Source: Thermoflexus sp. (GTDB lineage Bacteria; Chloroflexota; Anaerolineae; Aggregatilineales; Aggregatilineaceae). From it: DNA of 64,000 nt. The position numbers were made by a program, and so were the translations under genes. Below the pieces are notes generated by a model. The model searched no databases. It was not told where the DNA came from and saw only the letters and a program-made list of their open reading frames with translations. Within the stretch, counting starts at the first letter, position 1; every line of letters starts with the position of its first letter. Shown piece by piece: positions 1-64,000 of this stretch. The stretch covers positions 1 through 64,000 of the forward strand of contig DYGX01000002.1 in assembly GCA_020724465.1 (NCBI GenBank). The letters run 5' to 3'.

Positions 1-59
1 ACTACTACTCTAACGCGAAAGCCCTATCCCGCCTCATTTTTGGCGAAGGTATTGATAAT

Positions 60-88
60 TTCAACGCCGCTCATACTTTTTCGATAAT
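60..88 (+). promoter_or_regulatory. candidate promoter upstream of pgmB
   Basis: A -35-like TTCAAC at 60-65 and a -10-like GATAAT at 83-88 are separated by 17 bases. The -10 matches the sigma-70 consensus at five of six positions and the -35 at three. The start codon of pgmB lies about 90 bases downstream. The rest of positions 1-180 shows no gene I can support. Confidence 0.3.
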
Positions 89-180
89 GCCGCGGCACAG
101 CGCCGGTGGGGTGGCGCGCCGGGCGCGAGTGCGGCAAAATCGTGGGCGAATGGACAGGGTGCAGGCCAGAGGAGCGAGCG

Positions 181-852
181 ATGCCGGTTGGGTTTATCCT
201 GGATCTGGACGGGGTGATCACGGACACGGCGGAATATCACTTCCGCGCCTGGAAGAAGCTGGCGGACGAGGAAGGGATTCCCTTCACGCGCGAGGATAAC
301 GAGGCGCTGCGCGGGGTCTCGCGGCGGGAGAGCCTGCGGCGACTGCTGAAGGGGCGCGAGATCGACGAGGCGACCGCCGAGGCGTGGATGGAGCGCAAGA
401 ACGCCACCTATCGCGCGCTGCTGGCCGAGATGACCGAGCGCGATCTGCTGCCGGGGGCGCGCGCGTTTCTCGAGTCCGCTCGCGCAGCAGGCATCAAGAT
501 CGGGCTGGCGTCGGCGAGCCGCAACGCGCCGGACGTAATCCGCAGCCTGGGGATCGGGCCGCTCTTCGACGTGCTGGGCGACGGCTATTCGGTTGTGCGC
601 TCCAAGCCCGCGCCGGACCTGTTCGTGTGGGTCGCGGGTGGTCTGGGCCTGCCGGTGACGTCGTGCGTGGTGTTTGAGGACGCCGAGGCCGGGGTCGAGG
701 CGGCGCTCAGCGCGGGGATGGCCTGCGTCGGCATCGGCCCGGTCGAGCGAGTGGGGCGCGCCTCGCTGGTCTGCGAGGGGTTGCACGCCATCACCGTGGC
801 GCAGGCGGCGGCCCTCGTCACCGACCCGTACCGGGAAGCCGCCGCGGACTAG
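181..852 (+). CDS. pgmB: beta-phosphoglucomutase-family HAD phosphatase/mutase
   Basis: This 223-residue protein belongs to the haloacid dehalogenase superfamily and most resembles beta-phosphoglucomutase, which interconverts beta-glucose-1-phosphate and glucose-6-phosphate in the cytoplasm. The N-terminal motif DLDGVITDTAEYH carries the nucleophile and acid/base aspartates and is almost identical to the family signature. It is followed by the FRAWKKLA cap segment, the ASAS motif near residue 115, the SKPAPDLF motif and the acidic FEDAEAG loop. The start at 181 is chosen because a GAGGAGCGAGCG Shine-Dalgarno-like stretch precedes it; upstream in-frame codons would add 25 unconserved residues. 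The gene stands alone ahead of the pyr promoter. A simple sugar-phosphate phosphatase role cannot be excluded. Confidence 0.85.
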   Translation: MPVGFILDLDGVITDTAEYHFRAWKKLADEEGIPFTREDNEALRGVSRRESLRRLLKGREIDEATAEAWMERKNATYRALLAEMTERDLLPGARAFLESARAAGIKIGLASASRNAPDVIRSLGIGPLFDVLGDGYSVVRSKPAPDLFVWVAGGLGLPVTSCVVFEDAEAGVEAALSAGMACVGIGPVERVGRASLVCEGLHAITVAQAAALVTDPYREAAAD

Positions 853-881
853 AGCGCCTGCCGTTTGGCCGGATTCGACTA

Positions 882-911
882 TTGACGGGACAGGTGCCTA
901 TTTGGTAAAGT
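882..911 (+). promoter_or_regulatory. candidate promoter of the pyr operon
   Basis: TTGACG (882-887, five of six consensus positions) and TAAAGT (906-911) are spaced by 18 bases. A TG at 903-904 gives an extended -10. A transcript starting near 918 would have a roughly 310-nt leader before pyrB. Confidence 0.55.
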
Positions 912-1194
912 GAAAGTCCAGGGCACACCGCTCTGGATTTTTTGCGCCACGCACCAGCCTGCCCGGCCAGCCAGGCGTTTGCCCCTCACTCTGACCGCGA
1001 AAGCACATTCAGGCTGCTTTGATGCAACACACGCACCCGCTCCTTCACCCTGCGACACAGGCGGTGCCTGCCTGGCAGGTCGCGGATTCTGTGCGTCTGC
1101 GCGTGCCGGGTGCAGAGGGGCGCGCCGCCGACCCGCAAGCACCCTTCGCGGCGCGTCCCATCTTTCGCCGGGGACCTGACATTGGTGTTCGTTG

Positions 1195-1217
1195 AGCCAC
1201 CTTCGGGTGGCTTTTTT
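1195..1217 (+). terminator. intrinsic terminator/attenuator directly before pyrB
   Basis: A perfect 7-bp stem AGCCACC/GGTGGCT (1195-1201 with 1206-1212) closes a C(UUCG)G tetraloop. The T-run covers 1212-1217. The pyrB ribosome-binding site GGGAGGG begins only four bases later. Because the promoter candidate lies upstream and pyrB downstream, this is best read as a regulated attenuator of the operon, although it could also end an upstream transcript. Confidence 0.75.
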
Positions 1218-1229
1218 ATGGGAGGGTCT

Positions 1230-2303
1230 ATGTCCAACGGAACCGTCAATCGCACCGATCTACGCCAGTCCGAGCGGTTTCTCTCGCTCTACTCGCCGCC
1301 GAAGATCGCGGGGGATTTCACCGGCAAGCATATCATCTCGGTCGAGCAGTTCGACCGGCACGATCTGCAGATCCTCTTCGACGCGACGCTGTCCATCCGG
1401 CGGCGGATGCGCCAGCACGACCGCGGCCTGCTCCAGCTGACCGCCGGGCGGCTGATGGCGACGCTCTTCTACGAGGCCAGCACGCGCACCGATCTGTCCT
1501 TCCAGGCGGCGATGCGGCATCTGGGCGGCGAGGTCGTCGCGGCAAGCAACGGCGTCCAGTTTTCGTCCATCTACAAAGGCGAGAACCTGGCCGACACGGT
1601 CCGCGCGGTGGGATGCTACGCCGACGTCATCGTGTTGCGCCACCCCGACGTGGGATCGTCCTACGAGGCGGCCTACTATCTCGACCTGCTGCGCGAGCAG
1701 GTCATCCGCCAGCCGCTGGTCATCAGCGGCGGGGACGGGATCGGCGAGCATCCGACTCAGGCGCTGCTGGACATCTTCACGATTTTTGACTGCAAGCACC
1801 GGATCGACGGGTTGAACATCACGCTGGTGGGCGACCTGCGTCATGGCCGCACGGTTCACTCGCTCGCCAAGTTGATCGCCCGCTACGAAGCGCAGGACAC
1901 GACGCTGAACTTCGTCGCGCCGGACGAGCTGCGCATGCCGGAAAACGTGCTCAATTACATCCAGGGGCGGGGGATTGCCGTCAACGAGACGGATAATCTG
2001 TACGATGTGCTTGGGGAAACCGACGTGATCTACTGGACCCGTGTCCAGGAAGAGCGTTTCGAGGACCCCAGCAGCTACGAGGCGATCAAGGACCGCTTCA
2101 TCATGACACCGGCGATTTTGGCGCACGCGAAAGACGATGTGATCCTGATGCACCCGCTGCCGCGCAAGCACGAAATGGGCACGCCTGCCGATCACGATGC
2201 GCTGGATGCCGATCCGCGCACGGTCTATTTCAAACAGATGGAAAACGGGATGTTCGTGCGGATGGCGCTGCTTGCCAAGGTGCTCGGCGGCCTGTGGGTC
2301 TGA
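1230..2303 (+). CDS. pyrB: aspartate carbamoyltransferase, catalytic subunit
   Basis: PyrB condenses carbamoyl phosphate and L-aspartate to N-carbamoyl-aspartate, the first committed step of pyrimidine synthesis. The 357-residue protein shows the carbamoyl-phosphate motif STRTDLSF, the HPTQALLD motif and the HPLPR loop near the C-terminus. It is about 45 residues longer than E. coli PyrB, mostly through an N-terminal extension. The start at 1230 is preferred over 1218 because GGGAGGG (1221-1227) precedes it; 1218 would put the start inside the ribosome-binding context right after the terminator T-run. No regulatory pyrI and no carAB are present in the window. It is the first gene of a tightly spaced pyrBCDEF operon. 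Confidence 0.95.
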   Translation: MSNGTVNRTDLRQSERFLSLYSPPKIAGDFTGKHIISVEQFDRHDLQILFDATLSIRRRMRQHDRGLLQLTAGRLMATLFYEASTRTDLSFQAAMRHLGGEVVAASNGVQFSSIYKGENLADTVRAVGCYADVIVLRHPDVGSSYEAAYYLDLLREQVIRQPLVISGGDGIGEHPTQALLDIFTIFDCKHRIDGLNITLVGDLRHGRTVHSLAKLIARYEAQDTTLNFVAPDELRMPENVLNYIQGRGIAVNETDNLYDVLGETDVIYWTRVQEERFEDPSSYEAIKDRFIMTPAILAHAKDDVILMHPLPRKHEMGTPADHDALDADPRTVYFKQMENGMFVRMALLAKVLGGLWV

Positions 2304-2321
2304 TGAGGCAGCGTTGAACTC

Positions 2322-3410
2322 ATGCCCGACCTGATCCGGATTCCGGCGATGCTCGACCCGCACGTTCACCTGCGCGGGATGGAGTGGTCGCACAAGGGGA
2401 CCTTTGCCAGCGAGACGGCGGCTGCACTGGCGGGCGGCTATTGGGCGGTGCTCGATATGCCCAACACACCGCCGCCGACGGTCGACCCCCCGGCGCTGGA
2501 ACACAAGCTCGCTGCGCTGGGCGCGGAAGCCGTGTGCGACTGGGGCGTCTATTTCGGAGCCAGCCAGGACGGCAACATGGCGCATTACCCCGCGGTGGCG
2601 GGGCGGGTTTGCGGCCTGAAGATATACAACAACGCGACCACCGGCAGCTTGCTGATCGCCGACCAAGGCGCGCGCGAGCTGCACTTCCGCGCCTGGCCGC
2701 GCCGTCGCCCGATCGCCGTGCATGCCGAAGGCGAGACGGTAGCCAACATCCTCGCGCTGGTGCGGCGCTATGGCATGCCGACGCACTTCTGTCACATCAG
2801 TACGGCGGATGAGATCGCGCTGCTGGCGGCGGCCAAGTCGGAAGGGCTGCCGGTCACGGTCGGCGTGACGCCGCACCATCTGTTTCTGACGGACGAGGAC
2901 GTTGGCACGCTGGGCGCGCTGGGGCGCATGAAACCGGAACTGAAGACCCATGCCGATCAGGACGCGCTGTGGGACGGGATTGCACGAGGCGTGGTCGATG
3001 TGGTCGAATCGGATCACGCGCCGCACACGCTGGACGAGAAGCGCGCGCCGGAGCCGCCTTCGGGCGTGCCAGGGCTGGAGACAACCCTGCCATTGCTGCT
3101 GACCGCCGTGCGCGAGGGGCGGCTGTCGGCGGAGCGTGTGATCGAGCTGGTAGCCCTGCGCCCGCGCGCGATCTTCGGGCTGCGCGCGCCGGACGACACC
3201 TACACGCTGGTCGACCCGGCAGATCGCTACGAGATCCGCCGCGAGAATCTGCACACCCGGTGCGGCTGGTCGCCGTTTGAGGGGTGGACGGTGTGGGGCC
3301 GGGTGCGCGAGGTGTGGATTCGGGGGCGGCGCGTGTTCGACGGGGAGCGCGTGTTGGCAACGCCGGGCAGCGGTCGCAACCTGTTTGGCGCGGGGGAGTC
3401 CGTCGCGTGA
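2322..3410 (+). CDS. pyrC: dihydroorotase (CAD-like type)
   Basis: PyrC cyclises N-carbamoyl-aspartate to dihydroorotate. The 362-residue amidohydrolase shows the metal-binding DPHVHLR motif, a GLKIYNN segment holding the lysine expected to be carboxylated, histidines in VHAEGE and CHISTADE, and the ESDHAPHTLDEK motif. The order and wording of these segments, including the PPHHLFL-like VTPHHLFLTDED and the PGLETTLPLLL stretch, resemble the dihydroorotase domain of animal CAD more than the short E. coli type. It starts 18 bases after pyrB, and its stop codon overlaps the pyrD start in GTGA. Confidence 0.92.
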   Translation: MPDLIRIPAMLDPHVHLRGMEWSHKGTFASETAAALAGGYWAVLDMPNTPPPTVDPPALEHKLAALGAEAVCDWGVYFGASQDGNMAHYPAVAGRVCGLKIYNNATTGSLLIADQGARELHFRAWPRRRPIAVHAEGETVANILALVRRYGMPTHFCHISTADEIALLAAAKSEGLPVTVGVTPHHLFLTDEDVGTLGALGRMKPELKTHADQDALWDGIARGVVDVVESDHAPHTLDEKRAPEPPSGVPGLETTLPLLLTAVREGRLSAERVIELVALRPRAIFGLRAPDDTYTLVDPADRYEIRRENLHTRCGWSPFEGWTVWGRVREVWIRGRRVFDGERVLATPGSGRNLFGAGESVA

Positions 3411-4570
3411 CCGGATGGCTGGGCACAGGGGCGCGCGCCGCCGTGTTGGCGTTGGCAGGGCCAGGCTATGAGTCGCTGGCCCGCCCGCTGATCTTTCGCC
3501 TTTCCGCCCAGCAGGCACACGCCGGACTGTTGCGTGTCCTGCGCCTGGCGGATACAGTTCCGGGGCTGGCCCGGCTGCTGGCAGCCACGCGGGCACTGGG
3601 CGCGTCGCTGGAGCCAGTTCAGTCCGGCGGAGTGCTGTTGGAGTCGCCGTATATCGTCGCGGCGGGGTTGGTCAAAGGGGACGGGTTCGCCGGCGAAGAC
3701 GAGGCACTCGCGGCGGTGGCGCGTGGCCGGAACATCATCCCCGGCTGGCGCAGCGTCCCCGCGCTGGCCGGGCCGGTGGAGTTTGGCTCATTCACACGCT
3801 GGCCGCGCCTCGGCAACGCCGGCGTGGTGGTCTGGCGCGATGCGCCGACCCGCTCAACTCAGAATCGCGTCGGGCTGCGCAACCCTGGCGTGCGGGCCGC
3901 GGCAGCATTTCTGGCGCGTCACCGGGACGCGCTTCCCCGCCAGTTCGGGATCAATATCGCCGTCAGCCCCGGCGTCGAGGCGCCGGAACAGCAGGCCCAG
4001 GAAGTGCTAGAATCGTTCCAGGTGTTCGCTGCGTCGGGCGTGCGCCCCGCCTGGTACACGCTCAATCTGAGCTGCCCGAACACGGAAGATGACCCCGGCA
4101 GCCACCAGACGGCCGAACAGGCCCGGATCGTCTGCGGGGCCGCGCTCGATGTATTGCGCGCGGCGCGTGGCACCCGGCCGGTGCCGCTGTGGGTCAAACT
4201 CAGCCCCGGGCTGGCGCGCGAGCAGTACCAGGCGCTGATGGCCGTCTTCGCCGAACTTGGCGTGCGGGCGGTGATTGCGACGAACACGCTGGCGCATCCC
4301 GCGCCGGACAGCGATGACTATCTGGCGGGTGTGGGCGGGGGGCGGCTCCACGCGGCCGCTGTCGAGGCGGCGGCAGCCCTGGCCGAGGCTCGATCCGCTC
4401 ACGGCTACCCGGTCGACGTGATCGGTTGCGGCGGGATTATGGATGCCGCGTCGTGCGACGCCTTCGCCCGGCACGGCGTGCGCGCTTTCCAATACTGGTC
4501 GGCGCTGGTTTATCGCGGGCCGCTGGTCGCGGCGTTGATGCAGCGCGAGCGCAGCGAACTGCGCAGGTAA
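3407..4570 (+). CDS. pyrD: dihydroorotate dehydrogenase, class 2-like
   Basis: PyrD oxidises dihydroorotate to orotate with an FMN cofactor. The N-terminal amphipathic stretch YESLARPLIFRLSAQQAHA is typical of membrane-associated, quinone-using class 2 enzymes. The C-terminal GCGGIMDA and QYWSALVYRGP segments match the FMN phosphate site. The catalytic loop reads LNLSCPNTED, which places a cysteine where class 2 enzymes normally have serine (SSPNT). The GTG start at 3407 is chosen because it overlaps the pyrC stop (GTGA) and because the protein then begins just before the class 2 helix. The length is 387 residues, somewhat longer than the usual 340-370. Confidence 0.88.
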   Translation: MTGWLGTGARAAVLALAGPGYESLARPLIFRLSAQQAHAGLLRVLRLADTVPGLARLLAATRALGASLEPVQSGGVLLESPYIVAAGLVKGDGFAGEDEALAAVARGRNIIPGWRSVPALAGPVEFGSFTRWPRLGNAGVVVWRDAPTRSTQNRVGLRNPGVRAAAAFLARHRDALPRQFGINIAVSPGVEAPEQQAQEVLESFQVFAASGVRPAWYTLNLSCPNTEDDPGSHQTAEQARIVCGAALDVLRAARGTRPVPLWVKLSPGLAREQYQALMAVFAELGVRAVIATNTLAHPAPDSDDYLAGVGGGRLHAAAVEAAAALAEARSAHGYPVDVIGCGGIMDAASCDAFARHGVRAFQYWSALVYRGPLVAALMQRERSELRR

Positions 4571-4580
4571 GAGGGAGCTT

Positions 4581-5261
4581 ATGGGCAAGACTCTGAACGC
4601 CATTCAAACGAGCGTCGCCGACGCGCTGATCGACATCGGCGCGGTGGTTTTCACGCCGCACGCGCCGGTGACCTTCAAGTCGGGGATCCGGTCGCCCGTC
4701 TATGTGGATAACCGCCGCCTGCCGTTTTGGCCGCAGCAGTGGATGACGGTTATTGACGGCTTTCAAAGCCTGATTGCGCTGCGGGGAATTCTCTTCAATG
4801 TGATCGCGGGGATCGAAGCCGCCGGGATCCCGCACAGCGCGGCGCTTGGCTACGCGATGCGCGTTCCGTCGGTGTTTGTGCGCAAGCAGCCGAAAGAACA
4901 CGGGATGCGCAGCCAGATCGAAGGGGGAGATGTCCGGGGGCAGCGCGTGCTGCTGATCGAAGACCTGGTCACGACGGGCGGCAGCAGCCTGGCGGGGGTG
5001 GACGCCCTGCGCGCCGCGGGCGCGATCGTGGAGCACTGCCTCTGCATCACAAGCTACGGGTTTTCCGAGGCGCAGGCGGCGTTTGATGCGGCGGGGGTGC
5101 GGCTGCATGTGCTGGCGCCGTTTTCGGAGATCGCGCTGCAGGCCTCGCGTCGCGGGCTGTTTGGCGAGGCGGAGCTGGCCGTACTCGAAGCGTGGTCGCG
5201 CGATCCGCACGGCTGGCTGAACCCGGAATCGGGTTCCGCGTCATCCCACGAGGAGTCATGA
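4581..5261 (+). CDS. pyrE: orotate phosphoribosyltransferase
   Basis: PyrE transfers the phosphoribosyl group of PRPP to orotate, giving OMP. The 226-residue protein contains the PRPP-binding signature VLLIEDLVTTGGSS. It also has the early substrate segment FKSGIRSPVYVDNR and the lysine-rich FVRKQPKEHG loop expected in type I phosphoribosyltransferases. The start follows GAGGGAGCTT, a good ribosome-binding site ten bases behind pyrD. Only four bases separate its stop from pyrF, which suggests translational coupling. Confidence 0.95.
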   Translation: MGKTLNAIQTSVADALIDIGAVVFTPHAPVTFKSGIRSPVYVDNRRLPFWPQQWMTVIDGFQSLIALRGILFNVIAGIEAAGIPHSAALGYAMRVPSVFVRKQPKEHGMRSQIEGGDVRGQRVLLIEDLVTTGGSSLAGVDALRAAGAIVEHCLCITSYGFSEAQAAFDAAGVRLHVLAPFSEIALQASRRGLFGEAELAVLEAWSRDPHGWLNPESGSASSHEES

Positions 5262-5265
5262 GCGC

Positions 5266-6084
5266 ATGAACGCCGCGATCGCCAAGTACGAGGCGCGCGC
5301 CCGGCAGGTGAACTCGCTGGTGTGCGTCGGGCTGGACAGCGCCCTCGAGCGGATTCCGGCGCGCTTCCATGACGCCGATCTGCCGCAGTTCGCGTTCAAC
5401 CGCTGGATCATCGAGCAGACGCATCCTTACGCCGCTGCCTACAAGCCGAACATGGCCTTCTACGAGGCGCAGGGAGTCGACGGGCTGCGGGCGCTGGCGC
5501 AGACTGTCCGCTATCTGCGCGAGCACCATCCCGACATCCTGACCATTTGCGACGCCAAGCGGGGCGACATCGGCTCGACGAATGCGGGATATGTAAGCGC
5601 GATTTTCGATGAACTGGGTTTTGACGCGGTAACGCTTAATCCGTACCTCGGCCGCGAGGCGCTGGAGCCGTTCCTGGCACGTGAGGACCGGGCTTGCATC
5701 ATCCTCTGCCGGACTTCTAACCCCGGCGCGGGAGAGCTGCAGGATTTGACGGTCGGCGGCGTCCCGCTGTGGCAGATTGTGGCGGAGCATGTCAGCCAAG
5801 ACTGGAACAGCCGGGGCAACTGCATGCTGGTCGCCGGGGCGACATACCCCGACGAGCTGCGCCGGATTCGCGCCGTGGTGGGCGAAATGACGTTGCTGGT
5901 GCCGGGCGTGGGCGCTCAGGGGGGCGAGGTTGAGGCCACTGTTCGCGCGGGGTTGAACGCCGCCGGGTTGGGGTTGATCGTCAACTCCTCGCGCGGGATC
6001 ATTTTCGCGCCGGATCCGGCTGCCGAGGCACGCGCCCTGCGCGATCAGATCAACGCCTTCCGCCCAGGGGCGGCTGCCGAATGA
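5266..6084 (+). CDS. pyrF: orotidine 5'-phosphate decarboxylase, long subfamily
   Basis: PyrF decarboxylates OMP to UMP, the last step of the pathway. The catalytic Asp-Lys-Asp array is visible in LTICDAKRGDIGSTNAGY. The 272-residue length and the Y-KPNMAFYEAQG segment place it in the longer PyrF subfamily 2 found in actinobacteria, myxobacteria and Chloroflexota rather than the ~230-residue E. coli type. Other expected segments are TLNPYLGREALEPFL and the phosphate-binding C-terminal VNSSRGI. It is the fifth pyr gene of the operon. Confidence 0.95.
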   Translation: MNAAIAKYEARARQVNSLVCVGLDSALERIPARFHDADLPQFAFNRWIIEQTHPYAAAYKPNMAFYEAQGVDGLRALAQTVRYLREHHPDILTICDAKRGDIGSTNAGYVSAIFDELGFDAVTLNPYLGREALEPFLAREDRACIILCRTSNPGAGELQDLTVGGVPLWQIVAEHVSQDWNSRGNCMLVAGATYPDELRRIRAVVGEMTLLVPGVGAQGGEVEATVRAGLNAAGLGLIVNSSRGIIFAPDPAAEARALRDQINAFRPGAAAE

Positions 6085-6096
6085 GAGGCCAGACAA

Positions 6097-6747
6097 ATGG
6101 GACGTATTCAGGCTGTCGTGTTTGATATGGACGGGCTGCTGGTGGATTCGGAGCCGCTCTGGCAGGAAGCGCGCGTCGCGGCGTTCGGCGCGGATCGTCT
6201 GCGCTGGACCGAGGCGGACCAGCACCGGGTGATGGGGTCGGCCACCGAAGAGTGGGCTGTCTTTCTGGCCGAGCGGCTGGATCACGCCTATTCCGTGGAT
6301 GAGATTGTCGAGCGCGTGTTAGCGGAGATGGAGCAGGCGTACCGGCGGCATGTGCCGCTGCTGCCGGGCGCGCAGCAGGTGGTCGCTCAGGTGGCGGCTG
6401 TCTACCCGGTTGCCATCGCCTCGGGGTCGCCGCGCCGGCTGGTGAGCGCCGTGCTCGACGCGACGGGCTGGCGCGACGTATTTCCGGTCGTGGTGTGCAG
6501 CGATGACGTGCAGCGAGGCAAGCCTGCGCCCGATGCCTATCTGGAAGTAGCGGCGCGGCTGGGCACGGCGCCGGATACGCTGGCTGTTTTCGAGGACTCC
6601 GCCAACGGCATCCTGGCGGGCCTTGCTGCGGGCGCGTATGTCATCGCCGTGCCGAACCATTATGCGCAGCCGCCGGGCGATGTGCTGCGGCAGGCGGATC
6701 GCGTTCTTGGTTCGCTAAGCGAGTTTTCACTCGAATTGCTGCCCTGA
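6097..6747 (+). CDS. HAD-superfamily phosphatase (subfamily IA)
   Basis: The 216-residue protein has the HAD motif I VVFDMDGLLVDSEPLW, motif II in IASGSPRRL, the lysine in RGKPAPDAY and the acidic motif FEDSANGI. This matches small-molecule phosphatases such as 2-deoxyglucose-6-phosphatase and pseudouridine-5'-phosphatase. It starts 12 bases after pyrF and is probably cotranscribed. A role in nucleotide or sugar-phosphate dephosphorylation is therefore plausible, but the substrate cannot be read from the sequence. It converges with pstB 22 bases away. Confidence 0.8.
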   Translation: MGRIQAVVFDMDGLLVDSEPLWQEARVAAFGADRLRWTEADQHRVMGSATEEWAVFLAERLDHAYSVDEIVERVLAEMEQAYRRHVPLLPGAQQVVAQVAAVYPVAIASGSPRRLVSAVLDATGWRDVFPVVVCSDDVQRGKPAPDAYLEVAARLGTAPDTLAVFEDSANGILAGLAAGAYVIAVPNHYAQPPGDVLRQADRVLGSLSEFSLELLP

Positions 6748-6769
6748 GCGCCAGGTATCCGGACGCGCG

Positions 6770-7558
6770 CTAGCCGAAGCGCCCGGTGATATAGTCCTCG
6801 GTGCGCGGGTCGTTGGGGCGGCTGAAGATCGTGTCTGTTGCGCCGAACTCGATCAGTCGCCCGGCGCGGTCGTCTCCCATCAGCATAAACGCCGTGTAGT
6901 CGGAGACGCGCGCCGCCTGCTGCATGTTGTGCGTCACGATGACGATCGTGTAAGTTTCCTGCAGGCTGCGCATCAATTCCTCGATGCGCAGCGTCGCGAT
7001 CGGGTCGAGAGCAGAACACGGCTCGTCCATCAGGATGATCTCCGGCTCGACTGCCAGCGCCCTCGCGATGCACAACCGCTGCTGCTGGCCCCCAGACAGC
7101 GCCAGGCCCGACTTCTTCAAATTATCCTTGACCTCGTCCCACAGCGCGGCCTGGCGCAGGCTGCGCTCGACGATCCCGTCCAGGGTGTCGCGGTCGCGCA
7201 CGCCCAGGATGCGCGGCCCGTAAGCGACGTTGTCGTAGATCGACTTTGGGAAGGGGTTCGGTTTCTGGAAGACCATTCCGATCCGCCGCCGGACTTCGAC
7301 CGGATCGATCGCCGGATCGTAGAGGTTCTGGTTGTGGAACAGCACTTCGCCCTCGACCCGCGCGCTGGGTACCAGCTCGTTCATGCGGTTTAGCGAGCGC
7401 AGCAGCGTGCTTTTTCCGCAGCCCGACGGGCCGATCAGGGCGGTGATCTTGTTGGGCGCGACTTTCAGGCTAACATCGCGCACGGCGCAGAAGTCGCCGT
7501 AATAGACGTCCAGATGGCGCGCTTCGATGGCGCTGGTGCCGTTGTGGCTGATCGTCAT
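6770..7558 (-). CDS. pstB: phosphate ABC transporter, ATP-binding subunit
   Basis: PstB powers high-affinity phosphate import through PstCA. The 262-residue protein shows Walker [11 protein letters not shown]-loop in [15 protein letters not shown], signature [15 protein letters not shown], Walker [14 protein letters not shown] and the switch histidine in VTHNMQQA. These are PstB-specific forms, particularly the PNPFP segment. Its ATG overlaps the end of pstA by four bases (7555-7558), which points to translational coupling in a pstSCAB operon on the minus strand. Confidence 0.97.
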
Positions 7559-9225
7559 GAGATCAATCTCCTGCTCAGGCGATTGCGCAGAATGATGGCG
7601 AACGAGTTCATCGTCAGCAGCAGAACGAGCAGAACCACGATCGCCGCGGCTGCTGCATTGCGGAACTCATCTTGCGGCAGTGTGGTCCACCGGAAGATGA
7701 TCAGCGGCAGTGCGGTGAAGATCGAGAATGGCCCGTCCGGATCGCGGGTCAGATAGGTTGCGCCGCCGACCAGGATGAGCGGGGCCGTCTCGCCGAAGGC
7801 GCGCGAGACGGACAGGATCGTCCCGGTCAGAATGCCGGGCATCGCGTAGGGCAGGACGTGATGCCAGATCGTTTGCCACTGCGTGGCGCCCAGGCCGTAA
7901 CTGGCCTGCCGCAGCGAGTTTGGGACGGCGCGTACAGCTTCCTGCGCGTTGATGATGATCAGTGGCAGGATGAGTAGCGCCAGAGTGAGCCCGGCGGAGA
8001 GCACCGTTCGGCCGTTGGCGGTCGAAGCGCCGAAAGCCTGCCCGCTGGTCAGCGGCTCCAGCGCGCGTACGAAGATCGCCAACCCCAACATGCCGTAGAT
8101 GATCGAAGGCACGCCGGCTAGATTACTGATATTCGTCTGGATAATCCGGTTGAACGTGTTGTCGCGCGCGTATTCTTCGAGGTAAAGCGCCGCGCCCACG
8201 CCGACCGGAAAGGCAAACGCGATCGCGATCAAAATCACGAGCAGCGACCCGATGATGGCCGGCCGCACGCCGGTGACGTCCGCCCGGCGCGGGTCGAGCG
8301 CGCCGCTGAGGAAGTCCCGGCTGATCCAGCTCCGCCACTGCAGCTCGGCCTGCGGGTACGATTCGGCGGCGCGCGTGTTGATCTCGTCGCGCCGCATGAG
8401 CGCATCCCACAGCGGCCAGCTCGCGACGATGGTGGGATTGATCACTCGCTCAAAGATCAGTTCCTCAAGATCGTCACGGTCCATGTTGGCGTTGATCAGG
8501 TGCGCGGCCTCAGCGCTGGTCAGCTCGTTGAGCGGGCGATCAGCCAGGTCTTCCGGATATGCCCGGCCCGCCAGAGCCTCAGCGACCGGCGCGGGACTCA
8601 ACTGTGGCCAGTCGGCCTGCGGCGCGGCCAGGACAGATTCGAGGATGAAGCGGCGCAGCAGCGCTTCGCGGACGTTCTGCGCCAGGATCTGCTCCAGCTC
8701 GTGTTCCGAAAGCTCGTCCAGGGGACGGCCGGTTGGCTCGCCGTTGAGCAGCAGCGCGTCCGGCTCGACATCATATTGCACGGCGACAAGACCGAACGAC
8801 TTGTTGGCGATGGTCCATAGCAGGGTGGCGAGCGCGACCAGTGCGATGACGATGGCCCCCAGGTAGAGCGTTCGCGCGATAGTTCCCCGCAGATGCCGCG
8901 CCTGGATATTACGCCGCAGGGCTTCCCCTTCGGGCAGGGGGGCGTCGCGGCGGGCGCGATCGGGCAGGCGGCTCCACACCGCAGCCAATGCGCCAAGCCC
9001 GCCGAGCAGGCTGCCCGCCACGAGCAAGCCGCTGCGATCCGGCCACAGCGCCGCGCTGGCGACCGCGCCGAGGACGCTGCCGAGCAGCCCGGCGCTCAAC
9101 CCCAGCGCAAGACCCAGCCGCGCCGAATAGCCCTTGCGCGCAGCAAGGGCGGGGGTGGTCAGGCTGCCGTTGAGCGCGAGCGCCAGGCTGATGAAGCCTG
9201 CCGCAAAAAGTGCAATGCGATCCAT
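7555..9225 (-). CDS. pstA: phosphate ABC transporter permease PstA, extended
   Basis: PstA is one half of the phosphate channel. The C-terminal ~210 residues carry the permease core, including an EEYARDN segment, a [15 protein letters not shown] segment and the [15 protein letters not shown] coupling region. At 556 residues it is nearly twice the usual 280-300. The N-terminal third adds about three hydrophobic segments. A roughly 170-residue charged region rich in Glu, Leu and Arg sits between the extension and the core and is likely extracytoplasmic. It lies 18 bases downstream of pstC and overlaps pstB. Confidence 0.92.
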
Positions 9226-9243
9226 AGTCTGCTCCTCGCCGTC

Positions 9244-10242
9244 CTAGTCGTATACTTCGCGGAAGCGCGCGACGAATGCGCGGCTGAGGATGTTCAGGCC
9301 CAGCGTCATAAGGAACAGCAACAGCCCGACCATGAAGATGCTGTTGTAGTCGAGCGTGTCGTAGGCCAGGTCGCCGCCGCTGATGCTGGCGATGTAGCCC
9401 GTCATGGTCCAGGCGGACTCAAACGGGTTGGCGGTCAGGTTGGGGCGCGCCCCCGCCGCGATAGCCATGATCATCGTCTCGCCGATGGCCCGTGAGATCG
9501 CGATGATCACCGCCGCCGCGATCCCCGACAGCGCCGCCGGTAGGACCACGCGGGTGGTCGTTTCGAGCCGCGTCGAGCCAAGCCCGAAGGCGGCCTCGCG
9601 CAGCGAGCGCGGCACTGCACTGAGCGCGTCCTCGCTCATCGACGCCACCAGTGGCAGGATCATGATGCCCATCACCGCACCTGCCGACGCGACGTTGAAG
9701 ATCTCGACCGTGCTGCGGCCAAAGAGACTCTGGAGCAGGGGAGTCATGAACTGCAGCGCAAAGAAGCCATACACTACGGTGGGCACCCCCGCCAGCACTT
9801 CCAGGATTGGCTTGAGGATGCTGCGCACGCGCGGGCTGGCGTATTCGGACAGGAAAATGGCTGCGCCCAGCCCAAGGGGGAGCGCGACCAGCATGGCGAT
9901 AGCGCTGCTCATCAGCGTGGCAGACACCAGCGGCGCGATGCCGACCTTGAAGCGGTGCGGCTGCCATTCGGTCGTGTTGACGAAGTCGAACAGGCTGATG
10001 GTGTGAACCGCGCCCGCTTCCGTAACGTACTTGCTGGTGACCAGTAGCAGCGACTCGCGCCCCAGCACGAAGACGATTGCCAGCGTGGTGAAGATGGTGA
10101 GAGCGCCACAAATGAACAGAAAGCCCTGGATAACGCTTTCGCCCCGGCGCGGTTTTCTCTCAAATCCGCCGGGCGCGGTGCGACGTCGCGCCGTGTCCTG
10201 ATTCCAGAGCTTTGTTTCGGCAATCACTGCCTGATTATCCAT
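9244..10242 (-). CDS. pstC: phosphate ABC transporter permease PstC
   Basis: PstC forms the phosphate channel with PstA in the cytoplasmic membrane. The 332-residue protein has an N-terminal cytoplasmic tail of about 35 residues, then six or so hydrophobic segments. The family segments [40 protein letters not shown] and SRAIGETMI are present. The start follows AGAGGAACACCCT. It is separated from pstS by 143 bases that hold a long inverted repeat. Confidence 0.95.
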
Positions 10243-10321
10243 AGGGTGTTCCTCTAAGGCTCGCCGTCATGCTCTTGTGTTCGGATGACCCTTTCTTTAT
10301 TCGTTGCTGTCCATACTGCAC

Positions 10322-10364
10322 GGCGTGATACGGGACGGGATTGCGCCGCGCCCCATATCACGCC
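10322..10364 (-). promoter_or_regulatory. stem-loop between pstS and pstC
   Basis: Arms 10322-10334 and 10352-10364 form a 13-bp stem with one mismatch around a 17-base loop. There is no strong T-run after it. It sits just behind the stop codon of the binding-protein gene, where such structures commonly protect the upstream mRNA or reduce read-through into the permease genes. Confidence 0.6.
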
Positions 10365-10385
10365 CGGTTGTGAGCAGCCGGTAAC

Positions 10386-11480
10386 CTAGCTGGCGGCAGG
10401 CACGTCCATACCCATCGCCTCGAGCCAGGCCGCTTTGGATGCGTTGAGCGCCTCGGTGCTGACGGGGAAGTAGCCGACTTCCTCGACCACCTCATTGGCG
10501 TTGGTCAGGTAGTAGTTGATGAACGCCGCGACCTGAGGCTTCTCCTGAAGCACCTGCACAGCCGAGTAGATGAATAGCGGACGGCTCAGCATATACTCGC
10601 CGCTTTCAGCCGTTTCGGCAGTCGGCATGATGTACTCGACCCCTTCGGTTTCCCACTCGCTTTCGGGGATGATCACCAAGTTGCCGTCGCTGTCGTGCAT
10701 CACGTCATTGGCGATGGCGACGGCTTTCAGCGTGTCCTGGTTCTCCACAAAGTAGGCGAAGCCGAAGTAACCGATGGCGTTGGGTGTGCCCTGGATGCCC
10801 TGGACCAGCACGTAATCGTTCTCGCTGGTGGTCGGGTTCGGGGTCAGCAGGGCGTCAAAACGGGCGCTGCGTTCCTTATAGGCGCCTTTCGTGCCCAAGA
10901 CAGCCTCGCCGAAGAAGTCGAACGTGCCGCTGTCGACACCCGGTGTGAAGAGCTGAATGCGCTCTGCCGGCCATTCCGGATTGATCTGATCCCATGTGGT
11001 GACCTGGCCGGTGAAGATGGCGATCAGTTCCGAGCGCTTGAGCTGGTCGACGAAACTATCGTGCGTGACGGCTACGGTGAGCGCGTCGATGCCGATCAGG
11101 AACTCCAGCACGTCGCGGCCCAATGCCTGGCAGTCGGCCAGTTCGGATGCGTTAATGGGGCGGCTGGCGTTTGAGATGTCGGTCGAGCCTTCTTTGCAGA
11201 ATCGCTCGAAACCTGCCGACGTGCCGGTTTCTGCGATGGCGATGTTCCCGGCGAACCCGTCCTCGTTGAAGCGGGCGGCCATGGCGACTGTGACCGGCTC
11301 AACGGTCGAGCTGCCTGCAATGGCGATGTCGCCGGTCACGCTCAGCGGATCGACGGCTGGCAGGCTGATCGGCTCGACCTCGTCGCCGCTCTGGGCGAAG
11401 GTTGCCGTCACCGGCAGACTCAAGGTCAGGACCAGGCTTAACGCGACCAGGCTCAGCCACAAACGATGTTGTTGACGCAT
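10386..11480 (-). CDS. pstS: periplasmic phosphate-binding protein
   Basis: PstS captures phosphate and delivers it to PstCA. The 364-residue protein starts with a classical signal peptide (MRQQHRLWLSLVALSLVL, cleavage expected after ATFAQ) and has no lipobox cysteine. The mature domain shows the PstS phosphate-binding segments IAIAGSSTVEPV near residue 50 and ETGTSAGFERFCKE, plus DSGTFDFFGEAV further on. The start at 11480 is chosen because AAGGAG lies seven bases upstream and because the signal peptide then begins properly; a longer reading frame would place 20 polar residues in front. Confidence 0.93.
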   Translation of the reverse strand: MRQQHRLWLSLVALSLVLTLSLPVTATFAQSGDEVEPISLPAVDPLSVTGDIAIAGSSTVEPVTVAMAARFNEDGFAGNIAIAETGTSAGFERFCKEGSTDISNASRPINASELADCQALGRDVLEFLIGIDALTVAVTHDSFVDQLKRSELIAIFTGQVTTWDQINPEWPAERIQLFTPGVDSGTFDFFGEAVLGTKGAYKERSARFDALLTPNPTTSENDYVLVQGIQGTPNAIGYFGFAYFVENQDTLKAVAIANDVMHDSDGNLVIIPESEWETEGVEYIMPTAETAESGEYMLSRPLFIYSAVQVLQEKPQVAAFINYYLTNANEVVEEVGYFPVSTEALNASKAAWLEAMGMDVPAAS

Positions 11481-11597
11481 GATTTCTCCTTGTGCGTTCT
11501 CGTGACGCACCTGTATTGGGTATCTGTCCACGCTGACCATCGTAAGCGCGAGACGTGAAAGCCCAAGTAAATCCGGTTTAAATTCGCGGAGAGGGCG

Positions 11598-11615
11598 CTT
11601 TAAAGTTCTTTAAAG
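11598..11615. promoter_or_regulatory. tandem CTTTAAAG repeat upstream of pstS (Pho-box-like)
   Basis: Two identical CTTTAAAG octamers (11598-11605 and 11608-11615) repeat with a ten-base period about 120 bases before the pstS start. Tandem repeats with roughly one helical turn spacing are what PhoB/PhoP-type regulators bind. The repeat unit itself is not the E. coli or Bacillus consensus, so assignment to a Pho regulator is inference. Confidence 0.4.
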
Positions 11616-11623
11616 GGGGAAGG

Positions 11624-11661
11624 CGAAGAATCAAAAGAGCCGGAAGCACTGCTCCCGGCTC
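11624..11661 (-). terminator. terminator after the cytochrome/NrfD operon
   Basis: On the minus strand GAGCCGG pairs with CCGGCTC (11655-11661 with 11637-11643) and is followed by TTTTGATTCTT. It lies just downstream of the nrfD-like stop codon and separates that operon from pstS. Confidence 0.7.
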
Positions 11662-11683
11662 AGGCGAACGAGCGAGAAATCAC

Positions 11684-12967
11684 TCAGCGCGCGGTGGCGG
11701 GCTGCTCGCCGCCTTCCGCCACGGCCGGGCGCGTCACGGCGCGGCGACGCACGACACGCACTACGTTCGGGTAGAGCCGCAGATAGCGCACGCCGAGTGT
11801 CCAGCCCAGCCAGCTATAGCCGACGATCCCCGCTGCGACACCCCACTCGATCAGCGACGGCTCGTAGGTGTTGATGGGGAACACATCCAGCACGCCGGGC
11901 GACCAGTCCAGCGGGACGACCAGGCCGGAGAGCGTCACATTCCAGCGATTGATCACCAGCCCGGCAACGACCATCAGCGCGCCGAGCATCAGCATGTAGC
12001 GGTTGCGGCGCAGGCGCGGCCACAGGAAGATGATGGCTGGCACCAGCGCGCCCATCAGCACCTCGCCCCACCAGAACGTGAAGTCGTACGGCGTGTTTTC
12101 GTTGAGGATGCGGATGCTGGCCGCGTGTCCTGGGACGTGGCTGTAGTAGTTGACCGACATCCAGCTCCACAGCTTGAGATAGAGATACGCCAGGCTGGCG
12201 AAGCCGACAAAGCGCGCCACCCCTTGCAGCACGTCTTCTGGCACCATGCGCTTCTGCATCAGTTCGCCGGAGATCATGGTGACCAGTAGCGTGAGCGCCG
12301 GCCCCGCTGCGACGGCGGACAGGATAAACAGCACGGGCGCGGTGGGCGAGAACCATACCGGGCGGGCGGTCAGAATGCCATACGTCGCGCCCAGCGACGA
12401 CTGGTGGACCATCGAGATGCCCATACCGATCAGCGCCACCACCGGCATCACCTGGTGAAGCCGGTGCCCCAGCCAACGCGCCAGGCTGTAGCGGTTAAGC
12501 GGCGTGCTCTCAACGATGATGGGGGTGAATTCCAGGACTAGCACGGTGGTGTAGAACATCACTGCGATCGTGATCTCCCACAACACCGAGTGCGGGTTCC
12601 AGTACAGCACCGGGTGGTAGAAGCGGTCGGGCCGGCCGATGTCCACGAACAGCGCCAGCATAGCGGACGTGTATCCCAGCAGGCCCACGAAGACCGCAGC
12701 CCGCGCGATGGACGCGTAGTGCTTGAGACCGAAGACATAGACGGCTGCGGACAGCGTGAACGCCCCGGCGCCTAGCGCGATCGACGACAGGTCGATCACA
12801 ATCCACAGCCCCCAGGGAAGCTCGTCAGTCAGGTTAGTGACCCGCAACCCTTCGATCAGCACCCGCGCACCGGAATAGACCCCGATCGCGACCATTGTGA
12901 ACAGAAACAGGTACCAGATGGCGAGCAGCGGAGATCGGCGGGCGGTTCTTCCGGCTAGACTGATCAT
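11684..12967 (-). CDS. NrfD/PsrC-family quinone-interacting membrane subunit
   Basis: This 427-residue integral membrane protein matches the NrfD family, which exchanges electrons between the quinone pool and a partner iron-sulfur protein. About nine or ten hydrophobic segments span the length. Near residues 45-75 the segment ELPWGLWIVIDLSSIALGAG is typical of the family; a later MVHQSSLGATYG segment also matches. The start overlaps the iron-sulfur gene by four bases, the usual NrfC-NrfD gene order. It is the last gene of the four-gene cytochrome operon. The physiological direction (quinol oxidation or quinone reduction) cannot be told from sequence. Confidence 0.88.
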   Translation of the reverse strand: MISLAGRTARRSPLLAIWYLFLFTMVAIGVYSGARVLIEGLRVTNLTDELPWGLWIVIDLSSIALGAGAFTLSAAVYVFGLKHYASIARAAVFVGLLGYTSAMLALFVDIGRPDRFYHPVLYWNPHSVLWEITIAVMFYTTVLVLEFTPIIVESTPLNRYSLARWLGHRLHQVMPVVALIGMGISMVHQSSLGATYGILTARPVWFSPTAPVLFILSAVAAGPALTLLVTMISGELMQKRMVPEDVLQGVARFVGFASLAYLYLKLWSWMSVNYYSHVPGHAASIRILNENTPYDFTFWWGEVLMGALVPAIIFLWPRLRRNRYMLMLGALMVVAGLVINRWNVTLSGLVVPLDWSPGVLDVFPINTYEPSLIEWGVAAGIVGYSWLGWTLGVRYLRLYPNVVRVVRRRAVTRPAVAEGGEQPATAR

Positions 12968-13806
12968 ATCGCCAGGCCCTCCGGTGGAATGTAGTAGACG
13001 TTTGGCTCGGTGCCCAGATCCTCGCGCAGGCGGAACGTTGCCGTCGAGGCGATAATCCGCGACACCTCGCTCTCAGGGTTGTTGAGGTCGCCGAAATAGC
13101 GGGCGGTGACCGGGCAGATATTGACACATGCGGGTGTCGCCGCCGGATCAACCCCCGGAATCAGACCGGCAGCCAGTCCGGCGTCGATCCGGTGAATGCA
13201 GAACGTGCATTTCTCCACCACACCACGAGGCCGCCTTGGGACTTCGGGCGTACCCCATTCCGGGGCGCGCGGGTTCGGCTCGTCGCCGCGCGCTTCCCAG
13301 TTGAAGGAGCGCGCTCCGTACGGGCAGGCCACCTCGCAATAGCGGCAGCCGATGCATTTGTCGTAGTCCATCACCACCAGGCCATCTTCGCGGCTGTAGG
13401 TGGCGCTGACCGGGCAGACGGATACGCACGGCGCGTTGTTACAGTGCAGGCAAGGGCGGGTCATGTGGAAGATGTCACCCGTGGGTGTCTGGTCCACAAT
13501 GTGCACGTTCCACCGCATCGCGTCGGTGACGTCGTTCGTCGCCTGACAGGCATACACGCAGTATTCACAGCCGATGCACTTGCTCAGGTCGATGACCATG
13601 CCCCAGCGCGGCTTGTCCGTGCTGGCTGCCGCGTAGCGCTCGCGATCGATGTTGCCGCCCAGGATCTTCTGAAACAAGGGGTTGAGCGGATCCGCCAGGA
13701 TATTCGCGAGGGCAACGGACATGCCCGCGCCAACCAGCAGCATCACAAACTCGCGCCGTGTGAGCAGCTGTTCTCGGGCGTTGTTGTTAGTGTTCCGCGT
13801 GCTCAT
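12964..13806 (-). CDS. Tat-exported 4x[4Fe-4S] ferredoxin-type subunit (NrfC/HybA-like)
   Basis: The 280-residue protein passes electrons between the cytochromes and the NrfD subunit on the outer face of the membrane. A twin-arginine motif (TRREFVMLL near residue 17) followed by a hydrophobic stretch indicates Tat export. Sixteen cluster cysteines are arranged in four groups: CIGCEYCVYAC, CLHCNNAPCVSVCP, CIGCRYCEVACP and CTFC with CVNICP. This is the NrfC/HybA/PsrB pattern. It overlaps the upstream cytochrome gene by 20 bases and the nrfD-like gene by four, so the three are almost certainly translated together. Confidence 0.92.
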   Translation of the reverse strand: MSTRNTNNNAREQLLTRREFVMLLVGAGMSVALANILADPLNPLFQKILGGNIDRERYAAASTDKPRWGMVIDLSKCIGCEYCVYACQATNDVTDAMRWNVHIVDQTPTGDIFHMTRPCLHCNNAPCVSVCPVSATYSREDGLVVMDYDKCIGCRYCEVACPYGARSFNWEARGDEPNPRAPEWGTPEVPRRPRGVVEKCTFCIHRIDAGLAAGLIPGVDPAATPACVNICPVTARYFGDLNNPESEVSRIIASTATFRLREDLGTEPNVYYIPPEGLAI

Positions 13807-14950
13807 CAGGGTGCTCTTTATCGACTTTAACCTCTTCGATGATCTCGGTCTGGCCGTTCCGGCTCAGTTTGGGCAGCAGGATCAAGGCGATCACGGCACC
13901 CACCCCCAGCCCGATGATCAGCCCTTGAATGAGCTGGATGTAATTGGTTTCGCCGTCTCCCCCCGACGGGCTGCGCGCCAGCTCCTGCTCCATTGAGGCC
14001 AGCTGCTGCCGAAGGGAATCGCGCTCAATGCGCAGCGTCTCATCTGTGCCAATCAGCTCGGCCCATACCCCGCTGCGCTCAAGCTCCTCGTGACATGTGT
14101 TGCAGGCGCGCGTCTGAACAACCATGCGATGATCGGTCGGCTCGTGGCTTTCGGAGATAAGCTGGATCTCCGGGTCCAGGCCCATGTGGCAGCTCGCGCA
14201 GGTGACGTTGTACTCGCTTTCGAGATGCTTGGCATGCACGTAGATGTTGGCGGGCGCCTGGTGGCAGTTCTCGCACAGCAGCGTGATATCCTGAATGCGC
14301 ATCTGCTGGCCGTGGGGCAGGTGGCACACCGCGCAGCCGAGCGATCCCATATTGGCGTGCGGGCTTTCCGCCCATTCAGCAAACGACTCGGTGTGACAGT
14401 CGCCACACACCACCGCGACCAGGGTGGGCTGGTCTTCGGTGGCGGGGACATCGTGCGCTCCGTGGCAGTCGACACAGGTTGCCGCTTCCAGGTTGCCCCG
14501 CGCGATCGCTTCCAGGTGCGCGCTGTCTGCCAGCAGCGTGTTGTGGCACTCGCCGCAAACCTGCGAGGTCTCGATCCGGTAGGCGCGCGCGCTGGCGGGC
14601 GACGGACCACTGTGCGGGAAGATATCCTCGCCGTGGCAGTCGATGCAGCCCAGCGGCGTGCTGCTGGCGGTGCCATGCACCGAGTCTGCGATCAGCGCGG
14701 GCGGAACATACAGGTTAAGTACGCTACCGTCGGCCAGGGTCATGACCCGTCCGGGCTGGCTGTGACAGATCGCGCAGTAGCTGTTGTTCGGGCCAGCGGG
14801 CGCACCTTCCGCTGGCCCGTCACCGCCATCCTGTGCCAGCGCGACAGGTACAGCACTTCCCAGGGCCAGCGCGCCGCCAACGATCAGCAGGGCAGCCCCC
14901 AGCCCTGCGATCAGCAGAGGAAGTAGAAAGCGATGTTGAAAACGGCTCAT
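13787..14950 (-). CDS. membrane-anchored nonaheme cytochrome c
   Basis: The 387-residue protein carries nine CXXCH haem-binding motifs (CAICH, CIDCH, CGECH, CVDCH, CGDCH, CAVCH, CENCH, CASCH, CNTCH) after an N-terminal signal/anchor. Behind the last haem motif there is a charged heptad-like helix (IERDSLRQQLASMEQEL). A C-terminal transmembrane segment (IQGLIIGLGVGAVIALILL) and a short acidic tail follow. It is therefore probably tethered outside the membrane on a coiled-coil stalk. No CXXCK motif is present, so it is not an NrfA-type nitrite reductase. The start at 14950 gives a signal sequence directly at the N-terminus. Confidence 0.88.
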   Translation of the reverse strand: MSRFQHRFLLPLLIAGLGAALLIVGGALALGSAVPVALAQDGGDGPAEGAPAGPNNSYCAICHSQPGRVMTLADGSVLNLYVPPALIADSVHGTASSTPLGCIDCHGEDIFPHSGPSPASARAYRIETSQVCGECHNTLLADSAHLEAIARGNLEAATCVDCHGAHDVPATEDQPTLVAVVCGDCHTESFAEWAESPHANMGSLGCAVCHLPHGQQMRIQDITLLCENCHQAPANIYVHAKHLESEYNVTCASCHMGLDPEIQLISESHEPTDHRMVVQTRACNTCHEELERSGVWAELIGTDETLRIERDSLRQQLASMEQELARSPSGGDGETNYIQLIQGLIIGLGVGAVIALILLPKLSRNGQTEIIEEVKVDKEHPDEHAEH

Positions 14951-14991
14951 GCCACTGTTCCTTGTCGTTTCGGTCCGACAGTGTTCTGAAG

Positions 14992-16638
14992 TTACTGGCC
15001 GGTTGCTGCCCCGGCTTCGACTTCGTCGTTCAACCCTAGCTCGCTCTCGACGCGGTCGAGCACGATGTCGGTATACACGTAGTTGTGAACGCCCAGGCTC
15101 CCGTCGCCCTCGACAAAGCGCAGCGCGGCTTCGACCCATGCCGGGGTTTCTCCGGTCAGCGCGGCGCGGGCCGCTTCCAGGCGCGCACGGGTGTCGGCCT
15201 GGATGTCGTCAATCAACACCTGGAGACTCGGTGCGTCCACTTTGTCCGCGTGGCAGATCGAGCAGGAGTCTTGCAGCGCGGCGATGTTGGCGGCCACGCC
15301 CGGCATCACCGGATGGAAGGCATGGCTGCCGCGTGTGGCCGTTTCGACCGGCACCCTCGGCATGTGACAGGTGACACAGGTTGGCCCGCCGGCTGCCACG
15401 AAATGCGCCGAAGGCACGCCGTCGATCCCTTGGATGATCGATTCACCTTCGTACATTTCCTTGACCGGCGCGTGGATTACGCCTGTAACGTCAGTGTCTT
15501 GATGGCACGAGACACACAGCGCGTACGGCTCGCCCGCCAGCAAGAAATCGACCGTGGCCGCCTCATCCTCGCCCGGCGCTTGATGGATCACATGGCAGCT
15601 CACGCATGTCACGCCGTGAGCCGCGCTGGCAACCGTTACCGGCTGCGTGCTTTCGCCCTCGGTTCCGTCCGCTGCCTCGGCACGCGCCTGGCCCCAGGCA
15701 TAATCGGCGCTGTGGCACGCCAGGCACGCGTCCTGCGCGCGCTCGCTGGAGCGAAGCCCTTCGAGCGCGCTCGCATGGGTTGAGTTCAGCCACTCGTTGA
15801 ACTGCATGTTCGGGTGGCTCGCGTGGCCGCTGACCCACCAGTGCGTCGCGTCATCCGGCGCGACCAGCGCGTAGCCGCTATCCAGCAGCTCGTCGCCGGC
15901 CAGGTAATCGGTCGGGTAGGGGTGCCCGTCCGGCATGGCGCCTGCGCTGTGACATTGGCCGCAGATCGCCGCGTCGGGCGACAGAACAATGCTGGCGCGT
16001 TGTTCCGCAGGGGTAGCCGTGCGTGACCGGACTGCCTCAAAGTGGGCGCTGCCGGGGCCGTGGCACGTCTCGCACTGGACGCCGTTTTCCAGCCATGTCC
16101 CGGTGTCCACGTTGAACCCCGTCACGTGGCAGGCCGCGCACTGGTCTTCCCAGTCGTATTCGGGGGCGGGCCAGTCCTCGGCCAGGGTATACGGTTGCCA
16201 GCGCCCGGCGATGACATTCCACTCGACCGGCAACACCAGATATTGCGTTGCGGTGGGTTCGGCAGCCTCTTCGTCATCCCCGGCGGCCTCGCCCTCAACG
16301 GCGATCAGGTAGCGCTGCACGTAGCGCCCCGTGCCGAGCGTGTAGGCGATGTCGTCGATGGTCAGCGCCCGTGGCTCGTCCTCGCCCGGAAGCTGGAGCA
16401 CCAGCACATCCGATTGCTGGTTGAAGTCGCCCAGCACAGCACCTGCCTGCGATGGCTCGGAGAGCGTGAGGGCGTGGCGCGATTCATAGTGAATCGGCCC
16501 GACGTCCCGATGGCACCCAAAGCACAGGCGAGAGCCGATGTACTCTGGCTTCTGATCGTCCTGCGCCTGAGCCGGGGTGATGGCGATCCAGAACGCGGCC
16601 GCCAGGATGATGATAACCAGCAGCATGAACCGTCTCAT
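14992..16638 (-). CDS. secreted nonaheme cytochrome c
   Basis: The 548-residue protein begins with a clear signal peptide (cleavage near AQAQ-DD) and carries nine CXXCH motifs: CFGCH, CAACH, CETCH, CGQCH, CLACH, CVSCH, CVSCH, CVTCH and CSICH. There is no C-terminal anchor and no CXXCK lysine-ligated haem. The spacing, with long insertions between haem motifs 1 and 2 and between 4 and 5, resembles doubled-CXXCH multihaem families. It is the first gene of the operon with the second cytochrome, the iron-sulfur protein and the NrfD subunit. It may be the terminal reductase, an oxidase of an external donor, or simply an electron carrier; the sequence does not decide. Confidence 0.85.
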   Translation of the reverse strand: MRRFMLLVIIILAAAFWIAITPAQAQDDQKPEYIGSRLCFGCHRDVGPIHYESRHALTLSEPSQAGAVLGDFNQQSDVLVLQLPGEDEPRALTIDDIAYTLGTGRYVQRYLIAVEGEAAGDDEEAAEPTATQYLVLPVEWNVIAGRWQPYTLAEDWPAPEYDWEDQCAACHVTGFNVDTGTWLENGVQCETCHGPGSAHFEAVRSRTATPAEQRASIVLSPDAAICGQCHSAGAMPDGHPYPTDYLAGDELLDSGYALVAPDDATHWWVSGHASHPNMQFNEWLNSTHASALEGLRSSERAQDACLACHSADYAWGQARAEAADGTEGESTQPVTVASAAHGVTCVSCHVIHQAPGEDEAATVDFLLAGEPYALCVSCHQDTDVTGVIHAPVKEMYEGESIIQGIDGVPSAHFVAAGGPTCVTCHMPRVPVETATRGSHAFHPVMPGVAANIAALQDSCSICHADKVDAPSLQVLIDDIQADTRARLEAARAALTGETPAWVEAALRFVEGDGSLGVHNYVYTDIVLDRVESELGLNDEVEAGAATGQ

Positions 16639-16720
16639 TGGTCCCGGTTGCCCTTTCCGAAAGGTAGATGCTCCAGCCCGAAAAAATTCAACAGCAGCCG
16701 TTGATGCATCATGCGGAGTT

Positions 16721-16748
16721 ATGATAGTGAATTTTCGGACAATAAGAA
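16721..16748 (-). promoter_or_regulatory. candidate promoter of the cytochrome operon
   Basis: Read on the minus strand, TTCTTA (16743-16748) and TATCAT (16721-16726) are separated by 16 bases. The -10 matches five of six positions; the -35 is weak. The first cytochrome gene starts about 80 bases downstream. Confidence 0.35.
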
Positions 16749-17118
16749 AGTGACGGAAGTCACCCTACCGTCTGCGCTGTTGCTTGATTTGGACGATTCC
16801 GGTCGTGTGTTGCGCCCCGGCGCGGCGTTTCAGCGCCGCGCGCGCAAGTCTTTACGTGCTCAGACGGCCTTCGCCGCACCGGGTCGAGGTGGCCTGGGCC
16901 AGCCGCCGCGTACCCGACGCAAGCGCGCCTGCGAGCGCAGGTCGTGCCTGACGCGCACGTGATCTGCGCAGGCTGCCACAGCGCGGCGTTCACTAACAAT
17001 GTGGCGGCGGGCCAGAGTGGACTCGCGCTGTGCTGCGGGTAGAGCAAGGTCTTTACCAGCCTAGCACAACTCTTGAAAAGGTGCATCTGTGCATAGTGCC
17101 AGCGTGATCGCGCGGCGG
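16749..17118. other. gene-free intergenic stretch
   Basis: This is the remainder of a 480-base gap between the histidine kinase and the cytochrome operon. It holds a GC-rich inverted repeat GCGCGGCG/CGCCGCGC near 16819-16840 without a T-run. I see no supported gene. A lone CXXCH in the plus strand near 16965-16980 has no start or homologous context. Confidence 0.4.
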
Positions 17119-18993
17119 TCAGGGCTGTGTGGGGTGTGCCGCCGACGGAGTCTGGAGCGGCTCATGGGTCTGTGTCGAGGTTGAACCTATCCGCTCGCCT
17201 TTGGCCGCCAGAGGAAGCTGAACCGAAAACGTCGTCCCCTGGCCCTCGGTGCTGTGCACGCGGATCTGCCCGCCGTAGTGTTTGACAAGCTGTTTGACGA
17301 TTGCCAGGCCCAGTCCAGTCCCATGATACTCGCGCGCGCGGGCGTTGCGGGCGCGGTAGAACTCGTCCCAGATATGCGGCAGCTCGTCCGCCGGGATGCC
17401 GATGCCAGTGTCGATCACGTCAAGCGTGAGCCACTCGTGGTTCCATGTCAGGATCGCCTCGACACGGCCCCCTTCGGGCGTGTATTTGATGGCGTTTTCG
17501 ATCAGGTTGATTACGATGCGCCTGATATCTTCCGCGTTGGCGCAGATCCACAGGGCCGGGGCGTTCTGGGCGTTCGTCAGCAGGGAGACGCCGCGCTGCT
17601 CCGCCTGAGGGCGCAGTTGCTCGCAGACGCTTTTTAGGTGCAGGGTGAAATCCAGCTCATCGGTGGGGCGGCGAACAAGATGCTCTTCCCGGCCCGCTGC
17701 CAGGTCAAGCAGGTCACCGATCAACTCCTGCAACAGGTCGAGGCGCGCGCCCACGCGACGGACGATCTCGCACTGGGTTTCGCTCATGTCGCCCGCGTAT
17801 CCCTGGCAAAGCGTGCTGATCAGGCTCTGCGCTGCGGCAACCGGCGCGCGCAGCTCGTGGGTGACGGTGTGCAAGAAGCGCATTTTTGCCGCGTCGATAT
17901 CCGCCAGCGTCTGGTACTGCAGCGCATTGGAGAGCGCGATCCCGGCCTGTGCGGTCATGGCCGTCAGAAAGGGAATGTCTGCCTGGGTGAAGTGGTGAGG
18001 CGCGCTGCTGTACACGCGCAGAACGCCCAGCACCTGACCATCGACGCCTGGGATGGGGGCAACGATCCCGGAGAGAATTCCCTCGCGCAGCAGAGCCTGT
18101 TTGTACATGAAGCGATCTTCCCGGCGAACATCCGGGATCAGCACCGTCTGGCCGCGGATGGCTTGCAGGTCAATGGGGCTTTTGGCGATCTGAACCGGGC
18201 CCTTCCCAACATAGTTCTCGCTGAGTCCGTATCCGGCGGCGAACTCCAGCGTCGAGCCGTCCGGCGACAGCAGGCGCACAATCCCGGCAGTGGCTTTGAG
18301 GGTCTGGGCGCACATTTCCAGCAGCCGGATCAGCACTTCCTGCACATCCAGGGACGAGGTAATCACGCGGGCGGTCTGATAGAGCGCGGTTGCTTCGCGC
18401 TCGCGCCGCCGCAGGCGCGAGGCCACCACAACAGCCAGAGTGAACAGCAGCAGCGTAGTCAGCACGAACGCGAGCATTACCGTCGACGCGAACCACACGC
18501 TGCGGTAGAGACCGGTATGGCCCCAGACGTCCACGTGCGGGATGGCGCCGCTGTATTCCAGCCGCGCAATGGCGATCATCAGGGCTGTTGCGCCGATGGC
18601 GAGCATCGCGGCAGCCGGCGCGGAGAGAATGAGCGCCGTTCCGAACAGGTGGATCACGAAATAGATGATGCAGGGGCTTTCGACCCCGCCGGTGAAGTGA
18701 AAGATCGTCAGCAGCGAGAAGAGATCGAGCGCCACTTGGGCGTAGGCCAGCGCGGTGAGAAAGCGGCTCAGGCGGCGCAGCCCATACCACAGCACGCTGT
18801 TGAACGCCAGATGCAGGATGCCCACACCGATCAAAGGCAGCGGCACGAACTCGGTGCCCGGCACCAGGGCGCCGAAAAGCGCCAGCGCCAGCGCGCCCAG
18901 GCCGGTTGTCCAGCGCCACAGCATCAGAATGCGGAAGTTCGCGCCCAGCTCATCTGCGGTGGGCACCAGCCCCGGCGCAGTCGTCAGATGCAT
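17119..18993 (-). CDS. membrane sensor histidine kinase with GAF domain
   Basis: The 624-residue protein has six or so transmembrane segments within residues 20-195, then a GAF domain (about 205-355). A HisKA helix follows with the phosphoacceptor histidine near residue 379 (LHTVTHELRAPVAAA). The HATPase domain shows N-box NLIENAIKYTPEGG, G1 DTGIGIP, F-box DEFYRARN and G2 GTGLGLAIVKQL. The input signal is unknown. No response regulator is adjacent, so it is an orphan kinase. The start at 18993 has GAGGG upstream and removes 37 unconserved residues. It is divergent from the GltD-like gene. Confidence 0.92.
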   Translation of the reverse strand: MHLTTAPGLVPTADELGANFRILMLWRWTTGLGALALALFGALVPGTEFVPLPLIGVGILHLAFNSVLWYGLRRLSRFLTALAYAQVALDLFSLLTIFHFTGGVESPCIIYFVIHLFGTALILSAPAAAMLAIGATALMIAIARLEYSGAIPHVDVWGHTGLYRSVWFASTVMLAFVLTTLLLFTLAVVVASRLRRREREATALYQTARVITSSLDVQEVLIRLLEMCAQTLKATAGIVRLLSPDGSTLEFAAGYGLSENYVGKGPVQIAKSPIDLQAIRGQTVLIPDVRREDRFMYKQALLREGILSGIVAPIPGVDGQVLGVLRVYSSAPHHFTQADIPFLTAMTAQAGIALSNALQYQTLADIDAAKMRFLHTVTHELRAPVAAAQSLISTLCQGYAGDMSETQCEIVRRVGARLDLLQELIGDLLDLAAGREEHLVRRPTDELDFTLHLKSVCEQLRPQAEQRGVSLLTNAQNAPALWICANAEDIRRIVINLIENAIKYTPEGGRVEAILTWNHEWLTLDVIDTGIGIPADELPHIWDEFYRARNARAREYHGTGLGLAIVKQLVKHYGGQIRVHSTEGQGTTFSVQLPLAAKGERIGSTSTQTHEPLQTPSAAHPTQP

Positions 18994-19452
18994 GGCGTGC
19001 CCTCGTCGGTAAGCGCATGCCCGATCGTCCAGAGTCGTGCTGATCCCGTTGGGTGAGTCAGACAAACGCGTGGGAAGGGCGTGGCGCGGGAAGGCCCAAC
19101 CCACGCCGTACGCGGCGTCGATCTGGGTTCAGTCGGGTGACAGTTGGCTAGAGAACGCTGCATGCCGGACACGTCGGCCCGTTCTTTCCGGAAAACATTT
19201 TCGGCACCAAAACATTGAGGCATCGATCTATTGGTGTTTAGTATACTGCGGAACGGATCGCCAACCAGTGCCTTCTGGCACTTCTTCGCATGCGGCTTGA
19301 GGTTTTTTTTTGAAGACTGTGCAACAAATATAACCCCCAAGACACGATACCTGGCACTATCGGGCTGGCGCTGTTTGCCGTATGGTATTTGTGCGCTAAA
19401 GAAAGCACTTATTTTGTTTTATCGTCCGTTCTATTCGGCAAGGAGTACCTTC
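18994..19452. other. divergent intergenic region, kinase / GltD-like gene
   Basis: This 459-base region is more AT-rich in its right half than its surroundings. It contains TATACT at 19242-19247 and TATAAC at 19329-19334 as isolated -10-like hexamers, but neither has a well-spaced -35. A run of nine T residues occurs near 19302-19311. No gene is supported here. Confidence 0.35.
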
Positions 19453-20910
19453 ATGGGCCGTGACTGGTCTTCGCTTGAGATCGACCGGAAGGCGCGGGCA
19501 TACGCGCCGGTGCTGCCTGTCAGCAAACAACCTGCCGATCAACGCCTGACCCACTTTGATGAAATCTACTACACTTACGAGGCGGAGATGGCCCGGATTG
19601 AAGCGTCACGCTGCATCCAATGCCCCGATCCGGCGCCTTGCCAGCTTGCCTGCCCGCTGAACAACGATATCCCCTCGGCTTTGAAGCTGATCGAGGAAGG
19701 GCGCTTCATTGAGGCGGCGAACGTCTTTCGCCAGACCAGCCCCATGCCGGAGATTTGCAGCCGGGTGTGCCCGCAGGAACGGCTGTGCGAGGGGTCCTGC
19801 ACTCATGGGGGCGGCGTGAGCAACGCGCCGATTCAGATCGGCAAGCTGGAGAAGTTCGTCGTCGAGTTCCAGCTCGCAGTCGAGGGGATGCCGCTCGGCA
19901 AGGTCGCGCCGGACACGGGGCGGCGGGTCGCGGTGGTCGGCGGTGGGCCGGCGGGTCTGGCGGCTGCCGAATTTCTGCGGCGCGAAGGCCACGCGGTGAC
20001 GGTCTACGACGCGAATCCGTTCCCCGGCGGCCTGCTGATTTATGGTATTCCGGCTTTCAAACTGAGCAAAGAACACGTCGTGCGCAAGGTGGAACAGCTC
20101 AAGACGCTGGGTATCGAGTTTGTGCAGAACACGCGCGTCGGGCGCGACCTCCCGCTGCAGAAGCTGTGCGAGGACTATGACGCGGTCTTTGTCGGCGTCG
20201 GCGCGAACGTAGACGTTCCGGCGAAATGGGAAGGGGTCGAGCTGGAAGGGGTCTATCAGGCGGGGGAATTCTTGATCCGCGCTAATGTCCCGGTCGAACT
20301 CCAGCCCGCTGAGCTGGCACAGAGCGGCAAGCCCCCGGTCGGGCGGCGCGTGTACGTCTTCGGCGGCGGCGATACCGCGATGGACTGCGTGCGGTCTTCA
20401 CTGCGCTTGCAGCGCGAGATGGGCTACGACCTGGACGTGACCTGCGCCTACCGCCGCACCGAGGCCGAAATGCCCGGCTGCAAGGTCGAGCGGGCCAACG
20501 CGCGCGAAGAAGGCGCCAAGTTCGAATGGCTGACGGCGCCGGTCCGCTTCATCGGCGATGACAACGGCCACCTGAAGGCCATCGAGCTAATCCGTATGAC
20601 TCTGGGCGAGCCGGACGAGAGCGGGCGGCGCCGCCCGATCCCGCTTGAGGGGTCGGAATACACCGTGGAAGCGGACACCGCCATTCTGGCTCTGGGATAC
20701 TGGCCGGATCCGCTGCTCGGCAAGACGACCGAGGGCCTGCAGACACACAACTGGGGGCTGATCGCTGCCGATCCGCTGACGGGGCGCACCAGCCTGCCGA
20801 AGGTCTGGGCGGCGGGTGACGGCGTCACCGGGCCAGACCTGGTCAGCACGGCCATTCGCGGGGCGCTGCGGGCCGCACGCGACATTCATCAGGCCCTGGT
20901 GCCGGGCTAG
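19453..20910 (+). CDS. GltD-like NAD(P)H-dependent iron-sulfur flavoprotein
   Basis: The 485-residue protein resembles the small subunit of NADPH glutamate synthase and relatives such as PreT. These use FAD and N-terminal [4Fe-4S] clusters to move electrons from NAD(P)H to a partner. Near residues 55-120 are cysteine groups CIQCPDPAPCQLACP and CSRVCPQERLCEGSC. FAD-binding VVGGGPAGLAAAEFL lies near residue 160, a second dinucleotide site VFGGGDTAMDC near 300, and a C-terminal AAGDGVTGPDLV. The start at 19453 follows AAGGAG. No large glutamate synthase subunit is nearby, so the physiological partner is unknown. Confidence 0.85.
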   Translation: MGRDWSSLEIDRKARAYAPVLPVSKQPADQRLTHFDEIYYTYEAEMARIEASRCIQCPDPAPCQLACPLNNDIPSALKLIEEGRFIEAANVFRQTSPMPEICSRVCPQERLCEGSCTHGGGVSNAPIQIGKLEKFVVEFQLAVEGMPLGKVAPDTGRRVAVVGGGPAGLAAAEFLRREGHAVTVYDANPFPGGLLIYGIPAFKLSKEHVVRKVEQLKTLGIEFVQNTRVGRDLPLQKLCEDYDAVFVGVGANVDVPAKWEGVELEGVYQAGEFLIRANVPVELQPAELAQSGKPPVGRRVYVFGGGDTAMDCVRSSLRLQREMGYDLDVTCAYRRTEAEMPGCKVERANAREEGAKFEWLTAPVRFIGDDNGHLKAIELIRMTLGEPDESGRRRPIPLEGSEYTVEADTAILALGYWPDPLLGKTTEGLQTHNWGLIAADPLTGRTSLPKVWAAGDGVTGPDLVSTAIRGALRAARDIHQALVPG

Positions 20911-20940
20911 CACTGTTCCGCTGCACGGCTAGAACACCAC

Positions 20941-20974
20941 GCGCCGCGAGGGCTGCCCCCGCGGCGCTGTTTTT
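20941..20974 (+). terminator. intrinsic terminator after the GltD-like gene
   Basis: Arms 20941-20952 and 20956-20967 form a 12-bp stem with one mismatch, followed by TGTTTTT. It lies between two convergent genes. Confidence 0.75.
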
Positions 20975-20997
20975 GGCGGCGGATACCGGAGGAGCGC

Positions 20998-22806
20998 TCA
21001 GCCCACCAGGCGTTCCAGGCGATCGACGTACCCGGCCAGCACCCCGAACGCCGCTTCGACCGGGGCCGGGCTGGTCAGATCGACGCCGGCCAGCCTCAGC
21101 GCATCGAGCGGATAGAGCGAACCGCCCGCTTTGAGGAACTCCAGATAGGCATCGGCGGCGCCGGGCTTGCCGTCCAGAATGCCCTGCGCCAGCGCGTGGG
21201 CAGCGGAGATGCCGGTCGCGTACTGGAAGACGTAGAAATCGGTGTAGAGATGCCCGAACTGTGCCCAGGCGATCCCGACCCGGTCGCGGTCGACGGCCAT
21301 CTCGCCCCCGTACCCTTCCTCGAAGAGATCGGCCATGCGCTCGATCATCAGGCTGGCGGTCAGCCCTTCGCCGCGCTCGGTGCGCGCGTGCATCTCCAGC
21401 TCGAAGCGCGCCAGCGTGGGCATCTGGAAGAGGTAGCGGTGGAAGTTGTACATGGCTTCCTCGATCAGCGCGATCTGGAAGCCCGGATTGTCCTGCGTGG
21501 CGAGCAGGTAGGCACGCACCATCGCCTGATTGAAGTTCGAGGCCACTTCCGCGACAAACAAGGAATAGTCACTGTAGATCATGGGCTGGTGCTGCCACGC
21601 CAGATACGAATGCATCGAATGACCCAGCTCGTGGGCCAGCGTGCTCAGCGAATTGAGCGAGTCGTTGTAGCTCATCATGATGAACGGGTAAGTTCCCTTC
21701 CAGCCGCTCGAGAAGGCGCCCTGGCGCTTACCCTGGTTCGGATAGATGTCCACCCAGCGATCCCGCAGGCATCCCTGGCGCAGCACCTCGACATAGTCGC
21801 TGCCGAGCGGCCGCATTCCTTCGGCGATCCACTCTACGGCTTGCGTGTAGGGCACCTGTGGCTGTGTGTCGGTCAGCGGTGCCCATACATCGTAGGGATG
21901 CAGCGTGTCGACGCCCAACGCGCGACGCCGCAGCGCCCAGTAGCGGTGCCAGATGGGCAGGTGCCGGCGGAAGGTGTCGATCAGGTTGTGGAAGACCTCG
22001 ACCGGGATGTTGTAGGGAAACAGCGCGCTCTCTAGCGCCGACCCGTGCCCGCGCACCCGCGCCAGGAAGGCAGCCTGCTTCAGCGCCGTCGCGAGGTTGT
22101 TGGCGAACGCATTTTTGCACGAGAGATAGCCGTCTGTATAGCTTTCCCAGGCGGTGCGGCGCAGCTCCCGGTCGGGCGCCAGCATCAACTCGGCGATGGT
22201 GCTCTGCGCAACAGTGGCGGAGGAGCCATCCGCACCCGTGGCCGGGCGGAACTGCAGGTCGGCATTCGCCAGCAGCTTCGCCGTGGTCGAGACGGAACCG
22301 AAGGGGTCGGCAAGCTGGCCCAGAATCGCTTCCACCTCTGCCGAGCGGATGTGCGCCTGCTGGCGGAACAGATTGTCGAAGTAATGAGCATAGATGCGCA
22401 GGCGCGGTTCCTGCTCCATCCAGCCGGAGATGGTGTCTCGGCCAAGGGCGAGAATTTCCGGGCCGGCAAAGGCGGCTGCGGCGAGCACCTGACTGTAGAG
22501 ACTGTTCGCCTGGCTGTCCATTGCCGCAGCGGCCTGATCGGCGGTGTCGACAGAGCTTTCCATCCCGGCGTAAACCAGCACTTTGCCGGCTCGCCCGTAC
22601 AGATCGGACAGGCCGTCAAAGAACTCGAGCAGCGTGGCGGGGCCGTCGGCCAGGTGCCCCTTGAAGCGGCTCTCAAACGCCGGCAGGGCCGCCGTGACGG
22701 ACTCGCGCTCAGCCTCCCAGGCTTCGGCTGACGGGAACACGCTGGGCGCGTTCCAGGTATGCTCTGGCGCGATCGCGCTGCGCGGGGGTAATGAACGGTC
22801 GGTCAT
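20998..22806 (-). CDS. pepF: M3-family oligoendopeptidase
   Basis: This zinc metallopeptidase of 602 residues probably hydrolyses short peptides in the cytoplasm. The zinc motif HELGH lies in TLAHELGHSMHSYLA near residue 387, and the third ligand glutamate follows in FVAEVASNFNQAM. The overall length and N-terminal helical domain match oligoendopeptidase F. No signal peptide is seen. The start at 22806 has GAGGAGCAC upstream. A TATACT -10-like hexamer is found on the minus strand at 22850-22855 but without a good -35. The gene converges with the GltD-like gene. Confidence 0.9.
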   Translation of the reverse strand: MTDRSLPPRSAIAPEHTWNAPSVFPSAEAWEAERESVTAALPAFESRFKGHLADGPATLLEFFDGLSDLYGRAGKVLVYAGMESSVDTADQAAAAMDSQANSLYSQVLAAAAFAGPEILALGRDTISGWMEQEPRLRIYAHYFDNLFRQQAHIRSAEVEAILGQLADPFGSVSTTAKLLANADLQFRPATGADGSSATVAQSTIAELMLAPDRELRRTAWESYTDGYLSCKNAFANNLATALKQAAFLARVRGHGSALESALFPYNIPVEVFHNLIDTFRRHLPIWHRYWALRRRALGVDTLHPYDVWAPLTDTQPQVPYTQAVEWIAEGMRPLGSDYVEVLRQGCLRDRWVDIYPNQGKRQGAFSSGWKGTYPFIMMSYNDSLNSLSTLAHELGHSMHSYLAWQHQPMIYSDYSLFVAEVASNFNQAMVRAYLLATQDNPGFQIALIEEAMYNFHRYLFQMPTLARFELEMHARTERGEGLTASLMIERMADLFEEGYGGEMAVDRDRVGIAWAQFGHLYTDFYVFQYATGISAAHALAQGILDGKPGAADAYLEFLKAGGSLYPLDALRLAGVDLTSPAPVEAAFGVLAGYVDRLERLVG

Positions 22807-22886
22807 TATCGTGTGCTCCTCAAACAATCGCATCATCAGATCGGGCCGAAGTATAACGCGTGCGGGCGCTGCTCGTGGGAACGAGT

Positions 22887-22908
22887 GCGGGGTGGCGCGC
22901 CACCCCGC
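22887..22908. repeat. 22-bp perfect palindrome
   Basis: The sequence from 22887 to 22908 is a perfect inverted repeat (GCGGGGTGGCG and its complement) between the aldo/keto reductase stop and the peptidase start. It can form an 9-11 bp hairpin. It may end transcription of the reductase gene or act as an operator; there is no T-run. Confidence 0.5.
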
Positions 22909-22933
22909 TCAGCCGGACTCGTCTCACCGGAGC

Positions 22934-23905
22934 TTACTGCGACCACTCGGTCGGCTGTCGATCCCAGCGGTGCGCGCGGAGCTTCTCAATCAGGTCCGGC
23001 GGCAGCCCCTTGCCATCGCTGGCGGCGATGTTGGCCTCGACATGCCGCAGCTTGCGCATGCCAGGGATGGTGGTGGACACCGTCGGATTGGAGAGAATGA
23101 AGCGCAACGCCATCTCCGGCATGGTCATCCCTTCGGGGACAAGCGGGCGCAGCGCCTCGGCACGCTCGACCGAGGCGTGCAGGTTCTCCGGCACGAAATA
23201 CGTGTTGCGCCAGTCGCCTTCGGGCCAGGTCGAGTTTTTGGTCAGCGTGCCGGTCAGCGTGCCCTCGTCGAAGGGGACACGCGCGATCACGGCGATGTTG
23301 AGTTCTTCGCAGACAGGAAAGAGTTCATCTTCGGGGTTCTGGTCGAAGATGTTGTAGATGACCTGCACTGCGTCGATCAGCCCGGTACGGAGCGTCTCAA
23401 TCCCATTCCACGGCTCCCAGCGGTTGACGCTGATCCCCATCGCGCGGATCTTGCCCTGCTGCTTGAGGTCTTCGACGGCCCGCTGCCAGCGCTCGTCATG
23501 CGCCCAGGCATCTTCCCAGACGTGGAACTGCATCAGGTCAATCGTCTCGACGCCCAGGTTATTCAGGCTGCGGTTCGTGTAGTCAATGATGTAGTCATAG
23601 GGAAAGACCTCATCGAGCGTGAAATGACGTCTGGACGGCCAGATACGGTTCTTCGGCGGGATTTTGGTTGCCGTATATAGACGCGTGTTAGGATACTGGC
23701 GGAGCAGATTGCCCAACAGGCGCTCGCTGTGCCCGTCGCCATAGGCCCAGGCAGTATCAAAGAAGTTGCAGCCAAGCTCAACGGCGCGGCTGAGCGACTG
23801 GATCGACTCCTCGTCGTCGGAACCCTTCCAGCCCGCCATCCCCCACATGCCATATCCAATCTCGCTGACCTGCCAGCCTGTCCGTCCAAAGGTGCGATAT
23901 TGCAT
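22934..23905 (-). CDS. aldo/keto reductase
   Basis: The 323-residue protein matches the NAD(P)H-dependent aldo/keto reductase family, which folds as a TIM barrel and reduces carbonyls. The catalytic residues appear as aspartate and tyrosine in FFDTAWAYGDGHSER, lysine in TATKIPP and histidine in QFHVWED. The C-terminal cofactor segment TTIPGMRKLRHVEAN is also present. The substrate is unknown. The start at 23905 is the one that gives the usual N-terminal MQYRTFGRTG. It is followed 126 bases later by the oppositely regulated peptidase gene on the same strand. Confidence 0.9.
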   Translation of the reverse strand: MQYRTFGRTGWQVSEIGYGMWGMAGWKGSDDEESIQSLSRAVELGCNFFDTAWAYGDGHSERLLGNLLRQYPNTRLYTATKIPPKNRIWPSRRHFTLDEVFPYDYIIDYTNRSLNNLGVETIDLMQFHVWEDAWAHDERWQRAVEDLKQQGKIRAMGISVNRWEPWNGIETLRTGLIDAVQVIYNIFDQNPEDELFPVCEELNIAVIARVPFDEGTLTGTLTKNSTWPEGDWRNTYFVPENLHASVERAEALRPLVPEGMTMPEMALRFILSNPTVSTTIPGMRKLRHVEANIAASDGKGLPPDLIEKLRAHRWDRQPTEWSQ

Positions 23906-23987
23906 ATGCGTCGTCTCCTCGTAGCCACTGAGAACCCAACCGGGCGGCTCGCGTGCGGGAGCCGCGCCTGCGCAGACTATAGCGGTG

Positions 23988-24569
23988 TCATGCCGGCGCG
24001 TCCACATCCCCGAAGAAGATCACCAGATGAAGCGTGCCCAGGATCAGCCGGTCGCCATGCGAGACGACGTACTCGACGAACGGCATCAGCTTCTGGTCGT
24101 TGAGGTATGTCCCGTTGATGCTGGCGAGATCGGTCACGACCAGAAACTCGCCGCGCCGCTGGAGCGCGCAGTGACGCCGCGAGACTCCGTGCGCCATGGC
24201 ATTGAGTTCCGTCAGGTCAAGCACTCCGGCGGGGGGTGGGTTGGTGGTCCGCCCCAAAACCAGCGTGTCGCGGATGTCCACTTTGTAACAGACGCCCGAC
24301 GGCAAGAACTGGAGCAGGGCGATGTCGTGCGGTTTGAAATGCGAGCGGCCCTCACCCTCGACCGCTACAGTCCGGGGTACGCGCTTCATCGGGATGGTGC
24401 TGGGTGTATCGTACACGTGGTCAACCGGGGGCACTTCAGCCCCGCACTGAGGGCAGTGACGGTCCAGTGCCTCGATAGTCGCGCCGCAGACCCGGCAACG
24501 TGCTGATTCGTCCGGTAGCGACGACGGCCTTTCGGGCTGGGCCTGGTTGGGACTCAAATTGCCGGTCAT
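23988..24569 (-). CDS. zinc-ribbon / FHA-domain protein
   Basis: The 193-residue protein has an N-terminal zinc ribbon (CRVCGATIEALDRHCPQCG, about residues 25-43), a linker, and a C-terminal forkhead-associated domain. The FHA signature is visible as VLGRT near residue 110, GVSRRHC and the ASINGTYLN loop. FHA domains bind phosphothreonine peptides, so this is probably a signalling adaptor for a Ser/Thr kinase, none of which is encoded here. The start at 24569 has a GGAGA ribosome-binding site. It is divergent from dinB. Confidence 0.88.
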   Translation of the reverse strand: MTGNLSPNQAQPERPSSLPDESARCRVCGATIEALDRHCPQCGAEVPPVDHVYDTPSTIPMKRVPRTVAVEGEGRSHFKPHDIALLQFLPSGVCYKVDIRDTLVLGRTTNPPPAGVLDLTELNAMAHGVSRRHCALQRRGEFLVVTDLASINGTYLNDQKLMPFVEYVVSHGDRLILGTLHLVIFFGDVDAPA

Positions 24570-24585
24570 GGAATGATCTCCGCGT

Positions 24586-24622
24586 GTACATGTACTGTAA
24601 TCGAACTCGCCAATGCATACAA
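24586..24622 (-). promoter_or_regulatory. candidate promoter and palindrome in the FHA/dinB divergent region
   Basis: On the minus strand TTGTAT (24617-24622) and TACAGT (24594-24599) are 17 bases apart and point at the FHA gene. The perfect palindrome GTACATGTAC (24586-24595) overlaps the -10 and could be an operator. It does not match a LexA box I recognise. Confidence 0.35.
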
Positions 24623-24662
24623 CTTTGCGACGGCGCGGTTCGATTCGCGGTAAACTGGGGGC

Positions 24663-25850
24663 ATGGTACGCAAAATCCTTCACCTGGACCTGGATGCGTT
24701 CTTTTGCGCGGTCGAAGAACTGAACAATCCCGCGCTGCGGGGCGTGCCGTTTGCCGTGGGCGGCAGACCCGACCAGCGCGGCGTGGTGGCGTCGTGTTCG
24801 TATGCCGCGCGGCGCTTCGGCGTTCGGTCTGCCATGTCGACGGCGACGGCGCTTCGCCTTTGCCCGGGCCTGATCCTCGTGCCGCACCGCCGGGGCGCTT
24901 ACAGCCAGGTCTCGCGCCAGGTGATGGCCCGCCTGCACGATCTGTCTCCGCTGGTTGAGCAGCTATCGATCGATGAAGCGTTTGTGGATGTCAGCTTTCT
25001 GCCCGACGATCCGGCAGAGGTGGCCCGCCGCCTGCAGAGCGAAATCAACGAGTCGCTGGGGCTGCCCTGCTCGCTCGGTGTGGCGACCAACAAGCTGGTG
25101 GCGAAGATCGCGAACAATGTGGGCAAGTCCCGCGTGCAGGGTGATGCCCCGCCTAATGCGATCACAGTCGTGCCGCCGGGAGAGGAAGCCGCCTTCCTGA
25201 GCGAGCTGCCGGTCTCCGAGCTGTGGGGCGTCGGGCCGAAAACGGCCGAGACGCTGGCCCGCTACGGCGTGCGGACGATTGGGGATGTCGCGGCGTGGCC
25301 CGAAGCCGAGCTGATGCGCCTGTTCGGCAAGCACGGCCAGAGCATCGCGCGGCACGCGCGCGGCATTGACGACCGTCCGGTCGAACCGGAGCGCGAGACG
25401 AAGTCGATCAGCAAGGAAATCACCTTCTCGCGCGATGTGACCGACGGCGTGCTGCTAGAGCGCACCCTGCGCCAGCTTGCCGATGGCGTCGGACGGCAGG
25501 CGCGCAAGAGCAGGCTGAGCGGGACAACGGTCAAGCTCAAGCTGCGCTGGTCCGATTTCACAACGCTAACGCGCCAGGTTACGCTTGATCACCCGGTGGA
25601 CGAGGACGATGCCATCTTCGAAGCTGCGCGCGAGCTGTTTCATCGCTTCTGGACGGTGGGCAGGCCGGTCCGCCTGATCGGAGTCGGGCTGAGCGGGTTC
25701 GCCCAGCCGCACCGCCAGCTTGGTCTGTGGGAAGACCCGGCTGAGGAGTCCGAAAAGCGGCGCCTGCAAACCACGCTCGACGATCTGCGCGAGCGTTTCG
25801 GGGATGATGCGATTCGTCGCGGCAGCGACCTGTCCATCGACGAGCCATAA
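24663..25850 (+). CDS. dinB: DNA polymerase IV (Y-family translesion polymerase)
   Basis: DinB copies damaged templates with low fidelity. The 395-residue protein has the Y-family catalytic motif LDLDAFFCAVEEL at the N-terminus, the SYAARRFGVRSAM segment and the second carboxylate motif LSIDEAFVDVS. SLGVATNKLVAKIAN and a helix-hairpin-helix region with ELWGVGPKTAETL follow. The C-terminal QLGLWE resembles the beta-clamp-binding QLxLF motif. It is transcribed away from the FHA gene. SOS control cannot be judged from the short upstream region. Confidence 0.95.
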   Translation: MVRKILHLDLDAFFCAVEELNNPALRGVPFAVGGRPDQRGVVASCSYAARRFGVRSAMSTATALRLCPGLILVPHRRGAYSQVSRQVMARLHDLSPLVEQLSIDEAFVDVSFLPDDPAEVARRLQSEINESLGLPCSLGVATNKLVAKIANNVGKSRVQGDAPPNAITVVPPGEEAAFLSELPVSELWGVGPKTAETLARYGVRTIGDVAAWPEAELMRLFGKHGQSIARHARGIDDRPVEPERETKSISKEITFSRDVTDGVLLERTLRQLADGVGRQARKSRLSGTTVKLKLRWSDFTTLTRQVTLDHPVDEDDAIFEAARELFHRFWTVGRPVRLIGVGLSGFAQPHRQLGLWEDPAEESEKRRLQTTLDDLRERFGDDAIRRGSDLSIDEP

Positions 25851-25883
25851 TTCAGACGAATCTGGGTTTGCCCCGCGTGACGG

Positions 25884-27047
25884 TCAGCCCGGCGCTTGAT
25901 AGACGACGCGCCCTTCAGCCACCGTCAGCCGCACGTTCAACGCATCGTCGACCAGGACCAGATCGGCGTCCTTGCCCGCTTCCAGGCTGCCTTTGCGGTG
26001 CGACAGATTTAGGGCGCGCGCGGCGTTGAGGCTGCTGGCCGGCCACACGACATCCAGCGGCTGTGCGGTCGCGGCGATGAAGTTGCGCAGCGCGCGGTCC
26101 ATGGTCAGCGTGCTTCCGGCCAGCGTGCCATCTGGCAGGCAGGCGGCACCATCGCGCACGAGCACGATGCGCTCGTCGATCTCGTACTCGCCATCGGGCA
26201 TTCCGGCGCCGCGTATGGCGTCAGTCACCAGCATGACGCCGTCACGCCCCTTGCTGGCGTACAGGATGCGCATGGCGGCGGGATGAACGTGGATGTTGTC
26301 GGCAATCAGCTCAGCGCGGATCTCGTCCAGCGCCAGCACAGCGCCGAGCGTGCCCGGCTCGCGGTGATGCAGGCCGGTCATGGCGTTGTAGGTGTGAGTG
26401 GCCTGCGACAGGCCCAGGCTGACGGCGTGGCGCATCTGGTCGTAGGTGGCGGCCGTGTGCGCCGCGCTGACGGTAATGCCGCGCGCGACGCACACCTCGA
26501 TCAGCCAGTGACTCTCGGGATATTCCGGCGCCAGGGCGACTTCCCGGATAATCCCGGTTTCCAGGAACGCGAGGGCTTCTTCGCGCCTGGCCCGCCGGAT
26601 GTGCTTGACGCTCTGCGCGCCACAGCGATCCGGATTCAGATAGGGTCCTTCCAGATAGGCGCCGAGCAGGGTTGCGCCGCCGGCTTGCGGTCCTTGTGCC
26701 TCGCCAATGGCGTTTAGCGCGGCGTGAATGCGCGGCGCGCTGTCGGTCCAGGTCGCGGCGCAGAACGCGGTGACGCCGTGCTCGGCGTAATAGCGCGCCA
26801 TCGCCTGGAGCGCCTCGGGCGTCGCATCCATCGCTTCGTGACCGACCGCGCCATGCGCGTGCACATCGACAAACCCTGGCAGCAAGGTCAGCCCGGTTCC
26901 ATCGATCACGCGGTCGGCGGCCAGGCGAGGCGGCTCGCCCGGCCCCATGAGCGCGATTCGGCTGCCGTCTGCCAGCAGCCAGCCGCGCGGCCACGTTTGC
27001 GCGGGGGTGATCACGCGCGCCCCTTTGATCAGCAGTGTGTCGCCCAT
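25884..27047 (-). CDS. nagA: N-acetylglucosamine-6-phosphate deacetylase
   Basis: NagA removes the acetyl group from GlcNAc-6-phosphate, giving GlcN-6-phosphate and acetate. The 387-residue amidohydrolase shows VDVHAHGAVGHEAMDA, EGPYLNPDRCGAQ, the histidines in SAAHTAATYDQM and THTYNAMTGLHHREPG, DNIHVHPAA and the catalytic aspartate in LVTDAIRGAGMPDG. It begins 48 bases after the SIS-domain gene and shares its direction, so the two form an operon. This is the point where MurNAc- and GlcNAc-derived carbon from the rest of the cluster enters amino-sugar catabolism. The start at 27047 drops eight extra residues. Confidence 0.95.
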   Translation of the reverse strand: MGDTLLIKGARVITPAQTWPRGWLLADGSRIALMGPGEPPRLAADRVIDGTGLTLLPGFVDVHAHGAVGHEAMDATPEALQAMARYYAEHGVTAFCAATWTDSAPRIHAALNAIGEAQGPQAGGATLLGAYLEGPYLNPDRCGAQSVKHIRRARREEALAFLETGIIREVALAPEYPESHWLIEVCVARGITVSAAHTAATYDQMRHAVSLGLSQATHTYNAMTGLHHREPGTLGAVLALDEIRAELIADNIHVHPAAMRILYASKGRDGVMLVTDAIRGAGMPDGEYEIDERIVLVRDGAACLPDGTLAGSTLTMDRALRNFIAATAQPLDVVWPASSLNAARALNLSHRKGSLEAGKDADLVLVDDALNVRLTVAEGRVVYQAPG

Positions 27048-27095
27048 CCCGTCTCTTCTCCTCGTCTGCAATTCGACCGGTAGCCCGTCAATGCG

Positions 27096-28139
27096 TCATT
27101 CCGTCAAGGTGACTTTGTGCAGCCCGCGCGGCGAGTCGACATCGATCCCGCGCGCTTCAGAGAGGCCGAGGGCCAGCAACTGGCCCGGTGCTATCGCAAC
27201 AATGGGCGTGAGCCACTCCGGAATCCCGGCCGGGATGGGCAGCGCCAGCCGCGCGCCGCTGAGCGTCTCCGGATCATTGGAGATGATCGTCAGATCGGCG
27301 CCGCTGTCGTGAAAGGTCTGCAACGAGTCGGCCATGGTGCGCAGACCTTCGCCCTGGGGCGCGATGGCGATCAGCGGGAACCCCGGCTGCACGATGGCTT
27401 TGGGCCCGTGGTGAAAGTCGGCTGAGCTGTAGGCTTCGGCCACGACATAAGTCAGCTCTTTGAGTTTCAGGGCCAGCTCGAAGCCGGTGCAGTAATTGAA
27501 GCCGCGGGCGAGGGTGACGCAGTGCGACATGAACGTGTAGCGGGCTGCTGCGGCGCGCGTGTCCGCGTTCATCTCCAGCGTGGTCTGCATCCACTCTGGC
27601 ACGCGGCGCAGGGCGTCGTCCCATTCGGTGCTGCCGCTCAATTCCGCCGCGAGCAGCGCCAGCGTCAAGAGCTGCGCGGTGTAGGTCTTGGTGGCGGCCA
27701 GGCTGCGCTCTGGCCCGGCATTGAGCGGAATGTGGTGGTCCGCAATCTGCGCGAGCGGCGACTCCGCGTCGTTCGTGATTGACAGCGTCATTACCGCACC
27801 ACGCCCGTGGGCTTCTTCGAGCACGCGCGCCGGTTCAATCGAGCGGCCGGACTGCGAGATGCCGATGACCAGTGCCCCGTCCAGGCGGGGCGTGCGATGG
27901 TAGACCGTGGTCAGCGAAGGCGCCGCCAGCCCGACCGCCAGCCCGGCCAGCGCGCCGAGGGTATACTGCGCGTAGCGTGCCGCATTATCCGACGTGCCGC
28001 GCGCCACGATCAGCGCGTAACGCGGTTGGGCGTCGCGGATGGCGCGGGCGATGGCGGCGATATGCGGGCGCTCGTCCTCAACCAGGCGATGCAGAACCTG
28101 AGGCTGCTCCGCGATCTCTCTCTCAAGCCAGGTTGTCAT
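27096..28139 (-). CDS. SIS-domain sugar-phosphate isomerase/deaminase (NagB-II-like)
   Basis: The 347-residue protein has two SIS domains like the isomerase half of GlmS but lacks the glutamine amidotransferase domain. Recognisable segments are VARGTSDNAARYAQY near residue 45, ISQSGRSIEPARVLEEA near 95 and RSLAATKTYTAQLL near 145. Such stand-alone proteins include NagB-II glucosamine-6-phosphate deaminases, which convert GlcN-6-P to fructose-6-P and ammonia. Its position directly upstream of nagA and divergent from nagZ supports that role over a fructosamine deglycase. Confidence 0.82.
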   Translation of the reverse strand: MTTWLEREIAEQPQVLHRLVEDERPHIAAIARAIRDAQPRYALIVARGTSDNAARYAQYTLGALAGLAVGLAAPSLTTVYHRTPRLDGALVIGISQSGRSIEPARVLEEAHGRGAVMTLSITNDAESPLAQIADHHIPLNAGPERSLAATKTYTAQLLTLALLAAELSGSTEWDDALRRVPEWMQTTLEMNADTRAAAARYTFMSHCVTLARGFNYCTGFELALKLKELTYVVAEAYSSADFHHGPKAIVQPGFPLIAIAPQGEGLRTMADSLQTFHDSGADLTIISNDPETLSGARLALPIPAGIPEWLTPIVAIAPGQLLALGLSEARGIDVDSPRGLHKVTLTE

Positions 28140-28252
28140 TCGACCCGTCCTTTTGTGCGGGCAGGCAGGGTGCCCGGTGTTCCAAGGTCCACGGCGCGGT
28201 GGGGATTCACCGGCAGGGCAGCGCGTTGAGGAGTCGAATTGGCCTGCGGTGA

Positions 28253-28281
28253 TTGACTTTCACCCGAAGTCATGATTGAAT
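28253..28281 (+). promoter_or_regulatory. candidate promoter for nagZ and the transporter operon
   Basis: TTGACT (28253-28258) and TTGAAT (28276-28281) are spaced by 17 bases, with a TG extended -10 at 28273-28274. Transcription would start near 28288, right at the operator-like repeats. The leader to nagZ would be about 220 bases. Confidence 0.5.
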
Positions 28282-28288
28282 AAAGATG

Positions 28289-28326
28289 TAGTGGATTATG
28301 CCACTATATACCACTTTGTACCAGTG
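28289..28326. promoter_or_regulatory. operator-like repeats in the nagA-SIS / nagZ divergent region
   Basis: A perfect inverted repeat TAGTGG-6-CCACTA (28289-28306) is followed by three ten-base-phased units beginning CCACT (28301), CCACT (28311) and CCAGT (28321). It sits at the predicted start of the nagZ transcript and between the two divergent operons. The GntR/UTRA regulator encoded within the cluster is the obvious candidate to bind here. The remaining part of 28140-28505 holds no gene. Confidence 0.5.
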
Positions 28327-28505
28327 CAGGCCGGCGTTGCGCCGCGGTTTGAAAGTTATTTGGCATGACCGCTTTGCAGGACCTACTACGCCATACCCCC
28401 CAGGCCAGTCTGCACACTCGTTTTTCGTGTAACGCCTGAGCTGGCTGCCTGCCAGCTACAGGCGTGTTCGCGGCAGTCGCGACCTCTTTGAAAGGTTACT
28501 GTTCA

Positions 28506-30056
28506 ATGGACGTGCGAGAAAAGATTGGGCGCATGCTGCTGGTTGGCTTCGAGGGCCTGCACGCGCCCGATTATATCCTGGAGTGGCTGGCCCAGGGGCG
28601 CGTGGGTGGGGTGATCCTCTTTGGGCGCAACATCGAGACGCCCGAACAGCTTGCCAGGCTGGTGCGCTCGCTGCAAGCGGCGGCCAAGCACCCGCCGCTG
28701 ATCGCGATCGACCAGGAAGGGGGTATCGTCGCCCGGTTGCGGGAAGGTTTTACCGAAAGCCCTGGCGCGATGGCTCTCGGTGCAGCAGATTCCGAGGAGC
28801 TTGCGGAGCGGGTTGCGGCGGCTCTGGGCGCGGAGCTGCACGCCCTGGGTATCAACTTCAACCTCGCCCCGGTAGTCGACATCGGCCACGACAGCAGTAA
28901 CCCGGTCATCAGCACGCGCACGCTCGGCGCCGATGCGCGCCGTGTCAGCCGGCTGGCTGTGGCCCAGGTGCGCGGTTTCCAGTCGGCAGGGGTGGGCGCC
29001 TGTGCCAAGCACTTCCCCGGCCACGGCAACACCCCGGTTGACTCGCATGTCAGCCTGCCGGTTGTGAGCGGATCGCTCGATTTCCTCTGGCAGCACGATC
29101 TCATCCCCTTCCGGGCCGTAGTCGAGGCCGGGATTGCCAGCGTGATGATCAGCCATGTCAAGTTCGAGGCGCTCGACAGCGAGTACCCCTCGACCATGTC
29201 CCCGGCGATCATCACAGGGCTGCTGCGCGACGAGATCGGCTTCGACGGCTTGGTCGTGACCGACTGCATGGAAATGCAGGCCATCACGCAGCATTACGGC
29301 GCGGGAGAGTCCGCCGTGCTGGCGGCGCTGGCCGGGGTGGACGCGATGTTCTTCTCGCATACTCGCGAGCGGCAAGAGGCAGCGTATAACGCGCTGCTGG
29401 ATGCCGCGCAGAGCGGCCGCCTGCCTGAAGATCGCATCGATCAAGCTGTCGAGCGGGTGGATGCGTTCGCCCGTGCTTATCCGGCGGTCGAGCCGGGCGA
29501 CTTGAGCGTGATCCGCCGCCGGGAGCATCTGGCGGTCTGCCAGGCAGCAGCCGAGGCAGGCACCGTCCTGGTGACGGCCAATCCCGGTGTCTTTCCGCTG
29601 CGTCCCGATGGCCGGCGTGTCGCCGTGATCGAGTTCGCATCTGGCATGGAGACGGCGGCAGCGGATCAGCACGGGCTGACCAGCCTGGCTGCGCTGCTGC
29701 GCGAGCGCCTGCCCGGGATCACGCATCTGACGCTAGACGCCAGCGATCCACAGCCCGACGCCCTCGACGCGGCGCGCCGCATCGCGCATGACGCGGAAAT
29801 CACAATCGTGGCGACTCGCAGCGCGCACCTGCACCCTGCGCAGCGCAAGATCGCCCAGGCCCTGATCGATGAGGCGCGCAGCAGCATCCTGCTGTGTCTG
29901 CGCAACCCGTATGACGTTGAAGTGCTGGACGGCCCGGACGCGATCGTGTGCTCCTGCGGCGATGGCGCGCCGTCCCTGCGAGCCGCGGTCGATGCCCTGT
30001 TGGGCCGCTTTACGCCAACCGGTCGCTTGCCCGTCCCCGTGCGGGGCATCGTGTGA
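28506..30056 (+). CDS. nagZ: glycoside hydrolase family 3 beta-N-acetylglucosaminidase
   Basis: NagZ splits GlcNAc from GlcNAc-MurNAc (or anhydroMurNAc) muropeptides. The 516-residue protein has the GH3 catalytic domain with IDQEGG near residue 68. The NagZ-specific acid/base motif KHFPGHGNTPVDSH is at 168-181, and the nucleophile aspartate is probably D253 in VTDCMEM. A second GH3 C-terminal domain of about 175 residues follows, as in B. subtilis NagZ. There is no signal peptide, so it should act in the cytoplasm, unlike the secreted Bacillus enzyme. The start at 28506 has AAAGG upstream. It heads the plus-strand part of the muropeptide cluster. Confidence 0.92.
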   Translation: MDVREKIGRMLLVGFEGLHAPDYILEWLAQGRVGGVILFGRNIETPEQLARLVRSLQAAAKHPPLIAIDQEGGIVARLREGFTESPGAMALGAADSEELAERVAAALGAELHALGINFNLAPVVDIGHDSSNPVISTRTLGADARRVSRLAVAQVRGFQSAGVGACAKHFPGHGNTPVDSHVSLPVVSGSLDFLWQHDLIPFRAVVEAGIASVMISHVKFEALDSEYPSTMSPAIITGLLRDEIGFDGLVVTDCMEMQAITQHYGAGESAVLAALAGVDAMFFSHTRERQEAAYNALLDAAQSGRLPEDRIDQAVERVDAFARAYPAVEPGDLSVIRRREHLAVCQAAAEAGTVLVTANPGVFPLRPDGRRVAVIEFASGMETAAADQHGLTSLAALLRERLPGITHLTLDASDPQPDALDAARRIAHDAEITIVATRSAHLHPAQRKIAQALIDEARSSILLCLRNPYDVEVLDGPDAIVCSCGDGAPSLRAAVDALLGRFTPTGRLPVPVRGIV

Positions 30057-30171
30057 GGAGGCGAACTGCATGACGTGATCACCCTGACTCTCACTTTCTG
30101 GTTTACGCACGGCGCGACTTCGCGGGGTCCACACATCTAGTAAACGCTCTTTAATCATTTTGGAGGCAACG

Positions 30172-31923
30172 ATGCGCAGAATTTCCATCTTGATTGTGCT
30201 GGCGCTGATGCTCACCGGCATCACACCGGTGCTGGGGCAGCAGCAGTCCGCCCCGGTCGGGACCTTCTACGGAGCCTGGCCGTACTTCCTGCCGCCAGAC
30301 GGGCATCTCAACAGCTACTCGACCGGTGGCCCGCATAGCAGCCTGGGGCTGTACTACCGCTGGGTCGAGCTGCCGCTGGCCTACTACCTGGCCGCTGACG
30401 GGAGCTATGAGGGCTGGCTGGCCGAGAGCTGGGACTTCGAGGGCGACGAGGCGTTTGTCGTGCGCCTGCGCCAGGACGCGCTCTGGAGCAACGGCTCGCC
30501 CATCACAGCCGATGACCTGGTCGGCACGTACGCGATTGGCCGCATTCTGAAGTGGAGCGACTTCAACTACGTCGGTGACGTGGAGAAAGTGGACGACTAC
30601 ACCGTCCGCTTCACGCTGGAGAACCCGTCGCTTCTGGCCCGGCACCTGATTCTCCGCACGACCGTCCGCAGCATGGAGACATACGGTGAGCTGGCGCAGA
30701 AGTCCCAGGAGTTGTACGAGAGCGGAGCCACCGATACCGATCAGGCGTGGCTCGATCTCCAGGCCGAGATCCGCGAGTTCCGGCCGGAGTCGATCATTGC
30801 CAGCGGCCCGTTCATCTACACGCTGGATGACGTGGGCGATAGCTTCCTGACGCTGCACTGGCAGCCGAACAGCATCTTCTCGGAGTCCGTCCAGTTCGGT
30901 GAAGTCCGGGTCTGGTACGGCGAAACGGAAGCTGTCACGCCGCTGGTGCTGGACGGGCGGGTTACCTATGCCACGCACGGCTTCCCGCCCGCGACCGATC
31001 AGGCCATGCAGAACGCGGGTCTGCGCATCATCCGCGGCCCGTATCTGTATGGCGCGGCGGTGTATGTGAACCACGACAAATACCCCTTCAACCGCAAGGA
31101 AGTTCGCCAGGCCATGGCGATGGCGATCGACCGTGAGGAGAACGCCTTCCTGACCAAGGGCCTGAGCGCCACGCCGGTCCGCTACATGGCGGGCATGGCC
31201 GACAGCCTGGTCGAGATGTGGCTGAGCGAGGAAGACCGCGCGCAGCTCAATACCTATGACTACGATCCGGCTGCGGCGGAAGAGTTGCTGCTGAGCATCG
31301 GGTTCTCGCGGGACGCCAACGGCAAGTGGCTGGATGACAACGGCGACCCGGTGGCTGCCGAGTACATCTTCCAGGCCGAGTGGGCCGACTACGGCGCTGC
31401 CGCGCAGAACGCGGTTGAGCAGTTGAACGACTTCGGCTTCGACATTACCAGCCGCGCGGTGCAGTGGCAGCAGCTTGACGAGGACCTCAAGGCCGGCAAC
31501 TATACCCTGACCGTGCGCAGTTGGGGTGCTGCATCTCCGTTCCCGACCGATCAGTTCAATGGCCCGCTGCGCAGCTGGAACTACACCGGCCTGCCCGAAG
31601 GCCAGACCGGCTTGAACTTCCCCATGGAGTTCGAGTGGAACGGCGAGCAGATCAACTACTCTGATCTGATCGCGCAGGCCGGGGCGGGCCTCGACCGCGA
31701 GGCGCAGCGCCCCTTCGTGACAAAGGCCGCCATGATCTTCAACGATCTGCTCCCGGTCATCCCGCTGAGCGAGGCGCTGACCAACAACCCGCTCAACGAG
31801 AACCTGGCTGTGGGCGCGCCGCCGGACGATGATCCGATCTGGCTCAACGGTGGCGGCACGGTCGACAACTACATCACCTATCTGACGCTCAAGGGCACGC
31901 TGCGCCCTGGTCCGGGGGCCTGA
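30172..31923 (+). CDS. peptide-type ABC transporter solute-binding protein
   Basis: The 583-residue protein belongs to the oligopeptide-binding SBP_bac_5 family. It starts with a signal peptide (MRRISILIVLALMLTG, cleavage near VLGQ) and has no lipobox. The mature part shows the family segments GWLAESWDFEGDEAFVVRLR and VNHDKYPFNRKEVRQAMAMAID. Its setting next to NagZ, YkfC and NamZ suggests that it binds murein peptides or muropeptides rather than ordinary peptides; this is inference. A GGAGG ribosome-binding site precedes the ATG at 30172. Confidence 0.88.
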   Translation: MRRISILIVLALMLTGITPVLGQQQSAPVGTFYGAWPYFLPPDGHLNSYSTGGPHSSLGLYYRWVELPLAYYLAADGSYEGWLAESWDFEGDEAFVVRLRQDALWSNGSPITADDLVGTYAIGRILKWSDFNYVGDVEKVDDYTVRFTLENPSLLARHLILRTTVRSMETYGELAQKSQELYESGATDTDQAWLDLQAEIREFRPESIIASGPFIYTLDDVGDSFLTLHWQPNSIFSESVQFGEVRVWYGETEAVTPLVLDGRVTYATHGFPPATDQAMQNAGLRIIRGPYLYGAAVYVNHDKYPFNRKEVRQAMAMAIDREENAFLTKGLSATPVRYMAGMADSLVEMWLSEEDRAQLNTYDYDPAAAEELLLSIGFSRDANGKWLDDNGDPVAAEYIFQAEWADYGAAAQNAVEQLNDFGFDITSRAVQWQQLDEDLKAGNYTLTVRSWGAASPFPTDQFNGPLRSWNYTGLPEGQTGLNFPMEFEWNGEQINYSDLIAQAGAGLDREAQRPFVTKAAMIFNDLLPVIPLSEALTNNPLNENLAVGAPPDDDPIWLNGGGTVDNYITYLTLKGTLRPGPGA

Positions 31924-31945
31924 TGCACTCCGCCTCGTTGTGACA

Positions 31946-31978
31946 GGGACCGGGTGGGGCCATCGCCCACCCGGTTCC
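31946..31978 (+). promoter_or_regulatory. stem-loop after the peptide-binding protein gene
   Basis: Arms 31946-31958 and 31966-31978 give a 13-bp stem (one G-T pair) with a seven-base loop, 23 bases after the stop codon of the binding protein and before the first permease gene. It has no T-run, so mRNA stabilisation or partial read-through is more likely than full termination. Confidence 0.65.
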
Positions 31979-32092
31979 GGCCCGGCGCCCCGGAAGCTGC
32001 ACCAACGCGCCCGAGGCGCCGGCTGCCCGGCTCTGTGTTCGATCCAACAGCACGTCCGAAAGTAACGCACAAGTTTTCGCCGGAAGTTACGC

Positions 32093-33196
32093 ATGGAAGC
32101 AACAACCACCCCACAGGCTACCCCAACGCGCGCGCAGAGGCTCCGGTCGAGGCCCGTCGCCTGGCGGCGTGCGGTCAGGCGCACTCTGAGCAGCTACACT
32201 GTTCAGACCGTGCTGCAAGGGATTCTGACGATCTGGGCCGTGATGACGTTCACCTTCGTGCTGATCCGTAAGATGCCGTCCAACCCGGTCCAGATCGAAA
32301 CCGAGCGCCTGGTTCGCGAAGAGCTGCTGTCCTACGAAGAGGCGTACACTCGTGCGGCGTCGCTATTTGACTTTAACCCGGACCAGCCGCTTGTGGAGCA
32401 ATATCTCGAGTATCTGCGCAAGCTGCTGTCGCTGGATCTGGGCAAGTCGATCACGTCGGCGGGCACGCCGGTGCTTGACCAGATTCTCCAATATCTGCCC
32501 TGGACGCTGTTCAGCGTGGGGCTTGGGTTGCTCATCAGCTTCACGATCGGGATCTTCGTCGGGATGGCGATGGCATACTGGCGCGGCGGGGTCTTCGACA
32601 ATGTGGTGACCGCCATCGCCTCGATCCTGTTCGGCATTCCGAACTACATCATTGCGCTCTTGATCATCTTAATCCTCGGCGTGCAGCTTCACGTTTTCAG
32701 CGTGGCGAGCGCGTTGGGGCGGGTGGACCCGACCATCCAGCCCGGTTTCACGCCGGAGTACATCGGCAGCGTGCTCAAACACGCGATTCTGCCGGTGCTG
32801 ACCTACGTCTCGGCGACCGTGGGCGGCTGGATCTTGACCATGAAGAGCAGCACGATTTCGACGCTGGGCGAGGAGTACGTCACCGTCGCCCACGCGCGTG
32901 GCCTGCCTCAGCGGCGGGTTTTGACGGCGTATGTCGGGCGCAACGCGATGCTGCCCCTGGTGACCCGGCTGGCGATCAGCATCGGCTTTGTGGTCGGCGG
33001 CAGCGTTATCATCGAGGACATTTACCGTTACCGGGGTCTGGGCAAGTTCCTGACGACGGCCATCGTAGCGCGTGACTACACCTCGATGCAGGGGGTGTTT
33101 CTGGTCATCGCGATCTCCGTTGTGGTGGCGAATACGCTGGCCGATGTGCTGTACGGCTTCCTTGACCCGCGCGTGCGCATCGGAAAGGAACGCTAG
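32093..33196 (+). CDS. peptide ABC transporter permease (DppB/OppB family)
   Basis: The 367-residue membrane protein forms one half of the import channel. It has a long N-terminal cytoplasmic tail of about 40 residues, a first transmembrane helix (IWAVMTFTFVLIRKM) with the family hallmark LIRKMP-NP, and five more hydrophobic segments. The EAA coupling loop reads EEYVTVAHARGLPQRRVL, and the C-terminal GGSVIIEDIYRYRGLG is typical of the family. The next permease starts two bases after the stop. Confidence 0.92.
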   Translation: MEATTTPQATPTRAQRLRSRPVAWRRAVRRTLSSYTVQTVLQGILTIWAVMTFTFVLIRKMPSNPVQIETERLVREELLSYEEAYTRAASLFDFNPDQPLVEQYLEYLRKLLSLDLGKSITSAGTPVLDQILQYLPWTLFSVGLGLLISFTIGIFVGMAMAYWRGGVFDNVVTAIASILFGIPNYIIALLIILILGVQLHVFSVASALGRVDPTIQPGFTPEYIGSVLKHAILPVLTYVSATVGGWILTMKSSTISTLGEEYVTVAHARGLPQRRVLTAYVGRNAMLPLVTRLAISIGFVVGGSVIIEDIYRYRGLGKFLTTAIVARDYTSMQGVFLVIAISVVVANTLADVLYGFLDPRVRIGKER

Positions 33197-33198
33197 CG

Positions 33199-34386
33199 GT
33201 GGACCTGCAGAGTGTAGCCAGCACGACCGGGCTGATCATCGGCGCCCTGTGCGGTCTTGTGCCGCTTGCTGTCAGCATCCGCAACCGGACGCTGCGCCCT
33301 GGCATCCTGGGCTTTCTGGCCTGCCTGTTCAGCGGATTCGCCTGCAACGTCTGGGGCGGGCTGCCCATGATTATCTTGACGGTCGCTGTCGTGATCTCGT
33401 ACACGTATACCGACAAAGAGGACCCGTTCCTCTCTCGCGCGCGCATCGAAGAAGTGGACTTCGAGGAAACCTTCCAGCAGATGCTGACGCGCCGCCTGGC
33501 GAGCCTGGGGCGCACGGCACGAGCGGCCAGCCGCGCGCTGGTGCGCAACAAAGCCGGGTTTCTGGGGTTCCTGGGACTTGCCTTCTTCTTTGTGCTGACC
33601 ATCTTTGGGCCGATGGTCATCCCCTACGATGGACAGCCGCATTATTACGACCGGCGCCAGCCGGGTGCGATCAGCCTGTTCCAGGGGCCGTCGAAGGAGT
33701 TTCCGCTCGGCCTTGACTGGCAGGGACGCGATATTCTGTCGCACATCGTGCACGGCGGGCGGTCGCTGATTTTCACTGCCGCCCAGGCGGGCATCTTCAC
33801 CACCATCATCGCGGTTATCCTGGGCGCCACCTCAGCGCTGGTGGGTGGGTTTCTGGACAGGATTCTGAACGCGCTCGCGAATTTCATTCTGACTATTCCC
33901 CAGTTTCCACTGCTGGTGGTGCTGGCAGGGCTGATCAGCTTTCGGGAACGCTTTTATCTGGCGCTGCTGCTGGCCGTGCTGGACTGGCCGACCCTGATGC
34001 GGGCGGTGCGGGCCCAGGTGCTCAGCCTGCGCGAGCGCGATTATGTTGAGGCGGCGGTGGTGCTGGACCTGGGAATGCCTCACATCATGCTGCGCGAGGT
34101 GCTGCCTCAGATGGTCAGCTACATCTCGATCAACATGATTTTCTCGATCCAGGGCGCGATGTACGCCATTGTCGGCCTGGTTTTTCTGGGGATGGTGCCG
34201 TTTACCGAACCAGACTGGGGCGTGATGATCTTCATGGGGCGCTCGCAGGGCGCGCTGTTCACCGCTGAAGCGGCTAGCATGCTGCTGTCGCCGGTCATTG
34301 CCGTGGCGCTGTTCCAGCTTTCGCTGGTCATGTTCACTCGCTCGCTCGAAGAAGTCTTTAACCCGCGCTTGCGGGCTGGTCTGTAG
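33199..34386 (+). CDS. peptide ABC transporter permease (DppC/OppC family), N-extended
   Basis: The 395-residue protein pairs with the DppB-like permease. The C-terminal ~290 residues hold the normal DppC architecture, including LGLDWQGRDILSHIVHGGR and the EAA loop RERDYVEAAVVLDLGM. Before it lie about 110 residues with two or three additional hydrophobic segments and a charged linker that ordinary DppC proteins (~300 residues) lack. The GTG start at 33199 follows CTAGCG and lies two bases after the previous stop, so translation is probably coupled. Confidence 0.9.
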   Translation: MDLQSVASTTGLIIGALCGLVPLAVSIRNRTLRPGILGFLACLFSGFACNVWGGLPMIILTVAVVISYTYTDKEDPFLSRARIEEVDFEETFQQMLTRRLASLGRTARAASRALVRNKAGFLGFLGLAFFFVLTIFGPMVIPYDGQPHYYDRRQPGAISLFQGPSKEFPLGLDWQGRDILSHIVHGGRSLIFTAAQAGIFTTIIAVILGATSALVGGFLDRILNALANFILTIPQFPLLVVLAGLISFRERFYLALLLAVLDWPTLMRAVRAQVLSLRERDYVEAAVVLDLGMPHIMLREVLPQMVSYISINMIFSIQGAMYAIVGLVFLGMVPFTEPDWGVMIFMGRSQGALFTAEAASMLLSPVIAVALFQLSLVMFTRSLEEVFNPRLRAGL

Positions 34387-34397
34387 GACGCAACACG

Positions 34398-35447
34398 ATG
34401 CCCAGCTCTACGAACAACATTGTGCTCAGCGTGCAGGATATTTCGATTAGCTACCTGGCGCATCGGGGCAGGGTGCAGGCTGTTAACCGGGTATCCTTCG
34501 ATCTGCACCGTGGCGAGTCGCTGGCCCTAATCGGTGAAAGCGGCTGCGGCAAATCGACGCTCAACCTGGGGATCATCCGCCTGCTGCCCAAAACGGGCCG
34601 CATCGACCAGGGCAAAATCCTCTACACCACGCGCGACGGGAAGACGGTGGATGTGCTGGCCCTCAGCGAGCGCGAGATGCGCGCCTTCCGCTGGGGGGAG
34701 TGCGCCATGATCTTTCAGGCCGCGCTCAACTCGCTGAACCCGGTGATCCGCGTGCGCGAGATGGTCTACGATACCGCCGAGGCGCATGGCCGGCGCAATC
34801 GCGCGCAGGTTCGCGCCCGGATGCTCGATCTGTTCCGCCGGGTCCGGCTGGATCCCGAACGTGTCTTTAACGCCTACCCCCACGAACTGAGCGGGGGGAT
34901 GCGCCAGCGCGTTCTGCTGGCGTTGGGCGTGCTGCTGAACCCGCAGGTCGTGATTCTCGACGAACCGACGACCGCCGTAGACATCCTCACGCAGCGCACC
35001 ATCCTGGATGTGCTGAAAGACTTACGCGAGGCGATGGGTTTCAGCATCATCTTCATCAGCCACGATCTATCGATTGCAGCCGAGATGGCGGATACCGTCG
35101 CGACGATGTACGCGGGAGAGATCGTGGAGATCGGCCCGGTGAATGAGCTGTTCTATCGTCCGCGCCACGCTTACACGCTGGGGCTGCTGCAAGCCGTGCC
35201 GACGCTCAGCGCCGGCGCTCAGGAGTTGAGCAGCATTCCCGGCAGTCCGCCGGACCTGATCGAGCCGCCTTCGGGCTGCAAGTTTCACCCACGCTGCCCG
35301 TTCGCCACGGAGCGCTGCCGGCACGAACTCCCGCCTCTGGTTGAGGAAGCGCCGGGTCACTGGGTGGCGTGTTTTGAATCGGAGCGCGTGCTGGCGCAAA
35401 GTGTGCAGGCTACTGAGGGGCGCGGGGTTCGCCACCCGGCCGGATGA
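34398..35447 (+). CDS. peptide ABC transporter ATPase (DppD/OppD family)
   Basis: The 349-residue ATPase energises the importer. Walker A GESGCGKST, signature LSGGMRQRVLLAL, Walker B VVILDEPTTAVD and the switch region IFISHDLSI are all intact. The C-terminal oligopeptide-transporter extension contains the cluster-like CKFHPRCPFATERC motif found in DppD/OppD. It lies 11 bases after the permease gene and pairs with the next ATPase. Confidence 0.95.
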   Translation: MPSSTNNIVLSVQDISISYLAHRGRVQAVNRVSFDLHRGESLALIGESGCGKSTLNLGIIRLLPKTGRIDQGKILYTTRDGKTVDVLALSEREMRAFRWGECAMIFQAALNSLNPVIRVREMVYDTAEAHGRRNRAQVRARMLDLFRRVRLDPERVFNAYPHELSGGMRQRVLLALGVLLNPQVVILDEPTTAVDILTQRTILDVLKDLREAMGFSIIFISHDLSIAAEMADTVATMYAGEIVEIGPVNELFYRPRHAYTLGLLQAVPTLSAGAQELSSIPGSPPDLIEPPSGCKFHPRCPFATERCRHELPPLVEEAPGHWVACFESERVLAQSVQATEGRGVRHPAG

Positions 35448-35462
35448 CGCAGGACTGTCGCG

Positions 35463-36509
35463 ATGGATGAACTTCAATCCAACCCGCCGTTGATCGAGTT
35501 GCGCGGTGTTCACCGTTATTTCCGCCAGGGGCGCGTGCGGATTCCCGTGCTGCAGGATATCAACCTGGCCGTGTACGAGAACGAGATCGTCTGCCTGGTT
35601 GGCGAGAGCGGCTGCGGCAAAACGACCACCGGCCGGATCATGGTCGATCTGCTCAAACCGTCTGCTGGCGAGGTCTTGTACCGGGGCAGGCCGCTGGATT
35701 CGCTGCGCGGTAAAGAGAAAGCCGAGCAGCGGCGCGCCCTGCAGTTGATCCATCAGGATCCGTTTGCCTCGCTCAACCCGGCGCACACCGTCGGCCAGAT
35801 TCTGTCCTTTCCCCTCAAGCGCCATCGGATGACCGCGGGGCGGGGCGGCGTACGGCGCCGGATCTGGGAGCTGCTGACACTGGTCGATCTCACCCCGCCG
35901 GGCGATCTGGTCAACAAATACCCGCATCAGCTCAGCGGTGGGCAGCGCCAGCGTGTCAGCATCGCGCGCGCTCTGACGGTCAAGCCCAAGCTGATCGTCG
36001 CCGACGAGGCGGTTAGCATGGTGGATGTCAGTATCCGCGTCAGTCTCTTGAAGATGCTGCACCGCCTGCGCGACGAGCTGGCTGTCGCGATTGTGTTCAT
36101 CACCCACGACCTGGCCCTGGCAAAGTACTTCGCCTGGGAAGGACGGATCGCGGTCATGTATCTGGGCCGCATCGTCGAGGTGGGGCCGACCCCTGAGGTC
36201 ATCTCCAACCCGGCACATCCCTACACGCGCGCCCTGATCTCGGCCATTCCCGAAGCAGACCCGATAGTGACGCGCAGCAAGCAGCGTATGACCCTGCGCA
36301 GTGAAGATATTCCCAGCCTGACACGCATTCCCCCCGGCTGCGCGTTTCACCCGCGCTGTCCGTTCTTCGTGCCGGGGCTGTGCGACGTGGAATTCCCACG
36401 GCTGGAGCACGTCGACGGTTATGCACAGCAGGTTGCCTGCCTGCCGCTGGCGCGCGGGTTGGGGTTGCAGGAATATGCGCCCATTGAGGAGCCTGAGCTT
36501 GGATCCTGA
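35463..36509 (+). CDS. peptide ABC transporter ATPase (DppF/OppF family)
   Basis: The 348-residue ATPase is the second nucleotide-binding subunit. Walker A is GESGCGKTTTG and the signature is LSGGQRQRVSIARAL. The Walker B/D-loop reads LIVADEAVSMVD instead of the usual LDEPTSALD; the catalytic glutamate is kept but the following proline and the D-loop are changed. The C-terminal CAFHPRCPFFVPGLC motif matches the DppF extension. The downstream small gene begins inside its last codons. Confidence 0.93.
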   Translation: MDELQSNPPLIELRGVHRYFRQGRVRIPVLQDINLAVYENEIVCLVGESGCGKTTTGRIMVDLLKPSAGEVLYRGRPLDSLRGKEKAEQRRALQLIHQDPFASLNPAHTVGQILSFPLKRHRMTAGRGGVRRRIWELLTLVDLTPPGDLVNKYPHQLSGGQRQRVSIARALTVKPKLIVADEAVSMVDVSIRVSLLKMLHRLRDELAVAIVFITHDLALAKYFAWEGRIAVMYLGRIVEVGPTPEVISNPAHPYTRALISAIPEADPIVTRSKQRMTLRSEDIPSLTRIPPGCAFHPRCPFFVPGLCDVEFPRLEHVDGYAQQVACLPLARGLGLQEYAPIEEPELGS

Positions 36510-36729
36510 GGTGCTGCGCGGTTTCTTCCGCATTGGCGTTTTCGTGGGTGTCTGCGGGCTGGTGATGGCTTTCTTCCAGCCGCGAGGCAGCGGCGAGTTT
36601 GTGCTGAGCGTGTGCAGTGCCTTGATCGGCGGTGTGCTGATTGTTGGGGTTTCGATCCTGACACGCTGGTTTGTCCGGCACGAGCAACTACCGGCGCAGG
36701 AAGGGAACGGCAGGCTTGATGAGGACTGA
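36499..36729 (+). CDS. small two-helix membrane protein, unknown
   Basis: This 76-residue protein is read from a TTG at 36499, seven bases after GAGGAG, and overlaps both the end of the DppF-like gene and the start of the NlpC/P60 gene. It has two hydrophobic stretches (FFRIGVFVGVCGLVMAFF and VCSALIGGVLIVGVSIL) joined by a short polar loop. A charged C-terminal tail follows. I do not recognise the family. The tight overlaps suggest that it is translated as part of the importer/endopeptidase unit; a transporter accessory role is possible but not shown. Confidence 0.6.
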   Translation: MDPEVLRGFFRIGVFVGVCGLVMAFFQPRGSGEFVLSVCSALIGGVLIVGVSILTRWFVRHEQLPAQEGNGRLDED

Positions 36730-37954
36730 TCAACCGCCGGGCAGCAGCGCACCGCTGCTGGATGCGCGCTTCTGGCTTGATCGCGCGCCGCAGCCGGACC
36801 AGCGGTTCGTTGCTCCGGGCGAGATCAACACCTTCAACCAGCGCGTGCATGCCAGCCTGGGGATCCCGCCTGTGCTCGACCTGCCGGACATGCTGGACGC
36901 CGCCCTGGTACGCGAGCTGATCGCCGCCTTTCGCCCGCCAGGAGAGGCATGTTTTGACGGTGTCGGGCAGCCGCTCGGCGCGGCGTATTGGGGGCACCTC
37001 GCGGGAGCCGTCCGACTGCCGGACGCGGGTCAGGTTCCGGTGCGGTTTGGGCTGGCGATTCGCCGGACGAGCGTGCGCGCGTTCCCGACACGGGATATTG
37101 TGACGACGCGGCCCGGCGAGATTCTGCTCGACCGGCTGCAGGAGACGACAATCGATCTGGGCTGGCCGGTGGCTGCCGTTGCGATATCGGCTGACGAGCG
37201 CTGGCTGTTCTGCCTGACGCCCCTGTATTGGGGCTGGGTGGCCGCTGCGGACATCGCCTGGACGGAGCGCGACACGGCGGTTGCCTTCGCCCGCCCGGCG
37301 CGCTGGGCGACCGTCACCGCTTCGCGCATCGCGATCGGGTTGCCCGCGGGTGGTGCTGTCCAGGCGCAGATGGGTACGCGCTTGCCGCTGCTCGGCCAGG
37401 ACACGCTGGGGATGCGCGTGCTGGTGCCTCAGCCGGGGGCGGACGGCAGCGCGGTGCTCGTCGAGGGCCTGATCTCCGCTGGGGCGCGCGACGCGGTCGA
37501 AGGCGATCTGCCCTGCACACCCCGCACGGTGCTGACTCAGGCGTTCTGCACGCTGGGCGAGCCGTATGCCTGGGGTGGGTCGCGCGGGGGGATGTTCGGG
37601 CGCGACTGCTCGCGCCTGGTGATGGATGCGTATGCGGTCACCGGAGTCCGGCTGCCGCGCAACACCGGCCAGCAAGCGGCAGTCTGCCGCGCCGTCGTGA
37701 CGTTCGACGGGGATCTGGCTGCGGACGAGCGCCGCGCGTTGCTGGCCGAGCGGGTGCCGGTGGGCGCGATTCTGACCATGCCAGGGCATGTGATGCTCTA
37801 TCTGGGCGCGCCGGATGGCGAGCCGTTTGTCATTCACGCGACGCAGTCGTCCGGTTATGATGGCGTTGTCGTGTCAGATCTTTCGCTGGGCGCCGGGACG
37901 GAAGCAGGCCGGCTGCTCGATCGGCTGGCATCTGCAGTCGTTGTGTCCGGCTGA
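36719..37954 (+). CDS. ykfC: YkfC-like gamma-D-glutamyl-diamino acid endopeptidase (SH3b-NlpC/P60)
   Basis: The 411-residue protein joins N-terminal SH3-like domains (the RRTSVRAFPT segment near residue 115 is characteristic) to a C-terminal NlpC/P60 cysteine peptidase. The catalytic residues appear as Cys297 in FGRDCSRLVMDAY, His357 in MPGHVMLYLG and His373 in IHATQ. YkfC in Bacillus hydrolyses L-Ala-gamma-D-Glu-DAP to L-Ala-D-Glu and DAP. No signal peptide is present, which fits cytoplasmic degradation of imported murein peptides. The epimerase for the released dipeptide and a DAP decarboxylase lie in the same cluster. The ATG at 36719 overlaps the preceding stop. Confidence 0.85.
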   Translation: MRTDQPPGSSAPLLDARFWLDRAPQPDQRFVAPGEINTFNQRVHASLGIPPVLDLPDMLDAALVRELIAAFRPPGEACFDGVGQPLGAAYWGHLAGAVRLPDAGQVPVRFGLAIRRTSVRAFPTRDIVTTRPGEILLDRLQETTIDLGWPVAAVAISADERWLFCLTPLYWGWVAAADIAWTERDTAVAFARPARWATVTASRIAIGLPAGGAVQAQMGTRLPLLGQDTLGMRVLVPQPGADGSAVLVEGLISAGARDAVEGDLPCTPRTVLTQAFCTLGEPYAWGGSRGGMFGRDCSRLVMDAYAVTGVRLPRNTGQQAAVCRAVVTFDGDLAADERRALLAERVPVGAILTMPGHVMLYLGAPDGEPFVIHATQSSGYDGVVVSDLSLGAGTEAGRLLDRLASAVVVSG

Positions 37955-38004
37955 GGGCGCTGCCGTGATCTTCCGGATTCTGCTCGACACAAGAGAGTTG
38001 TTCT

Positions 38005-38754
38005 ATGGTTACGCATGACTCGCCTGTGCCACTCTATGTGCAGATCAAGGACTACATCCGCCGCTGCATTCAGACCGGCGCGATTGAAGTCAACGGGCGC
38101 GTGCCGTCCGAGCGCGAGCTGGCGCAGCAGTTCAACGTCAATCGCCTGACGGCCAGCCGCGCGCTGAAGGAGCTGGTTCAGGAAGGGTTGATTTACTCGC
38201 GCGTGGGCAAAGGGACCTACGTCTGCCCGCCCAAAATCAATCAGGCGCTCAAGTCGCTCAGCAGCTTCACTGAGGAGATGCGGCAGTTGGGCCAGCGGGC
38301 ATCCAGCCGGGTGCTGCATGCCGCGGTTGAGCCGGCTACGGAGCAGGTCGCCCGCGCGCTGACAGTGCTGCCAGGCACCGAGGTCGTGGTGCTGGTGCGC
38401 GTCCGCCTGGCTGACGACCTGCCAATCGCGCTGGAAAGCTCGCATATCCTCGCGGCGCTGTGCCCGGACATCCTCGCCAACCATGATTTCGCGCACGAAT
38501 CGCTCTACCATGTGCTGCGCCATGACTACGGGCTGCGGATGACCTACGCGCACCAGACCATTGAGGCCAAGGTTGCGTCCGAAACCGAGCTGAAGGCGCT
38601 GGAGTGCATGCCGGGTACGCCGATTCTCAGTATCGTGCGCGTGACCTACACGGACTCGGATCAGCCGATCGAGTATGTGCGCTCTGCCTATCGCGGCGAT
38701 CGCTACAAGTTCCACACGGAACTGCACCTGATCGAGCCTGCGAAACAGGGTTAA
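38005..38754 (+). CDS. GntR/HutC-family regulator with UTRA domain
   Basis: The 249-residue protein has an N-terminal winged helix-turn-helix (RVPSERELAQQFNVNRLTAS, residues 30-50) and a C-terminal UTRA ligand domain. This is the architecture of NagR/YvoA, which senses amino-sugar phosphates. In the middle of the cell-wall salvage cluster it is the likely local regulator, with GlcNAc-6-P, GlcN-6-P or MurNAc-6-P as possible effectors. Its probable target is the repeat array at 28289-28326. It may be cotranscribed with the genes on either side, since gaps are 50 and 74 bases. Confidence 0.9.
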   Translation: MVTHDSPVPLYVQIKDYIRRCIQTGAIEVNGRVPSERELAQQFNVNRLTASRALKELVQEGLIYSRVGKGTYVCPPKINQALKSLSSFTEEMRQLGQRASSRVLHAAVEPATEQVARALTVLPGTEVVVLVRVRLADDLPIALESSHILAALCPDILANHDFAHESLYHVLRHDYGLRMTYAHQTIEAKVASETELKALECMPGTPILSIVRVTYTDSDQPIEYVRSAYRGDRYKFHTELHLIEPAKQG

Positions 38755-38828
38755 GCAGCATCGGTGGGCAAGGGAATGCGAATCGGGATGCGAAAGCTAT
38801 CCGCAGCGCGGGCTTGTGAGGCGAATTG

Positions 38829-40028
38829 ATGACGGTTCTGACGGGTCTTGAGCGTCTGGTGCGGGACGAGTTTGCCCTGCTGGCCGGGCGGCGCGCCGGC
38901 CTGCTGACCAACCCAAGCGCGGTGGATCGCTCGCTGCGCAGTGCCTATCGCCTCTTTGCCCAGGCGCAGGGTGTCACGCTGGCGGCGCTCTTTGGGCCGG
39001 AGCATGGCTTCGCCGGCTCGGCGGCGGACGGCGCGCCGGTCGACCACGCCGTCGACCCCCGGACGGGCTGCCCGATCTATAGCCTGTACGGCGAGACGCA
39101 GCGCCCCACGCCGGAGATGCTGCACGACCTGGATGTGCTGGTGGTCGATATTCAGGACATCGGCGTGCGTTATTACACATTCGCCTGGACGGTGACGCAC
39201 CTGCTTGAAGCTGCCGGGGAGCAGGGCGTCCCGGTCGTGATCCTGGACCGGCCCAACCCGTGGGGCGGGGATGGCGTCGCCGGGCCGCTGCTTGAACGGT
39301 CGCACGCGTCGCTGGTCGGGCGCTTCCCTGTGCCGGTGCTGCACGGGCTGACCCTGGGTGAGCTGGCAACGCTGGTCAATGCGCTGTGGAATCCCACCCC
39401 CGCTGAGCTGCAGGTCGTCCCCTGCGAGGGATGGCGCCGCGCCATGCGGTGGCCGGAGACGGGTTTGCCGTGGGTGCCGCCGTCTCCGGCGATGGCGCAC
39501 CTGAGCACGCTCTGGCACTATCCGGGAGCGTGCCTGCTCGAAGGGACGATTCTGTCCGAGGGGCGCGGCACGGCGCTGCCGTTTGAGATCGCCGGCGCGC
39601 CCTGGCTGGATGCCGAGGCGCTGGTCGACCGTCTGAACGCCGATGGCTGGGCTGCGTCGATGGGCGCGGGCTTCCGGCCGCTGTCGTTCGAGCCAACGGA
39701 CAGCAAATGGGCCGGGCAGCCCTGCCAGGGTGTGCAGGTGCATATTCTGGACGCTGCGCGCTGGCGTCCGCTCGAAGTCTGGTTGGGCGTGATCATCACG
39801 ATTCGCGCGCTCTACCCGCAGCACTTCGCCTGGCTGCCGCCCGTCTCGGAAGACGCCGCCTATCACTTCGACCGGCTGATCGGCGGCCCCTGGATGCGCA
39901 AAGAGATCGAAGCAGGTGTCGAATCCGGTCTGCCGGTGGGCGCGATCCTGGGGCGCTTCGCCGCCGAATGGCTGGACGACGCGCACGCCTTCGAACTTCA
40001 GCGCCGGCCCTTTCTCCTCTACGAGTGA
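38829..40028 (+). CDS. namZ: exo-beta-N-acetylmuramidase NamZ (DUF1343, GH171)
   Basis: NamZ releases MurNAc from the non-reducing end of peptidoglycan fragments. The 399-residue protein has the DUF1343 segments LLTNPSAVDRS, LFGPEHGFAG near residue 60, YSLYGE and DLDVLVVDIQDIGVRYYTF. DRPNPWGG, EGRGTALPFE and a C-terminal helical domain follow. No signal peptide is seen, unlike the exported Bacillus protein, so it probably works on imported fragments. The start is the ATG at 38829 behind GTGAGG. It is directly followed, after seven bases, by the serine hydrolase gene. Confidence 0.9.
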   Translation: MTVLTGLERLVRDEFALLAGRRAGLLTNPSAVDRSLRSAYRLFAQAQGVTLAALFGPEHGFAGSAADGAPVDHAVDPRTGCPIYSLYGETQRPTPEMLHDLDVLVVDIQDIGVRYYTFAWTVTHLLEAAGEQGVPVVILDRPNPWGGDGVAGPLLERSHASLVGRFPVPVLHGLTLGELATLVNALWNPTPAELQVVPCEGWRRAMRWPETGLPWVPPSPAMAHLSTLWHYPGACLLEGTILSEGRGTALPFEIAGAPWLDAEALVDRLNADGWAASMGAGFRPLSFEPTDSKWAGQPCQGVQVHILDAARWRPLEVWLGVIITIRALYPQHFAWLPPVSEDAAYHFDRLIGGPWMRKEIEAGVESGLPVGAILGRFAAEWLDDAHAFELQRRPFLLYE

Positions 40029-40035
40029 CCCAATC

Positions 40036-41286
40036 ATGGCCAACCTGCACGACATTTCGAGCGACGATCGGGTTAACGAGCTTGGCCCGGCGGCAACTCG
40101 CGCGCTCGATGCGGTGATCGCGGCGCACCTGGGCGAGACGTTTCCGGCTCTCAGCCTCACCGTGATTCACGCGGGCGACGTGCTGCTGAACCAGGGCTGG
40201 GGCTGGATCGACCCGGAGACGCGCGCGCTGCCGGTCGGCCCGGCGGCGCTGTTCGATCTGGCGTCGGTGTCCAAGCTCTTCACCGCCACCGCGTTCCTGG
40301 CGCAGGTCAGCGCGGGGCAGGTGTCGCTCGACGCGCCGCTGGTCGCGATCGTGCCCGAGTTCGGCGCGGGCGGGGCGCGCGGGCTGGATGGCGGTCAGGA
40401 TCCGCACAGCAAGGCGATGCTGCCCCCGCCGCCTGGCGCCGCGAGCGAGACCGTCGATCCCCGGCGCGTGTTGCTGCGCCACTTGCTGACTCATACGTCC
40501 GGGCTGGCCCCCTGGCGCGACGTGTACCGTTCCGCAGGGCCGCCACCGCCGCCGCCGGATGAGCCGGATCCCATTCCCCGCGCAGAACGCTGGGCGCGTG
40601 CGCTTGGGGCCCTGTGCGCCTATCCGTTCGTCGGGCAGCCGGGCGAGGGCGTGGTGCGCTACAGCGACCTGGGATTGATGCTACTGGGCGAGGTCGTCAC
40701 CCGGCTGGACGGGGCGGATGATCTCGCGGCGGTCGTTCAGGCGCGGGTTTGCGCGCCACTCGGCCTGGAGTCGATCGCGTACAATCCGCTGCAGGCGGGC
40801 CGCCCGCGCGAGGCGATAGTGCCGACCGAAGACGATCCGGACTGGCGCGGGCGCCGCTGTTGGGGCGAGGTGCATGACGAGAACGCGTGCGGCGTTGGCG
40901 GCGTGGCCGGGCATGCAGGGCTGTTTGGCACGGCGCGGGACGTGGCGGCACTGGGGCAGGCGTGGCTGCAAGGCGACGCCCGGCTGGGTGTTGCGCCCGA
41001 CCTGCGCGCGGACGCCGTGCGCGAGCACGCCGAGACAGACGGGGCGCGTCGCGGCCTGGGATGGATGCTCAAGGCACTCGAAGGGTCGTCGGTTGGCGAG
41101 CGGTTTCACCCCTCGTCGTACGGGCATTTCGGTTTCACCGGCACGTCGCTGTGGATCGATCCAACGCGAGAGCTGGTTGTCGCCGCGCTCTCGAACCGGG
41201 TCTATCCGGGGCGGGACAAGCCGGGCATCGAGGCATTTCGTCGCAGCCTGCACGATCTGCTCGCAGAGGTGATTGACCAGCGATGA
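40036..41286 (+). CDS. beta-lactamase-family serine hydrolase (AmiE-like candidate)
   Basis: The 416-residue protein belongs to the class C beta-lactamase/penicillin-binding-protein-like hydrolases. The nucleophile motif SVSK is at residues 77-80, the second motif is RYSDLGLMLLG, and FTGTSLWIDP near the C-terminus corresponds to the third. The neighbouring gene in the B. subtilis salvage operon, amiE, is of this family and cleaves MurNAc from L-Ala, so an N-acetylmuramyl-L-alanine amidase role is plausible. A D,D-peptidase or esterase is the alternative. There is no signal peptide. Its stop overlaps the anmK start (ATGA). Confidence 0.8.
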   Translation: MANLHDISSDDRVNELGPAATRALDAVIAAHLGETFPALSLTVIHAGDVLLNQGWGWIDPETRALPVGPAALFDLASVSKLFTATAFLAQVSAGQVSLDAPLVAIVPEFGAGGARGLDGGQDPHSKAMLPPPPGAASETVDPRRVLLRHLLTHTSGLAPWRDVYRSAGPPPPPPDEPDPIPRAERWARALGALCAYPFVGQPGEGVVRYSDLGLMLLGEVVTRLDGADDLAAVVQARVCAPLGLESIAYNPLQAGRPREAIVPTEDDPDWRGRRCWGEVHDENACGVGGVAGHAGLFGTARDVAALGQAWLQGDARLGVAPDLRADAVREHAETDGARRGLGWMLKALEGSSVGERFHPSSYGHFGFTGTSLWIDPTRELVVAALSNRVYPGRDKPGIEAFRRSLHDLLAEVIDQR

Positions 41287-42467
41287 GAATCGTCGGCCTG
41301 ATCTCCGGCACGTCTGCCGATGGAATCGACGCGGCTCTGTGCGACATTCGCGGCGCGCCCCCATCGATTGAAGCGGCCATCGTGCACGCCCTCACCGTTC
41401 CCTATGCGGATGATACCCGGCAGCGCGTGCTGGGCGCATGCCAGCCGGGTCGCGCCGGCTCGGATGAGCTGTGCCGGCTGCACGCTGTGCTGGGCGAGCA
41501 GTTCGCGGCGGCGGCGCTGGACGTGATCCACGCTGCGGGGTTGAGTCCCGATGCGGTCGATCTCATCGGCTCGCACGGGCAGACGGTCTGGCATGAAGTC
41601 GAAGCGAGCGGGCGGGTCAGCGCGACGCTGCAACTGGCGGAAGCGTCGATCATCGCCGAGCGGACCGGGATCACGACCGTGGCGAACTTCCGCCCTCGCG
41701 ACGTCGCCGCCGGGGGGCAGGGCGCGCCGCTGACCGCCTATGCGGACTGGCTGCTGCTGCGCGCGCCGGACGTCTGGCGGGCAGTCCAGAACATCGGCGG
41801 GATCGGGAACGTGACCTTTCTGCCCCCGCTCAGCGAGGAGTCTAGTTTGCCGCTGGCCTTCGATACCGGGCCGGGGAACGCCCTGCTGGACAGCGCCACG
41901 ACGCTCATCACCCAGGGGACGGCGCACTATGATCGGGACGGCGCGCTGGCCGCCCAGGGCATGGTCGATGAAACGTGGCTGGCGGCGCTGCTGCAGCACC
42001 CGTATTTCGCGCGCCGTCCACCCAAGACAACGGGCCGCGAGCTGTTTAGCGCGGAGATGGCCGCCGGTTTGGTGGACGAGGGGCGGGCGCACGGCCTGGA
42101 CGCGATGAGCATTCTGGCGACGCTGACGGCACTGACCGCGGCAAGCATTGCGGACGCCTACCGGCGTTTTGCGCCTGCCCCGATTGACGAGGTCATTCTG
42201 GGTGGGGGCGGCGCGCGCAACCCTGTGCTGGTCGCCATGCTGCGCGAGCGCCTGGCCCCGGCGCGGGTGCTGCTTCACGAGCAGATCGGGCTGGACAGCG
42301 ACCACAAGGAAGCGCTGGTGTTTGCGCTGCTGGCGCATGAAACGTGGCACAGCCGGCCCGGCACGCATCCGGCCCTGACCGGCGCCGCGCACGCCACCGT
42401 TCTCGGCCAGATCACGCCCGGCGCAAACTATGCGGCGCTGCTGCGGCGGACGTGGTGCGAATCATGA
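41283..42467 (+). CDS. anmK: anhydro-N-acetylmuramic acid kinase
   Basis: AnmK opens the 1,6-anhydro ring of anhMurNAc and phosphorylates it to MurNAc-6-phosphate using ATP. The 394-residue protein carries the N-terminal GLISGTSADGIDAAL motif, SHGQTVWHE, QNIGGIGNVTFLPP, FDTGPGNALLD and GGGGARNPVLV, all typical of AnmK. Its presence implies that substrates made by lytic transglycosylases are salvaged. It is translationally coupled to both neighbours by four-base ATGA overlaps. Confidence 0.95.
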   Translation: MRIVGLISGTSADGIDAALCDIRGAPPSIEAAIVHALTVPYADDTRQRVLGACQPGRAGSDELCRLHAVLGEQFAAAALDVIHAAGLSPDAVDLIGSHGQTVWHEVEASGRVSATLQLAEASIIAERTGITTVANFRPRDVAAGGQGAPLTAYADWLLLRAPDVWRAVQNIGGIGNVTFLPPLSEESSLPLAFDTGPGNALLDSATTLITQGTAHYDRDGALAAQGMVDETWLAALLQHPYFARRPPKTTGRELFSAEMAAGLVDEGRAHGLDAMSILATLTALTAASIADAYRRFAPAPIDEVILGGGGARNPVLVAMLRERLAPARVLLHEQIGLDSDHKEALVFALLAHETWHSRPGTHPALTGAAHATVLGQITPGANYAALLRRTWCES

Positions 42468-43420
42468 CGGCAGCGCGCTACCTGGTGGGGATCGATGGCG
42501 GCGGCAGCATGGTTCGCGCCGTGGTTGCCACGCTCGATCTTGAGATCGTCGGACAGGCTGAAGGGGCGCCGGCCAATCCCGGCGTGGTGGGGCGCGCGCA
42601 GGCCGCTCGCGCCATTCGCGAGGTGATCGTTGCGGCTCTGGAAGCAGGCGCCGCGGCACCGGACGAGGTTGCAGCGGTGTGCCTCGGCGTGGCAGGGGCG
42701 GCGGCCAGCCATTCCGCCGCCTGGCTGCGCGACGTGGCTGCCGGGGTCACGCCGGGCGCACTGATCGTACCCAGCGCCGATTACGAGATCGCGCTGGTCG
42801 GCGCGCTTGGCGCGCGGCGCGGCGTGCTGGTGCTGGCCGGGACCGGCAGCCTGGCCTTCGGCGTGAACGCGCGGGGGCGCAGCGCGCTGGTGGGCGGCTG
42901 GGGCTATCTGCTCGGAGATGAAGGCAGCGGCTACTGGCTCGGTGTGCGTGGGCTGCGGGCGGTCACCTGGGCAGATGATGGCCGCGGCCCGCAGACGGCG
43001 CTGAGCGCGGCGCTTCTGGAAACGCTGGGGCTGGCCGCGCCCCGCGATCTGATCCCGTGGCTGTACCAGTCCGGTGAGCCGCGCATTCAGGCGGTAGCGC
43101 GTCTGGCCGAGGTGGTGCTGGACACGGCGGCGCAGGGGGACGCGGTCGCGCTGGAACTGGTGGCGCGGGGCGCCGGGCATCTGGCGCGGGCCGCGCGCGC
43201 GGTGATGCGCACCCTGGGGATGCGCCGCCCGCCTGTTGCGTTTGCGGGCGGGTTGCTCGGCGCGCCAAATCCCCTCAGCACGGCGCTGTGCGCCCGTCTG
43301 CGCCTCACAGCGCTGCCGGTGCCGCGCTATCCGCCGGTGATGGGCGCCGTGCTCCTGGCACGCGAGCAGCTTTCGAGCGCAAGCAAGCGCGATCGACATC
43401 GGCATGGAACGGCGGGATAA
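42464..43420 (+). CDS. BadF/BadG-family N-acetylglucosamine / N-acetylmuramate kinase
   Basis: The 318-residue protein is a sugar kinase of the BadF/BadG/BcrA/BcrD ATPase fold. Motifs are the phosphate-1 loop YLVGIDGGGSMVRAVV at the N-terminus, LVLAGTGSLAFG, GGWGYLLGDEGSGYWLG and the adenosine motif FAGGLLG near the C-terminus. Relatives include NagK and the clostridial MurK, which phosphorylates both GlcNAc and MurNAc. Here it would convert the sugars released by NagZ and NamZ to their 6-phosphates. The start at 42464 overlaps the anmK stop. Confidence 0.87.
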   Translation: MTAARYLVGIDGGGSMVRAVVATLDLEIVGQAEGAPANPGVVGRAQAARAIREVIVAALEAGAAAPDEVAAVCLGVAGAAASHSAAWLRDVAAGVTPGALIVPSADYEIALVGALGARRGVLVLAGTGSLAFGVNARGRSALVGGWGYLLGDEGSGYWLGVRGLRAVTWADDGRGPQTALSAALLETLGLAAPRDLIPWLYQSGEPRIQAVARLAEVVLDTAAQGDAVALELVARGAGHLARAARAVMRTLGMRRPPVAFAGGLLGAPNPLSTALCARLRLTALPVPRYPPVMGAVLLAREQLSSASKRDRHRHGTAG

Positions 43421-43426
43421 GATGCG

Positions 43427-44302
43427 ATGCTGACCGAACAAGTAAACCCACGCACGACCGGCCTGGATCAGTTCTCCGCGCTGGAGATCGTGGAAGCGAT
43501 GAACGCCGAAGACGCGACGGTGGCCGGCGCGGTACGGCGCGCTCTGCCGGCGATCGCGCGGGCAGTCGATCAGATCGTCGAGCGGATGCGGCGTGGCGGA
43601 CGCCTGATTTATATCGGCGCCGGAACCAGCGGGCGTCTGGGCGTGCTGGACGCGGTCGAGTGTTTGCCCACCTTCAGCACGGAGCCCGGCCAGGTGATCG
43701 GCCTGATTGCCGGGGGCGAGCAGGCGCTGACCCAGGCGATCGAGGGGGCGGAAGACCGGTATGATGATGGGCGACGCGACCTGGAAGCGGTTAACCTGCT
43801 TCCGCGCGATGTTGTGGTCGGCATCGCCGCCAGCGGCCAGACCCCATATGTGCTGGGCGCGCTCGATTATGCCAATGCGGTCGGAGCGCTGACGGTGGCG
43901 GTCGCCTGCAACGAACCGGCGCCCATGCTGGAGCGTGCCAGGATTGCCATTCCGATTCTGGTCGGCCCGGAAATTCTGGCCGGCTCAACGCGCTTGAAGG
44001 CCGGGACCGCTCAGAAGATGGTGCTGAACATGCTCAGCACGGCGACGATGGTGCGGCTGGGCAAGGTTTACGGCAACCTGATGGTTGACGTCAAGGTGAC
44101 CAACCAAAAGCTTTCGGAGCGCGCCCGGCGTATCGTCAGCCGGGTGTCAGGCGTGGACGAGGCCGAGGCGGCGCGGTTGCTGGCGCTGACCGGCAATGAG
44201 GTCAAGACGGCGATCGTCATGGCGCGGCTTGGCGTGTCTGCCGAGGAAGCGCGCTCGCTGCTGCAGGCTGCCGGCGGGATGCTGCGCAAGGTGATTGGCT
44301 AG
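43427..44302 (+). CDS. murQ: N-acetylmuramic acid 6-phosphate etherase
   Basis: MurQ cleaves the lactyl ether of MurNAc-6-phosphate, giving GlcNAc-6-phosphate and D-lactate. The 291-residue protein shows the family signature YIGAGTSGRLGVLDAVECLPTF near residue 60. It also has the GLIAGGEQALTQAIEGAED segment with an active-site glutamate, GIAASGQTPYV and the C-terminal LTGNEVKTAIVMARLGVS. Its product is the substrate of NagA at the other end of the cluster. It overlaps the convergent lysA gene by four bases at the stop codons. Confidence 0.96.
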   Translation: MLTEQVNPRTTGLDQFSALEIVEAMNAEDATVAGAVRRALPAIARAVDQIVERMRRGGRLIYIGAGTSGRLGVLDAVECLPTFSTEPGQVIGLIAGGEQALTQAIEGAEDRYDDGRRDLEAVNLLPRDVVVGIAASGQTPYVLGALDYANAVGALTVAVACNEPAPMLERARIAIPILVGPEILAGSTRLKAGTAQKMVLNMLSTATMVRLGKVYGNLMVDVKVTNQKLSERARRIVSRVSGVDEAEAARLLALTGNEVKTAIVMARLGVSAEEARSLLQAAGGMLRKVIG

Positions 44303-45570
44303 ACGTCGGACACAGGGCGCGACGCGCCGCGCTCCGTGTCGGGTTCTTCCAGACGCAGCAGGTCGTCCCACGTTTCCCGCCGCCGCACTACGCGCCAGCT
44401 TGCCCCTTCGACCAGCACCTCAGGCGGCCGCACGCGCTGATTGTAGTTCGACGCCATGCTCATGCCATAAGCTCCCGCGACCAGGATGGCCAGCCGATCG
44501 CCCGCGCTGAGGGCGGGCAGCATCGCATCCCGATGCAGGATGTCGGCCGACTCGCAGACCGGCCCGGCGACAATGGCCGATTCTGTGGCAGGCGCGGCGC
44601 GCAGGGGGGCGATCGGATGCTGCGCGCTGTAGAGGGCAGGACGGATCAACTCGGTCATGCTACCGTCGACGATGACGAAGCGACTGCCTCCCTGGTGCTT
44701 CACATACAGCACGCTGACCAGCAGCAGCCCGGCGTCGGCCACGATTGAACGGCCGGGTTCCAGCTTGACCTGCCAGCCGGCCAGGTAGGGCCGCAGCGCC
44801 TCGGCGAATGCTTCGGGCGGCGGATATTCGTCCCCATCCTGATAGGCGACGGGGAACCCGCCGCCGATGTTAAGCGTGCGCAGATCGGGATACGGTTCCG
44901 CCAGGGTCTGCGCCTCGCGCACGGCGGTGAGCGTTTCGTCCACGCTGCCAAGCTGGCTGCCGATGTGCACGTGCAAACCCTCGATGCGCACGTGCGGCGT
45001 CGCCCCGCGCTGAGCCAGAATCGCCGCGACGGTGCTCGTAGCTATGCCGAACTTCGCCCCGGCGTGCCCGGTCGCGATGTGGTGGTGGGTGCGGGCGCTC
45101 ACGCCGGGGTTGAGCCGCAGCGCCACACGTGGCCTTGCGCCGCGCTGAGCGGCCAGCCGGTCGAGCAGGTGCAGCTCGGCCTGGCTCTCGACGTTGATCC
45201 AACCTACCCCGGCTTCGAGCGCGTAAGCCAGCTCAGCAGGCGTTTTGCCTACTCCCGCGAACACGATTCGCTCCGCAGCCACCCCTGCGCGCAGCGCCCG
45301 GTGAATCTCGCCTGCGCTGACCGCATCCATCCCCAGCCCAAGCGCCGCCAGCAGGCGTATGATGGCGAGGTTTGCGTTGGCTTTCAGGCTGTAGTGCACG
45401 GCAGCGCCCAGCGGCGCGAATGCAGCTTGCAGGCGAGCGGCGTTCGCCCGGATGCGCGCCGCGCTGTAGACATAGACGGGCGTGCCCACCGCGTCCGCGA
45501 TGGCATCCAGAGGGACGTCGTCGCAGCAGAGCGTGCCGTCCCGGTAGTGAATCGACTCATGCAGCGGCAT
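44299..45570 (-). CDS. lysA: diaminopimelate decarboxylase
   Basis: LysA converts meso-diaminopimelate to L-lysine with PLP. The 423-residue fold-type III enzyme has the PLP lysine in YSLKANANLAII near residue 63 and HIGSQLGS. GGGFPVAY, EPGRSIVADAG and the catalytic CESADIL motif follow. Its partner on the same strand is the dipeptide epimerase, whose stop codon overlaps the lysA start by 14 bases. Placed here, it can use DAP released by the YkfC-like endopeptidase. Other D-amino-acid or diamino-acid decarboxylases of the same fold cannot be fully excluded, and this may also be the cell's biosynthetic copy. Confidence 0.87.
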   Translation of the reverse strand: MPLHESIHYRDGTLCCDDVPLDAIADAVGTPVYVYSAARIRANAARLQAAFAPLGAAVHYSLKANANLAIIRLLAALGLGMDAVSAGEIHRALRAGVAAERIVFAGVGKTPAELAYALEAGVGWINVESQAELHLLDRLAAQRGARPRVALRLNPGVSARTHHHIATGHAGAKFGIATSTVAAILAQRGATPHVRIEGLHVHIGSQLGSVDETLTAVREAQTLAEPYPDLRTLNIGGGFPVAYQDGDEYPPPEAFAEALRPYLAGWQVKLEPGRSIVADAGLLLVSVLYVKHQGGSRFVIVDGSMTELIRPALYSAQHPIAPLRAAPATESAIVAGPVCESADILHRDAMLPALSAGDRLAILVAGAYGMSMASNYNQRVRPPEVLVEGASWRVVRRRETWDDLLRLEEPDTERGASRPVSDV

Positions 45571-46609
45571 GGCGTATCACCCCCAGCCCTGGCCGGTCGG
45601 GCAGGATCAGCCGGTCGCCGTCGAGCAGAACGCCCTCGAACGGATCATTGGCGATCAGCAGGTTGGCGTCGAGATCGGCGTAGTCGACCGCAGGCGCCAG
45701 GTGTGCAGCCGCGGTCACGGCCACCGAGCTTTCGACCATGCAGCCCAACATCACCTGCATCCCCAGGGTGCGGGCCAGCGTGATCATCTGGCGCGCGGCG
45801 CGCAGCCCGCCGCACTTGGCGAGCTTGATGTTGATGCCGTCGGCCAGCCCAGCCAGCGGCGCGATGCTGTCGACTCCTTGCACGGATTCATCGGCGAAGA
45901 GGGGGGGATGATCGGGCGGCAGCGAGCGGCGCAGCGCGCGCCATCCCTCGAGATCGTCTCGCGGCAGCGGTTGCTCGACGAAGACTACGCCCAGCTCGCC
46001 CAACCGTGGGATGATTTGTTGCGCAGACGGCACGTCCCACCCGCTGTTGGCGTCCACACACAGCGCCGCCGATGTTACCTGGCGCGCTGCCTGAACCCGC
46101 TGCCAGTCGCTTTCCCAGCCAGCCGGACCGCCAAGTTTGATCTTAAGCAGGCGGAAGCGCTCACCGGCGGCGCGCACGCGTTCGCGGTAGGCTGTTTCGT
46201 TGTCGTCCATCGCGATGGTGAACGATGTCGCCGGGCAGCGGGCCGGGTTCAACCCCCACAGGCGAAAGAGTGGCTGCCCAAGCTGCGACGCCCAGCGATC
46301 GTGTAGGGCGATGTCGAGCGCGGCGCGCGCGAACGACGAGGGGATTGACGACAAGGCGTCGAGCGCATCATCCAGATGCAGCGGGTCGTGGTTGACGGCG
46401 TCCAGCGCGGCGCGGCCGGTCAGGTGGGCGCGCACGCTTTCGGCTGTTACGTCGTAATAGGGCACGATCGCCGCTTCGCCGAGCGCGATGGCGTCTCCGG
46501 TCCGCAGGCATACGAGCAGATTCTCGCGCACGGTCGTAGTTCCATACGACAGGGTGAAGGGTGTGCGCAAAGTTAGCGAAAGTGGTTCGATCTCAATGGT
46601 CGTCGTCAT
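45557..46609 (-). CDS. ykfB: L-Ala-D/L-Glu epimerase (enolase superfamily)
   Basis: The 350-residue protein is a muconate-lactonising-type enolase-superfamily member. It shows the KxK motif in LLKIKLGG, metal ligands in CVDANSGW, FVEQPL and LFADESVQ, and the opposite lysine in IKLAKCGG. The DLDANLL segment near the C-terminus matches the DxD signature that marks dipeptide epimerases. It would invert D-Glu in L-Ala-D-Glu, the product of the YkfC-like enzyme, so that ordinary peptidases can finish the job. The start at 46609 lies behind AGGA and a TATAAT -10. Confidence 0.88.
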   Translation of the reverse strand: MTTTIEIEPLSLTLRTPFTLSYGTTTVRENLLVCLRTGDAIALGEAAIVPYYDVTAESVRAHLTGRAALDAVNHDPLHLDDALDALSSIPSSFARAALDIALHDRWASQLGQPLFRLWGLNPARCPATSFTIAMDDNETAYRERVRAAGERFRLLKIKLGGPAGWESDWQRVQAARQVTSAALCVDANSGWDVPSAQQIIPRLGELGVVFVEQPLPRDDLEGWRALRRSLPPDHPPLFADESVQGVDSIAPLAGLADGINIKLAKCGGLRAARQMITLARTLGMQVMLGCMVESSVAVTAAAHLAPAVDYADLDANLLIANDPFEGVLLDGDRLILPDRPGLGVIRHAAA

Positions 46610-46648
46610 GCAAATTGTCCTGGGATGTGCTGCCGCGCTGTGGGGTGC

Positions 46649-46677
46649 ATTATACTCTGCCTGGGGAAACATACGCA
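46649..46677 (-). promoter_or_regulatory. candidate promoter of the epimerase-lysA operon
   Basis: A consensus TATAAT is read on the minus strand at 46649-46654. The hexamer 17 bases upstream (TGCGTA, 46672-46677) is a poor -35, so an activator may be needed. The predicted 5' untranslated region is about 33 bases. Confidence 0.45.
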
Positions 46678-46986
46678 CACGTTGACACAGGCCTACTGAG
46701 CAGAAGTGCGCCCGGCGGCACAGGACTGCTGAGAGGCAGCCGTTTCGGCGCGACGCAGTGCCTGGTCGCGATGCTGCGGCGCAACGCGTCACCAACCGCC
46801 GGATCAACTTGCGCACTGATGCAACCTGAGCCGGCTATGGCTCATCTTATTCAAGGGTGGTCATTCACCCAGGGTTTCGTCTCGTTCCAGGTCATCGACT
46901 GTTCACGCCCCGGTCAAGCTCACCGCCAGCCGCCGGTTCCGCGCGGGATTGTGTGGCGCGCGCCGGTCCAGTTTCAGCGAGGGTTC
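46678..46986. other. gene-free intergenic stretch before lysR
   Basis: The divergent gap between the epimerase and lysR contains a consensus TTGACA at 46682-46687 on the plus strand, but there is no matching -10 at a normal distance. The open frame running through this stretch into lysR has no conserved content, and I see no other gene. Confidence 0.35.
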
Positions 46987-47985
46987 ATGGTTAGCCTGCA
47001 CAAGTTAGCGATCTTTCTGGCCGTTGTCGACGCGGGGAGCTTCAGCGGTGCGGGAAACGCGCTGTACATGACTCAATCTGCCGTCAGCCAGCACATGCAA
47101 GACCTCGAAGCGCGTTTTGGCATCCGCCTGTTCGAACGCGGGCGGCGGGGTGTGATGCCGACCCCGGCCGCGCAGCTCCTGGCCGTGTATGCCCGCGCAC
47201 TGCTCCGCCTGGCGGGCGAAGCTGAGGGGGCGCTGGCCGAGGCCGGTGCGCTGGCGCACCAGCCTCTTCATCTGGGCGCGGCGCCGGGGCTTGAGGAGTA
47301 TCTGCTCGGCGGCTGGATCCGTTCGCTGCGCGAGCGTGTTCCCGCGTTGAACGTCGTGCTAACCAGCGATCGCGCTCAGCGCCTTGCCGAGCGCGTGCTG
47401 GCGCATGAGCTTCACGCGGCTTTCGTTGAGGCCGATCGCATCCGTCTGCCCGGGCTGGTGGCGATTCCTCTGCGCGACGTCGCGTATCACCTGGTGGTGG
47501 GGCGCGGGCATCCCTGGCACGGTCTGGAGCGCATTTCTGCGCGGGCGCTCTCCGCCCAGCCGATCGCGGTGGCAGGCGAGGATCACGCCACGACGAGCTG
47601 GCTGATGAAATCTGCCGCGGCGCAGGAGCTTCCGGTGCGCCTCGAACCGCACCGCACCGGGCTGCACGCGCTGCGGCAGCGCGTCCTGGCCGGTCAGATC
47701 GCGGCGCTGCTGCCCGATTACGCGATTCACCACGACGTGCACGCCCACCAGATGCGAGTTTTGCCGGTTCAGGGGGGAGAGTTCTGCCAGACGCTGTTCC
47801 TGGTGTGGGCGTCCGGGCACCCGCTTCCGGCGCCGCTGCGCGTGTTCCTGGTCTTTCTGGCCGAGCACTTTCCCCAACTGCTGGTTACTACTGGCGATGA
47901 GGGGGAGCGCGCCGCCCGCTTCGGCCAGGACGGCGGCCCGTCCGGCGTCGCCCACTCAGGCGAATTGCCGATTGAACAGCATTGA
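46987..47985 (+). CDS. LysR-family transcriptional regulator
   Basis: The 332-residue protein has the LysR helix-turn-helix at residues 5-62 (LAIFLAVVDAGSFSGAGNAL, then TQSAVSQHMQDLEARFGIRLFERG) and a periplasmic-binding-like effector domain behind a linker helix. It could regulate the divergent epimerase-lysA operon or the convergent xanthine dehydrogenase operon. LysR proteins most often control a divergent neighbour, so the first is more likely. The start at 46987 fits the family's N-terminus. The C-terminal 30 residues are an unconserved tail. Confidence 0.9.
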   Translation: MVSLHKLAIFLAVVDAGSFSGAGNALYMTQSAVSQHMQDLEARFGIRLFERGRRGVMPTPAAQLLAVYARALLRLAGEAEGALAEAGALAHQPLHLGAAPGLEEYLLGGWIRSLRERVPALNVVLTSDRAQRLAERVLAHELHAAFVEADRIRLPGLVAIPLRDVAYHLVVGRGHPWHGLERISARALSAQPIAVAGEDHATTSWLMKSAAAQELPVRLEPHRTGLHALRQRVLAGQIAALLPDYAIHHDVHAHQMRVLPVQGGEFCQTLFLVWASGHPLPAPLRVFLVFLAEHFPQLLVTTGDEGERAARFGQDGGPSGVAHSGELPIEQH

Positions 47986-47995
47986 GAGCGCTCCG

Positions 47996-48038
47996 AAAAA
48001 CGAGCTCGCGTGGCGCCTGGAACAGCGCACACGCGAGC
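47996..48038 (-). terminator. terminator after the xanthine dehydrogenase operon
   Basis: On the minus strand GCTCGCGTG and CACGCGAGC (48030-48038 with 48004-48012) form a 9-bp stem followed by TCGTTTTT. It lies 24 bases behind the xdh stop and also separates it from the convergent lysR. Confidence 0.65.
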
Positions 48039-48062
48039 AGTGCTGATCCGCCCCACCGGCGC

Positions 48063-50873
48063 TTAGCGAACGTCGTGCCAGGTGGTGTGAACCTCGGCGG
48101 CCCCTGCTTTGAGCGCCCGCAGCAGCGCGTCCTGGTCGATCGGGTTGCAGAACACGCGCACGCCGGTGGCGTGATAGACCGCGTTGGCGATCGCCGGAGT
48201 CGTGTTGATCGACGTGATTTCGCCCACGCCTTTGGCGCCAAACGGCCCGTCGGCGGTGGGTTCCTCGACGATGTGCGAGACGATCTCCGGCGTGTGCTTG
48301 ATGCTGGGGATTTTGTAGCGTGCGAACAGCGTGCTCCAGGGCACACCGTTTTCGATGATGTATTCCTCGGTCAGCGCGTTGCCGAGGCCCATCGAGATCC
48401 CCCCTTCGACCTGACCTTCCAGCGTTCGCGGGTTGATGGCACGCCCCACGTCATTTGACGCGATGACTTTCACGACGCGCACGGCGCCGGTTTCCAAATC
48501 GACTTCGACCAGCGCGGCCTGAGTCGCATACGAGAAGGCAAAGTGCATATCCCCGCCGGTTCCCAGGGGCTGCGTGGCCGGGGCGTCGTACTGGTAGCGA
48601 GCGCGGGCCTCGCGCCCTTCTTCGCGCATCCAGCGGACGGCCTCGCCCAGCTCGACGGCGGTCCCGTTGGCGCGCACCCGGCCGTTCTCGAAGACCAGCT
48701 CGTCCGGCGCGACGCTCAGCCGCTCCGCGACGACGGCGCGCAGCGCGTCGCGCATGGTGATCGCCGCGTGGCGCGCGGCGTTGCCGCTGACGTAGGTCTG
48801 GCGCGAGGCGGTGGTCGGGCCGCCGTCGGGGGTGAGATCTGTGTCCGAGAGCAGCACCCGCACGCGCGCCACCGGCAGCCCAAGCTCCTCTGCGGTGACC
48901 TGTGCCAGCACGGCGGTCAGGCCCTGGCCCATATCTGCCGATGATGTGCGCACCTCGGCGCTGGAATCCTCGAAGACTTCGACCTCGGCAACCGAGCGAT
49001 CGATCGCACCGCCGCCAAGCCCGGTGTTCTTGTAGGCGCAGGCGATGCCCCAGCCGTACGCTTTGTTGCCTTCGCGCCAGCCCCAGCGGAACGAGCCGGG
49101 CGTGCCGCCGCGCATGTCCCGGTCGACGCGCTCAAGGGTCTCCAACAGGCCGACGCTCTCGCGCAGAAGCTGGCCGGTGGCCGTCGTTGCGCCCACGCGC
49201 TGCGCGTTCTTGCGCCGGAACTCGACGGGATCCATGCCGATTGCCTCGGCGACCAGGTCCATGTTCTGCTCGACGGCGAACGCCGACTGCGTGACGCCAA
49301 AGCCGCGGAAGGCCCCCGAAGGCGGGTTGTTGGTATACATCACATAGCAGTCGATCTTGGCGTTGGGCACCACATACGGGCCGGTGGCGTGCGTTGTGGC
49401 GCGCGTCATGACCTTGTCTGACAGGCTGGCGTAGGCCCCGCCGTCGCCGTACAGCTCGGCCTGCACCGCTGTCAGCGTGCCGTCGCGCCTGGCGCCCGTC
49501 TTGATGCGGATCACGGTCGCGTGTCGCTTGGGGTGGAAGAGCAGAGATTCCTGGCGCGTATAGAGCATCTTGACCGGACGGCCCGTTTTTTGCGCCAGCA
49601 GGCCGACGTGAATCTGCCCGGCGATGTCTTCCTTGCCGCCAAACCCGCCCCCGATCAACGTTCCGCGGACGCGAATCTGGTCCTCGGGCAGGCCGAGCGC
49701 GCGCGCAGTCTGGCGGCGATCCTCATACGGGATCTGCGAGCCGACGTAGATCGTCAGCTTGGGATGCTCGGCATCATAGCCCGCCGGGACGCCGATTGCG
49801 CATTCCGGTTCCATGAACATGTGCTCGATCGTCGGCGTGCGGTACGTGCGCTCGATGATGACATCCGCCTCGGCGAAGCCCTGTTCCACGTCGCCGTGCC
49901 GGACCTTGATGTGCTTGAGCAGATTGCCCGTCGGCCAGTCCTCATGGACCAGCGGCGCTTCGGGCGTGTTGGCGTACTCCGGCCCGTAGACGACAGGCAG
50001 CGGCTCGTAATCCACTTCGATCAGCCCGAGCGCTCGCTCGGCGGTGTCGGCGTCGTCGGCAGCGACAATGGCGACCGCATCGCCCATGTAGCGGACTTTG
50101 TCTGCCGCCAGAACCGGCCAGTCGTCGTAGATCAAACCGTGAATGTTGTCGCCGGGCACGTCCTCGTGCGTCAGGACCGCGCGCACGCCCGGCAGCGCGC
50201 GCGCCTTTGCGGTGTCGATGCGGCGGATGCGGGCGTGCGGGTACGCCGAGCGCAGCGTGCGCCCGATCAGCATGCCGGGGAACACATAGTCGTCGGTGAA
50301 ACGCGCGCGTCCTGTAACCTTGTCGACGGATTCGGGCGGCGCCACCGGCTGCCCCACCGCGCTCAACGGCCCGACCGTCTCGACGCGCTTCCAGGGCAGG
50401 GGGCCTTCGCCGCGCAGCTCGCTGGCGGCCGAGTGAATGGCGTTGAAAATGCTGGTATAGCCGGTGCAGCGGCAGTAAGTGTCCTTCAGGGCCACCTTGA
50501 TATCGTGATCGGTCGGGTTCGGGTTCTGCTCGAGCAGCGCCTTAGCGGTCATGATCACGCCCGGCGTGCAGAACCCGCACTGCACCGCGCCATGCTCGAT
50601 GAACGCGCGCTGAAGCGGGTGCAGCGTGCCGTTTTGGGCCAGCCCTTCAATGGTCGTGATCGCCGCGCCCTGGGCCTTGAAGGCCGGATACAGACACGAG
50701 TCGACCGGGACGCCGTCCACCAACACGGTGCAGATGCCGCATTCCGCTTCCTCGCAGCCGATCTTGGTGCCTGTCAGACCCAGGTCCAGCCGCAGAAACT
50801 GCGCCAGCGTGCGCGATTCCGGGATGTCCTTTTCAACCGTTTGTCCGTTAACCGTCACTTTCAACAGGCTCAT
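48063..50873 (-). CDS. xanthine dehydrogenase-type hydroxylase, fused [2Fe-2S] and molybdopterin subunits
   Basis: This 936-residue protein fuses two subunits that are usually separate. Residues 1-160 hold the small iron-sulfur subunit with CEEAECGICTVLVDG, QCGFCTPG and CRCTGYTSI. From about 180 onward is the molybdopterin-binding large subunit with ARFTDDYVFPGML, GGGFGGKED, GAFRGFGVTQS and VEGGISMGLG. The FRGFG motif is that of purine-type xanthine dehydrogenases rather than CO dehydrogenases. The FAD subunit is encoded 13 bases upstream. Together they probably oxidise hypoxanthine/xanthine or a related N-heterocycle. Confidence 0.9.
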   Translation of the reverse strand: MSLLKVTVNGQTVEKDIPESRTLAQFLRLDLGLTGTKIGCEEAECGICTVLVDGVPVDSCLYPAFKAQGAAITTIEGLAQNGTLHPLQRAFIEHGAVQCGFCTPGVIMTAKALLEQNPNPTDHDIKVALKDTYCRCTGYTSIFNAIHSAASELRGEGPLPWKRVETVGPLSAVGQPVAPPESVDKVTGRARFTDDYVFPGMLIGRTLRSAYPHARIRRIDTAKARALPGVRAVLTHEDVPGDNIHGLIYDDWPVLAADKVRYMGDAVAIVAADDADTAERALGLIEVDYEPLPVVYGPEYANTPEAPLVHEDWPTGNLLKHIKVRHGDVEQGFAEADVIIERTYRTPTIEHMFMEPECAIGVPAGYDAEHPKLTIYVGSQIPYEDRRQTARALGLPEDQIRVRGTLIGGGFGGKEDIAGQIHVGLLAQKTGRPVKMLYTRQESLLFHPKRHATVIRIKTGARRDGTLTAVQAELYGDGGAYASLSDKVMTRATTHATGPYVVPNAKIDCYVMYTNNPPSGAFRGFGVTQSAFAVEQNMDLVAEAIGMDPVEFRRKNAQRVGATTATGQLLRESVGLLETLERVDRDMRGGTPGSFRWGWREGNKAYGWGIACAYKNTGLGGGAIDRSVAEVEVFEDSSAEVRTSSADMGQGLTAVLAQVTAEELGLPVARVRVLLSDTDLTPDGGPTTASRQTYVSGNAARHAAITMRDALRAVVAERLSVAPDELVFENGRVRANGTAVELGEAVRWMREEGREARARYQYDAPATQPLGTGGDMHFAFSYATQAALVEVDLETGAVRVVKVIASNDVGRAINPRTLEGQVEGGISMGLGNALTEEYIIENGVPWSTLFARYKIPSIKHTPEIVSHIVEEPTADGPFGAKGVGEITSINTTPAIANAVYHATGVRVFCNPIDQDALLRALKAGAAEVHTTWHDVR

Positions 50874-50886
50874 ACCAATTCCGCTC

Positions 50887-51801
50887 CTATTCCATCCCCA
50901 CACCTTCGGGCACCGCCTGACCGGTGCGCGCTCGCTCGGCGGCCAGAGGAAGCACCCGGCGCAGCAGTACGTCGATCATCTCCTGCCGGTAGCTGGCGGT
51001 CGCGCGGTACTTGCTGGTGCGCGGCGACAGGCTGGTGCGTCCAGCGGCAACAGCAGCGTCTACCGTGGCCGGATCTATCGGCTGGCCCCGCACGGCTGCT
51101 TCAACCTGTTCGGCGCGGACCGGGACCCGGTCAACCGGCCCGATGCAGAGGCGTATGTCCTCACATCGCTCGCCGGATGAATCCAGCCGCACCCACGCCG
51201 CACATCCCAGAATGGGCAGCGCTACCCCCTGGGGGCGCATGATCCGCTTGAAGGCGCTGCCTTCGCGCTCCTGCGCCAGCGGAATGCGGAACCGGACCAG
51301 CAGATCGCGGGTGGGATCCAGCAATGACTGCCCCGGCCCCAAAAACAGCTCGCGGATCGGCAGCCAGCGGCGCTCGTCCCGCACGATCACATCCGCCCAG
51401 GCATCCAGCGCGACAAGGGATGTTGTCCCGTCGCCGGCGGGTAGTGCGTGGGCGACGTTTCCCCCGAGCGTGCCCACGTTGCGTACCTGAGGCCCGCCGA
51501 CAACACCGCAGCTTTCGACCAGGCAGGTAGCCCTGGCAGCGATCAGCGCATCCGTCACGATGCGCGTATGGGTCACGCCCGCTCCAATTACCAGATCGTC
51601 CCCCTCTTGAATCAGGCTGCACATCTCGGGGATCTTCGTGATATCGATCAGGGCTTCGGGCGGGGTCAGATGTCCGTGCCGGATATCGAGCAGCAGATCC
51701 GTTCCGCCGGCGATGACGCGTGCCCGGCCCGCGTAGGACTGCAGCAGCGCGTGCGCCTCGGCCAGCGACGACGGCGTATGGTAATGTGTCCAAAGAGTCA
51801 T
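50887..51801 (-). CDS. FAD-binding subunit of the molybdenum hydroxylase
   Basis: The 304-residue protein matches the FAD subunit (XdhB/CoxM) that carries electrons from the iron-sulfur clusters to the final acceptor. FAD motifs are VIAGGTDLLLD near residue 32 and VGGPQVRNVGTLGGNVAHALPAGD near 100-125; a C-terminal CO_deh_flav_C-type domain follows. It is the first gene of a two-gene operon with the fused FeS/Mo subunit and has its own promoter candidate at 51952-51980. Confidence 0.93.
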   Translation of the reverse strand: MTLWTHYHTPSSLAEAHALLQSYAGRARVIAGGTDLLLDIRHGHLTPPEALIDITKIPEMCSLIQEGDDLVIGAGVTHTRIVTDALIAARATCLVESCGVVGGPQVRNVGTLGGNVAHALPAGDGTTSLVALDAWADVIVRDERRWLPIRELFLGPGQSLLDPTRDLLVRFRIPLAQEREGSAFKRIMRPQGVALPILGCAAWVRLDSSGERCEDIRLCIGPVDRVPVRAEQVEAAVRGQPIDPATVDAAVAAGRTSLSPRTSKYRATASYRQEMIDVLLRRVLPLAAERARTGQAVPEGVGME

Positions 51802-51951
51802 GGAGTCATTTCCGCGCGCGGTGTGCGCCTCAATATCATTTGCCAGATCGAACGGCTGCTGGCGCTTTTCGATGGGCGGGGATGCCCAACGCCGCTGTGC
51901 TGCCCTCAGCGCAGCACAAACGACCCGCAGCCGGAGGGTGAATTAACACGT

Positions 51952-51980
51952 ATCATACACGCAAAACGATTCAGGGTCAA
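51952..51980 (-). promoter_or_regulatory. promoter of the FAD subunit-xdh operon
   Basis: On the minus strand TTGACC (51975-51980) and TATGAT (51952-51957) are 17 bases apart; both match five of six consensus positions. The predicted leader to the FAD gene is about 145 bases, and the rest of the 216-base gap holds no gene. Confidence 0.65.
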
Positions 51981-52017
51981 TCAGGCCCTTGCTTGTTCGA
52001 GGTGGGGCGAGCAGCGG

Positions 52018-53589
52018 TCATGCTTGACCGGCGTGCACCCCGGCCATCATCAGGCCCAACTGCTCGACGGTCGCCTCGCCGCGGTCGACCACGCCCACAA
52101 TTTCGCCTTCGTAGATAACCGCGATACGGTCCGCCAGGGCCATGATCTCGTCAAGATCTTCCGAGATCAACAGCGTTGCCGTGCCTTTGGCGCGCTGGTC
52201 AAGCAGCCGCTGGTGAATGTACTCGGTCGCGCCGATGTCCACCCCGCGCGTTGGCTGCGCGGCGATCAGCACACGGGGATTGCGCGACAGCTCGCGCGCC
52301 AGGACGAGCTTCTGGATGTTGCCGCCCGACAGGCTCTTGATCAGCGTTTCCTGGCTGGGAGTACGGATGTTGAAGTTCTCGATCAACTGGGTGCAGCGGC
52401 GCGCGATCTGGCCCGGACGCAGAAAGATGCTGGACGAGAACGGGCGGTCGCCGTGAGTCTGCAGAATGAGATTCTCGGCCACCGTGAAGTCGGTGATGAC
52501 CCCGTCAATCATGCGCTCTTCGGGGATGTATGAGATGCCCAGCCGGTTCAGCGTCGCCGGATCCTTGCCGGTCACATCTTCGCCGGCGATCAGCACGCGG
52601 CCCTGTGTGGCCGGGCGCAGCCCAAACAGTGCTTCGGCCAGCTCGCGCTGCCCGTTGCCGGACACCCCCGCCAGCCCCAGGATTTCGCCGGCGCGGATCT
52701 CCAGGTTAACGCCCCGCAGTGCGTCTGTGTTGCGGTCGCTGCGCGCCCACAGGTTTTCGATCTTCAGCAGCGGCGGGCCAACCTGAACCGCGCTGCGCTC
52801 GTAGCGGAAGACGACTTCGCGCCCGACCATCATGCGCGCCAGGCTTTCTTTCGTCGCTTCGCGGGTGGGGATTTCGCCCACTTTGCGGCCGTCGCGCAGC
52901 ACGGTCACGCGATCGCTGATCGCCAGGACTTCGTGCAGCTTGTGCGAGATGAAGATCAGCGCGTGCCCATCGCGCACCATCTGGTGCAAGGTGCCGAACA
53001 AATCATCGACTTCCTGCGGGGTGAGGACGGCGGTCGGCTCGTCGAGGATCAGCAGCGCCGCGCCGCGGTAGAGCGCCTTGATGATTTCGACGCGCTGCTG
53101 CTCGCCCACGGCAAGCTGCCAAACCGGCGCCAGCGGATCGACCTGCAGGCCGTACGTCTTCGCCAGCTCAACGATCCGCTGGGCGACAATGTCCAGGTCG
53201 AGCAGCGGCTCACGACTGGATCGCAATCCCAACGCCACGTTCTCCGCGACGGTCAGCGACGGGACCAGCATGAAGTGCTGGTGCACCATGCCGATGCCTT
53301 GCGCGATCGCATCGGCAGGCGATTTGATGGTCGCGTGCTGTCCGTTGATGAGGATCTCGCCCTCGTTCGGCTGGTACAGCCCGTAAAGAACCTTCATCAG
53401 AGTGCTCTTGCCTGCGCCGTTCTCGCCCAGCAAGGCGTGAACTTCGCCCGCGTGCACATCGAAGTCCACATGGTCGACGGCCAGCACCCCCGGAAAGCGC
53501 TTTACAATTCCGCGCATCTCCATCGATTCGATTCGGGCGTGACCGGTAGGGAGCAGGTTCGAGCCGGAGCCGGTGACCATCGTTTTCAT
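52018..53589 (-). CDS. BMP/nucleoside-type ABC transporter ATPase (double ABC domain)
   Basis: The 523-residue protein has two tandem ATPase domains, as in sugar and nucleoside importers of the RbsA/NupA type. The first shows [18 protein letters not shown], a [12 protein letters not shown] signature region and [11 protein letters not shown]. The second keeps the [17 protein letters not shown] variant and [15 protein letters not shown]. The first domain resembles those encoded with BMP-family lipoproteins. The start at 53589 (MKTMV) is uncertain; 53523 would also fit. The substrate is inferred to be a purine nucleoside because xanthine dehydrogenase follows downstream. Confidence 0.9.
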
Positions 53590-53631
53590 GGCGGGAATCT
53601 CATCTGGCTGTCGGGGTCTCGGTCTGAAGGT

Positions 53632-53664
53632 AGGGGACGCCACACCTGATCGCGGGCGTCCCCT
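53632..53664 (-). promoter_or_regulatory. stem-loop between the BMP lipoprotein and ATPase genes
   Basis: A perfect 10-bp inverted repeat (53632-53641 with 53655-53664) closes a 13-base loop, just behind the binding-protein stop codon. No T-run follows on the minus strand. Confidence 0.65.
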
Positions 53665-53679
53665 GAACGGATACGCTGA

Positions 53680-54924
53680 CTAGTCGCTGGCCTCCGCCGG
53701 TTCGCCAAGGAGGGTTTCGATCTGGGACATGACGTCGATGTCGCCGGAGCGGATGGCGTCGGCGGTTTCCTCGCCCGCCTGCCGGACCTCATCGGGGAGG
53801 TCGAAGGCGTCGTTGTACTCGATGCGCAGGCCGTCGTTGGCCAGGGTGATGGCGTAAGCTTCGCCACCGAGCTGACCGGCCAGGACACGGTTGATGATGT
53901 CTTCGAGGACGACGGTCCAGTCGTAGACCTGGTTGGCGACGACGATTTCAGGGGCGAGGTTGGTCTGGTTGGCCTGGGTGCCGAACCAGAGGGCGCCGGC
54001 CTCCTTGGCTTTCTGGATGGCGCCGGGGACCATCTGGGCGGTGCCGGTCAGGACGTCGGCGCCGTTGGCGAGCATGGCGTCGGCGGCTTCGGCGGCGAGA
54101 GCCAGGTCCCCGAAGGACTGAATGTAGTTGACGATGGGGTCGATGTCGGGGTTGACGGACTTGACGCCGGCCACGAAGCCGTCGATGTAGAGCTTGGCGT
54201 CGCCGGTTTCGATGGGACCGACCACGCCGATGACGTTGCTCTGGGTCAGGTGAGCGGCCATGACGCCGAAGACATAGCCGCCTTGCTCGGAGCGGGCTTC
54301 GTAGGCGTAGACGTTGGTGATGCCCTCATCGGCGAAGGTGTTGACGGTGGTGCCCCAGGCGAAGGCGGTGTCGGGGAAGTCGGGGGCGATGTCCTGCAGC
54401 GAGGAGCCATACTGCGAGCCGTGAGCGATGACCAGGTCGTAGCCCTGGCTGGCGTAGTCGCGCAGGGCGGTGGCGGCGTCATCGACCACGAAGAGGTTCT
54501 CGGACATGGCATACTCGAAGCGGTCCTCACCGACGGCATCCTGGATGGCTGCCAGGGCGGTGGCCATGCTCTGGCTGAAGGCCAGGTCGGTGGCGGTGGA
54601 CGGCATGACGACTGCCACGCGGAAGGTCTCGCCTTCGGGGATGTCGAGCGAGATGGCGCGCGCGGCCACTGCTTCCTCAGGCGCTTCCTCGGTCGCTTCC
54701 GCCTCTTCCGTCACCTCGGCTTCCGGTTCCTCAGTGGCTTCCTCCGTCGGTTCCTCAGTAGCTTCTTCGGTGGGTTCAGGGGTTGGTTCCTCGGTTGGCT
54801 CTTCGGTCGGCTCCACGGTTGGAGTCGGCTGCGGGGTGGGCGTCGCTTCTTCTTCGCCGCCGCAGGCTGCCAGGGTAAGTGCCGCGATGATCAAGAGAAC
54901 GAGGACAAGCCAGCGCTTCTTCAT
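53680..54924 (-). CDS. BMP-family substrate-binding lipoprotein
   Basis: The 414-residue lipoprotein has a lipobox LTLAACGG with the lipidated cysteine at residue 21. A low-complexity linker of Glu, Pro and Thr (about residues 22-86) precedes the basic membrane protein (BMP/PnrA-like) binding domain. Domain segments are VAVVMPSTATDLAFSQSM, VIAHGSQYGSS, YEARSEQGGYVFGVMAA and FGTQANQ. Such proteins commonly bind purine nucleosides. The start at 54924 follows AAGGAGGAAG, a very strong ribosome-binding site. The linker should hold the domain away from the membrane, as often seen in Anaerolineae. Confidence 0.92.
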   Translation of the reverse strand: MKKRWLVLVLLIIAALTLAACGGEEEATPTPQPTPTVEPTEEPTEEPTPEPTEEATEEPTEEATEEPEAEVTEEAEATEEAPEEAVAARAISLDIPEGETFRVAVVMPSTATDLAFSQSMATALAAIQDAVGEDRFEYAMSENLFVVDDAATALRDYASQGYDLVIAHGSQYGSSLQDIAPDFPDTAFAWGTTVNTFADEGITNVYAYEARSEQGGYVFGVMAAHLTQSNVIGVVGPIETGDAKLYIDGFVAGVKSVNPDIDPIVNYIQSFGDLALAAEAADAMLANGADVLTGTAQMVPGAIQKAKEAGALWFGTQANQTNLAPEIVVANQVYDWTVVLEDIINRVLAGQLGGEAYAITLANDGLRIEYNDAFDLPDEVRQAGEETADAIRSGDIDVMSQIETLLGEPAEASD

Positions 54925-54989
54925 ACCGTTCTTCCTCCTTGGACATACTTCTCGGTGTCGAGAAACTCTATACGCCAACGCGGCTTCCC

Positions 54990-55017
54990 CTGGTGGCACC
55001 TTTCTGGTGGCACCTTT
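54990..55017. repeat. tandem 14-bp repeat upstream of the BMP lipoprotein gene
   Basis: CTGGTGGCACCTTT occurs twice head to tail (54990-55003 and 55004-55017). Each copy contains the near-palindrome GGTGGCACC. It lies in the 155-base gap between the second permease gene and the lipoprotein gene and could be a regulatory site. Confidence 0.5.
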
Positions 55018-55079
55018 GCTGTGGCCCGGCCATCGGGGCGCCGCGGAGAGCGCTCAGGCCCCCCTCCGCTGACTGTGCT

Positions 55080-56012
55080 TCACTCTCCTCGTTCGAAGGG
55101 TTTGGTCAGAGCGGCAGGCTGGTCCACCCGCTGCGATGCCAGCACCAGAGCCAGGATCGTCAGCAAGTAGGGGGCCATCGACGCATACTCAGCCGGGATA
55201 TCGATTCCCTTGGTGCGCACCCACAACTGGAGTGCGTTGACGGTGCTGAACAGCAAAGCGCCGGCCATCACCCCGAATGGGCGCCAGCTCCCAAAGTAGA
55301 CCAGGGCTACGGCGATGAAGCCCTGGCCGGCGGTCATGTTTTGCTGGAACACGTTCAGCAGTGCAATCGACAGCGAGGCGCCCGCTATCGCCGCCAGCAT
55401 GGCGCCTAGAATCACCGTGAAATAGCGCACGCGCGCCACGCTGATCCCCATCGCATCGGCGGCCTGCGGGTTTTGGCCGACCGCGCGAATCTTCAGGCCG
55501 AGCGTAGTCCTGTTGAGCACAAACCACGCGACAGGAACCAGCCCGAACGCGATATAGACGAGCAGGTTGTGCTGGAAAAAGATCTCGCCGAGCACGGGAA
55601 TCCGGCTCAGCACCGGCACGTGAATTCTCGGAAAGCCGTTGACGGTTACGACGCTGTCGAAGCTCTGCTGAAACAGCAGGTCGCTCAACCCCAGGCCAAA
55701 GAGGTAAATTCCAATGCCGCTGATACCCTGCTCGGCTTTGAGTGTCACATTGATGAAAGCCGTTCCCAGGCCCATCAGCAGCCCAGCAAGCAGGGCGATC
55801 AGCACACCCGCCAGCAGACTCCCGGTATGATATACCGCCCAGAATCCGCTGAACGCGCCCATCAGCATAATGCCTTCGACGCCCAGGTTCAGCACGCCAC
55901 TGCGCTGCCCGAACGTCTCGCCGATCGCGGCGTAGAGGTAGGGGGTCGCCAGGCGGATCCCAGACGCCGCGATGCCGATCAGCACACTGGAGTCGAGAAG
56001 CTGGTCGATCAT
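55080..56012 (-). CDS. BMP-type ABC transporter permease 2
   Basis: The 310-residue membrane protein is a NupQ/YufQ-like permease of the BPD_transp_2 family with eight to nine hydrophobic segments. The family segment ATPYLYAAIGETFGQRSGVLNLGVEG is near residue 22 (split here: LATPYLYAAIG, then ETFGQRSGVLNLG). The coupling segment LGLKIRAVGQNPQAADAMGI is near 165. Its ATG overlaps the end of permease 1 by four bases. Confidence 0.92.
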   Translation of the reverse strand: MIDQLLDSSVLIGIAASGIRLATPYLYAAIGETFGQRSGVLNLGVEGIMLMGAFSGFWAVYHTGSLLAGVLIALLAGLLMGLGTAFINVTLKAEQGISGIGIYLFGLGLSDLLFQQSFDSVVTVNGFPRIHVPVLSRIPVLGEIFFQHNLLVYIAFGLVPVAWFVLNRTTLGLKIRAVGQNPQAADAMGISVARVRYFTVILGAMLAAIAGASLSIALLNVFQQNMTAGQGFIAVALVYFGSWRPFGVMAGALLFSTVNALQLWVRTKGIDIPAEYASMAPYLLTILALVLASQRVDQPAALTKPFERGE

Positions 56013-57217
56013 TTGGCCTGATCCATTTCGATGGCAGCCGAGCCGCCAGGCGACGCAGCCGGTTCTGCCGCCGCGACGGCTACCCGCCGCCGCGCGCGCT
56101 GGCGGCTCCAGAGATCGCTGCTGACCACAAAGACAATGACGAGACTGATCAGCACGGTTATCAGGGCCGACGGCACCTGCACGGTGCGTTGTAGCTTGTT
56201 GCCGCCCACCAGCAGCGCGCCAAAGAGTACCGACGCCGGGATGGTGCCCAGCGGGTGCAGTTTGCCGAACAACGCGGCCACGATCCCGTTGAAGCCGGCG
56301 TTCCCGGTGAAGGCTATCGCGCCGCCTTCCGCGCTCATGCGGTGGCGCACGCCCAGCACCTGGATACCGCCGGCCAACCCGGCAAAGCCGCCGCTCAGCA
56401 GCAGAGACAGCACTGTGTAGCGTTTGACGCGGATGCCTGCATAGCGCGAAGCGCGCGGGTTCTTGCCGACCGCGCGGATCCGGTAGCCGAGCGTGGTTCG
56501 CCACAAGAAAACGTAGACCAGCACGGCGAACACCACCGCGATGATCGTCCCGATGTGGAGCAGGGTGGGCGTCCAGCGCGCCGCGTCGGCGCCGCCAAGT
56601 CCCAGCCAGTCATAGATCGAGTCAAGCCACCCGCCGATTCGAGGCAGGTCTGACTGGCGCGGCAGGCGGTCGGTTTCGGGGATGCGCGAGGCGGCGGTGA
56701 GCTGATCCGGATCGATGAGCGTGTTGTTCATCAGGTAGATCATCCAATAGGTGGCCACCTGATTGAGCATCACGGTGCTGAGGATCTCGTTGACATTGAA
56801 ATACGCTTTGAGCACGCCGGCGATGCCGCCCCAGACCGCTCCCGCGGCGAAGCTGGCGACCAGGCAAGCCGGGATCAACACTTCCGCGCGCGCGTCCGGC
56901 ATGGAGAGCGCGAGCGCGGTCGCCGCCAGCCCGCCGACGATCATCTGGCCCTCGCCGCCGATATTGATGACACCCCCGCGAAAACTGATGCAGATACCGA
57001 TTCCGACGAGCAGGAGCGGGGTGGCCTTGATTAAGGTGTCTGCGACGGCGTTCTTGGTGCCAAACGCCCCTTCGTAAAGCGCCTGATAGGCCCGGATCGG
57101 GTCCGCATCCATCAGAACAAGCATCACGGCACCGATCAGCAGCGCAACCACCGTCGCCAAAACGGGCATCAAGAGGTCGAGCAGGCGGTCAAGGCGGAGG
57201 GTCCGAGATGGGGTCAA
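56009..57217 (-). CDS. BMP-type ABC transporter permease 1
   Basis: The 402-residue permease is NupP/YufP-like. It shows the segments ATPLLLVGIGICISFRGGV, NIGGEGQMIVGG, VNEILSTVMLNQVA and LGYRIRAVGKNPRASRYAGI. It is longer than permease 2 because of an extra periplasmic loop (about residues 160-205) and an Ala/Arg-rich C-terminal tail. The start codon is TTG at 57217; a later ATG would remove 16 residues. It is the first gene of the transporter unit. Confidence 0.9.
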   Translation of the reverse strand: MTPSRTLRLDRLLDLLMPVLATVVALLIGAVMLVLMDADPIRAYQALYEGAFGTKNAVADTLIKATPLLLVGIGICISFRGGVINIGGEGQMIVGGLAATALALSMPDARAEVLIPACLVASFAAGAVWGGIAGVLKAYFNVNEILSTVMLNQVATYWMIYLMNNTLIDPDQLTAASRIPETDRLPRQSDLPRIGGWLDSIYDWLGLGGADAARWTPTLLHIGTIIAVVFAVLVYVFLWRTTLGYRIRAVGKNPRASRYAGIRVKRYTVLSLLLSGGFAGLAGGIQVLGVRHRMSAEGGAIAFTGNAGFNGIVAALFGKLHPLGTIPASVLFGALLVGGNKLQRTVQVPSALITVLISLVIVFVVSSDLWSRQRARRRVAVAAAEPAASPGGSAAIEMDQAK

Positions 57218-57305
57218 CGGCTAAAGATCTCTCAGGTAATCTGTGTCAGGATAAGGAGAAAGCGCCTGGTTAAGCTATCGCTCGCCATCGCTCAGACGTG
57301 CAAAA

Positions 57306-57335
57306 ATCGTAACATAAAAGCTCAGGCCCGAGCAA
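57306..57335 (-). promoter_or_regulatory. candidate promoter of the BMP transporter operon
   Basis: On the minus strand TTGCTC (57330-57335) and TACGAT (57306-57311) are separated by 18 bases, with a TG extended -10. The first permease starts about 90 bases downstream. Confidence 0.4.
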
Positions 57336-57473
57336 ATTACAATCTGCACAAACGCTACCTGATAGGTTGCTAATTCGCTGCCCGGCGCGCTGTCTGGCCT
57401 GCGACGTGTCGCAGACAAAAGGACAGGCGCGCGGCCTGCCCTCTGTTGTTCTCGTTGACCTTCACCGGGCAGC

Positions 57474-58022
57474 TTAATGCCGTCCCTCGGCGAATTCCTC
57501 GATCATCTTGTCGTTGAAGGCCGGGATGTCGTCCGGTTTGCGGCTGCTGACCAGCCCGTTGTCGACGACGACTTCCTGATCCACCCAGTTGGCGCCTGCA
57601 TTCTTCAGGTCCATCTGGAGCGTGTGGTACGACGTCAGTGTGCGGCCACCGACGACGCCGGCATCGATCAGCATCCAGGGGGCGTGACAGATCACGGCGA
57701 CAGGCTTGCGGGCGTCGAAGAACGCGCGGACAAACGCCTGGGCGTGTGGATTGCGCCGCATTTTGTCCGGGTTCATCACGCCCCCCGGCAGCAGCAGTGC
57801 GTCATAGTCGTCAGGATTGGCCTGGTCAAGGGGGACATCCACCGAGAACGATTCTCCCCAGTCGGTGTGGTCCCAGCCACGCACCTTGTCTGCCTCGGGC
57901 GACACGATGTAGGTGGTTGCGCCTGCGTCGTGCAGCGCCCGGCGGGGCCGGGTCATTTCCTCTTGCTCAAAGCCATTCGCGATCAGAATGGCGACTCGTT
58001 TCCCTGTCAGGTCGTGTGCCAT
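57474..58022 (-). CDS. DJ-1/PfpI-family protein
   Basis: The 182-residue protein matches the PfpI/DJ-1 superfamily. The conserved acidic residue lies in GFEQEEMTRP and the nucleophile cysteine with its histidine in AVICHAPWML near residue 113. Members act as glyoxalase III-like deglycases, chaperones or peptidases, and the exact activity cannot be assigned. It is a monocistronic gene; 172 bases separate it from the response regulator gene. Confidence 0.88.
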   Translation of the reverse strand: MAHDLTGKRVAILIANGFEQEEMTRPRRALHDAGATTYIVSPEADKVRGWDHTDWGESFSVDVPLDQANPDDYDALLLPGGVMNPDKMRRNPHAQAFVRAFFDARKPVAVICHAPWMLIDAGVVGGRTLTSYHTLQMDLKNAGANWVDQEVVVDNGLVSSRKPDDIPAFNDKMIEEFAEGRH

Positions 58023-58194
58023 GTCAGACCTCCGTGTATGCTTGCGCGCCGTCTTCTGCTTCGGTGAACGTGGCTGCTATGCCAGGACGGCGCGATCCAT
58101 GCTTCAACGCAGCCAGTCTAGATCGCCCGCGGCTGGCGCGCATGGGATGGGCGGGGGAATTGGCTGTAGGACAGGCAGCGCGTTTCCATCCGGG

Positions 58195-58839
58195 TCACTT
58201 GACCAGGCGGTGCTGCACGGCCAGCGTCGCGGCTTCGGTGCGGCTGTTCGCCTCCAGCTTGGACAGAATATTGCTGACGTGATTCTTGACCGTTGAGCGG
58301 CTGATCGTGAGCCGGTCAGCGATCTGGCGATTGTTCAGCCCTTCGATCATGAGTGCCAGCACTTCCAGCTCGCGCTCGGTCAGGTCGTGCCCCAGGGCGG
58401 GGGGCTGTGTGGCGGCTTCGATCAGTGCGCGGGTGGCTTCTGGTGCCAGGGTCGACTTCCCATAGTGCGCGTTGTGCACGGCGGTTGACAGCTCGTCGAT
58501 TGAGATGTTCTTGAGCAGATACCCAATGGCCCCGGCCTGGAGCGCCTCGTGCACCAGCTCCTTTTCCTTGAAACTGGTCAGCGCGATGATCTGAGTCTCC
58601 GGAAAGGTTTGCTTGATCACCCGCGTGGTGGCGACGCCGTCCATTTCGCCCGGCATGATGAGGTCCATCAGGATCACGTCCGGCCGCAGCTCGGTGCACA
58701 GCCGGACAGCTTCTTCACCGCTTGACGCCTCGGCCACCAGCTCCAGGTCGTCGCAGGTGTCCAGAAAGACGGCCAGGCCGCTGCGCACCATATCATGGTC
58801 ATCGACGATCATCACCCGGATAGTCTTCACCTCGCTCAT
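58195..58839 (-). CDS. NarL/LiaR-type response regulator
   Basis: The 214-residue protein has a receiver domain with the acidic pocket VMIVDDHD, the phosphoacceptor aspartate in VILMDLIMPGEMDG near residue 60 and the lysine in YLLKNIS. A C-terminal LuxR helix-turn-helix follows (LTERELEVLALMIEGLNNRQIA, split as LTERELEVLALM and GLNNRQIADRL). It is cotranscribed with the upstream kinase, with ATGA overlap at 58836-58839, so the two are cognate partners. Target genes are not known. Confidence 0.94.
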   Translation of the reverse strand: MSEVKTIRVMIVDDHDMVRSGLAVFLDTCDDLELVAEASSGEEAVRLCTELRPDVILMDLIMPGEMDGVATTRVIKQTFPETQIIALTSFKEKELVHEALQAGAIGYLLKNISIDELSTAVHNAHYGKSTLAPEATRALIEAATQPPALGHDLTERELEVLALMIEGLNNRQIADRLTISRSTVKNHVSNILSKLEANSRTEAATLAVQHRLVK

Positions 58840-60728
58840 GCTGCCCCCTTCTGCCTTCCGTTTTGAGAACGCCACGTTGCGGTAATGCGTGTGCCTTGTC
58901 CTGGTCTGCTATCGACATCCAAAGATGCGCCAATGGCGCCGGCTCGCTCGCGCATGATGCCCAGGCCAAGCGACGTGGGCGTAACTTGGTTCGCCTCGAA
59001 CCCCCGGCCATCATCCGCGATGTGCAGGGTGATCGTGTCCGGGGTGCGGATGAGGCGGATCTGCACCTGGCTCGCGCGCGAATGTTTGACGATATTGTTC
59101 AACGCTTCCTGTGCAATGTAATAATACGCCGTTTGCACATCCCCCGGAATATCCAGGTCGCCTTCGATCTCCACAGAAACCTTCATCCGGGTGCGCCCGG
59201 TGACCGCCCCGGTGAGCTGGTAGAGCAGTTCTTCAAGGTTGGCTTCGAGCAGAGTTGAGGGACGCAGCTCCATCAGCAACGTGCGCATTTCGGCCTGCGC
59301 CCCGCGCGTGAGGCGGTATAGCTCGTCGAGCTGCTGCCGGGCGCGCTCTGGCTGGCGATCCCACAGACGCGGCAGCGCCTCGGCGATCACGGCCGCGGAG
59401 AAGAGCGTCTGGCTGACGGCGTCGTGCAGGTCGCGCGCCAGGCGCTGGCGTTCTTCCAGCACGGCAAGCGCCTGGGCCTTCTCGTGGAGTTGCGCGTTTT
59501 GCAGCGCGATCGCGGCCTGGTCAGCAAAGGCTTGCAGGCGCTCGGCGTGCACGACGGTAAAGAAGTTTGGGGTCTCGCTATGCAGATGCAGAAAGCCAAT
59601 GGTGTTGCCCTTGAGGCGGATCGGCGCGCCGGTATACGAGCGAAGCCGGCGCATGGCCTCGGGCTTGTCTGCATACCACTCGCTGTCGAAGGTGGGGGTT
59701 ATCACCGGCTGGCCACTGGTGGCCATCTGAAGCAGCTCCGGCGTCTGATCGACACGATAGCGCCGGCTGGCGAGCCACTCCTCAAGGCCGCGCTCGCGGA
59801 ATCCCTGGGCGCGGACGACCCGCGCCTCGCCGTTTTCGATCAGCATGATGTAGGCCGTGTCGTGCGGGACCACGCGGCCGATGTTTGTCAGGATGCGCTT
59901 GAGGACTTCATCAAGGTCGAGCGTGCTGGTCAGCGCTGTCGCAATGTTGCGCAGCGCCTCAGCCAGAACCCGCTGGCGGTGCTCGGCGGCCTGAACCATC
60001 TTGTGCTCGGTAATGTCGGTGCACACGCTGATCAGTCCGACACGCTCTCCGGCCTCGTCTTTGATGCTGTCGGCACGCATGAGGGTTGGGACGACGCGAC
60101 CATCTTTCGTCTTTAGCTCCACTTCACCGCTCCACGTGTGGCCGTTGCGCATGGTGGTGAAGATCTCCTCGGCCATCTGTGGCTCGACGAACAGGGATGC
60201 AGGGATGCCGCGCACATTCAGCTCGTTCACGGTGTAGCCGTAGAGGTTGATGAACGCCTGGTTATTGTATATTGCCGTGCCGTTGATGTCCGCGATGGTG
60301 ATGCCGTCGCTGATGCTCTCGATAGCCTTGCTGGTAAACAGCAGTTGCTCGTGCTCGCGCTTCATCTCCAGGGTGGTCTGACGGTTCTCAAGCAGGCTCG
60401 CCAGCCGAAACTGAACCTCGATCTGGTCGGCGTCCTCGGCCAGCAGCTCGTTGACGATCTGCCACGCCGGACGCGGAACCCGCTCCAGCAGTTCCGTGCC
60501 CGAACCCAGGAACAGGATCGGCAGCGAAACGGGGTATGTCTCTTCCTTGCGAGCCTTCAACCAGACACCGTACTCAGACAATCCATCGGCATCGACGATG
60601 CACAGATCGAAGAAATGGGGCAGGGGCTGCGACTCGTCGGGAACGATCACGTCGTAGCGCACGCTGAGCCAGTCGGCCAGGCGGAGACGGTGGTGTGGAT
60701 GGCTCAAGAGCAGCAGGATGCGGTTCAT
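58836..60728 (-). CDS. soluble sensor histidine kinase, pseudo-receiver-PAS-GAF-HisKA_3
   Basis: The 630-residue kinase lacks transmembrane segments. Residues 1-120 look like a degenerate receiver-type domain (ILLLLSHPHHRLRLADWL, then CIVDADGL). A PAS domain spans about 130-245 and a GAF domain about 255-415. The HisKA_3 phosphoacceptor is near His435 in ARDLHDAVSQTLF, and the ATPase has NNIVKHS, DDGRGFE and LGLGIMRERA. This is the NarX/LiaS-like kinase class. It probably senses a cytoplasmic redox or small-molecule signal. It pairs with the following response regulator. Confidence 0.92.
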   Translation of the reverse strand: MNRILLLLSHPHHRLRLADWLSVRYDVIVPDESQPLPHFFDLCIVDADGLSEYGVWLKARKEETYPVSLPILFLGSGTELLERVPRPAWQIVNELLAEDADQIEVQFRLASLLENRQTTLEMKREHEQLLFTSKAIESISDGITIADINGTAIYNNQAFINLYGYTVNELNVRGIPASLFVEPQMAEEIFTTMRNGHTWSGEVELKTKDGRVVPTLMRADSIKDEAGERVGLISVCTDITEHKMVQAAEHRQRVLAEALRNIATALTSTLDLDEVLKRILTNIGRVVPHDTAYIMLIENGEARVVRAQGFRERGLEEWLASRRYRVDQTPELLQMATSGQPVITPTFDSEWYADKPEAMRRLRSYTGAPIRLKGNTIGFLHLHSETPNFFTVVHAERLQAFADQAAIALQNAQLHEKAQALAVLEERQRLARDLHDAVSQTLFSAAVIAEALPRLWDRQPERARQQLDELYRLTRGAQAEMRTLLMELRPSTLLEANLEELLYQLTGAVTGRTRMKVSVEIEGDLDIPGDVQTAYYYIAQEALNNIVKHSRASQVQIRLIRTPDTITLHIADDGRGFEANQVTPTSLGLGIMRERAGAIGASLDVDSRPGQGTRITATWRSQNGRQKGAA

Positions 60729-60782
60729 GCAGCGTTCCGGTTTCGGTCGATAAGGCGATCCGGTTCGGGCCGCGCTATCCAG

Positions 60783-60812
60783 ATTATCTCAAAACCAGAT
60801 CGGGTTTGCGAA
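60783..60812 (-). promoter_or_regulatory. candidate promoter of the two-component operon
   Basis: On the minus strand TTCGCA (60807-60812, four of six) and GATAAT (60783-60788, five of six) are separated by 18 bases, about 55 bases before the kinase start. Confidence 0.45.
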
Positions 60813-60888
60813 ACAGCGCCGCGCATAGCTGCATGGGCCTGGGTAGCAGGTCGCTCGTTTGGGCACTCTGAAGCCGGTTTCGGCTTGT

Positions 60889-61686
60889 TCACGAGCGTTT
60901 ATCCGGAGATTCCTGCCGCTCGCTGAGTGTTACCCCAGCAGCGCGCAGCAGCTCACGCAGGCGATTGTGAGCCACCGCCCGCTGGAACACGGCCTCCGTG
61001 ACCTGCTGACCGCGCGCGGCGATGAGATAGCCTTCCGGGCTGCGGATATCCCACAGCAAATGCCTGCCACGCGCCAGATCGGCCAGGCTCATCAGCCGGG
61101 AATCGCGGATATCACCGCGCGCGTGATAGCCTGGCTGGGCGTTCGTAGAGAGCTGCGCAAGCTTGACCTGCCGCGCGTTTTCGTTCTGGCGCTTGACGAC
61201 AGCGAGCACGTCCGGCGAGACCCAGGCCGTCCGGCCTTCGAGGTTCAGGGGGTAGGCGACGGACAAAAAGACGCAATGGGACGTCGCTTCGCCCAGCAGC
61301 CGCCCACACACTTCGTAGCCCTGCGTTTCGCCCGTCTTCCGGCTGAAGAACAGGTCGGTGATGATACCCAGTTCAATCCCATCCGTAGTGCACACGCGCG
61401 TGCCGCGCAACCGCCGATCGGACTCGAGCATGCGCTGTAGATCTGGCACGGTGTGCACGTCGACAACCGAACCGCTGGAACGCACGATAATCGCACTGGG
61501 GCTGGCAGAGAGCACCTCGGACCAGGGGACGACCCGCGCATGCCCCGCCCACCCGCCTTTTGCGATCAGAAAGCCCGCGAGACGCTGATGTTCCAGTGAG
61601 ACAATGATGTCTTGCGTCTGTTGCAAGCTCTCGCCTCTATCCGATGCAATTACCGGAACACCAATGAGATCCGAACCCTTCAGCAT
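60889..61686 (-). CDS. PRC-barrel domain protein
   Basis: The 265-residue protein contains two PRC-barrel-like modules, one beginning at LKGSDLIGVPVIASDRGESL and one at RLRGTRVCTTDGIELGIITD (around residue 110). It ends in a charged helical tail. PRC-barrels occur in photosynthetic reaction centre H subunits, RimM and many small bacterial proteins of unknown role. No membrane segment or signal peptide is present. The start at 61686 follows AGAGGATCTTG. Function is unknown. Confidence 0.8.
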   Translation of the reverse strand: MLKGSDLIGVPVIASDRGESLQQTQDIIVSLEHQRLAGFLIAKGGWAGHARVVPWSEVLSASPSAIIVRSSGSVVDVHTVPDLQRMLESDRRLRGTRVCTTDGIELGIITDLFFSRKTGETQGYEVCGRLLGEATSHCVFLSVAYPLNLEGRTAWVSPDVLAVVKRQNENARQVKLAQLSTNAQPGYHARGDIRDSRLMSLADLARGRHLLWDIRSPEGYLIAARGQQVTEAVFQRAVAHNRLRELLRAAGVTLSERQESPDKRS

Positions 61687-61914
61687 CAAGATCCTCTTTG
61701 CTGGCAAAGCTGCAACGGCTGCGGCACGATGATATAACACAATAGTCCGGACAGTGCCCCTGCGCGAGCGTGCGCACTGCCTGAAACCTGTGTCATTTAT
61801 GCTGCTGCTACGGGGTGATGCCCCCGCATATCAAGGCCATGTGCTTCGTTAGTCCGCTAAGAGCATACGAGGAAAACGATTGCACGGCATGAGATAGATA
61901 GGGTGTTTTAAGAT
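61687..61914. other. gene-free stretch upstream of the PRC-barrel gene
   Basis: Between the PRC-barrel start and the pckA terminator hairpin there is no supported gene. A TATATC hexamer on the minus strand near 61730 is the only promoter-like element, without a clear -35. Confidence 0.3.
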
Positions 61915-61952
61915 GGGTCAGGTGGCCTATTTCACGATAGGTCACCTGACCC
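61915..61952 (-). terminator. long inverted repeat after pckA
   Basis: Arms 61915-61930 and 61937-61952 pair over 16 bases with a single G-T position and a six-base loop. It lies 40 bases behind the pckA stop. The following minus-strand sequence ATCTTAAAA has no long T-run, so termination efficiency is uncertain. Confidence 0.6.
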
Positions 61953-61991
61953 GGAAGGGCGGATGCGACGTACCCGCTGCCGTAGAGGATA

Positions 61992-63632
61992 TTACAGGCG
62001 CGGTCCTGCTTCGCGGACTTCGGGCGGGCACTGCGCTGCGAACTTGCGGAAATTGTCTGCAAAGCGCGAGGCGAGCTGTCGGTACCGCTTCCAGTACTCC
62101 TCTTCGCGCGGCCACGAATTGGACGGCTGCAGAACCTCATCAGGCACGCCGGGGCAGTGAACCGGCACCTGAAAGCCGAAGACGGGATCCTCGCGGTATT
62201 CGACGTCGTTGAGGTGCCCGGCCAGCGCGGCATTGAGCAGGGCGCGCGTGTGGCGGATGCTGATGCGCTTGCCAACGCCATACGGCCCGCCTGTCCAGCC
62301 GGTGTTGAGTAACCAGCACTGCGAGCCATAGCGCAGGATTTTGCGCTTGAGCAGATCCGCATAGACGGCCGGATGGTGCACCATGAACGGGGCGCCAAAG
62401 CAGGTGCTGAACGTGATCTGTGGCTCCTCGCCCAGGCCGATCTCCGTGCCGCCTACTTTTGATGTGTAGCCGGAGATGAAGTGATAGAGCGCCTGATCGG
62501 GCGTCAGCCGGGCGATAGGCGGCATCACACCCTGCGCATCGCAGGTCAGCAAGACGATGTTGCGCGGGTGGCCGCCCATCTTCGACGGCACCGCGTTCTC
62601 GATGAACGTCAGCGGGTACGAAGCGCGCGTGTTCTCGGTCAGGCGGTCGTCGTTGAGATCGATGTGGCGGGTGAGCGGATCGGCCACCACGTTCTCCAGG
62701 ATCGTGCCGAAGCGCCGTGTCGCGGCGTAGATTTGGGGTTCGGCCGTCGGCGACAGCGCAATGACCTTGGCGTAGCAGCCGTTCTCGAAGTTAAAGATCC
62801 CGTCGTCGCTCCAGCCGTGTTCGTCGTCGCCGATCAACCCCCGTGACGGGTCCGCCGAGAGCGTCGTCTTTCCGGTGCCGCTCAGGCCGAAGAAGAGCGC
62901 CGTGTCGCCGTCGGGGCCTTCGTTGGCCGAACAGTGCATCGTCATGACACCTTCCAGCGGCAGCAGGTAATTCATGACGGTGAAGATCGCTTTCTTGATC
63001 TCGCCGGCATAGGCCGAATTGCCGATGATGCACATGCGCTGCTCGAAGCTGAGGGCGATGACGGTTGGCGTGCGCGTCCCGTCGATCGTCTCGGATGCCT
63101 GGAAGGACGGCGCGCAGATGACGGTGAAGTCTGGGACGTGCTGGCGATATTCTTCGCGGTTGGTGGGCGTGATAAACATGTTGCGGGCGAACAGGCTGTG
63201 CCATGCCAGCTCGGTAACAATGCGGATCGGCAGGCGATAGTTCGGATCCGCGCCAACATAGCAGTCCTGGACGAACAGATCGCGCCCCTGCAAATAGCCC
63301 TGGAGCCGCGCGAAAAGCTCGGAGAACTTTTCGGCGGACATCGGGCGGTTGTACTCGCCCCACCAGATGTGCTCTTCGCTGTTTGGCTCGCGCACGATGA
63401 CCTTGTCGGCGGCGGCACGCGCTGTATGCTTGCCGGTGTTGACCACCACCGGTCCCTGGTGGGTTATCATGCCCTCGCGGCGGAAGATAATCTCCTCAAC
63501 CAGCGCCTCGGTGGGCAGGTTCCAGTACACCGTGTTCAGATTAGCCAGACCCTGGTGCAGCAGCCCGAAATCGCTTTTCAGCTCGCGCGCCTGATCCTGA
63601 GCGGGCGTCTTGATATTGAGCAGGTTGTTCAT
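61992..63632 (-). CDS. pckA: phosphoenolpyruvate carboxykinase (ATP)
   Basis: PckA converts oxaloacetate and ATP to phosphoenolpyruvate, CO2 and ADP, the entry step of gluconeogenesis. The 546-residue enzyme has the P-loop kinase-1a motif FFGLSGTGKTTLSADP, the metal-binding LIGDDEHGWSDDGIFNFENG, RNIVLLTCDAQGVMPPI, and the C-terminal TGWTGGPYGVGKRI. These define the ATP-dependent family. Its start overlaps the stop of the aminotransferase gene by four bases, which suggests one operon linking aspartate/oxaloacetate and PEP. Confidence 0.96.
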   Translation of the reverse strand: MNNLLNIKTPAQDQARELKSDFGLLHQGLANLNTVYWNLPTEALVEEIIFRREGMITHQGPVVVNTGKHTARAAADKVIVREPNSEEHIWWGEYNRPMSAEKFSELFARLQGYLQGRDLFVQDCYVGADPNYRLPIRIVTELAWHSLFARNMFITPTNREEYRQHVPDFTVICAPSFQASETIDGTRTPTVIALSFEQRMCIIGNSAYAGEIKKAIFTVMNYLLPLEGVMTMHCSANEGPDGDTALFFGLSGTGKTTLSADPSRGLIGDDEHGWSDDGIFNFENGCYAKVIALSPTAEPQIYAATRRFGTILENVVADPLTRHIDLNDDRLTENTRASYPLTFIENAVPSKMGGHPRNIVLLTCDAQGVMPPIARLTPDQALYHFISGYTSKVGGTEIGLGEEPQITFSTCFGAPFMVHHPAVYADLLKRKILRYGSQCWLLNTGWTGGPYGVGKRISIRHTRALLNAALAGHLNDVEYREDPVFGFQVPVHCPGVPDEVLQPSNSWPREEEYWKRYRQLASRFADNFRKFAAQCPPEVREAGPRL

Positions 63633-64000
63633 AGCCAGTCCCTGACCAGTTTGCGGTCCCCAATATAAATCTCATTCGGTGAGTTCGGGTCGAGCGCCCA
63701 TTTCATCCGGTCAATACCTTCGGTGATCTCCTTGATCGAGCCGGAAAAGCTCAGCCGCAGGTACCCTTCCATGCCGAATGGGGCGCCGGGCACGGTGACT
63801 ACCAGGGCCTTGTTGAGCAAAAAGGTTGCCAGCTCGACCGAATTCGAGCTATAGGCGCGGAAATCGGGCAGGCAGTAGAAGGTTCCCAACGGTTTCTCGA
63901 CGCGCACACCGGAGAAGCTCTGCAGCTCGCTGATCATCACATCCCGGTTGTTCTGAATAGTCAGGCGCAAATCTTCGACAAAGCTCTGCACGCCGGTCAA
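63629..64000 (-). CDS. class I/II aminotransferase, C-terminal part (cut by window edge)
   Basis: The visible 123 residues are the C-terminal end of a PLP-dependent fold-type I aminotransferase. The segment VEKPLGTFYCLPDF and the carboxylate-binding arginine in YLRLSFSGS are typical of aspartate/aromatic aminotransferases, as is the final KEITEGIDRMKWAL helix. The N-terminal two thirds, including the PLP lysine, lie beyond position 64000. The stop codon overlaps the pckA start (ATGA), so it is the upstream gene of the same operon. Confidence 0.85.
   Translation of the reverse strand: MTGVQSFVEDLRLTIQNNRDVMISELQSFSGVRVEKPLGTFYCLPDFRAYSSNSVELATFLLNKALVVTVPGAPFGMEGYLRLSFSGSIKEITEGIDRMKWALDPNSPNEIYIGDRKLVRDWL

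Follow-up and report, generated by a model that had tools for sequence, protein, structure and literature searches.

A four-gene operon of Thermoflexus sp. predicted to join an NrfCD-type module to an OcwA-family nonahaem cytochrome

The exit and entry of electrons in cells without an outer membrane are known only in outline; most of what is known comes from Thermincola and Carboxydothermus, which encode the surface enzyme apart from the quinone step. A locus of Thermoflexus sp. (Chloroflexota; assembly GCA_020724465.1, contig DYGX01000002.1) encodes two multihaem cytochromes together with an iron-sulfur (FeS) protein and an NrfD-family membrane protein, and a sequence-only reading had described the set as having no catalytic subunit. 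What, then, does such a complex reduce or oxidize, and by which route? The features of the locus, within the 64,000-nucleotide stretch analysed here (the window), are as follows.

14992..16638, minus strand: cytA, nonahaem c-type cytochrome of the OcwA family (548 aa; phmmer match to 6i5b, CXXCH motifs in register)
13787..14950, minus strand: cytB, nonahaem c-type cytochrome (387 aa; nine CXXCH, hydrophobic segments, profile match to 6r2q_A)
12964..13806, minus strand: FeS protein, 4x[4Fe-4S], NrfC/DsrO/QrcC-like, with a Tat-like signal (280 aa; DsrO model)
11684..12967, minus strand: NrfD-family integral membrane subunit of the QrcD/HmcC/HybB-like long type (427 aa; Pfam NrfD)
11637..11661, minus strand: terminator-like hairpin with a T-tail (11 pairs, 8 GC; consensus match only)
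17119..19104, minus strand: GAF sensor histidine kinase, the upstream neighbour (about 480 bp from the operon, same strand)

Because the four genes are separated by a 41-bp gap (cytA/cytB) or overlap (20 bp for cytB/FeS, 4 bp for FeS/NrfD), and a terminator-like hairpin follows NrfD, they look like one operon, predicted to run from 16638 to 11684 on the minus strand. A 450-aa open reading frame overlapping cytB starts too early, inside cytA, and cytB was taken as 387 aa. Only cytA and cytB have at least two CXXCH motifs per frame within the window; each has nine (18 in total), and the 18 cysteines of each protein all lie inside these motifs. In 2000 residue shuffles of the cytochromes, the mean number of CXXCH was 0.03–0.05 and the maximum 1–2. 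Motif counts, Pfam matches and spacing thus bear out the sequence-only reading of one operon, with 18 CXXCH motifs spread over two neighbouring proteins and with a 4x[4Fe-4S] protein of Tat type and a homologue of NrfD beside them, and the coordinates of that reading (11684–16638) proved exact. CXXCK is absent from both cytochromes and no molybdopterin or hydrogenase gene was seen among the neighbouring genes inspected, again as first read. The 3' neighbours are phosphate-transport (pst-like) genes, judged from their translations. The sensor kinase upstream of cytA is a possible regulator of the operon; a kinase and a LuxR/NarL-type regulator adjoin cytA in several relatives. A promoter scan was uninformative (two sites against 0.9 expected).

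The claim that a catalytic subunit is missing did not hold. By alignment, cytA is homologous over its full length to OcwA, an enzyme of the cell surface in Thermincola potens that reduces metals and electrodes. OcwA has nine haems, acts as a terminal reductase and is catalytic without CXXCK. Residues 29–534 of cytA match OcwA (6i5b) at E = 1e-47 in a phmmer search with cytA alone as query, and the two proteins are 37% identical in the alignment, with all nine haem motifs in register. A profile search that includes OcwA in its profile inflates the OcwA score, so homology is claimed from phmmer only. OcwA (PDB 6I5B) falls within the wider NrfA/c554/MccA family; its two open-site haems have plain CXXCH motifs, and the others show bis-His ligation, with a His-Met haem 9 (PMC6703420). 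Nine haem motifs, seven non-motif histidines, one methionine and the first of the two pocket histidines at haem 5 are common to OcwA and the 14 Chloroflexota sequences aligned with it. By their number, the seven invariant histidines and the methionine would suit a protein with six bis-His haems plus a His-Met one. An N-terminal signal/anchor segment is present in cytA, and the protein is predicted to be the terminal (outermost) oxidoreductase; its exposure at the surface would follow from the analogy with OcwA only. A single-sequence structure prediction of cytA (pLDDT 35) was too poor for a fold search.

The open sites of cytA bear on what it might reduce. Distal His-His pairs at haems 2 and 5 are seen in T. 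potens OcwA and are not known as family-defining. The pair of haem 2 is absent from all 14 Chloroflexota sequences; that of haem 5 is HH in ten of the 14 and HA in the window cytA, where, as in one relative (L023), the second pocket histidine is replaced by alanine. This partial loss weakens the reading of the operon as an nrfABCD analogue that reduces nitrite or hydroxylamine to ammonia, with an OcwA-type cytochrome in place of NrfA. Gene order and roles do parallel nrfABCD, both compounds are reduced by OcwA (PMC6703420), and the genome has NarG while lacking an NrfA that passes the Pfam cut-off, the only match to PF02335 (NrfA family) being cytA itself (18.6 bits vs a cut-off of 24.1). However, OcwA turns over nitrite slowly, with a kcat of just 1 per min (PMC6703420); the FeS protein stays below the curated NrfC model (139 bits vs 377.6), and neither an NrfD nor an NrfA model is reached. 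We consider an ammonifying reductase improbable.

In cytB, hydrophobic segments lie at the N-terminus (residues 5–40) and the C-terminus (residues 336–364). The best profile match is 6r2q_A (E = 2.7e-15), which we take to be MtrA, a decahaem conduit; the DmsE-type model TIGR03508 was matched at 8.5e-12, under its cut-off. These features predict a membrane-anchored electron conduit. The structure predicted from a 13-row alignment (pLDDT 48) was likewise too poor for a fold search.

The FeS protein has TRREF near its N-terminus and 16 cysteines in a four-cluster arrangement. It scores over the cut-off of the DsrO model (209 bits vs 200), and its second-best model is QrcC (185 bits vs 400). The NrfD protein matches Pfam NrfD at E = 1.7e-32, and its top NCBIfam model is QrcD (255 bits vs 570), then HmcC and HybB, all under cut-off. 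For the Hmc models the scores and cut-offs were 164 and 550 bits (HmcC), 72 and 420 (HmcB), and 18 and 400 (HmcA). Among the curated models searched, in which no NrfD equivalog is listed, the Qrc, Hmc and Nrf cut-offs are reached by no subunit of the operon, which agrees with the earlier proposal of a distinct quinone-linked multihaem complex. A search of the PDB with the NrfD profile gave one weak match, 8k9e_C, annotated NrfD (E = 0.04). The sole match to the NrfD_2 family (C2:306679) belongs to another locus, inside a molybdopterin enzyme operon, and was set aside. The DsrO score, a weak match of the cytA profile to MccA (6.3e-9) and the proposal of OcwA/OmhA-related cytochromes for sulfur respiration in Dethiobacter (PMC10376724) would suit a reductase of sulfite, tetrathionate or thiosulfate, of the MccA/Otr-related octahaem type. 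But sulfite is not reduced by OcwA (PMC6703420), the DsrP model gives 60 bits vs 350, and no dsrMKJ-like gene adjoins the operon; such a function seems highly improbable.

QrcD and HybB are subunits of complexes that reduce quinone, and their place among the best-scoring models for NrfD would fit an inward flow of electrons and counts against an outward one. With inward flow, cytA would take electrons from Fe(II), a cathode or a syntrophic partner, and NrfD would reduce menaquinone, feeding nitrate reductase or oxidases. Such sinks are encoded in the genome (NarG over cut-off, two haem-copper oxidase subunits and an alternative-complex-III-like locus, L125), and cathodic current is coupled to nitrate in Ardenticatena (PMC5808234). 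However, the QrcD and HybB scores are all under the curated cut-offs, OcwA has been characterised as a terminal reductase (PMC6703420), and the hydrogenase-type set adjoining some fused operons of relatives (L026) is absent at the window operon. Inward flow is thus a less favoured and rather unlikely direction.

The sequence-only reading had suggested looking for the four-gene order elsewhere. A cytA match at E<1e-40 was found in 29 genomes of the order, and in 19 of them an NrfD homologue lies within about 3 kb of cytA on the same strand: five with separate genes and fourteen with an apparent cytA-cytB fusion (17 haems). This conservation rules out a chance arrangement. In the remaining ten genomes, some of which have cytA on a short contig, NrfD does not adjoin it, and this counts against the complex proposed below. 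In eight genomes (L026, L028, L030, L035, L036, L039, L041 and L140) cytA and cytB read as a single frame carrying 17 CXXCH, and such fusion argues that the two cytochromes work together. In the NrfD tree the proteins of the fused operons form one clade (100/99), separate from those of the unfused four-gene operons; in the cytA tree the partner types are intermingled. After other cytA-cytB pairs (L027, L029, L031, L032, L041) comes a protein of the cytochrome b561 type that carries a c-haem. Quinone modules are thus swapped around a constant cytochrome pair, which speaks for a module in the service of that pair. The operon type is spread over several families of this little-cultivated order.

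On balance, we think it somewhat probable that the operon encodes a menaquinone:extracytoplasmic-acceptor oxidoreductase, with electrons passing outward from NrfD through the FeS protein and cytB to cytA. NrfD would exchange electrons with the membrane quinone pool, as its family suggests; the Tat-exported four-cluster protein would collect them outside the membrane; cytB, anchored by its hydrophobic segments, would serve as an MtrA-like conduit; and cytA would end the chain as terminal oxidoreductase, on the outer side of a cell that is probably monoderm. Candidate acceptors are bulky or extracellular: Fe(III) or Mn minerals, humics, a shuttle or an electrode. NrfCD modules that lack a molybdopterin subunit are regarded as feeding quinol electrons into multihaem cytochromes (PMC11434368, PMC3534657, PMC9386147): SirCD replaces CymA (PMC11434368), and further cases come from Melioribacter (PMC3534657) and MBNT15 (PMC9386147). 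Ardenticatena, an isolate of the Chloroflexi whose surface bears multihaem cytochromes, performs both anodic and cathodic electron transfer (PMC5808234). In short, to judge from the genes, the operon probably encodes a compact wire that links the respiratory chain to the cell exterior, and not a complex that lacks a catalyst. With both ends of the wire in one operon, and the cytochromes often in one protein, it offers a concrete four-gene system for expression and testing, and can serve as a marker when genomes of Chloroflexota are searched for extracellular electron transfer.

The sequence-only reading likened the operon to Hmc, Qrc and Nrf complexes in layout but not in composition. The likeness in layout stands; the denial in composition was too strong, the roles being parallel to nrfABCD with other families in each slot. 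NrfABCD has the same number and order of components (catalytic multihaem cytochrome, multihaem carrier, NrfC, NrfD). However, cytA lacks CXXCK, is below the PF02335 cut-off and so is not NrfA; the carrier has nine haems in cytB instead of five, and the NrfD protein belongs to the long QrcD/HybB type. The Qrc and Hmc complexes provide the closest curated models for NrfD (QrcD, HmcC) and the second best for the FeS protein (QrcC), but the operon has no QrcB-like (molybdopterin-like) or HmcA-type subunit and scores under cut-off. DsrMKJOP differs in that DsrO passes, DsrP fails and no DsrM, K or J adjoins. MtrA is the closest profile match for cytB, which differs in its nine haems and C-terminal membrane segment, with no porin partner seen. 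With OcwA of Thermincola potens/ferriacetica, cytA shares its full length and nonahaem register but not the pocket histidine pairs. In Thermincola, electrons are proposed to reach OcwA by way of ImdcA-PdcA-CwcA (PMC7911101). The best OcwA match (contig C19) and the only, weak, NrfD matches (contig C23) in a T. ferriacetica metagenome-assembled genome are unlinked, unlike those of the window operon. The clear homology of cytA to a catalytic family is half of what the sequence-only reading had named as refuting it; the other half, an existing description of this operon, was not found in the literature searched, where no paper had both OcwA and NrfD and none joined NrfD, Chloroflexi and multiheme electron transfer. 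It is plausible, though we propose it only tentatively, that OcwA-type cytochromes with NrfCD from two NrfD lineages make a dedicated one-operon quinone-to-surface wire for cells without an outer membrane, ending in a 17-haem single chain, as a complete alternative to porin-cytochrome conduits and the dispersed Thermincola pathway. By gene content the operon belongs to the NrfCD-multihaem kind (SirCD/CbcTU): in SirCD and CbcSTU, too, an FeS and an NrfD-type protein accompany a multihaem cytochrome without a molybdopterin subunit (PMC11434368, PMC9386147, PMC3534657; CbcU is a b-type membrane protein in the paper's wording). In this comparison of gene content, the cytochromes there are others, whereas here they are OcwA-type and MtrA-like. 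NrfCD-multihaem complexes are thus already known as a kind, and the joining of one to an OcwA-type cytochrome, of which the literature searched gave no description, would be the new part.

The operon consists of four genes, which lie where the sequence-only reading had placed them:

16638-14992, minus strand: cytA, with nine CXXCH and no CXXCK motifs
14950-13787, minus strand: cytB, with nine CXXCH and no CXXCK motifs
13806-12964, minus strand: FeS protein, with a TRREF motif ahead of a hydrophobic segment; its 16 cysteines would serve four clusters
12967-11684, minus strand: NrfD protein (Pfam NrfD, 1.7e-32)

The 18 haem motifs reported for the two adjacent cytochromes were recovered as nine plus nine; they account for 18 of the 18 cysteines of each protein, and shuffled sequences contained at most 1-2 CXXCH motifs versus the nine observed in each. 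Intergenic spacing is 41 bp or negative, a hairpin with a T-tail lies 3' of the last gene, and the operon is flanked by phosphate transport genes downstream (read by eye) and a GAF sensor kinase upstream. The + strand ahead of cytA, opposite to the operon, has a short frame at 16800-17060 that contains a single CAGCH motif (DAHVICAGCHSAAFTNN) and is either a chance occurrence or a decayed fragment.

Window cytA alone matched OcwA (6i5b) along its length at E = 1e-47, and a second multihaem cytochrome, 6qvm (presumably OmhA of Carboxydothermus ferrireducens), at 5e-20. PDB 6I5B is OcwA (PMC7911101). This nonahaem protein serves Thermincola potens as a terminal reductase at the cell surface; it is related to c554, NrfA and MccA, and its two open-site haems are carried by plain CXXCH (PMC6703420). 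Lack of CXXCK thus does not amount to lack of a catalyst, and the earlier claim that the operon has no catalytic subunit does not hold: cytA is a homologue of a terminal reductase that needs no CXXCK, a relationship not recognisable without database searches. Nine haem motifs, seven other histidines, one methionine and H389 of the haem-5 pocket are invariant in an alignment of 14 Chloroflexota cytA sequences with OcwA (residue numbering confirmed via the 99-residue spacing between the two HH pairs of OcwA). None of the 14 has OcwA's His-His pair at haem 2, and the haem-5 pair is His-His in 10, His-Tyr in two and His-Ala in two (window cytA and that of locus L023). An ammonifying role for the cytA operon is possible, given that the window's own genome has NarG and yielded no NrfA, but the low nitrite rate of OcwA and the erosion of its pocket histidines in window cytA speak against it.

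The four-gene arrangement is a real, conserved operon. In a survey of 61 genomes (the window's own and 60 relatives), cytA was present at E < 1e-40 in 29, and in 19 of these the NrfD match from a search of the same set lay no more than about 3 kb away on the same strand. The genes are separate in five (G000, the window's own, and G001, G002, G036, G041), whereas cytA and cytB appear fused in 14: a 17-haem frame was read directly in eight (G040, G030, G035, G053, G044, G056, G012, G006), the call is based on a long open frame and spacing in G014, G015, G017, G024 and G049, and the frame is broken in G028. By tblastn, records MAG_05 and PMV_1.47 also have the order cytA-cytB-FeS-NrfD. When 150 members of the phylum were sampled evenly, only one other genome gave a strong cytA match, so the family is concentrated in the window's order.

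The best match of the cytB profile was 6r2q_A (2.7e-15), listed as "cystathionine beta-synthase"; this looks like a mislabel, because we take 6R2Q to be the MtrCAB complex and its chain A to be MtrA. The FeS protein exceeds the DsrO model cut-off by a narrow margin, and the curated models nearest to NrfD (QrcD, then HmcC and HybB) all score far under cut-off.

Quinone modules have been exchanged around the cytochrome pair. The NrfD tree places the NrfDs of fused operons in a single supported clade (100/99) apart from the window's NrfD, which groups (99/95) with those of L023 and of L130; the L130 operon is cytB-FeS-NrfD and lacks cytA. The cytA tree mixes four-gene, fused and b561-linked members; in the last (L027, L029, L031, L032, L041), a cytochrome b561/c fusion protein, assigned by Pfam on the L029 protein, follows cytA-cytB in place of NrfCD. 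Taken together, the two trees and the b561-linked members show that at least three quinone modules have worked with one cytochrome pair. The NrfD tree is most simply explained if NrfCD joined cytA twice, separately; it may also have joined once and then been exchanged, and long outgroup branches make the root uncertain.

Many relatives carry, in addition or instead, a second conserved operon of a LysR-like regulator, an 8-haem cytB-like cytochrome, FeS and NrfD (L128, L131, L133, L135, L136, L137, L144 and L145, across the order). Divergent from it are genes for a small protein with one haem and for a 10-haem cytochrome; the latter matched no NCBIfam model. A 16-haem, part cytB-like cytochrome ahead of FeS-NrfD (L142:6151-8574) is a further fusion of the kind described above. 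In L054 (Desulfobacterales), two FeS-NrfD pairs lie among three cytochromes distantly similar to cytA (24-25% identity), which may be a parallel beyond Chloroflexota.

Other redox loci were also seen. At L026:1872-6415 and L028:11180-15723, the fused 17-haem operon has as neighbour a set of NiFe-hydrogenase type (large subunit, 20-kDa subunit, NAD-binding protein and Fer4_22 protein) that may be an electron partner. The window's own genome encodes an 8-haem cytochrome like hydrazine dehydrogenase (3.6e-27, far under cut-off; G000:C4, L122:2922-5300), directly 3' of broken COX1-like frames with an internal TAG; an 8-haem cytB-like protein that FeS-NrfD does not adjoin (G000:C24, L123:4275-5324); and a molybdopterin enzyme operon (G000:C2, L127:1955-7579) of FeS, a 945-aa catalytic subunit (top score PhsA, under cut-off), a further protein and a second NrfD.

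From these homologies, NrfD would contact quinone, the FeS protein would bridge the NrfD side to the cytochromes, cytB would act as an electron conduit, and cytA would be the terminal oxidoreductase at the surface. The same complex may work inward and reduce quinone, as QrcD and HybB, among the nearest-model families, are subunits of quinone-reducing complexes. Outward flow is nevertheless the preferred direction, since OcwA works as a terminal reductase and NrfCD modules that lack a molybdopterin subunit are considered to pass quinol electrons to multihaem cytochromes (PMC3534657, PMC9386147, PMC11434368).

Within Chloroflexi, the isolate Ardenticatena maritima performs anodic and cathodic transfer, with a 7-haem cytochrome assigned to the surface (PMC5808234), and Anaerolineales with large multihaem cytochromes were observed in bioanode communities (PMC7399161). 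The sequence-only reading had suggested that this may be a distinct complex. The homology of cytA to a catalytic family is clear; neither the operon nor OcwA and NrfD together in one paper was found described in the open-licence papers searched, an earlier description elsewhere being possible. The chain proposed for Thermincola is ImdcA, PdcA, CwcA and OcwA (PMC7911101). A T. ferriacetica MAG has its match to OcwA on contig C19 and weak matches to NrfD on another contig, C23, whereas cytA and NrfD share one operon in the window. The NrfCD-multihaem kind is already known; what appears new is its pairing with an OcwA-type catalytic cytochrome.
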